From a virus, in the IMG/VR virus record IMGVR_UViG_3300046012_001123, positions 1-26,411 of that record: DNA of 26,411 bases. One strand, given 5' to 3'. This document shows positions 1 through 26,411 of the stretch, in pieces. The translations under genes and the position numbers were made by a program. Every line of letters begins with the position of its first letter. Position 1 is the first letter of the stretch. A model generated the notes under the pieces. It was given only the letters and a program-made list of their open reading frames with translations, searched no databases and was not told where the DNA came from.

Positions 1-695
1 GCAACACCCCGGGCTGGGGGTCGTTTACGGAGCGCGATCGCGAATGGCTCCAGCAGCACACCAAAACCGCCATCGCCAACTTCCGCGAAAGTGGCTTCAA
101 GGCCATCCAGGCCTGCGCCGAGCTCTCCCTCATCCGCAAGTTCCTCGACGGCAAGTCGATGACCTTCACTAACTGGGTGCGCTCCAGCTTCGGGTCGAGC
201 GAGCGCACCGCCTACCGCTGGCTGGCCTCCTACGAAGAGTTGCGCGGCGCCGCGCCCGACGAGGCTATCCTTTACCTCGCCCAGGAAGGCATCGCCGGCA
301 TCAACAACACCGTGCAGCCGCGCGAGATCGCGCCCGTCCTCAAGGCCCTGCCCCCGCCTCGCGACCTGCACAACAAGAAATCCATGGAGGTGTGGAAAGA
401 CAAGGTCGGCGCGGAGTTGCGCCAGCGGCGCTCCAAGCGCCGCAACCAGGTCAGTCTGCGTCACGATCCGGAAGACGCGCTGCGTCACTTCGTGATCACC
501 GGCCGGGGCCTCTTGCGCGAAGCCCAGATCTCCACCTCGGCCGAGGCGCGCAAGTGGCTGAATCGCGGCGTGGGCTACATCATGGAAACTCGGGCCATCA
601 CCGGCACCGTCTCCGCCGAGCGCATCCCGGTGCCCGAGGGCTTCCTGCCCCGCCGCGGCCGGCCCCGCAAGCAGCCTCCGGCGGCCGGTAAGTAG
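1..695 (+). CDS. Partial HTH-like phage protein, start outside window
   Basis: The reading frame is open from base 3 to the TAG at 693-695, so the start lies left of the window. About 230 residues are visible. The first 75 or so contain an alpha-helical stretch, then a segment like a helix-turn-helix (F-G-S-S-E-R-T-A-Y-R-W-L around the in-frame Met at 159). This resembles the DUF3102-style arrangement in which a helical region precedes a short HTH found in plasmid and phage replication or partition proteins. The C-terminus is basic and ends in an RRGRPRK stretch, similar to an AT-hook. A DNA-binding role is likely but the exact family is not settled. It reads toward the attachment site and no gene follows in the next 300 bases on this strand. 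Confidence 0.6.
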   Translation, partial: NTPGWGSFTERDREWLQQHTKTAIANFRESGFKAIQACAELSLIRKFLDGKSMTFTNWVRSSFGSSERTAYRWLASYEELRGAAPDEAILYLAQEGIAGINNTVQPREIAPVLKALPPPRDLHNKKSMEVWKDKVGAELRQRRSKRRNQVSLRHDPEDALRHFVITGRGLLREAQISTSAEARKWLNRGVGYIMETRAITGTVSAERIPVPEGFLPRRGRPRKQPPAAGK

Positions 696-718
696 CCGGG
701 CATTTTCGCGTCCATCCA

Positions 719-992
719 CCGTCCAGAACCCGGAAAGCCCTCCCCCAGGAATCTTTCCGTGGCATTTGCAGTAGGATGGTGGAGAAGGGATTGCGCCGTC
801 CAACAAGCGTCCAAAGTTGGCCCTTAAATACCGCATGTCAGTCGAAGCATCTGTTGCAATCACACAGTTTAGTTGCTTCTCTCGTTGGGCTCATAACCCA
901 AAGGTCGCTGGTTCAAATCCAGCCCCCGCAACCAACAAATCAATAACTTACATAATTCCATACCGGTTTTTAAGTCCAGCAACCGTCCAAGG
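719..992. other. Probable attP region with arm-type direct repeats
   Basis: Between the end of the first gene (695) and the small gene at 1012 there is no coding sequence. The stretch holds a tRNA 3' fragment (881-934) and five direct-orientation copies of a short motif, consensus CCGTCCA followed by A or G. They start near 719, 796, 807, 972 and 983; the copies at 807 and 972 differ at the first one to three bases. Three lie left of the core and two right, the layout expected for arm-type integrase sites of lambda-like attP. That they bind integrase is inference. Confidence 0.55.
881..934 (+). other. 3' part of initiator tRNA-fMet (attachment core)
   Basis: The segment reads as the anticodon arm, variable loop, T arm, 3' acceptor strand and CCA of a bacterial initiator tRNA. 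The anticodon loop is CTCATAA, giving anticodon CAT. The stem ends in GGG/CCC, the three G-C pairs typical of initiator tRNA, and the T arm is GCTGG-TTCAAAT-CCAGC. The D arm and 5' acceptor strand are absent upstream: no GCGGGG lies within the expected distance. It is therefore not a working tRNA gene but the 3' identity block that phages carry to rebuild the tRNA gene after integration. Confidence 0.85.
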
Positions 993-1011
993 TCCCTGAG
1001 GAGTTGCCGCG

Positions 1012-1236
1012 ATGGGCTTGAAATCGAACGCGATCTACGCCCTGGCGGGCCTGGTTCTGGGCCTGGTCTTGGGGCTGCTGGCCTCTTCCCTCCTGCCCCA
1101 GCGCAATCGCTTTGTGGACGTCTCCGGCGCCGCAGCCGCGCTCGACACCAGGACGGGCGAGTACTGCAACCCGGTCTCCAGCCGGGCCAATGCGCTGCCC
1201 TTCTGCCATGATCTCTACGCCGGCAAAGCTCATTAA
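1012..1236 (+). CDS. Small single-span membrane protein
   Basis: This 74-aa protein has one strongly hydrophobic segment at about residues 7-28, then a short polar tail with the motif ALDTRTGEYC near residues 42-51. GGAG ends 10 bases before the ATG. From memory, small proteins combining an N-terminal membrane helix with a DTxTG..C motif are common among hypothetical proteins of Acidobacteriota. The tail would face the periplasm or cytoplasm; orientation cannot be told. It lies alone on the + strand between attP and the integrase, convergent with it, a place where phages often carry lysogenic-conversion genes. The function is unknown. Confidence 0.55.
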   Translation: MGLKSNAIYALAGLVLGLVLGLLASSLLPQRNRFVDVSGAAAALDTRTGEYCNPVSSRANALPFCHDLYAGKAH

Positions 1237-1251
1237 GCCTGATCCCGCGTC

Positions 1252-2454
1252 CTACTGCACCGGTCCGCTCTTAGGCTCGAGCAGCGCCCCGAACAGGTCC
1301 GCCACCCGCATGTCGTCGGCGTCGATGGCGTGGGTGTAGTGCTCTAGCGTCACCTTGGGGTCGGCGTGGCCCAGCCGCTTCTGCCGCGTCTTGAGCGGCG
1401 TTCCCCAGGTGTCCATCTGCGTCGCGTTCAGGTGCCGGAAGGCGTAATTGCCGCAGCGGATGCCCATGGCCTTCACCCGGGCGCGGATACCCAGCTGGTC
1501 GAGGATCGGGTCCAGCACCCGCTGCCGGAAGCTGTCCATCGACAGCGGCTTTCCGCCCTCGTGCTGGTTGATGCGCGTCTGCCGGCCGTGCTGGTTGGCG
1601 CGCACCCGCCATTTTTCCGTGACGAAGAGCAGGCCATACTCGTTCGGCTCGGCGCCGCGGATGAACTCGTCGAGATCGCGGCCCAGCCGCTCGCTGATGG
1701 CGAAGCTGCGCACCGCCGCCCGGGACTTCACCGTCTGCACCTTGCGCGCCCACACCGACTGGCTCACGCGCAGGCTGCGCAGATGGCAGTTCTCGCTTTT
1801 CAGGCCGGCCAGCTCCCCGGGCCGCATGCCGGTCTCGAAGAGGATGCGGAAAAACAGCTTCCACTTGCCCTCCGCCTTTTGGATGATCGCGATCGCCTCT
1901 TCCACGGTGAAGCTGTAGGTGTTCCCCTTGGGCACCTCGGGCAGCACCAGCCCCGCGAAGGGATCCTCCCGGACGTAGCCCCAGTCCTTGGCCGTGGCCC
2001 ACATCGAGCGCAGCGTCCGCACCAGGTTGTGGATGGTCTTCGGACCCACGCTGCCGCGCTTGCCGGCGATCCAGGCCTGCAGCGCTTCGGTGGTGATGTC
2101 GCGCAAACGGTGTCCGCCCCAGGCCGGCTTCAGGTGCACCTTGATCACGCTGCGCTCGCTCGGCTGCGAGCTGGGCTTGTGCTGGGGCAGGATCGTCTTC
2201 TCCCATTTCTCCGCGAATAGCGCGAAGGTGCCCGCCCACTCCGGCCGGTAATCCTCGCGGTTCACCTCGTTCAGCCGCTCCGCCAGCAGGCGCTCGGCCA
2301 TGGGCTTGGTCACGCCCTTGGTAGGCGCAATCACGTCCCAGCGCCGTACTCGCTTGACGGTTCCGTCGGGCAGTTCCACATCCTCACGCCACCGGCCCAC
2401 CCAGCGCTCGCCATCCCGCGTCAGCTGCCCGCGCTGAAACCTGCGCCGCGCCAT
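1252..2454 (-). CDS. int: Tyrosine recombinase / phage integrase
   Basis: The 400-aa protein would integrate and excise the phage at the tRNA-fMet site beside it. It opens with a basic segment (MARRRFQRG) and a DNA-arm-binding-like region, then a SAM-like core-binding domain (about residues 75-170) and a catalytic domain. Catalytic residues visible are Arg211 (GMRPGEL), Arg340 (AFRH), His363 (LGH) and nucleophile Tyr373 (HYTH). The first His of the usual HxxR box is Tyr337. I chose the ATG at 2452-2454 because GGAGGA lies about 9 bases before it and the protein then begins like other integrases. A longer form from 2526 would overlap the upstream gene's stop and is possible through coupling. 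It is last in the leftward lysogeny operon. Confidence 0.93.
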   Translation of the reverse strand: MARRRFQRGQLTRDGERWVGRWREDVELPDGTVKRVRRWDVIAPTKGVTKPMAERLLAERLNEVNREDYRPEWAGTFALFAEKWEKTILPQHKPSSQPSERSVIKVHLKPAWGGHRLRDITTEALQAWIAGKRGSVGPKTIHNLVRTLRSMWATAKDWGYVREDPFAGLVLPEVPKGNTYSFTVEEAIAIIQKAEGKWKLFFRILFETGMRPGELAGLKSENCHLRSLRVSQSVWARKVQTVKSRAAVRSFAISERLGRDLDEFIRGAEPNEYGLLFVTEKWRVRANQHGRQTRINQHEGGKPLSMDSFRQRVLDPILDQLGIRARVKAMGIRCGNYAFRHLNATQMDTWGTPLKTRQKRLGHADPKVTLEHYTHAIDADDMRVADLFGALLEPKSGPVQ

Positions 2455-2518
2455 GGTGCGTATCCTCCGCGAGGCAAGCATACAGCCACGCGGCGGTGTG
2501 GCGTCATCTCCTTGTCGA

Positions 2519-2929
2519 TCAGTCATTTACACAACTCACATTTGATTTTCGTGGAAGCGGCGTGACAACGTATCCGGGTTCAACCATGCCGCCACAGATC
2601 GGCTCCATATCGTACAGCTCACGGTTTGCCAGAGTCATCCGGCCAGCGTCAGTTATTCGAATCGACCTCGCACAGCGAGCCTCGGACCAGCGGCCTCTCC
2701 GCCACCAGTCTTCATGGGATGCGAGCCAGCTGAGAAGCTCGTTGCTGCCAAGCAACCCGAAGACATAGACGCCATCCGTTCCGTGCCGATGGTATTTATC
2801 CCATGGGCACATCCAAACCATTCCCTCCGCAGCTACCCGCTCCATGAATTTCCACTGGGCATCGCGTTCAGCCCGCGCAAACTTCCGCGATCTGTAGTCC
2901 GTCAGCCTTTTGGGCTTCACTCGGCTCAT
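2519..2929 (-). CDS. Hypothetical protein between repressor and integrase
   Basis: This 136-aa protein starts with a very basic helix (about residues 1-30), has a Trp-rich middle (WLASHEDWWRRGRW near 68-81) and ends with a compact segment beginning IRITDAGRM, which could be the wing of a small winged-helix fold. The start codon overlaps the repressor's stop in an ATGA arrangement, so the two are translationally coupled. Its own stop overlaps the longest possible integrase start. I do not recognise a named family. The position suggests an excisionase or regulatory partner in the lysogeny operon, but nothing in the sequence proves this. Confidence 0.7.
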   Translation of the reverse strand: MSRVKPKRLTDYRSRKFARAERDAQWKFMERVAAEGMVWMCPWDKYHRHGTDGVYVFGLLGSNELLSWLASHEDWWRRGRWSEARCARSIRITDAGRMTLANRELYDMEPICGGMVEPGYVVTPLPRKSNVSCVND

Positions 2930-3192
2930 CGCGATCCTTTCTTCAGCGCCCAGATCTTCTCGATGGGCAGCTCGACAAACGCGGCAAGGCGCAGCGCGGT
3001 TTCAAGCGAGGGCGTGCAGCCATGCTCCACCTGGCAGAGCACGGCGTTGTTCACGCCCAGCGCCGTCTGCACCTGGCGCAGCGTGACGCCGCGATCCAAG
3101 CGCATCGCCTGCAGGTCCACCAGCAGCACGGTCCGCGAGGGCCGCTGCGCGCGCTGGATACGCCGGCTCGGTTTAAGTTCGCTGAGTTTCAT
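2926..3192 (-). CDS. XRE-family HTH repressor (small CI/Cro-like)
   Basis: The 88-aa protein is almost entirely a helix-turn-helix domain of the XRE/lambda-repressor class. The recognisable core runs from about residue 30 to 80: R-L-D-R-G-V-T-L-R-Q-V, then G-V-N-N-A-V-L-C-Q-V-E-H-G, then helices ending in I-E-K-I-W. It lacks the C-terminal peptidase or oligomerisation domain of CI, so it would not be inactivated by RecA-type self-cleavage. It heads the leftward operon and faces the early operon across a 118-bp region with both promoters. The most likely role is the lysogeny switch repressor acting on the palindromes at 3284 and 6574, but Cro-like action cannot be excluded. Confidence 0.85.
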   Translation of the reverse strand: MKLSELKPSRRIQRAQRPSRTVLLVDLQAMRLDRGVTLRQVQTALGVNNAVLCQVEHGCTPSLETALRLAAFVELPIEKIWALKKGSR

Positions 3193-3263
3193 GTGGAAAA
3201 ATTAGCAGGCTAAAGTTATGCTGTCAACCATAAATATGCTTGACATATTAAATCATGTGGAAA
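3190..3263. repeat. 10-bp direct repeat in the switch region
   Basis: CATGTGGAAA occurs at 3190-3199 and again at 3254-3263 in the same orientation, 64 bp apart, about six helical turns. The first copy covers the repressor start codon and leftward -10 box; the second lies in the spacer of the rightward promoter. Such placement suits a regulatory protein that contacts both promoters, though two copies may be chance. Confidence 0.4.
3199..3227 (-). promoter_or_regulatory. Leftward promoter for the repressor operon
   Basis: On the minus strand TTGACA (3227-3222) is followed after 17 bases by TAATTT (3204-3199), a good sigma70 match. The -10 box ends 6 bases before the repressor ATG (3192). A start point 7 bases after the -10 box would fall on or beside the A of that ATG, so the transcript would be leaderless or nearly so, as for lambda cI from pRM. 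No Shine-Dalgarno sequence precedes the ATG, which agrees. Confidence 0.65.
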
Positions 3264-3269
3264 TATGAT
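3240..3269 (+). promoter_or_regulatory. Rightward early promoter
   Basis: TTGACA (3240-3245), an 18-base spacer and TATGAT (3264-3269) form a near-consensus sigma70 promoter in an AT-rich island. Transcription would begin near 3276, just before the palindrome at 3284-3300. It drives the long + strand gene block starting at 3311 and is divergent from the repressor promoter. Confidence 0.75.
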
Positions 3270-3283
3270 AATTCCAGAGAGAA

Positions 3284-3300
3284 TATGACAGGTTGTCATA
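3284..3300. promoter_or_regulatory. Operator-like palindrome, copy 1
   Basis: TATGACA, three bases (GGT), TGTCATA is a perfect 7-3-7 inverted repeat between the early start point and the ribosome site (AGGAGG, 3301-3306) of the first early gene. A bound protein would block transcription from the early promoter. The same arms and spacing occur at 6574-6590. The XRE protein at 2926-3192 is the obvious candidate to bind; this is inference. Confidence 0.7.
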
Positions 3301-3310
3301 AGGAGGGCCG

Positions 3311-3553
3311 ATGATCGGCACCAAGCACAGCCAAACCTGCAACATGGCCTTCGGGCGCAAGGATCCAACCTGCCCGCGCTGCCTCGAACTGCTCGCCGGC
3401 GCCGATCCCCGCGCCGGGTGGCAAAAGGACTACTTCAAGCGCAAGCGTCAACTCGAAACCCAACGGCGGCGCGAGATGGACGAGCACTTCGCCCCGGGCG
3501 GACCACACGCCCGCGGCCAATGCGGCCCGGTCTGCACCGCCTTCGACTGGTAG
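3311..3553 (+). CDS. Small Cys/His phage protein
   Basis: An 80-aa protein, first of the early operon. It has a likely metal-binding N-terminus: His6, Cys10, Cys21 and Cys24 in H-S-Q-T-C...C-P-R-C. A basic charged helix (about residues 38-60) follows, with a conserved-looking tail CGPVCTAFDW. I recall close relatives as hypothetical proteins in many temperate phages of GC-rich bacteria; their function is unknown. AGGAGG lies four bases before the ATG. It is directly under the early promoter and palindrome, so it would be the first protein made after induction. Confidence 0.8.
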   Translation: MIGTKHSQTCNMAFGRKDPTCPRCLELLAGADPRAGWQKDYFKRKRQLETQRRREMDEHFAPGGPHARGQCGPVCTAFDW

Positions 3554-3565
3554 AAAGGGAACGCC

Positions 3566-3763
3566 ATGGCTAGGAACTACTTCTCTGCAGCTTCAAACCG
3601 AATCATAGAGTTCGCCTGCATACCATGTGACTACTCCCCGGAACGAGGGCAACCCAACTTCCACCAGACTCAAGTGCGGTGCATAATTTGCAAGCTTCCC
3701 ATCTGTAGGAAGCACTGGAGACAGCACGTGAAGGAATATCACTCCACTGGCGGAACTGAATAA
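3566..3763 (+). CDS. Small zinc-finger-like protein
   Basis: This 65-aa protein has paired cysteines C18/C21 and C39/C42, plus C47, H50, H54 and H59, enough ligands for one or two zinc sites. The C-terminal half (CIICKLPICRKH) looks like a small treble-clef or RING-like knuckle. It is less GC-rich than its neighbours and uses more AT-ending codons, which suggests recent acquisition. GAAAGGGA precedes the ATG. The family and function are unknown; nucleic-acid or protein binding is the natural guess. Confidence 0.6.
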   Translation: MARNYFSAASNRIIEFACIPCDYSPERGQPNFHQTQVRCIICKLPICRKHWRQHVKEYHSTGGTE

Positions 3764-3791
3764 CGGACTGACAGAAAACAGGAGGTAGATT

Positions 3792-4142
3792 ATGCTGGTT
3801 TGCGAGGTCACCATGAATAACTTCGATGATTCGGTCGCGCTGCGCCGCGCCGCCGAGAATGAGCAGAGGAAGGCGGAGCGCGCCCGCGACGCCGGACTGC
3901 CGCAGTTCGCCGTCTATCACGACGCGCAGGCCAGGCGGCTGCGCGATGCCAGCGGGCTCCGAACCGGAGAGCATCGCTTCTCCCGGCAGACGCCGGTGCC
4001 GGACTGCATCACGCCTAAGGGGCGCGACTGGACACCGACCATCGTGTGCGCGATCGTGCTGGCTGCCGGGTTTCTGACCGGCGCCTTCGGTACCAACCTG
4101 CTGGTCACCCTCGCCGAACACCTCCGCCGGGTGCTGCCATGA
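3792..4142 (+). CDS. Small C-terminally anchored membrane protein
   Basis: A 116-aa protein with a charged helical N-terminal half and one hydrophobic span at about residues 84-108 (TIVCAIVLAAGFLTGAFG), so probably tail-anchored with the charged part in the cytoplasm. Two starts are possible: ATG 3792 with GGAGGT five bases upstream, and ATG 3813 (MNNFDD) with GAGGT upstream; I kept the first. The stop overlaps the next start (ATGA at 4139-4142). I do not recognise a family. The C-terminal helix could act at the host membrane, for example in exclusion of other phages, but that is only a possibility. Confidence 0.65.
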   Translation: MLVCEVTMNNFDDSVALRRAAENEQRKAERARDAGLPQFAVYHDAQARRLRDASGLRTGEHRFSRQTPVPDCITPKGRDWTPTIVCAIVLAAGFLTGAFGTNLLVTLAEHLRRVLP

Positions 4143-4441
4143 TCGTTGCACACGCCGAAGACCAAAATGGACGGCAGACGCTGGTTGTAGTTCTTGAGCC
4201 GGCTAACCTCGAGAAACTAACCCTCGGACAACCGATGCCAATACCTCTCCAGAGATATATGCCCGGCCGCCCCGACAACTTGGAAATTCTGCTCTGTTAC
4301 ACGCCGGATTCGGTATGGGTGTCGGAACAGGTCCAGGCTGGTCGGGATCTAGTGGCGACACTTGATCGTTCCCTGTCGCGGAAGCCTGTATATCTACGCC
4401 GAGGAGCCGAAGGTGAAGATCTCGTGAAGGTGAACCCATGA
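4139..4441 (+). CDS. Hypothetical protein
   Basis: This 100-aa protein begins at the ATG that overlaps the upstream stop. A longer reading from 4046 is an artefact of the open frame inside the previous gene. It has an alternating hydrophobic strand pattern (LVVVLEPANLEKLTLGQPMPI, then LEILLCY), suggesting a small beta-rich fold, with no cysteine pairs or membrane span. Base composition is less GC-rich than most neighbours. Its stop overlaps the next start in another ATGA. No family recognised. Tight coupling on both sides supports it being a real gene. Confidence 0.65.
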   Translation: MIVAHAEDQNGRQTLVVVLEPANLEKLTLGQPMPIPLQRYMPGRPDNLEILLCYTPDSVWVSEQVQAGRDLVATLDRSLSRKPVYLRRGAEGEDLVKVNP

Positions 4442-4863
4442 ACCCTCTCCCCCTCCCCCGCCGCATCCCGGTTGCTTTCTGCCCCTGCGGTGCCCAGGTC
4501 CCACCGGCCGTGTGCATCACCCATCCGGCGCTCAGTTGCTGCCCAGAGTGTGGCGGCACAGCCCGCACTTACGTATGGCTGGCCGTCCCCTGGGGTCGCC
4601 GCATTGCCCACGCCTGGGAGCTCTACTCAGCACAAGTCATTCTCGGCCAGGTGCCGCCGCCCTGGGCACTGGCCGAGATCTGGGCCTACCGGGCGCTGGC
4701 CGCCGTGCTCGCCGCCGCCGAATGGGTTCACCTGCTCGACGGGCACCCGCTGCGCACTGTCTTCGATGGCCTGATGGTCTTCACCCTGTGGTGGTGCTCC
4801 AGCCAGACCAAATCGCAGTGGCAGAGAAGGAGCCGCTATGTCCAGCCCGGCGCTTCCCGCTGA
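4438..4863 (+). CDS. Zinc-ribbon membrane protein
   Basis: A 141-aa protein with an N-terminal Cys cluster (C15, C17, C26, C34, C35, C38) resembling a zinc ribbon. Hydrophobic helices follow at about residues 76-98 and 108-122, the second ending in WWCSS. A short basic tail overlaps the start of the next gene. The combination suggests a cytoplasmic metal-binding head attached to the inner membrane. It starts on the ATGA overlap with the preceding gene. I know no named family for it; function unknown. Confidence 0.6.
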   Translation: MNPLPLPRRIPVAFCPCGAQVPPAVCITHPALSCCPECGGTARTYVWLAVPWGRRIAHAWELYSAQVILGQVPPPWALAEIWAYRALAAVLAAAEWVHLLDGHPLRTVFDGLMVFTLWWCSSQTKSQWQRRSRYVQPGASR

Positions 4864-5287
4864 CCATCTTGTGCTCTGCTCCGAGTGCGGCCTCCCGCAG
4901 CCGGCCGGGACCGCCTTCGCGCCCGCCCAGCTCAAGAAGAAGCATCCCCGCTGCCGCGCCTGCGCTCCCAACAAGTTTTCCAACCGCCGCGAGGGCGGCC
5001 ACCAGTCGAAAAAGGAATCGCGCCGTGCCGAGGAGTTGGAGACGCTCGCCAAGATCGGTGCCATCCGCAATCTTCAACAGCAGGTTCCCTTCGTGCTCAT
5101 CCCCGCCCAGCGCGACCCGGTCACCGGCCGCGTCGTCGAGCGCGCCTGCACCTATGTCGCCGACTTCGTCTACGACGACCACCTCGGCCACCATGTCGAG
5201 GACGCCAAGGGCATGCGCACCGATGTCTACAGGCTCAAGCGAAAAATGATGGGCTCCGTCCACGGCATCCGCATCGAGGAGGTCTAA
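4838..5287 (+). CDS. DUF1064-type PD-(D/E)XK nuclease with N-terminal zinc knuckle
   Basis: The 149-aa protein matches the phage DUF1064 family, predicted nucleases of the PD-(D/E)XK fold. The active-site strand pair is visible: Asp109 in YVADF, then Glu121-Asp122-x-Lys124 in HVEDAKG, followed by the family's T-x-x-Y-R-L-K-R-K-x-M helix. An N-terminal addition with C14/C17 and C39/C42 forms a likely zinc knuckle. Such proteins sit in early regions of many phages and may act as recombination or branched-DNA endonucleases; the substrate is not established. It overlaps the preceding gene by 26 bases and the next by one (TAATG). Confidence 0.8.
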   Translation: MSSPALPADHLVLCSECGLPQPAGTAFAPAQLKKKHPRCRACAPNKFSNRREGGHQSKKESRRAEELETLAKIGAIRNLQQQVPFVLIPAQRDPVTGRVVERACTYVADFVYDDHLGHHVEDAKGMRTDVYRLKRKMMGSVHGIRIEEV

Positions 5288-5730
5288 TGAGTCTTCCAGA
5301 ATACAACCCTGTCCCTGTCGAAACGGCCCGGCGGGTAGGCGACGAATTTGGCAAGTCTATCGTCATCATCAATGCTTGGGACCCCGTCCACGGGAAGCTC
5401 CACACCACAACCTGGGGGCGCAGCGGCGACGAAAAAGGCTGGGCCGCGCTTGGTGGCCAGCGCACGGCGCAGGTTCTCGGCGCGGTTCCAGATCTCGGCG
5501 AGATCTACCAGGACTACCGCATTCAGCTCCTGCGAAGAATGACGCGAATGATCCAGACCATCGCCGTCTTCCACGGTGGCACTCACGAGGAAGATTGTCC
5601 CGTCGACGACACCTGCACATGCGCGTTCAAGCCGTTCAACGACGAGATCAATGCCGTCTGCAACGCAGGGCATGAACTGTTCGGCGACCTCTCGGTTCGA
5701 GAGGTCACGGAATGGCCCAAGGAGGTCTGA
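5287..5730 (+). CDS. Conserved phage hypothetical protein
   Basis: A 147-aa protein starting on the A of the preceding TAA. The N-terminal half (VIIINAWDPVHGKLHTTTWG region, about residues 21-41) matches a pattern I recall in hypothetical proteins of temperate phages; the HTTTWG motif is its hallmark. The C-terminal half contains C-P-x5-C-x-C (near residues 104-113) and a helix with another Cys, so metal binding is possible. Catalytic residues are not evident. It lies between the DUF1064 nuclease and a zinc-finger protein with no spacing, so it is surely co-translated with them. Confidence 0.65.
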   Translation: MSLPEYNPVPVETARRVGDEFGKSIVIINAWDPVHGKLHTTTWGRSGDEKGWAALGGQRTAQVLGAVPDLGEIYQDYRIQLLRRMTRMIQTIAVFHGGTHEEDCPVDDTCTCAFKPFNDEINAVCNAGHELFGDLSVREVTEWPKEV

Positions 5731-5976
5731 ATGTCGGTCTCCGTCATTTACCGCTGCACCGTCTGCAACGAGATCAAGCAGACCGCCAACCACTGGTTCG
5801 TGGCCCGCAACGCCGGCCTGGGGCTGATCTTCAACCGCTGGCAGGACGCCGTGAACCTCGGCTTCCTCCAGGAGGGCGAGACCCGCCACATCTGCGGCCG
5901 CGAGTGCGCCCGCAAGATGCTGGAGCGCTTCCTGGCCGCCGAACCGCAACCCCAAAAGGAGAACACCACAGCATGA
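5731..5976 (+). CDS. Small treble-clef-like zinc protein
   Basis: This 81-aa protein has C9-x-x-C12 near the N-terminus and a C-terminal ICGRECARKM knuckle, a spacing typical of four-Cys zinc fingers of the treble-clef or MYM type. The ATG follows the upstream TGA directly, and its stop overlaps the next start (ATGA). It may bind nucleic acid or protein. It directly precedes the HD hydrolase and could be its partner, though no evidence beyond adjacency supports this. Confidence 0.7.
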   Translation: MSVSVIYRCTVCNEIKQTANHWFVARNAGLGLIFNRWQDAVNLGFLQEGETRHICGRECARKMLERFLAAEPQPQKENTTA

Positions 5977-6578
5977 AACTTCCCGACGTCACCAGCCACC
6001 CCTCGGATCACGCCACACTGGGGGCGTTGCTCGATCTTGCCGCCGAGGCCCGCAAGGCGTTTCCGGAGACGGCATCCGATGGCCACGCCGCCGTCTTCGA
6101 CCTGCTCTTCTTCTGGCGCCGCCTGCTGCCCGCCTTCGAACTTGCCGGCAAGCACCACTTCACCCAGACCGACAAGGGCGGCGAGCTCAAGCTCTGGCAC
6201 GTGCTGCGCGTCTCCGCCTCGCTGCTCCCCGACGTCGACGCCGCCGTAGTTGGCGCGCTGCACGATCTGCTCGAAGACACCCCCTGCACGCTCGAAGCGT
6301 GTGTCGCAGCCTGCCACCTGACGCCCGTCCAGGCCGCCGCCCTGCAGCTGCTCACCCACGATCCGCAGGACAGCTACGACAACTACATCCTCGCGCTCAC
6401 CATCGACACCCCGGGGGGAGCAATGGCCCGCAGGATCAAGCTCGCCGACCTGCGCGACAACCTCGACCTGCGCCGCTTCGCGCTGGCCGTCTCGAACTCC
6501 GGCGCCGATGCCATGGCTCCCCTGCGCGAGCGCTACCTGCGCGCGCTGAGGGTGCTCGCTCCGGACGCCGCCGTATGA
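5973..6578 (+). CDS. HD-family hydrolase like SpoT/MESH1, candidate alarmone hydrolase
   Basis: The 201-aa protein shows the metal-binding signature of RelA/SpoT hydrolase domains: His76 (WHVLRV, where SpoT has the HPL box), His97-Asp98 followed by Glu101-Asp102-Thr103 (LHDLLEDT), and Asp159 with Asn163 (KLADLRDN). A DKGGE segment precedes His76 as in small hydrolases and phage HD proteins. There is no synthetase, TGS or ACT domain, so it resembles stand-alone MESH1-type enzymes, which remove the 3' pyrophosphate from (p)ppGpp with manganese. The start is the ATGA overlap at 5973; longer frames run into the previous gene. It ends exactly in the second operator palindrome. Another nucleotide substrate is possible. 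Confidence 0.8.
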   Translation: MKLPDVTSHPSDHATLGALLDLAAEARKAFPETASDGHAAVFDLLFFWRRLLPAFELAGKHHFTQTDKGGELKLWHVLRVSASLLPDVDAAVVGALHDLLEDTPCTLEACVAACHLTPVQAAALQLLTHDPQDSYDNYILALTIDTPGGAMARRIKLADLRDNLDLRRFALAVSNSGADAMAPLRERYLRALRVLAPDAAV

Positions 6579-6590
6579 CACCTTGTCATA
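6574..6590. promoter_or_regulatory. Operator-like palindrome, copy 2
   Basis: TATGACA, three bases (CCT), TGTCATA: identical arms and spacing to the site at 3284-3300, differing only in the middle. It overlaps the stop codon of the HD hydrolase and opens the 259-base gap before the chaperonin block. Two perfect copies in 26 kb, both ahead of gene blocks, argue for a true regulator site. Confidence 0.7.
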
Positions 6591-6631
6591 TCCCGCACCA
6601 AAGTACGCAACTTTTGCACAGCTAATTTGCC

Positions 6632-6661
6632 TTGACAATTTCTTTCGACTTTATTTAGGTT
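6632..6661 (+). promoter_or_regulatory. Possible promoter of the chaperonin block
   Basis: In the AT-rich gap 6591-6837, TTGACA at 6632-6637 is followed after 18 bases by TAGGTT (6656-6661), a weak -10. The rest of the gap shows no gene I can support; it would form a leader of about 170 bases before the ATG at 6838. The perfect -35 is the main support. Confidence 0.45.
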
Positions 6662-6837
6662 GGCATCACTTCTGCTTTTGATGTTGCTTCACCTGTTGCT
6701 GCTGCTCCCCGAGCCGGACCCCTTCGCGGTGTGCGTATTCGGGAGGAAGGTTCTCGATTCGTGCTGGCTTTGCCTCGTTCCGCCCCTCCTCTGCCGCCCT
6801 CGGGCCAATCTACCCCATTCATATTCAGGAGAATTCC

Positions 6838-7200
6838 ATGACCCGCACCCTTCGCGTGCTGGTGGCCGCTGCCGGCTTTTTGGCCGTCACCGCCCTGCTG
6901 CTCGCCCAGTCGCCCGCGCCCCATCCGGCCCTTTCGCAGCCTGCCCCCGCCGCCAGCCGTCCGGCAGCCCCCGCGCCGACCCCGCTTGAAAAGGCGCAGC
7001 TTGAAAACATCCAGCTCAAGCTGATGCTCCTCGACGACGAAGAGCGCTCCATTCCCGAGCGCCGCCAGCAGCTGCAGCAACAGTACGGCGCAATGGCCCA
7101 GCAGATCCAGGGCGAGCATCCCGGCTACCTCTGGAGCCCGCAGCAGGGCGCGCTGGTGGCCATCCCCAAGCCGGCGGCCAAGCCCGAGGTGAAAAAGTAG
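6838..7200 (+). CDS. Exported coiled-coil protein leading the chaperonin cassette
   Basis: A 120-aa protein with a clear Sec-type signal: basic MTRTLR, hydrophobic stretch about residues 7-23, then AQS. A Pro/Ala-rich linker (about 24-50) follows, then a charged heptad-like helix about 51-93 rich in Leu, Glu, Gln and Arg, probably a coiled coil. The tail is basic. AGGAG precedes the ATG. It would act in the periplasm or, if the signal is not cut, as a membrane-anchored coiled coil. Its position as first gene before GroES, three bases away, is notable because chaperonins work in the cytoplasm. Family not recognised. Confidence 0.75.
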   Translation: MTRTLRVLVAAAGFLAVTALLLAQSPAPHPALSQPAPAASRPAAPAPTPLEKAQLENIQLKLMLLDDEERSIPERRQQLQQQYGAMAQQIQGEHPGYLWSPQQGALVAIPKPAAKPEVKK

Positions 7201-7203
7201 CCC

Positions 7204-7539
7204 ATGCCGCGGCCTCTTCCCACTCCCATCTCCGATCACATCGTGGTGCTCCCCATCGAGCGGCCTCTTGAAGTCGGCGGCATGGCCCGCCCTCAGTCCG
7301 CGGCCGAGATGCCCTCCGAAGGCGTCGTTGTGCTGGTCGGACCCGGCCGCGTCACCGAGCACGGGGTGCGCGTCAAGCCGGAAGTCGAAGCGGGCGACCT
7401 GGTCAGCTTTCCCAGCTACGCCGGCAAACTCATCGCCGACCCGGTCGGGCTCTATCCCGGCCAGTACCTGCTCGTCCGCCAGGACGAGCTCTATCTCAAC
7501 CACGGGCCCCAGTCCCGAGAAAGCGAGCCGCATGAGTAA
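7204..7539 (+). CDS. groES: Phage GroES co-chaperonin
   Basis: This 111-aa protein follows the GroES layout (E. coli: 97 aa): an N-terminal strand (ISDHIVVLPIE), the mobile loop at about residues 22-40, then GxVVxVGxGR-like and V-x-x-G-D-x-V-x-F strands (VEAGDLVSFPSY), and a C-terminal strand ending LVRQDELYL. It would cap the chaperonin ring made by the next gene. The mobile-loop Gly-Gly is present, but the hydrophobic Ile-Val-Leu that docks into GroEL is Met27-Ala28-Arg29 here. The last 15 residues extend past the normal end. The stop overlaps the groEL start by eight bases, so the two are coupled. Confidence 0.9.
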   Translation: MPRPLPTPISDHIVVLPIERPLEVGGMARPQSAAEMPSEGVVVLVGPGRVTEHGVRVKPEVEAGDLVSFPSYAGKLIADPVGLYPGQYLLVRQDELYLNHGPQSRESEPHE

Positions 7540-9352
7540 GGCATTGCTCTATTCCCGCCACGTCCGCCAGGAGCAGGACCTCCACCAGGAGCTGCTCGAA
7601 GGCGTGGCTCAGATCGCGCTCGCCGTAGCCTCCACGCTCGGTCCCCGCGGCTGCAACGTCATCATCGACCGCCCCGGCGAAACCCCCGACGTCACCAAGG
7701 ACGGGGTCACCGTGGCCCGCAACATCCAGCTGACCAACCCCGTGCACCACGCCGCCGTGAAGATGATTCAGGACGTGGCCAAGGCTCACGAGCTCGAGAC
7801 CGGCGACGGCACCACCACCGCCACCGTGCTCGCCCACCGGCTCTTCGAGGGCGGCCTCCAGCTGGTCGACCAGCAGGGCGAGAGCCCGGTGGGCCTGCAG
7901 CGCGCCATCCTCGCCGCCGTCGAGGCCGTGGTGGCGCAGGTTCGCCGTCTGGCCCGCGAAGCCACCGACGAGCAGATCGTGCAGGTGGCCTCGATCGCCA
8001 CCAACGGCGACGCCGCTTTCGGCCAGGTGATCGGCGAAGCCATCGGCAAGGTGGGCCGCGATGGCATCCTCACCTTGGACGACAGCAAGGAGCCGCGCAT
8101 CTGGTTCGAGGCCCGCGACGGCTTCCGCATGAATTCCGGCTTCCTCTGGCCCGACTTCATCACCGACCGCGGCCACGGCACGGCGGTGCTTGAAAACCCC
8201 TACATCCTGATCACCGAGCGGCAGCTCTCGCAGGGCATCGGGCAGAACCCGACCCTGCACGACATCGGTCCACTGATGACCTTCTGCGCCGGGCTGAACC
8301 GGCGCGGCGACGCCCGCGAGCGCGAGCCCCGGCCGCTGCTGATCGTTGCCGACGACGTGCTTCATGGCTCCGACTGCGCCCAGGCCCTGCTCATCAACCA
8401 TTCCAACTGGGACAAGTCGCGCCGCGGCATTCCGGTGCAGGGCGGCGGCCTGCAGATTTGCGCGGTGCGCGCCCCTGGCTACGGCGAGCTGAAGCGCTCG
8501 GCGCTCTCGGACCTGGCTCTGGCCACCGGCGGGCGCGTGCTCACCCAGGACGGCGGCGAGGCGCTCTCCCAGTGGGTCCTCGACGACAAGCGCGGCCGCT
8601 GGACCGATGCCAACCTCGGCCAGTGCCGGCGCGCCGTCGTGTCGAACGGCCGCGTCATCCTCGAAGGGCCGGCGGGCGATGCTGCCGATCCCGGTCTGCT
8701 TCCCCGCTTCGCCCAAAGCCTGCGCCAGCAGGCCCAGGAGCAGACCGACCCGCAGAGCCGCGAGCACCTTCTACAGCGCGCGGGAAGGCTTACCGGCATG
8801 GTCGGCGTGATCCACGTCGGCGCCAAGACAGAAGCCGAGTCCAAGGCCCTCCGCGCCCTGGCCGAGGATGCCGTCCTCGCCGTCCGCGCTGCGCTCGCCG
8901 AAGGCGTCGTCCCCGGGGGCGGCCTCACCCTCTTCCTGCTCGCCGAGCAGCTTTCAAACACCGTCGCCGATCTGCCCAAGGAAGCCCAGGCGGGCGCGCA
9001 TCTGCTCGCCGCAGCCATGCAGTGGCCTATGCGCCAGATCGCCATCAACGCCGGCCAGAACCCCGACGAGGTGGCCGACGAAGTCCTGCTGCTCAACTCC
9101 ACGGGGAAGCAGTCTGAAAAACTGATCGGCTTCAACGCCGCCAATGGACGGTACGAAGAAATGATCGGCGCCGGCATCGTCGATCCCGCCAAGGTCGTCC
9201 GCGTGGCTCTCGAGAAAGCCTCCTCGATCGCCGCCCTCATGCTCACCACCAGCTGCCTGGTCTACCTCGATCCCCAGGTCCACCGCCAGCAGCCCATCAT
9301 CCAGTTGCCGCAGTTCCCCATGCAGCCGGCCATGGCCGGAAGGGGAGAGTAG
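7532..9352 (+). CDS. groEL: Phage GroEL chaperonin, divergent
   Basis: The 606-aa protein is a full-length group I chaperonin (E. coli: 548). The equatorial ATP site is intact: TLGPRG (35-40), TKDG with Asp57 (E. coli D52), GDGTTTAT with Asp92 (D87), Asp446 (D398) and GVVPGGG. Spacing between the last two aspartates is 43 residues longer than in E. coli, with extra segments in the apical domain around GQNPTLHD and NWDKSRRG. At inter-ring positions R452 is kept (Arg501) but R445 is Ala494 and E461 is Asn510. The C-terminal Gly-Gly-Met tail is replaced by a Gln/Pro-rich end. I start at ATG 7532; the longer open frame is groES in another frame. Confidence 0.95.
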   Translation: MSKALLYSRHVRQEQDLHQELLEGVAQIALAVASTLGPRGCNVIIDRPGETPDVTKDGVTVARNIQLTNPVHHAAVKMIQDVAKAHELETGDGTTTATVLAHRLFEGGLQLVDQQGESPVGLQRAILAAVEAVVAQVRRLAREATDEQIVQVASIATNGDAAFGQVIGEAIGKVGRDGILTLDDSKEPRIWFEARDGFRMNSGFLWPDFITDRGHGTAVLENPYILITERQLSQGIGQNPTLHDIGPLMTFCAGLNRRGDAREREPRPLLIVADDVLHGSDCAQALLINHSNWDKSRRGIPVQGGGLQICAVRAPGYGELKRSALSDLALATGGRVLTQDGGEALSQWVLDDKRGRWTDANLGQCRRAVVSNGRVILEGPAGDAADPGLLPRFAQSLRQQAQEQTDPQSREHLLQRAGRLTGMVGVIHVGAKTEAESKALRALAEDAVLAVRAALAEGVVPGGGLTLFLLAEQLSNTVADLPKEAQAGAHLLAAAMQWPMRQIAINAGQNPDEVADEVLLLNSTGKQSEKLIGFNAANGRYEEMIGAGIVDPAKVVRVALEKASSIAALMLTTSCLVYLDPQVHRQQPIIQLPQFPMQPAMAGRGE

Positions 9353-9628
9353 ATGGCAGCCCAAGTCATCGCCACGGCAGTTCCGCTTGCCCCACCGCCA
9401 GATCCAGACCGGGTGCGGGGGCGGCTGGTCGCCATCAAGCGCGACGGCTACGGCTTCATCTCCATCGGGCCGGATGAGCCGCAGTTCTTCGTCCTTCAGT
9501 CCGACATCCCGCCCCGGCACTGGCGCCGCGGCATAGTGGTCGAGTTCACTCCCATGCCCGCCAGCCGCGGCAAACGTAACCCGCGCGCCGGCAACCCAGT
9601 TCCCATCCCCGCGGAGGTAGAGCCGTGA
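9353..9628 (+). CDS. Cold-shock-domain-like OB-fold protein
   Basis: A 91-aa protein whose residues 20-70 follow the cold-shock domain: RGRLVAIKRDGYGFI contains an RNP1-like GYGFI, and QFFVLQSDI corresponds to the RNP2 strand (VFVH in CspA). A GIVVEF strand and a C-terminal GKR..A..V stretch complete the OB fold. It would bind single-stranded RNA or DNA. The N-terminal 18 residues are a Pro/Ala-rich addition. The ATG follows the groEL stop with no gap, so it belongs to the chaperonin cassette; RNA chaperoning alongside protein folding would fit. Confidence 0.75.
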   Translation: MAAQVIATAVPLAPPPDPDRVRGRLVAIKRDGYGFISIGPDEPQFFVLQSDIPPRHWRRGIVVEFTPMPASRGKRNPRAGNPVPIPAEVEP

Positions 9629-9906
9629 GCGTGATCATGGTCGGCAAAAACGCCATCTACGAAGTGGACGATTGCGGCGGCCGCCGCGAGATTAGCTGCT
9701 CCTTCGTTCCCCAACCAGCCCCTGATCCGCGCGACTGCCTCTGGTACAGCGGGAAGGGCGGGATCGAGCGCATCACCCGGTCTGAATTCCGGCGTCGCGA
9801 GCGCCGCGAGGTCCGGCATGGCTTCTTTCTCGTCGCCGGCGTCGCCGGGGCCGTGCTCGCCGTTCTGGCCGCGTGCGCATGTCTGGTGCGTTTTGGGTTG
9901 CCCTGA
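9625..9906 (+). CDS. Small tail-anchored membrane protein
   Basis: This 93-aa protein uses a GTG start overlapping the previous stop (GTGA at 9625-9628), with GGAGGT six bases upstream; an ATG at 9637 is a weaker alternative. Residues 1-65 are polar and charged, with a basic run near 56-64 (RRRERREVR). Residues 66-90 form one hydrophobic span. By the positive-inside rule the N-terminal part should be cytoplasmic. It closes the chaperonin cassette. No family recognised; a link of the chaperonin to the membrane is conceivable but unproven. Confidence 0.65.
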   Translation: MSVIMVGKNAIYEVDDCGGRREISCSFVPQPAPDPRDCLWYSGKGGIERITRSEFRRRERREVRHGFFLVAGVAGAVLAVLAACACLVRFGLP

Positions 9907-10225
9907 AGGCGTAAAAAAGGCTGTGTATATCGTGGAATTGTAAGTTGCCTATTTGCAGTCGATTGGAAGGACGATTGTCTGTTTTCCGAATTTTCAACAG
10001 GGTTTTTCAGGAGGTGCTCGAAAGTCGTGTAAATCGCCGGACGCAATTCGCTTCCGGTACTGGTTTTCAAAAACGTCCACAAAGTTTTCCTAATTGATTT
10101 GCACATTTTGAGCGGCCGTAAACCATTAATTGACGTGTCAATTAACCTGCGGTTCCGAAGTTTCCACAGGGAACTACTACTGCTTCTAGAGAATAGGAAA
10201 CTTACTTACTCGAAAGGAGAAGCTG
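9907..10225 (+). promoter_or_regulatory. 319-base AT-rich regulatory gap
   Basis: No gene fits in this stretch, which is far richer in A and T than its surroundings. It holds a perfect 9-2-9 inverted repeat at 10126-10145 (arms TTAATTGAC and GTCAATTAA around GT) and a second inverted pair AAGTTTCC / GGAAACTT at 10158-10165 and 10196-10203, 30 bases apart, which could form a hairpin in the leader. I see no convincing promoter hexamer pair, though TTGACG lies inside the palindrome. The ribosome site AAGGAGAA precedes the next gene. It probably separates the chaperonin block from the third block; an origin is also possible. Confidence 0.5.
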
Positions 10226-10945
10226 ATGGCCGACCAGTCCGCAGCCTGCGATGAATGCCTGGCCAGGGGCCACTACTGCCCCGGCCTCGTCACCGCCGAC
10301 GACGGCCAGACGCACCTCTGCTTCGACTGCGATGCCGGCGAGCTATGCAAGCGGACCAAGGTATCCGCGGCGCCCCTGCCGGCGGCCGACGCTCCCCTTG
10401 CCGTTCCCCCGGCCTCGCCCGTCGAACTCGCGATCGAGCAGCACGAGGAGCGCACCGCCCAAACCAGTTTGAAAGCCGCGCGCCTGCTCAGCCGCGGCGG
10501 GAAAGAGAGGAAGACCATGCCCAGCGGAATGAAGCTCAGCGTGGATACGGTCGGCGCCATCGAAGCCGCGATCCGAGAGAAGCCGGGCACCGAGCTCGCC
10601 ATCGCCAGAAGGTTCGGCATCGGCTTTGCAACCGTCGCGAAGATCGCCAGGAGAATGAGCTACCCGGCAACTGCCGAGACCTTGGCAGATCAAGTGGACA
10701 CCGTTTCCATCGCTCATTTGTCAAGCGAGGTTGCCGATCTTCCGACCGCCCACCAGCCGAAGCTTTCAGAGACAGTCTTTGACCCCCAAGCCGGAGGCCG
10801 CGCCGGCGCTTTCCAGGCGGCGATCGGCGAGCTATCCCGTGAAAACGAGCTGCTCGAAGCCCAGATCGTCTCCAACCGCACCCTCATCCAGCAGCTCGCC
10901 AAAGCTGCCGGCCGCCGCCACCCTCAACCCCAGCAAGGAGCCTGA
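10226..10945 (+). CDS. Zinc-binding HTH protein with C-terminal coiled coil
   Basis: A 239-aa protein in three parts. Residues 8-41 contain Cys8, Cys11, Cys18, Cys32, Cys35 and Cys41, a probable zinc module. A Pro/Ala linker follows, then residues about 107-142 give a helix-turn-helix (AIEAAIREKPGTELAIARRFGIGFATVAKIAR), similar to resolvase or GntR-like short HTHs. The last 45 residues form a Glu/Leu-rich coiled coil (LSRENELLEAQI). It is first after the regulatory gap and its HTH could act on the palindrome at 10126. DNA binding is likely; whether it regulates or serves replication is open. Confidence 0.7.
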   Translation: MADQSAACDECLARGHYCPGLVTADDGQTHLCFDCDAGELCKRTKVSAAPLPAADAPLAVPPASPVELAIEQHEERTAQTSLKAARLLSRGGKERKTMPSGMKLSVDTVGAIEAAIREKPGTELAIARRFGIGFATVAKIARRMSYPATAETLADQVDTVSIAHLSSEVADLPTAHQPKLSETVFDPQAGGRAGAFQAAIGELSRENELLEAQIVSNRTLIQQLAKAAGRRHPQPQQGA

Positions 10946-10948
10946 CCC

Positions 10949-11317
10949 GTGAAGCCACCCCTCACTCCCATCAACCTGGGCTCGGTCGCCAAAGGCGCGG
11001 CCATTGAGCTCTTCGAGAAGGCCATCGACGCTGTGGTCCGCAACATCGCGGACACCGACACCGAGGCCGGCGCCGAGCGCGAGATCGTCCTCAAGTTCAA
11101 GTTCAAGCCCGAGGGCGACCGCCGCGGCATCGAGATCCTCACCACCGCCTCCACCAAGCTGGCCGGGGCCATGAAGCACAAGAGCCGCGCCTATGTGGGC
11201 AAGGACACCGCCGGCGGCCAGCATCTCTTCCTCGAAGACCCGCGCCAGGACACGCTTTTCGACCTGCCCCAGCAGCAGGACAACCTCGTCGACTTCAAAA
11301 CTCCGGCCGCGCAGTAG
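10949..11317 (+). CDS. Phage protein often annotated as replication terminator-like
   Basis: The 122-aa protein starts with GTG at 10949 after CAAGGAG. The pattern I-N-L-G-S-V-A-K-G-A-A-x-E-L-F-E, then N-I-A-D-T-D-T with E-I-V-L-K-F-K-F-x-P and a final T-K-L-A, matches a small phage family that in Firmicutes prophages is labelled replication terminator protein. That name rests on weak annotation and the biochemical role is unknown. The next gene is also its usual neighbour there, so the pair is a conserved unit that has crossed host phyla. Confidence 0.65.
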   Translation: MKPPLTPINLGSVAKGAAIELFEKAIDAVVRNIADTDTEAGAEREIVLKFKFKPEGDRRGIEILTTASTKLAGAMKHKSRAYVGKDTAGGQHLFLEDPRQDTLFDLPQQQDNLVDFKTPAAQ

Positions 11318-11368
11318 CGCCTCGCCCTTCACCGCCACCGCAGTGTCACCCAGGAAAGGATTGTTCCC

Positions 11369-12151
11369 GTGATCAAAGAAGCAATCGAGTACATCGAGCA
11401 TCTTACCCAACGCGCCTACCACAAGGCCCTCATCGAGCCGACCAGCGAACCCTTCGACGGCCTGCTCTGCAGCTACATGCGCGAAGTCGTTCCTGGCCAG
11501 TTCGGGCCTAAACTCGGCCCTATCGTCACGCCGCCGCGTGCCGCCAAACTCGAAGTCAAGACCCTGACCGGCTTCCTCGACGCCATCCGCTCCGGCGCCG
11601 GCGGCAAGCTCGACGGCCGCATCGTTCACGTCGAGGACTACCTCAACGTGGCCCTGAAGTCCGCCTACAGCGATGTTTTCGGGGTGCGCGACACCGTGCT
11701 CAAGGCCACCTACACCCCGCTGAACATCTTCAAGTTCGGCCACTACTACGACGACCCGCAGGAATTCATCATCGCCCTCAACGGCGCTTTCCTGATGAAC
11801 GAAGAAGCGGTCTACGTGCAGCGCGTGGCTTCCGGGCTCGCCGTGGTCCAGGGCGCGGTCTCGACGGCCGACGACGGCTTCAGCCAGACCATCGTCGTCA
11901 AGCAGGGCGAGGTCCGCACTTCGGAAGCCACCATCAAGCCCCGCGTGAAGCTCATCCCCCGCCGCACCTTCGACGAGGCGGCGCCGGCCGAGAGCGAGTT
12001 CCTGCTGCGCCTCAAGGGCACGTCGCCGACACCCTCGATCGCGCTCTTCTACGTCGACGGCACCCGCTGGCAGGGCGAGCTGATGGAATCGATCCGCAAG
12101 CATCTCGTCAAGCATTTGCCGGACGAGCTCAAGGACAAGGTGCTCGCCTGA
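11369..12151 (+). CDS. Conserved early phage protein, partner of the preceding gene
   Basis: A 260-aa protein starting with GTG at 11369 (CAGGAAAGGA upstream). Features match a family I know from Firmicutes phages beside the so-called replication terminator protein: L-x-V-K-T-L-T-G-F-L-D, a V-x-V-E-D-Y-L strand, the F-K-F-G-x-Y-Y-D-D-P-Q-E-F-I-I-A-L core, then D-D-G-F-S-Q-T-I-V-V-K-Q-G and a P-R-R-T-F-x-E segment with an F-L-L-R-L strand. It may be related to DUF2303-type proteins. No catalytic motif is visible. It probably acts with its partner in early DNA metabolism; this is inference from context. Confidence 0.65.
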   Translation: MIKEAIEYIEHLTQRAYHKALIEPTSEPFDGLLCSYMREVVPGQFGPKLGPIVTPPRAAKLEVKTLTGFLDAIRSGAGGKLDGRIVHVEDYLNVALKSAYSDVFGVRDTVLKATYTPLNIFKFGHYYDDPQEFIIALNGAFLMNEEAVYVQRVASGLAVVQGAVSTADDGFSQTIVVKQGEVRTSEATIKPRVKLIPRRTFDEAAPAESEFLLRLKGTSPTPSIALFYVDGTRWQGELMESIRKHLVKHLPDELKDKVLA

Positions 12152-12152
12152 G

Positions 12153-12383
12153 ATGAAGGCCTGCCCCACCTGTCATCGGCCCATCGGCGGCACCGGACGC
12201 TTCTGCTTCGCCTGCCGCCTGCCGATCCTCAAGCACCACAAGTGGCACGTCGTGGGCTGCTACCTGGTCCACGACGACTGCTCCAACCCCAGCATGCGCC
12301 TGCTCGTCAATGTTTCCGAACCGGCCCCCGAACCCGCGTCCCAGCCGCTGCTGGATGGCGCCCAGGAAGAAGTTCAAGCATGA
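12153..12383 (+). CDS. Small zinc-ribbon protein
   Basis: This 76-aa protein begins one base after the previous stop. C4-x-x-C7 and C18-x-x-C21 form a clear four-Cys zinc ribbon, followed by HHKWH and a later His/Asp-Cys cluster (HDDC) that could hold a second metal. The C-terminal 25 residues are acidic and disordered. Its stop overlaps the next start (ATGA at 12380-12383). Likely a nucleic-acid or protein adaptor; no named family. Confidence 0.7.
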   Translation: MKACPTCHRPIGGTGRFCFACRLPILKHHKWHVVGCYLVHDDCSNPSMRLLVNVSEPAPEPASQPLLDGAQEEVQA

Positions 12384-12814
12384 GACCACCCCGCCCCGTC
12401 GTCGTGTTTTCGCGAGACGAGCTGCAGCGCTCCGACTGGTGTTTCGCGCTGCGCCACCACTCGCCCAGCAAGGCGGGTATCTACTACGCAGTCGAGGCCA
12501 CCGGCGACATCCGCCTGCTCAACGAGCTGATCGCCCTGGGCGATGTCGACGCGACTCCGCTGCGCGCGCTGGTCCTCTGCGCCAAGGATCTCCGCGAGGC
12601 GGAAGCCCTGCTCGCCAACATCCGCCGTGCGCCGCCCACCGTCGTGCTCACCGCCAAGCGCATCGAGGAGGAGTGGCCCATGCGCCCGGCCTGCGTCGGC
12701 TGCGTCACGCACGAGCGCTGGGTTGTCTTCGCGCATCTGGACGTGATCTCGGAGTTGAAGCGCGGTCCCAAGAAGGGCTCGCGCCACCACGCGGACGCGC
12801 TGGTCCCGGCGTAA
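12380..12814 (+). CDS. Hypothetical protein
   Basis: A 144-aa protein starting on the ATGA overlap; a longer reading from 12242 runs inside the zinc-ribbon gene and is rejected. The sequence alternates helices and strands (DIRLLNELIALGDV; LRALVLCAKDLREAEALLANI; TVVLTAKRIEEEW) like a compact alpha/beta fold, with C-V-G-C near residue 110 and a basic tail rich in Lys, Arg and His. It may be a small enzyme or binding protein; I recognise no family. It ends 26 bases before the J-domain gene. Confidence 0.6.
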   Translation: MRPPRPVVVFSRDELQRSDWCFALRHHSPSKAGIYYAVEATGDIRLLNELIALGDVDATPLRALVLCAKDLREAEALLANIRRAPPTVVLTAKRIEEEWPMRPACVGCVTHERWVVFAHLDVISELKRGPKKGSRHHADALVPA

Positions 12815-12840
12815 ACCTTGGCAGAAAGGAGCATGAAGCC

Positions 12841-13458
12841 ATGAGCATACGTGCATACCCGCTGTGCTGGCCGGATGGCTGGAAGCGGACACTGATCCAT
12901 CAGCGGTCATGGAGCCGGTTCACCCATCAAAAGCGCACGGCGACCATTGCCGATGGCGTGGGGCGAATCATCTCCGAACTAGAGAAGTTGCGGGTGAAGC
13001 GCGACGATCTGGTGATCTCGACGAACGTAGAGACGCGCCTGGATGGACTGCCCCGCGGCGACCGCACGAATCCAGCCGATCCTGGGGTGGCTGTGTACTG
13101 GCGTAAGGGTCAAGGCAAGCCTATGCAGTGTATGGCCATCGACCGCTATCGGGATGTGGCCGGCAACCTCTGCGCTGTCGCGGCGACGCTGGAAGCCATG
13201 CGGGCCATCGAACGGCATGGCGGCGCCGAGGTTTTGGAGCGGGCGTTCACCGGCTTTGCTGCGTTGCCGGAAAGAGCTAGTCGGTCATGGAGAGAAGTGC
13301 TCGGTCTGCAAACCATAGAGACCGTCACTCGCCACCACATCGAGGCTGAATATCGGTTGCTGGCCCGCGAACGTCATCCGGACCGTGGCGGATCGCATGA
13401 AGCCATGAGTGAGTTGAACATCGCCCGCGAGCTTGCCCTGGCGGAGATTGGCGCATGA
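12841..13458 (+). CDS. Phage J-domain (DnaJ-like) protein
   Basis: The 205-aa protein has a C-terminal J-domain (about residues 148-205) with the diagnostic His179-Pro180-Asp181 after a helix L-L-A-R-E-R, used to stimulate the ATPase of Hsp70 (DnaK). The first 145 residues form a distinct domain (Y-P-L-x-W-P-x-G-W; ISTNV...RLDGLPR; DPGVAVYW; CMAIDRY; LEAMRAIERHGG). I recall this as a widespread phage family annotated as molecular chaperone DnaJ. The N-terminal domain may choose the client. AAAGGAG precedes the ATG at 12841; the longer frame from 12310 is not coding. With GroEL/ES it gives this phage two arms of the folding machinery. Confidence 0.85.
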   Translation: MSIRAYPLCWPDGWKRTLIHQRSWSRFTHQKRTATIADGVGRIISELEKLRVKRDDLVISTNVETRLDGLPRGDRTNPADPGVAVYWRKGQGKPMQCMAIDRYRDVAGNLCAVAATLEAMRAIERHGGAEVLERAFTGFAALPERASRSWREVLGLQTIETVTRHHIEAEYRLLARERHPDRGGSHEAMSELNIARELALAEIGA

Positions 13459-13474
13459 ACAGAGGCTGCGACCA

Positions 13475-13690
13475 GTGACCGTTTACATCTACCGCTGGAA
13501 CCGTATGGACCGCAAGGGGCAGCGCTGCACGGTCCTCTGCCGGGGCACGAAGAACAGCTGCCTGATCGAGTTTGAAGACGGTCACCTGGCCGTCACCAGC
13601 CGCAACGCATTGAGAAAGGCCAAACCATGGGAATTGGAACCGGCATCGAGTGGACAGATTCAACCTGGTCGCCCATCCGCTTTCGGGTGA
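13475..13690 (+). CDS. Small phage protein of unknown function
   Basis: This 71-aa protein is called from a GTG at 13475. The ATG at 13433 lies inside the J-domain gene and gives an unlikely N-terminus. The sequence T-V-Y-I-Y-R-W, then RKGQRCTVLCRGTKNSCLIEFEDG and SRNALRK, is the pattern of a small beta-barrel phage protein I recall beside J-domain proteins in similar phages. The fold looks SH3- or KOW-like and may bind RNA. The last 21 codons overlap the next gene in another frame, so the C-terminus may be less constrained. Confidence 0.6.
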   Translation: MTVYIYRWNRMDRKGQRCTVLCRGTKNSCLIEFEDGHLAVTSRNALRKAKPWELEPASSGQIQPGRPSAFG

Positions 13691-14853
13691 AGGCGGACGC
13701 GGCCCAGATCGCGCGGGCCAAGGGGTATACATCGCTGGTCGCGATCGCGGAGAAGATGGCGGGGCATGTGGGCTCGCACTGCGAGCATGTTTCGCCGGGC
13801 TGCGAGCACTGCTACGCGGCCACCAACAACCATCGCTGCCTGCCCGCCAATGGAACCGGGCTGCCCTACGACCGGCGCTCGCGCGACCTGGTGGAAGCCT
13901 TCGTGGATGAGAAGATCCTGCTGCAGCCGCTGCGCTGGAAAAGCGTTTGGCAGGATTTGGGAAACGGCGATGCGGAACTGCGCTCGCGGCGCATCTTCGT
14001 CGAGAACCAGTCCGACCTCTACGGCGAGTGGGTGACCGACGAGATGCTGGACCGCGTGAAGGCGGTGATGGCGCTCTGCCCGCAGCACACGTTTCAGGTG
14101 CTGACGAAAAGGCCGGAGCGGATGCGGGAGTATCTAAACGCAGCCGATGTTCGCAGAAGAATTGCGCGGGAGGCAAATATCTTCATGCGCAGCGGTGGAA
14201 GGGCAGCCCACAGCGACGCACTCGTTCACACCTTCACATGGGGAAGTCTTGAGCACGCCGAGGTTGGGGAATATGCCAACTACCTGGCTGGTATCACGGA
14301 CCGGCGCTGGCCACTGCCTAACGTGTGGCTGGGCGTATCGGTCGAGAATCAGGCGGCGGCGGACGTGCGCATTCCGCTGCTGCTCCAGACGCCGGCGGCG
14401 GTGCGCTTCATCTCTGCCGAGCCGCTGCTGGGGGCACTGGATCTCACAATTGGCGGCTTCCTCGGCGGTCATTTCGACCGTGAATGTGATGGGACGGAAG
14501 ACGGCTGCACTTGCGAATGTTTCGCGCCGCTCGACTGGGTGATCGCGGGCGGGGAGAGCGGGCCGGGGGCGCGGCCCATGCATCCGGACTGGGCGCGGAG
14601 CCTGCGCGATCAATGTGTCGCGGCGAAGGTGCCGTTCTTCTTCAAGCAGCATGGAGAATGGATTTCGCTCGTGGATTACGACCCGTTTATTCATGGCGCG
14701 GACACTGGCAAGTATCCGCATCAGTTCTCTTGGCGTACCGGGGAAGAGAATGATGCAGAGCTCCCGATCTCCTGCTTCCGCGTGAGCAAGAAAGCCGCGG
14801 GCGCGCTGCTCGACGGGCGCGCGTGGAAGCAGTTTCCGGAGGCGCGCCCATGA
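13627..14853 (+). CDS. Phage Gp37/Gp68 family protein (DUF5131)
   Basis: The 408-aa protein carries the family's marks: I-E-W-T-D-S-T-W-S-P near the start, Cys52...Cys59-x-x-Cys62 in VSPGCEHCYA, F-Q-V-L-T-K-R-P-E-R, W-L-G-V-S-V-E-N-Q, F-I-S-A-E-P-L-L-G and V-I-A-G-G-E-S-G-P-G-A-R. The Cys pattern and alternating beta-alpha segments recall radical-SAM-like TIM barrels, but I cannot assign a reaction and the family has no firm function that I know. A region near residues 185-215 and another with D-G-C-T-C-E-C (near 297) look like insertions. Its stop overlaps the next start (ATGA), coupling it to the helicase-methyltransferase, so a DNA-modification role is reasonable. Confidence 0.85.
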   Translation: MGIGTGIEWTDSTWSPIRFRVKADAAQIARAKGYTSLVAIAEKMAGHVGSHCEHVSPGCEHCYAATNNHRCLPANGTGLPYDRRSRDLVEAFVDEKILLQPLRWKSVWQDLGNGDAELRSRRIFVENQSDLYGEWVTDEMLDRVKAVMALCPQHTFQVLTKRPERMREYLNAADVRRRIAREANIFMRSGGRAAHSDALVHTFTWGSLEHAEVGEYANYLAGITDRRWPLPNVWLGVSVENQAAADVRIPLLLQTPAAVRFISAEPLLGALDLTIGGFLGGHFDRECDGTEDGCTCECFAPLDWVIAGGESGPGARPMHPDWARSLRDQCVAAKVPFFFKQHGEWISLVDYDPFIHGADTGKYPHQFSWRTGEENDAELPISCFRVSKKAAGALLDGRAWKQFPEARP

Positions 14854-17462
14854 CCTACGAAGAGTTTCTCCAGGCCAAAGTCCTCCTCACCCCCGACTGC
14901 GGATTCACCGTCGAAGAAGGCGAAATATCTCCGCTGCTCATGCCTCATCAGCGGACCATCGTCCGCTGGGCGGTGCGGCGCGGCCGGGCCGCCATCTTCG
15001 CCGCCTTCGGTCTGGGCAAGACCATGATGCAGCTGGAAGCGACGCGGCTCTTCGCGGCGCAATCCAGCGGCCGCGCGCTGATCGTCTGCCCCCTCGGCGT
15101 GCGCTTCGAGTTCATGCGCGACGCGGAAAAGCTGGGCATCCCCCTGCACTTCGTCCGCTCCATCGGCGAGTGCGGCGACCGCGGCCTCTACATCACCAAC
15201 TACGAAACCGTGCGCGACGGCAAGCTCGACCCGCGCCAGTTCCAGGCCGTCTCCCTCGACGAGGCCGCCTGCCTGCGCGGCTTCGGAGGCACCAAGACCT
15301 TCCGCCAGATGATGGCGTTCTTCGAGGGCAGCGGGACATTCCGCATCGTGGCCACGGCCGCCCCGTCGCCCAACGACTTCATCGAGCTGCTGGCCTATTC
15401 CGCATTCCTCGACGTGATGGACGTTTCCGGCGCCAAGACCAAGTTCTTCAAGCGCGACCCCGAGCACGCCGACCAGCTGCGCCTGATGCCCGGCCGGGAA
15501 GAGGACTTCTGGCTGTGGTGCTCCACCTGGGCCGTCTTCCTGCAGCGGCCCTCCGACCTCGGCTATTCCGACGAAGGCTATTCCCTGCCCCCCATGGATG
15601 TGCGCTGGCACGAGCTGCCCTCGACGCACCGCAACGCCGGCCAGGAGCCAAGCGGCCAGGGGCGCCTGCTGCAAAACTCGGCGCTGGGCATCACCGCGGC
15701 CTCGCGGGAGAAGCGCGACAGCCTCGACGCCCGGGTGGCGGCGCTCTCGGAGATCGTGGCCGGATGGGGCGAGCAGTTCATCGTCTGGTGCGACCTCAAC
15801 GCGGAGCAGGAGGCTGTGGACGCCATGCTGCGCGCGCGCGGCATCACCTTCGTCTCGCTCTACGGCAATGACGCCCTCGACCTCCGCGAAGAGAGAATGC
15901 AGACCTGGCGCGCAGGCTGCGCCCAGGCGTTCGTTTCCAAGCCCATGATGTACGGCGCCGGCGTCAACCTGCAGCAATGCTCGCGCGCTGTTTTCCTCGG
16001 CGTCGGCTACAAGTTTTTCGACTTCATTCAGGCCATCCACCGCATTTACCGTTTCCTCCAGAAGAGCGGCGTGGGCATCGACATCCTCTACACCGAGGCG
16101 GAGCGGGAAGTGCGCCGCGTCTTGGAAGAGAAGTGGGAAAAGCACAACGAACTCACGACACGCATGAGCGAGATCATCCGCGTGCACGGCATCAGCCGCG
16201 GTCCCCTGGGCCTTACTCAGCGCAAGATGGCCGTCAACAGAAAACAGGCAGTGGGCGAGGGCTGGCGCATCGTCCATAACGATTGTGTGGAAGAGGCCTC
16301 GGCCATGGCGGCCGGCGCGGTTCAGCTGGTCCTCACCTCCATCCCCTTCAGCACCCAGTACGAGTACTCGCCCTCGTTCCGGGACTTCGGCCACACCGAC
16401 TCCAACGAGCATTTCTGGCAGCAGATGGATTACCTGATCCCGGAGATCTTCCGGGTGCTCGAGCCGGGCCGTGTCGCCGCCATTCACGTCAAGGACCGGA
16501 TCACTCCCAGCGGCATGACCGGAATGGGATTTCAGACCGTCTACCCGTTCTCGGACGATTGCATCCGCGCCTTCACCCGCCACGGCTTCGGCTTCCTGGC
16601 CCGCAAGACCATCGTCACCGACGTGGTGCGGGAGAACAACCAGACCTACCGGCTGGGCTGGACCGAGCAGTGCAAGGACGGCTCGCGCATGGGCGCTGGG
16701 ATGCCTGAGTATCTCCTGCTCTTCCGCAAGCCGCCCACCGACACCAGCAACGGCTACGCCGACCGTCCCGTGGTCAAGGAGAAGTTGCGCTACACGCGCT
16801 CTCGCTGGCAGATCGATGCCCACGGGTTCATGCGCTCCAGCGGTAATCGCCTGCTCACGCCCGGCGATCTCGAAGGCGCGCCCCATGAGCGCATCTTCAA
16901 GCTCTTCCGCGCCGAGTCCCTATCGGAGGTTTATGACTTCGAGCACCACGTCGAATTGAGCGAGAGCCTGGAGATATGCCGCGAGTGCAGCCACATCCAC
17001 GTCGGCGACCGCAAATGCGGGCAGTGTCCGTGCAACATCGCCGGGGGCAGGCTGCCCGCCACCTTCATGCTCTTCCAGCCGCCGAGCTGGCATCCCGACG
17101 TGTGGACCGATGTCGCCCGCATGCGCACCCTCAACTGCACCCAGGTCGCCGAGAACCGTGAGACGCATATCTGCCCTCTCCAGTTCGACATCTGCGACCG
17201 CGTCATCGAGCAGTTTTCAAACCAGGGCGATACGGTGTGGGATCCCTTCAGCGGCCTCGGCACGGTGCCCATGCGGGCCGTGCTGCTGGGCCGCTTCGGG
17301 CTGGGCACGGAGCTTTCCGAGGAGTACTTCCGCGACTCGCTCTACTATCTGCGCGAGGCCGAGCGGCGCCGGGCGGTGCCGTCTCTCTTCGACTTCCTCG
17401 CCAACGACTGTGTAACTCAATCCAATCCAAAGGAGGAAACCTTACCTAAAGAGCCTTTCTAG
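14850..17462 (+). CDS. SNF2-like helicase fused to an N4/N6 DNA methyltransferase
   Basis: The 870-aa protein joins two enzymes. The N-terminal half is a superfamily 2 ATPase: Walker A G-L-G-K57-T, motif II Asp137-Glu138-Ala-Ala, and a motif VI-like Q-A-I-H-R-I-Y-R near residues 390-400. From about residue 470 a beta-class type methyltransferase follows: motif IV is Ser497-Ile-Pro-Phe500 where (D/N/S)PP(Y/F) is usual, and the AdoMet-binding motif D798-P-F-S-G-L-G lies near the end. Between them C710, C713, C723, C726 and C728 form a zinc cluster. It probably methylates phage DNA, perhaps tracking along it; the target base and site cannot be read. Start chosen at the ATGA overlap. Confidence 0.88.
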   Translation: MTYEEFLQAKVLLTPDCGFTVEEGEISPLLMPHQRTIVRWAVRRGRAAIFAAFGLGKTMMQLEATRLFAAQSSGRALIVCPLGVRFEFMRDAEKLGIPLHFVRSIGECGDRGLYITNYETVRDGKLDPRQFQAVSLDEAACLRGFGGTKTFRQMMAFFEGSGTFRIVATAAPSPNDFIELLAYSAFLDVMDVSGAKTKFFKRDPEHADQLRLMPGREEDFWLWCSTWAVFLQRPSDLGYSDEGYSLPPMDVRWHELPSTHRNAGQEPSGQGRLLQNSALGITAASREKRDSLDARVAALSEIVAGWGEQFIVWCDLNAEQEAVDAMLRARGITFVSLYGNDALDLREERMQTWRAGCAQAFVSKPMMYGAGVNLQQCSRAVFLGVGYKFFDFIQAIHRIYRFLQKSGVGIDILYTEAEREVRRVLEEKWEKHNELTTRMSEIIRVHGISRGPLGLTQRKMAVNRKQAVGEGWRIVHNDCVEEASAMAAGAVQLVLTSIPFSTQYEYSPSFRDFGHTDSNEHFWQQMDYLIPEIFRVLEPGRVAAIHVKDRITPSGMTGMGFQTVYPFSDDCIRAFTRHGFGFLARKTIVTDVVRENNQTYRLGWTEQCKDGSRMGAGMPEYLLLFRKPPTDTSNGYADRPVVKEKLRYTRSRWQIDAHGFMRSSGNRLLTPGDLEGAPHERIFKLFRAESLSEVYDFEHHVELSESLEICRECSHIHVGDRKCGQCPCNIAGGRLPATFMLFQPPSWHPDVWTDVARMRTLNCTQVAENRETHICPLQFDICDRVIEQFSNQGDTVWDPFSGLGTVPMRAVLLGRFGLGTELSEEYFRDSLYYLREAERRRAVPSLFDFLANDCVTQSNPKEETLPKEPF

Positions 17463-17472
17463 AACCTTCGCC

Positions 17473-17497
17473 GGCGGCGGGGTCAGATCCTGCCGCC
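17473..17497 (+). terminator. GC-rich hairpin after the early operon
   Basis: GGCGGC (17473-17478) pairs with GCCGCC (17492-17497), extended inward by G-T and G-C pairs to about ten pairs with a five-base loop. It lies 11 bases after the stop of the helicase-methyltransferase gene, the natural place to end the operon. There is no T run after it, so it would be at best a weak or factor-assisted terminator. Confidence 0.35.
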
Positions 17498-17564
17498 AGC
17501 GTCGAACCAGCACCATCGTAGCCCAACCGCCGCCAACTGTTTTTCCACTTCTGCACAGAAAATG

Positions 17565-17573
17565 TGCTATGAT
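17565..17573 (+). promoter_or_regulatory. Extended -10 promoter of the 58-aa gene
   Basis: TGCTATGAT is an extended -10 element (TG, one base, TATGAT at 17568-17573). The -35 position has no clear hexamer, which extended -10 promoters tolerate. Transcription would start near 17580, so the palindrome at 17586-17601 lies at about +6 to +21. Confidence 0.55.
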
Positions 17574-17585
17574 TTTTCATCGCGC

Positions 17586-17601
17586 CGGTACAGTTGTACC
17601 G
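17586..17601. promoter_or_regulatory. Operator-like palindrome before the 58-aa gene
   Basis: CGGTACA-GT-TGTACCG is a perfect 7-2-7 inverted repeat just after the predicted start of transcription and before the ribosome site (GGAGG near 17607). Read on the opposite strand, the region before the gene at 20027 carries the same 12-base core. The binding protein is unknown. Confidence 0.6.
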
Positions 17602-17615
17602 CGATGGAGGTCTCC

Positions 17616-17792
17616 ATGCCCGTCAACGACGCTTATCTGGTACAAGTCGAAGGCTGGCGCGGCGCCGTGCGCCAAGCGCCTGCAGCCCAGGAAGCGCCCG
17701 CGGCTCCCAAGGCCGCGGCCGCGCAGATCCTGCCGCCCATTGTCCGCATGACCGTGCAGGTCCTCGACAAAGTCGGACGCCGCGCCGCCTAG
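17616..17792 (+). CDS. Small Ala-rich protein with its own promoter
   Basis: A 58-aa protein starting at the ATG at 17616 with GGAGG five bases upstream; the longer frame from 17562 begins inside the promoter and is rejected. The N-terminus (MPVNDAYLVQVEGWRG) is followed by an Ala/Pro/Gln-rich linker and a C-terminal amphipathic stretch (IVRMTVQVLDKVGRR). It has a separate promoter and operator-like site, so it is probably expressed at its own time, like small phage regulators, but it has no recognisable DNA-binding fold. Its stop lies seven bases from the TerL stop on the other strand. Confidence 0.55.
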   Translation: MPVNDAYLVQVEGWRGAVRQAPAAQEAPAAPKAAAAQILPPIVRMTVQVLDKVGRRAA

Positions 17793-17798
17793 CGCCCC

Positions 17799-19538
17799 TC
17801 ACCTTCTCGTCATCCGCCGGCCGATCCGGCGCGTCCCGCCCAAAGGCATTCCCCGCCCCGCCGCCTGCTCCTCCGCCCGTATCTTCTGCTCCCGCTGCCA
17901 GGCATACCGCGCCAGCGAGGTCTCGTCCATCCCCCCCTTGCGCATCTCGTCGATCTCCTCTTCGAGCGTCACCCGCGCCGGCTTCACGCTCTCGCTCAGC
18001 CAGCTGTTCCAGGCATACGCCGTCTCGTCGTAGGCGTCGTCCTGCGGGTTGCCTTTCTCCTTCTTCACCGCCTTGCGCGCGTCGATCACCCGGCTCTGGA
18101 TGGTGCGGAAGGTGTAGGGGCAGGCGCTGGTCACCACCAGGGCGCGGTTGGAAAGCCCGTTGTAGAGGTTCTGTGCGTTGCCCACCGGGTCGTGCGCGCC
18201 CAGCACGCAGCTCACCCCATGCTCGGCGAAGACTTCGCTCATGATCTCGAAATTCGATTTGCCCGTGCCCGTGTGCTGGTCGTTGGCCGGGTCGGTCATG
18301 GCGAAGAGGATCCGCGGCGGCTCCGGGTCCTTCGGGCGCATCTTCTTCAGCCACGCCTCCTGCGGACCCTGGCGCGGGTTGTCGCTGGCCTTGAAGCCGG
18401 TCTTGCACAGCCCCAGCGCGAAGTTGTGCGAGGACATCTTGCGCTCGATCCGCTCCCGCACCTTGAACACCTGGCCGGAAGGCGCGATCGCGTACATCCC
18501 CGCCGCCGCCGCCGAATTGCCGTACCCGTAGTCGATGGAGATGAAGTGGCCCCACCACCACTCGTCCTTCACTTCCTGGAAGGGCACCATGTACTCCGGG
18601 CGCAGGAAGGGGAAGTAGAGCCCCTCGGCGTTGCACCAGCAGCCGAACAGCAGCTGCTCGCGCAGCGTCGCCGTCTGGGTCAGCAGGCTCTCGAGCTTCA
18701 CCCGGTCCGAGTACACCGGGTTGTCGATCAGCCGCGCCGGGATGAATCCCGTGGTCTTGAAGACCGGCGCGTCGTCGGACGGCCACCTGGCGCCGCAGTA
18801 GACCCTGCCCGGCACCACGCTGGTCTCGAAGGGCGCGGAGTCGTCTACGGGGGCGGGAAAGTGGACCGGGCAGCGGTTGCGCAGGAACACCGACATCTGC
18901 CAGCCGTGGCCGGGGCCGCCGGGGTTGGCGCCGAGGCGAGCGCGCACGAACAGCCGCGTCCAGGTGGGCGCGGCCAGCCAGCCCAGCAGCCGCCGGATAA
19001 GCTTCTCCTCGTGGTGCCCGCTCTCGTCCACCCCGATATGCGACTTGGGGTTACCCTGGTAGCGCAGCAGGTCCTTCTCGTTGCGCATGTAGCCCGGGGT
19101 CACGTAGCCGCTGTGTGGAAAGACCCAGGCGTAGTCCTCGAACTTCGACGGCCTCTTCCACTTGGCCCCCAGCGGCTCATAGAGCTTTTGCATCTGGTCG
19201 GCCATCTCGCCCATTTCCGTCTTGGTGGTGCGCAGGATCAGGCTCTTGAGATAGGGGTTGCGGTACTCCTGCATGGCGTCGGCGGCCAGGAAGCTGGTCT
19301 TGCCGCCGCCCGACTGGCCGCCGAAGAGCAGCAGTTCGGCGCGGCTGTTGATGGCCGCCTGCTGCGCGGTGTTGATCGGCCACCAGTTGGGCGACCAGTT
19401 CGGCGGGTGCAGGTGGAAGGGCGGAGGAACCAGAGGCGCAAAGGGCAGGCGCGGCGCGGTGCGCTTGAGGTCGCGCAGGTAGTCTTCAACGTCCTGTCCG
19501 GGGATCAACGCCGGGAACAGCGGTGGGGATTCGAGCAA
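17799..19538 (-). CDS. terL: Terminase large subunit (TerL)
   Basis: The 579-aa protein is the packaging motor. The ATPase domain shows Walker A G-G-Q-S-G-G-G-K80-T and Walker B I-G-V-D171-E172. The RNase H-like nuclease domain has Asp336 (ISIDYG), Asp416 and Asp420 (TDPAND), and a late D-D-A-Y-D-E segment that supplies further acidic residues. Length and layout are normal for TerL of tailed phages. The start is a TTG at 19538: an in-frame stop lies two codons upstream and no ATG occurs for 87 codons. There is no clear ribosome site, so translation may depend on the gene ending 22 bases before. It is last in the leftward late operon. Confidence 0.92.
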   Translation of the reverse strand: MLESPPLFPALIPGQDVEDYLRDLKRTAPRLPFAPLVPPPFHLHPPNWSPNWWPINTAQQAAINSRAELLLFGGQSGGGKTSFLAADAMQEYRNPYLKSLILRTTKTEMGEMADQMQKLYEPLGAKWKRPSKFEDYAWVFPHSGYVTPGYMRNEKDLLRYQGNPKSHIGVDESGHHEEKLIRRLLGWLAAPTWTRLFVRARLGANPGGPGHGWQMSVFLRNRCPVHFPAPVDDSAPFETSVVPGRVYCGARWPSDDAPVFKTTGFIPARLIDNPVYSDRVKLESLLTQTATLREQLLFGCWCNAEGLYFPFLRPEYMVPFQEVKDEWWWGHFISIDYGYGNSAAAAGMYAIAPSGQVFKVRERIERKMSSHNFALGLCKTGFKASDNPRQGPQEAWLKKMRPKDPEPPRILFAMTDPANDQHTGTGKSNFEIMSEVFAEHGVSCVLGAHDPVGNAQNLYNGLSNRALVVTSACPYTFRTIQSRVIDARKAVKKEKGNPQDDAYDETAYAWNSWLSESVKPARVTLEEEIDEMRKGGMDETSLARYAWQREQKIRAEEQAAGRGMPLGGTRRIGRRMTRR

Positions 19539-19560
19539 GGGTTATAGCGTTATAGTGCGA

Positions 19561-19836
19561 TTACGTGATTTCGACTTTGAGGGTGCGGTCGGGCGTTGCG
19601 GGGTGGGTCTCCGGAGGTGGGGGAAAGTTCTCGCGAACCGCAATTGAGAAAACCCCGAGTTGCGCCAGGGCTTCATGGTTCCCGCGCACCGTGCTGGGCT
19701 CTCCCGGCCTCATCTCTACGCCGCGGGCCAGCACCGCGCGGCAGTAATCGTGCAGACCGAGGCCGGCATCGACCGCCGCCTTGCGCAGGTCGCGCATCAG
19801 CTCCTCGGGCACATTGCGCAGGTTCAGAACCGCCAT
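19561..19836 (-). CDS. Ribbon-helix-helix (Arc-like) protein
   Basis: This 91-aa protein starts at an ATG sharing one base with the preceding stop (TGATG); a longer frame from 19863 would run inside that gene. Residues 1-40 have the ribbon-helix-helix pattern: strand VLNLRNVP, helix E-E-L-M-R-D-L-R-K-A-A, turn G-L-G-L, helix H-D-Y-C-R-A-V-L. It resembles FitA/Arc-type DNA-binding proteins. The rest is Pro-rich and ends VEIT. Lying between TerS and TerL it may regulate late genes or help DNA recognition in packaging. It has no toxin neighbour, so an antitoxin role is unlikely. Confidence 0.7.
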   Translation of the reverse strand: MAVLNLRNVPEELMRDLRKAAVDAGLGLHDYCRAVLARGVEMRPGEPSTVRGNHEALAQLGVFSIAVRENFPPPPETHPATPDRTLKVEIT

Positions 19837-20027
19837 CAGGCCGCCTGCTTTCGCGCCAGCCACAGCCGCCGGCTGTGCCGTATGCGCAGCTCCCCGGCAT
19901 CGGTCATGCAGCCCTTTCCCGGCTCCGCCGCGCAGGTGGCCAGCGGGCAGCGCACCGCGCGCGCCTCTTTCTCCTCCGCCTCGATGCGGGTTCTGAACTC
20001 CCGGTCCGACTCAACCGCAGCTAACAT
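19836..20027 (-). CDS. Small Cys/His zinc-finger protein
   Basis: A 63-aa protein with a charged N-terminal helix and a compact motif: C-P-L-A-T-C, then P-G-K-G-C and a later H-S-R-R. The spacing (C-x4-C, PG-x2-C, H-x2-R) fits the small zinc-finger family common in phages and actinobacteria, where C-P-x-C...PG-x2-C...H..R recurs. GGGAGAA precedes the ATG. A site almost identical to the palindrome at 17586 lies about 25 bases upstream, so expression may respond to the same regulator. Function unknown; DNA binding is likely. Confidence 0.65.
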   Translation of the reverse strand: MLAAVESDREFRTRIEAEEKEARAVRCPLATCAAEPGKGCMTDAGELRIRHSRRLWLARKQAA

Positions 20028-20049
20028 AAGCGTTCTCCCGTGTACAGAA

Positions 20050-20063
20050 GGTACAACTGTAGC
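20050..20063 (-). promoter_or_regulatory. Second copy of the GGTACA-type operator
   Basis: Read leftward the site is GCTACA-GT-TGTACC, 12 bases of which (TACAGTTGTACC) are identical to the palindrome at 17586-17601, including the asymmetric GT centre. On this strand TTGAAA lies upstream, 16 bases before TACAGT, a possible promoter overlapping the site. Confidence 0.5.
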
Positions 20064-20069
20064 AGTGAT

Positions 20070-20738
20070 TCAGGTAATTTCAACCTGAATTATTTTTTCG
20101 CCTGTCCTTTTGGGGGTTGCCGCGGGCTTCGGCGGCGGCGGAGTTGGCGCCCTCGGCTTCGCTGCCGGGCTCTCCGGGTCGGGCAAGAGCGGCGCCGGCT
20201 CCTCGGCGGGCGCGGACGGAGCGGCGCCGGCCTCGCGCTCCTGGGCAAAGATCGACTGGTAAAAGCTGGTCGGCGCGGCCATCGGACCCCCGGCATCGAG
20301 CGGGGTCTGCGCCGGGTCCAGCTTCTCATTCTGGATTTTCACCCGGTTGCCGTCGCGGATGGTACCGGTGTACACCATCACCAGCTTCACGGCATCGAGG
20401 ATCGCGCCGGAGTGGTCCTTGGGGTCGAGGTCGAGGACTTTCTTGATGGCCTTCTCGGCATCGCTGAGCGAGACGCGCTCCCGCTCCTCTTCCTGCCGCG
20501 CCGCTCCGACCGCGTCCCGGGCCATCAGCCGGTGCTCTTCGAACTCCACCAGGTTGCGCCTCCGCTCGATCTCCGCCTGCACGTGCGCCCGGCGGTGGAT
20601 GCTCTTGGCTTCCTCTTCCGGGATGCGGCACTTGCGCGCGACCAGGTTCAGCCGCTCGTCGGCATAGCGCTCGCGGGCAAAGTGGAAGACGAAGCGCTGC
20701 TCTTTTTCGTTCAGCGGCTTGAAGGGATCCCTGGGCAT
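20070..20738 (-). CDS. Probable terminase small subunit (TerS)
   Basis: The 222-aa protein has an N-terminal helical DNA-binding region: L-N-E-K-E-Q-R-F-V-F-H-F-A-R-E, an HTH-like stretch to about residue 50, then the A-H-V-Q-A-E-I-E-R-R-R helix typical of TerS, where it is followed by oligomerisation helices (about 60-120). The C-terminal 75 residues are Pro/Ala-rich and disordered, ending QVEIT. It would recognise the packaging site and load TerL. Its location two small genes upstream of terL and the domain pattern support the call; sequence similarity among TerS proteins is low, so some doubt remains. GAGG precedes the ATG by ten bases. Confidence 0.7.
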   Translation of the reverse strand: MPRDPFKPLNEKEQRFVFHFARERYADERLNLVARKCRIPEEEAKSIHRRAHVQAEIERRRNLVEFEEHRLMARDAVGAARQEEERERVSLSDAEKAIKKVLDLDPKDHSGAILDAVKLVMVYTGTIRDGNRVKIQNEKLDPAQTPLDAGGPMAAPTSFYQSIFAQEREAGAAPSAPAEEPAPLLPDPESPAAKPRAPTPPPPKPAATPKRTGEKIIQVEIT

Positions 20739-20804
20739 TGCTGGCGTTCCTCGGCGTTACATCGGTCACAAATGTTACAACCTGCAACCGGGCGATACGG
20801 GTCG

Positions 20805-23800
20805 TTACTGTTTAGCGGCGGTCTCCTGCGGAGTGCCTTCGATCTGCGGCGGCTCGTGCTCGGCGGGCACGCTGGCCAGCGCCTCGCGCCACTCTTTCAC
20901 CAGCGCCGCCCGTTCCTGCGGGTCGGTAATCTCCGGCAGCTGCGACTCGCCCTTGCGGATCAGCGCCGGCCGCAGCTCCATCTTCTCCTGCGGTGTGGCA
21001 GCGTTGAAAATATCGAGCACGGTGGGATCGCCCTTGTGCAGCGGCCGGAAGCGGATGCCCGCGCTCGCGAACTCGTTCACGAACCGCGGCTGCTGCGCCC
21101 GCTCCACCACCCGCCAGGCGGTGTTGACGCTCATCTTGCCCGCCTTGGCTTCCTCCAGAATGTCCCGCGCCTTGATCTTTCCATTGCGCAGCTCGTCCTC
21201 CAGCTGGTAATTGCGCCGGCTGGCCGCCTGCCGCTCCTCGTCGTCGGCCATGTCCGGGATGTTGGCCACGTAAACCTTGTGGATCATCCCCTCGGCCTTG
21301 GTCCGGTCCTGCGAGCCGTAGATCCCGCTCGCGCTCAGCATCGAGCCCAGCAGCGAGATGTCCGGCGTGGTGAACACCTTCTGAACCTGGAAGGGCATCG
21401 ACCGCTTCACCGCATCCTGCACCCGGTGGGGAAAGGTTCTCTGCTTTCCGTAGTAATCGCGGCCGGTGGCGAATTCGAGCGCCGCGGAGAAGGGCGACGA
21501 CAGCCGGTTCATCAGCGCCTGGCGGGTGTCGGTGGCCACGTGCACCGCATCCTCGAGCGAGCCGCGCACCCCGTACTCCTGGCCGTGAAACACCACCTTG
21601 AAGGCGTGCTCCTTGTCCCACTTGGCATCGCCCTGGTTGAGCACCGCATTGAGCGCCCGCGCGGCCACATACACCATGCCCAGCCCGCGCAGCAGCGCCG
21701 CCGCCTGCATGCGCCCGTGGGGCAGCGCGGCCTGGGCCACGTAGCGGCCCGTCGACTCGGCGAAGGTCGGCGCGAAGAAGATCAGCCGCAGCGCCTGCTT
21801 GGCCGTCTTCGACCGCGGCAGCGCGTCGAAGGCCGTGTTGATCACGCCCACCGATGCGTTCCCCTGCTTGGCGCTCAGCTCGAAGAGCATGCGCTGGGCG
21901 AGATCTTTGGCCGCCTGCTTCTTTTCCGCCTCGCCGGCCCCGCCCATCTTCGCCGCCACCTCGCGGTAGGCCCGGTCCTCGAATTCCTTTCCATAGAGCC
22001 GCGAGTTGGCCTCGTAGGCGATCCTGCCCAGTTGCATACCGGCGCGCGGGATCCAGTCCTGAAACATCCACTGCGAGAAGGCATGCACGCGGTCCATGGC
22101 CACGTTCACTCCCGGCACGCCCTCGAAAACCCCTTTCAGCACCCGCGCGGAAAACAGTCCCTCGGCGTCGGCGTGCAGCGGGTCCAGGCCATTGGCCACC
22201 AGCCCGCGCTGCACCGTATCGCCCATGTCGATCGGGGGAAGCCGGAAGGGATTGGCCCCATGCTCGATCACGCGCCGACCGATGTTGACCACGTGGAACG
22301 GCGCCGGAATCACCGAGGTCATCAGCTCTTTCGAGAGCGCGTTCATCTGCAGGATGCCGTGCCCGATGCGCTGCGAGAGCTTCTGGTTGCGGTCGAACCA
22401 TCCCGGCCGCATCATGTCCTCCACCTGGTCGGCCACCGAGTTGTGAAAGTAGAGATTGCCCTTGAAGGCGATGCGCGAGGGGTCCTCGCCCCACAGCTTG
22501 GGATCGTCCTTGAAGCCTTCCAGGTCCTCGGCCGTGGGCTCGAACAAAAAGCCGCGCGTCTGCGGCAGGTCCGGGAATTCCTTGTAGTCGCGCAGATTGA
22601 CGTCCTCGGGAATCTCCTGCCGGCGCATGATCTGCGGCACCTCGTCGTCGCGCGCCACCATCCAGCGGCCCACCGCGTTCATCACCGCGAGCGGCTTGCC
22701 GTCCGGCGACTTGGCCAGCATGGAATTGCGCAGCAGCGTGCGCGTGGCCAGGGCGTCGGAAAAAGCCGCATCGTAGGCCGAGAGCAGGTAACCGATGTCG
22801 GGGTTCTTGGGGATCAGCCCATGATTCTCGGCGTCGAGATAGGTCTCGAACACCCGCTCCTTGATGAACCCGGGGTTGGGGTTGAGCTCGCTCATGTCGA
22901 TCAGGTGGGCCAGGTTATCCGCCTCGCCGGTGCGCACATAAAGATGGTTCACGTAATTGCGCGCCGCGTTGTAGAGCATTCCTGTCTCCTGCCCCACTTT
23001 CAGCAGGTCCTGGAAGTGCTTCTGGATGCGCATGGCCACGGCCTTCTGCTGCGGGTCGAGATGGGCCGCGGCCTTATAGTGCGCAATGGAATCGTGGTAG
23101 TGGTCCTTGAGCCGCGCGTCCATGGGCCGCGACTTGAACAGGTCCCAGCGCTGTTCGGCAAGGGTCGCCCACTTCTTCAGCTTCTCCGGATCGCCGCCGG
23201 CCTCGATCCAGTACTTGATGCCCGCGCGCGCATCCGCATCGGGCATGGTTTCTTTGACCGCCTTCGCCAGAGCCCGCACTGCCAGCGCCGACTCGGTCTT
23301 GGCCACGTTGGCATCGCCCACCAGCCCTTTCCAGTCGGTGGGCTTGGGCACGCCGAGGGATTTGATCTTGCCGGCCACCAGCTGCCCCGTGGTCCGCGCC
23401 ATGTCCGCCAGCTGCGACGGCTCGCCTGAAAATCTGAAATCGTGCGCCAGCGCCGCCGTCAAGCCGTTGGTGCGCGCCAGGCCCTTTTCGAGGCCCGGTA
23501 TCCGCCGCCAGAAGGCGCCTGCCCGTCCTGTCGATTGGTCGAACTCGTGACCCGCCCAGTCGCTGAACCGTTCCACCGCCGAGCGGCCGTCCTCGGCCGG
23601 CGTCTTGCCCAGGTCCTCGATCAGATCCTGTACGCTGCGCGCCACCGGGTTCTCGGTGTCCGTCTTCTGGAAGAGCGTCTCCGCCTCCGGCGCCGGCTCC
23701 TTGAATTTTGAGAGATCGAGATGCCAACGGACCGCGCCGGCCTTTTCCCCGGCATCGGGCGTCTCCACGCCGCCCAGCTTTTTCCAGATGCCCGCCACCG

Positions 23801-26411
23801 CGTCCTTCGAGCCGCCCTCGGGGTCTGAAGTCAGCTCGGTTCCCCCCTGCGACTTCACATAGTCGATCGCGTCCCGGTACATCCGGGTGGCCACGCCGCG
23901 GCCTTTTTCGAGACTCTGCACCAGCCGCACCGCCCATTTGCCGTCGCCCTCCGGCGAGACGATCATGTGCCCCGCCATACCCCAACGCGGCTCGAGATCC
24001 CTGGAATTTACATACTCGGGTTTGAAATAGCCATGTTGTTTGGCATATTCTTCGGCGGTTGGCGCCTGGTAGGTTTTGGCGAAAAACTCTTTCCAGCCCG
24101 GACCGTCGTCGGAGTCAATCGGCTCCGTGGTCCGCAGGTCGCCGGCCTTGGGCGCTTCCCGCTGGAAGAGCGTGGTGTTTTCGCCGGTGCCATGAAACAG
24201 CGGCGACTCGCGCTCCATCCTGCCCGCGGCCGCGCTGATGTCGCCCTGGGGCCGGCGCATCTCGTCGCCCAGCAGTTGCGCCTGAGCCTCGCCCTTGGCC
24301 GCGCCGCGCTCGGTGTCGGCATTCTCCATGCCCGGCAAGGCCAGCGAGTCATCCGGGCGCAGGGCGCTCTTGCTGGCCCGCTGGAAGGCTAGTTCACCTT
24401 CCGCCGCGCCGCCTTCTGGAACACCCGGTTCGCCACCTGCACCACCGGGTCCTCTTGGCTGTCCCGGAGCACGCGCATGCCCTTCTTCGCCTCCGGGGAG
24501 CGGTTGAACTCCTCGACCGCCGCCTTGAGCCGCGCCTCGTGCCGCGCCTCCTCGGCCTCTTTCATCGGGTTCTGCTTCATAGCCCCTCCGCGCTTCCTTC
24601 AGCGCCGCTTCCGCCTCCGGCGTGACCGGCGGCAGGCTCGAGAAGATTGTATCCCCATGCTCATCGGCCGCGGCGCGCAGAAAACTGTGCACCAGGTCGA
24701 AGCGCTGCTCCGCGGTCAGCTTCAGCGCCGGATCCCCGGCCAGCGCCTTGGCCATCAGCTCGAGCGTGATCTCGTTCCTTCCCTCCGCCCCGCCGCGCTT
24801 CCCGTAGCCCATCGCCCGCAGCTGGTCCGCGATCGCGCGGAACTCCGGCCGGGATGCTACCTCCTGAATTGCGTCCGACTGCGCCATGCGGTTGCGCCGC
24901 TGCCAGCCGTGCCAGGCCTCTTCAAGCACCGTGTCCGGCCCGTGGTCGCCGCGCAGCAGCACCACGCTGCCGTCTTCCTGCCGTCCCTCGCGGATCGACT
25001 GCGCCATGCGGTCGTAGCCGGCGGCGGCCTCCGCTCCTCCCACCTCGCTGCGCGCGCTTCCCGCCTGCGAGCGCAGCATCAGTTCCAGCTTATTGGCCGC
25101 CTCGCGGCTCAGCGAGACGCCCTTCCAGGCCGTGCGCTCACCCAGCCCGGCGCGGTGCCAGAGCGCATAGGCATCGGGATCGAGCACCACCGCCTTGCCG
25201 GCCGCGGTGTCGGTCACCTGCGCCTTCTGCGCCGCCGCGTTCTCTCGCAACGTGCGCTTGCGCGCTGCGTCGATGCCGCGCGCGTATTCGTCCGCAGAAA
25301 CAGCTTGGCCGGGAGCTGTTTCTCTCCCGGCCTCGGCTGCTGTGCTTTCGCTGTTTTTAGAAGTTGCTTCGGGGCTTAGTAGGGCACCTGCAGGTGTGGG
25401 TCCTCGTCCAGATTCTTGCCCCAGTTTTGCATTGCCGCCTGGGATTGGGCCGCCAGATTCTCCGCCGGAGGTGCCTTGGTCGGTGGCGCGGGCGGCCTCA
25501 AGGATGGCCTTGCCGCGGTCGCTTTGGAAGAGTCCGTCGCGTTCAAGCCGGGCCAGCGTTTCATTGATCTCACCCCTGGTTTCATTGTAGCTTCTGCCGC
25601 CCAGTTTGGCAACAAAGCGGTTGAGCGCGTCCACGCCCTCGTGCGCCGTGGCTTCGCCCGGCTTGCCGGAGTTGTCCACCACCACAAACTTCACCCGGTC
25701 GCCGAACTCGTCGCGCACCGCTTCGAGCACCCGGGGCACGTTGTGATAAGCGTCGGCCATGTACTTCAGTTGCACGGTGCGCCCGATCCCCGGCCTCTCG
25801 CCATGCCCGACGGCGCGCCGGAACATGCGCTCCACCGTCTTGCCCGGCTCGTCCACATAGACCCACTCGATCACCGGCGTGCGTCCCGCGCCGATGATCT
25901 TGCGCAGCAAGGGGCCAAAACTCTTGTAGTCGTCGCTGATCGCCTCCACCTGCAGCCCCGCGCGGGCGAAGATTCCGCCCGTCTGTTCCGAGGTCTTGCC
26001 GCTTCCCGGCGAGGCCGTGGTCACCCGCACCAGCGGCTTTTCCCGGTTCACCGGCTCGCTCAGCACGGTGTCGAGAGCCGAATTGCGAATCGCCTTGGCC
26101 GCATTGGCGACTACACGATCGTTCCCGGTGGGGTCGGCCTTGAACTCCGGAAATAGTTCCTTGGCCGCATCGGTGGCCAGCGTCGGCACGCCTTTGGTGC
26201 TGAAGCGTTCGAGATAATTCCCGGCCAGCTTGGGCAGGTTCCTCGCCGTCCGCTCGTTGAGGTCGGCCTCTTCGGGGGTTCCGGTCAGGTTCTTGATCGG
26301 TTCCTTGGCGGTGACAATGCGCAACGCGCCGCGCGGGATCTCGTCGAGCTTGTTTCCGTCGCTCAGCCGCGCCCGGCCGCCGGCGCGGCCGCCATTCGGG
26401 GCAGGATTCTC
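20805..26411 (-). CDS. Giant polyvalent phage protein with zeta-toxin-like kinase, partial
   Basis: The frame is open from the right edge to 20805, about 1868 residues, so the start lies outside; the TTG at 26324 is only an internal candidate. Near 25990-26030 a P-loop (ASPGSGKT) followed by ISDD resembles zeta-toxin kinases. Around 24880-24960 V-L-E-E-A-W-H-G-W resembles a metallopeptidase helix lacking its first His. Positions 24300-24350 hold an LPGMEN segment known in polyvalent proteins; 23700-24000 looks like a GNAT fold (G-R-G-V-A-T-R-M-Y). The helix-rich C-terminal 900 residues resemble large polyvalent-protein-associated domains such as LPD38. Known relatives are thought to be packaged and injected to counter the new host. 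Domain limits are approximate. Confidence 0.8.
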   Translation of the reverse strand, partial: ENPAPNGGRAGGRARLSDGNKLDEIPRGALRIVTAKEPIKNLTGTPEEADLNERTARNLPKLAGNYLERFSTKGVPTLATDAAKELFPEFKADPTGNDRVVANAAKAIRNSALDTVLSEPVNREKPLVRVTTASPGSGKTSEQTGGIFARAGLQVEAISDDYKSFGPLLRKIIGAGRTPVIEWVYVDEPGKTVERMFRRAVGHGERPGIGRTVQLKYMADAYHNVPRVLEAVRDEFGDRVKFVVVDNSGKPGEATAHEGVDALNRFVAKLGGRSYNETRGEINETLARLERDGLFQSDRGKAILEAARATDQGTSGGESGGPIPGGNAKLGQESGRGPTPAGALLSPEATSKNSESTAAEAGRETAPGQAVSADEYARGIDAARKRTLRENAAAQKAQVTDTAAGKAVVLDPDAYALWHRAGLGERTAWKGVSLSREAANKLELMLRSQAGSARSEVGGAEAAAGYDRMAQSIREGRQEDGSVVLLRGDHGPDTVLEEAWHGWQRRNRMAQSDAIQEVASRPEFRAIADQLRAMGYGKRGGAEGRNEITLELMAKALAGDPALKLTAEQRFDLVHSFLRAAADEHGDTIFSSLPPVTPEAEAALKEARRGYEAEPDERGRGGAARGAAQGGGRGVQPLPGGEEGHARAPGQPRGPGGAGGEPGVPEGGAAEGELAFQRASKSALRPDDSLALPGMENADTERGAAKGEAQAQLLGDEMRRPQGDISAAAGRMERESPLFHGTGENTTLFQREAPKAGDLRTTEPIDSDDGPGWKEFFAKTYQAPTAEEYAKQHGYFKPEYVNSRDLEPRWGMAGHMIVSPEGDGKWAVRLVQSLEKGRGVATRMYRDAIDYVKSQGGTELTSDPEGGSKDAVAGIWKKLGGVETPDAGEKAGAVRWHLDLSKFKEPAPEAETLFQKTDTENPVARSVQDLIEDLGKTPAEDGRSAVERFSDWAGHEFDQSTGRAGAFWRRIPGLEKGLARTNGLTAALAHDFRFSGEPSQLADMARTTGQLVAGKIKSLGVPKPTDWKGLVGDANVAKTESALAVRALAKAVKETMPDADARAGIKYWIEAGGDPEKLKKWATLAEQRWDLFKSRPMDARLKDHYHDSIAHYKAAAHLDPQQKAVAMRIQKHFQDLLKVGQETGMLYNAARNYVNHLYVRTGEADNLAHLIDMSELNPNPGFIKERVFETYLDAENHGLIPKNPDIGYLLSAYDAAFSDALATRTLLRNSMLAKSPDGKPLAVMNAVGRWMVARDDEVPQIMRRQEIPEDVNLRDYKEFPDLPQTRGFLFEPTAEDLEGFKDDPKLWGEDPSRIAFKGNLYFHNSVADQVEDMMRPGWFDRNQKLSQRIGHGILQMNALSKELMTSVIPAPFHVVNIGRRVIEHGANPFRLPPIDMGDTVQRGLVANGLDPLHADAEGLFSARVLKGVFEGVPGVNVAMDRVHAFSQWMFQDWIPRAGMQLGRIAYEANSRLYGKEFEDRAYREVAAKMGGAGEAEKKQAAKDLAQRMLFELSAKQGNASVGVINTAFDALPRSKTAKQALRLIFFAPTFAESTGRYVAQAALPHGRMQAAALLRGLGMVYVAARALNAVLNQGDAKWDKEHAFKVVFHGQEYGVRGSLEDAVHVATDTRQALMNRLSSPFSAALEFATGRDYYGKQRTFPHRVQDAVKRSMPFQVQKVFTTPDISLLGSMLSASGIYGSQDRTKAEGMIHKVYVANIPDMADDEERQAASRRNYQLEDELRNGKIKARDILEEAKAGKMSVNTAWRVVERAQQPRFVNEFASAGIRFRPLHKGDPTVLDIFNAATPQEKMELRPALIRKGESQLPEITDPQERAALVKEWREALASVPAEHEPPQIEGTPQETAAKQ
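24389..24580 (-). CDS. Embedded 63-aa ORF in an alternative frame
   Basis: Inside the polyvalent gene, on the same strand but another frame, an ATG at 24580 follows GGAGGGGC and opens 63 codons to a TAG at 24389. Nearly every codon ends in G or C, as in real genes here, whereas the host frame over exactly this stretch is a Gly/Ala/Pro/Arg-rich low-complexity run with many A- or T-ending codons. The product is highly charged and helical (K-E-A-E-E-A-R-H-E-A-R-L, then V-V-Q-V-A-N-R-V-F-Q-K). It could be a separate small gene or the original frame of the large protein changed by two compensating indels. Confidence 0.55.
   Translation of the reverse strand: MKQNPMKEAEEARHEARLKAAVEEFNRSPEAKKGMRVLRDSQEDPVVQVANRVFQKAARRKVN

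Follow-up and report, generated by a model that had tools for sequence, protein, structure and literature searches.

A chaperonin operon conserved in a lineage of integrase-bearing soil phages

Results

The window analysed here is a 26,411-base IMG/VR virus record whose integrase, small helix-turn-helix (HTH) protein and terminase large subunit identify a phage with lysogeny genes (Table 1), as an earlier note on this DNA had proposed. At 6838-9906 five open reading frames (ORFs), all on the plus strand, form one tightly packed run, with overlaps of 8 nt and 4 nt or gaps of 0-3 nt between neighbours. Their order is exported helical protein (SPcc), GroES, GroEL, cold-shock-type protein and C-terminally anchored protein. 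The claim of a single coupled five-gene unit is borne out by this arrangement. Both the signal peptide and the membrane anchor at the C terminus were read from the sequence by eye rather than computed, and any part played in folding by the three small genes is inferred. The cold-shock-type protein of the window itself has no Pfam match, whereas orthologs in the same slot score 28.7 bits (G006) and 26.9 bits (G002) against the Pfam CSD cut-off of 27. The cold-shock assignment therefore holds for an ortholog above the cut-off, with another just under it, but not for the window protein itself. About 3 kb 3' of the cassette, a J-domain-like protein represents a possible further chaperone component. 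A giant ORF adjoining the terminase (20805-26324, minus strand, 1839 aa in the window) looks large and multi-domain, has no match in Pfam or PHROG and has homologs of up to ~3690 aa in the relatives G002 and G003.

Table 1. Features of the window, in positions of the 26,411-base record.
Feature	Position	Strand	Remarks
Tyrosine integrase	1252..2526	-	Pfam Phage_integrase 7.8e-12; PHROG_1 1.5e-45
Small HTH protein, candidate repressor	2926..3192	-	Pfam HTH_3 E=8.8e-5, just under cut-off
Promoter-like site TTGACA-18-TATGAT, candidate early rightward promoter	3240..3269	+	11/12 matches
Operator-like palindrome TATGACA-GGT-TGTCATA	3284..3300	.	Immunity region; same motif at matching place in G027
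Operator-like palindrome, second exact copy	6574..6590	.	5' of cassette
Cassette leader	6632..6837	+	TTGACA box, CTGCTGCTGC stretch, Shine-Dalgarno AGGAG
Exported small helical protein (SPcc), 120 aa	6838..7200	+	
GroES, 111 aa	7204..7539	+	Pfam Cpn10 1.1e-12; mobile-loop tripeptide MAR, not IVL
GroEL, 606 aa, ATG at 7532	7532..9352	+	ATP site intact; two apical insertions
Cold-shock-domain-like protein, 91 aa	9353..9628	+	CSD matches in orthologs
Small protein with C-terminal hydrophobic segment	9625..9906	+	Same slot in G027, G028, G022, G006, G004, G002
Perfect palindrome TTAATTGAC-GT-GTCAATTAA, 9-bp arms	10126..10145	.	Just 3' of cassette
Lineage marker gene	10949..11317	+	PHROG 997; 3' of GroEL in relatives
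Lineage marker gene	11369..12151	+	PHROG 1029; 3' of GroEL in relatives
J-domain-like protein, HPD motif	12823..13458	+	Pfam DnaJ E=0.0033, below cut-off; orthologs in G006, G004
Terminase large subunit, marker for lineage search	17799..19538	-	PHROG 979 1.7e-24

The motif TATGACA-N3-TGTCATA occurs exactly twice in the window. One copy directly follows the promoter-like site next to the HTH gene; the other lies about 42 bases 5' of the TTGACA box in the cassette leader. Among 200 simulated sequences, 3 contained a repeated palindrome of this type. In G027, the closest relative, the motif lies at the matching immunity position, with one further copy (one mismatch) near the HTH gene, and it was not found at the cassette. 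Repression shared by immunity region and cassette is plausible for the window phage and less clearly so for the lineage; the repressor-like operators of the earlier note are thus partly supported, by an exact motif at both sites, of which the cassette copy is not conserved in G027. A promoter scan with a 16-18 nt spacing rule returned no site at the cassette, where the TTGACA box was spotted through comparison of relatives. A TTGACA-type box and a stretch resembling CTGCTGCTGC recur in the ~200-base leaders that precede the exported-protein gene in the window, G027, G028 and G002. The palindrome just 3' of the cassette differs from the twice-occurring operator-like repeat.

The terminase was chosen as lineage marker because GroEL is universal, and the whole records of the relatives that it retrieved were then searched for Cpn60 and Cpn10. 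No GroEL was recovered from viral contigs with a single-sequence scan, and a two-row profile picked up distant GroELs only. GroEL is present at the locus in all 16 mapped contigs that reach it (window counted); the records that lack it either measure less than 10 kb or stop short of the locus (G004, G008, G025). In all 16 it occupies the same place, beside the exported-protein gene and 5' of the cold-shock gene and/or PHROG 997/1029. This position is kept across phages whose terminases share only 45-50% identity. The full five-gene order, for which the earlier note had suggested searching viral contigs, recurs in G028 (circular, 65 kb) and in G027 (a phage contig in an Acidobacteria metagenome-assembled genome, MAG). 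In G002 and G003 (circular) and G006 (a fragment) the other four genes of the cassette are present without GroES; two extra ORFs precede the anchored-protein gene in G002, and one does so in G003. Parts of the cassette are retained in G022 and G024, and in the G011 group GroES and a look-alike of the exported protein are more widely spaced. SPcc orthologs or look-alikes precede GroES/GroEL in G027, G028, G002, G003, G006 and G024; in G011 one gene intervenes. The 127-base direct terminal repeats of G002, G003 and G028, together with the circular permutation of G002 and G003 relative to each other, indicate near-complete genomes of ~65.4 kb. Between its cold-shock and anchored genes G002 has a 337-aa ORF (L093:10686-11699) built from short repeats (LTRDQLSWLTSDQLSG...), which is missing from the near-identical G003.

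The window GroES matches Pfam Cpn10 (48.2 bits, cut-off 21.1) and PHROG 3188. Its mobile-loop tripeptide is MAR, as in G027, compared with MII in G028 and III in host GroES; it thus departs from the hydrophobic IVL type, a typical though not a strictly defining trait of GroES. Of the 16 GroEL-bearing contigs 10 have GroES, and in the window, G027 and G028 its translation is coupled to that of GroEL. A Cpn10 search of the whole records of circular G002 and G003 gave no match, so that the cassette, described earlier as complete, is complete in the window but not as a norm of the lineage. The GroES ORF of G028 (L240:6951-7538), depending on the start codon chosen, is readable with an N-terminal extension carrying two CxxC...H...C zinc-finger-like repeats.

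GroEL matches Pfam Cpn60_TCP1 (1.8e-54), the phage family PHROG 5725 (7e-105) and NCBIfam GroEL subfamily models, passing the PRK12849 and PRK00013 cut-offs and falling under the TIGR02348 equivalog cut-off (409.7 vs 582.1 bits). At the ATP site 15 of 15 positions are identical to E. coli GroEL (T30-P33, K51, D52, D87-T91, D398, G414, G415, D495), and with the profile matches this confirms the previous reading of a GroES with a full GroEL whose ATP site is intact. The equatorial-intermediate-apical fold is predicted by an AlphaFold2 model (pLDDT 86.4) that superposes on solved GroEL 4ki8 with a Z of 45.2 and an rmsd of 3.8 over 522 aligned residues. The client- and GroES-binding groove of the apical domain is changed in residue identity. 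At the positions checked (Y199, S201, Y203, F204, L234, L237, L259, V263 and V264) 31 bacterial GroELs show essentially no variation, and 152 other viral GroELs mostly retain the same residues. In the window GroEL identities differ at most of them, with helices H and I still predicted and the register of helix H uncertain; Y203, L234 and V263 are replaced in 8 of 8 lineage members, the register at L234 being uncertain owing to an insertion. The apical domain is the most conserved part between MAG host and E. coli GroEL (0.67), the least conserved between window and MAG host GroEL (0.34) and again the most conserved between window and G027 GroEL (0.85), a pattern consistent with a shift in specificity after which constraint returned. 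GroEL evolves under purifying selection: dN/dS is 0.10, 0.065 and 0.048 in close pairs and 0.23 between window and G027, distant pairs near saturation having been left out. Between lineage subfamilies GroEL identity falls to ~30-40%.

G027 (terminase 87%, GroEL 76% identical to the window's) is binned in an Acidobacteria MAG that also has an ordinary host groESL. On the basis of this binning, of a contig without host flanks, the phage host is probably a member of the Acidobacteria. A terminase search of 396 Acidobacteria genomes gave a single match, in that same MAG, on a contig that looks all phage. In 149 Acidobacteria genomes no chromosomal GroEL among the matches listed exceeds 43% identity to the window's, and the five-gene order away from phage genes, named previously as the sign of a captured host operon, was not found there. 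In every tree the lineage GroELs lie together on one side of a branch, whose support is 91 and 97 when all subfamilies are included and 74-90 when one is dropped. Common descent is likely on these trees, which join long branches. The closest GroELs outside the lineage are mostly acidobacterial (~40-48%).

A possible connection to virion proteins comes from G022, where GroES (33618-33920; L243:13618-13920) lies between genes for a putative scaffold (572 aa) and a putative major capsid protein (435 aa), behind a putative portal gene. This GroES is 87% identical to the MAG host GroES, and G025, a close relative of G022 (putative capsid 89%), has none. Capsid and scaffold are assigned purely by position, size and conservation; the putative capsid protein has no match in Pfam, PHROG, PDB or cultured phages, and its structure model has a pLDDT of 27.

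Discussion

The window cassette can be described as a phage-resident group I chaperonin operon. It resembles bacterial GroES/GroEL (Cpn10/Cpn60) in protein families, three-domain fold (Z ~45), ATP-site residues and groES-groEL order, and differs in sequence (34-43% identity), in its groove, in several inter-ring and salt-bridge residues, in its two apical insertions and in lacking a GGM tail. The single-ring chaperonins of phage EL (gp146) and AR9 are likewise phage-encoded GroEL homologs with diverged apical parts. For EL, identity to GroEL is 22% and no GroES is known (PMC7185714), whereas the window GroEL is nearer to bacterial GroELs, has a coupled GroES and belongs to an integrase-bearing phage with circular relatives of ~65 kb. 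In the 160 kb Flavobacterium phage immuto groES also adjoins groEL, with 33% identity, other neighbours and no annotated exported, cold-shock or anchored partner genes alongside. In light of immuto and of the statement that some phages have both genes (PMC7185714), the rarity of a phage GroES-GroEL pair was overstated in the earlier note, as was the restriction of phage GroEL to large virulent phages, since 60-72 kb phages have it besides giant ones. Some GroEL-like genes of soil viruses have been seen as transcripts and peptides in soil (PMC8390657). Such uncultured soil and marine viral genes (PMC8390657; Marine et al. 2017, cited there) were treated singly, whereas here operon, lineage and synteny are described.

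Our preferred explanation, which we consider probable though well short of certain, is a phage-dedicated chaperonin of changed client specificity that is used lytically, probably for virion proteins. GroEL and GroES, translated as a coupled unit, would assemble into an ATP-driven folding ring. Passed down through a single lineage of integrase-bearing soil phages of ~65 kb, the operon would be old enough for GroEL subfamilies to have diverged to their present extent, purifying selection acting throughout. During this time the ATPase would have been retained and the apical groove re-specified. The cassette would most likely be made in the lytic programme, and its clients may be phage proteins poorly folded by the host chaperonin, head proteins being the leading candidates. 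Gene content, conservation, synteny, selection, ATP site and groove enter this explanation as direct observations; ring assembly, clients and timing are its conjectural parts. A precedent for a phage chaperonin component in virion folding is T4 gp31, a GroES replacement for the capsid protein gp23 (PMC3012670, PMC6318259), to which the GroES beside a putative capsid gene in G022 may be compared. T4 uses host GroEL, whereas the window phage encodes its own, which sets it apart from the gp31 type. Devotion to virion proteins, as first suggested for this cassette, stays a best guess, favoured by the GroES in a relative's putative head operon and weakened by how that capsid was assigned. Also counting against our explanation are the GroES-less circular relatives, the MAR loop, the absence of a cassette operator in G027 and the long branches of the trees.

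Some of these points would be accommodated by a GroEL without an obligatory lid, like the EL or AR9 chaperonins, with GroES optional or vestigial and the GroES-less relatives using host GroES or none. Such a lid-optional GroEL is compatible with the dedicated, client-specific chaperonin that we prefer, and we regard it as a real if minority possibility. The circular genomes without a Cpn10 match and the atypical mobile loop are in line with it, as is the observation that EL does not bind E. coli GroES (PMC7185714). The coupling of GroES to GroEL in three phages, the presence of GroES in most GroEL-bearing contigs and its new acquisition by G022 speak against it.

A broader and somewhat more doubtful reading extends the preferred explanation to a class of client-dedicated chaperonins in temperate soil phages. 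In these the ATPase would be kept, groove and GroES key would be re-cut, and the chaperonin would run with exported, RNA-binding cold-shock, membrane-anchored and possibly J-domain proteins as a lytic-only maturation system.

We think it unlikely that the operon instead serves mainly in lysogeny, where a prophage's second chaperonin would raise host stress tolerance (lysogenic conversion). Integrases in the window and in G002, G003, G028 and G016 would suit such a role, the co-chaperonin, chaperonin and cold-shock-type protein make three of the five genes a stress-like set, and the cassette has its own promoter-like leader. Yet GroEL is a core gene of the lineage rather than the sporadic occurrence expected of a prophage moron, the operator-like repeat common to the immunity region suggests shutdown in lysogeny, and Acidobacteria already have their own GroEL. 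A general stress chaperonin should also retain a generic client groove, yet every lineage member has an altered one. Recent capture of a host groESL operon with no special phage function, for which the mostly acidobacterial nearest outside GroELs and the recent acquisition of the G022 GroES from an acidobacterium might be cited, is very improbable and is largely refuted for GroEL by the low chromosomal identities among the matches listed, by its fixed place across phages with distant terminases and by purifying selection.

The chaperonin thus appears to be a settled part of the phage equipment and no recent theft, relatives keeping GroEL in the same place. Phage GroEL and phage groES-groEL pairs were already known. 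What is new is the lineage, on which no paper was found in the literature, the conserved operon with three extra small genes, the series of GroES presence and absence and the changed groove. These findings touch on the question of which proteins phage chaperonins serve and why some phages bring one. They also add to the phages with chaperonins a medium-sized, integrase-bearing soil lineage that has a link to Acidobacteria. Some of its members have GroES at the locus, some have none, and one has captured a host GroES into its putative head operon. This natural series, combined with a groove change in which the ATPase is kept, makes client specificity and co-chaperonin dependence directly testable.
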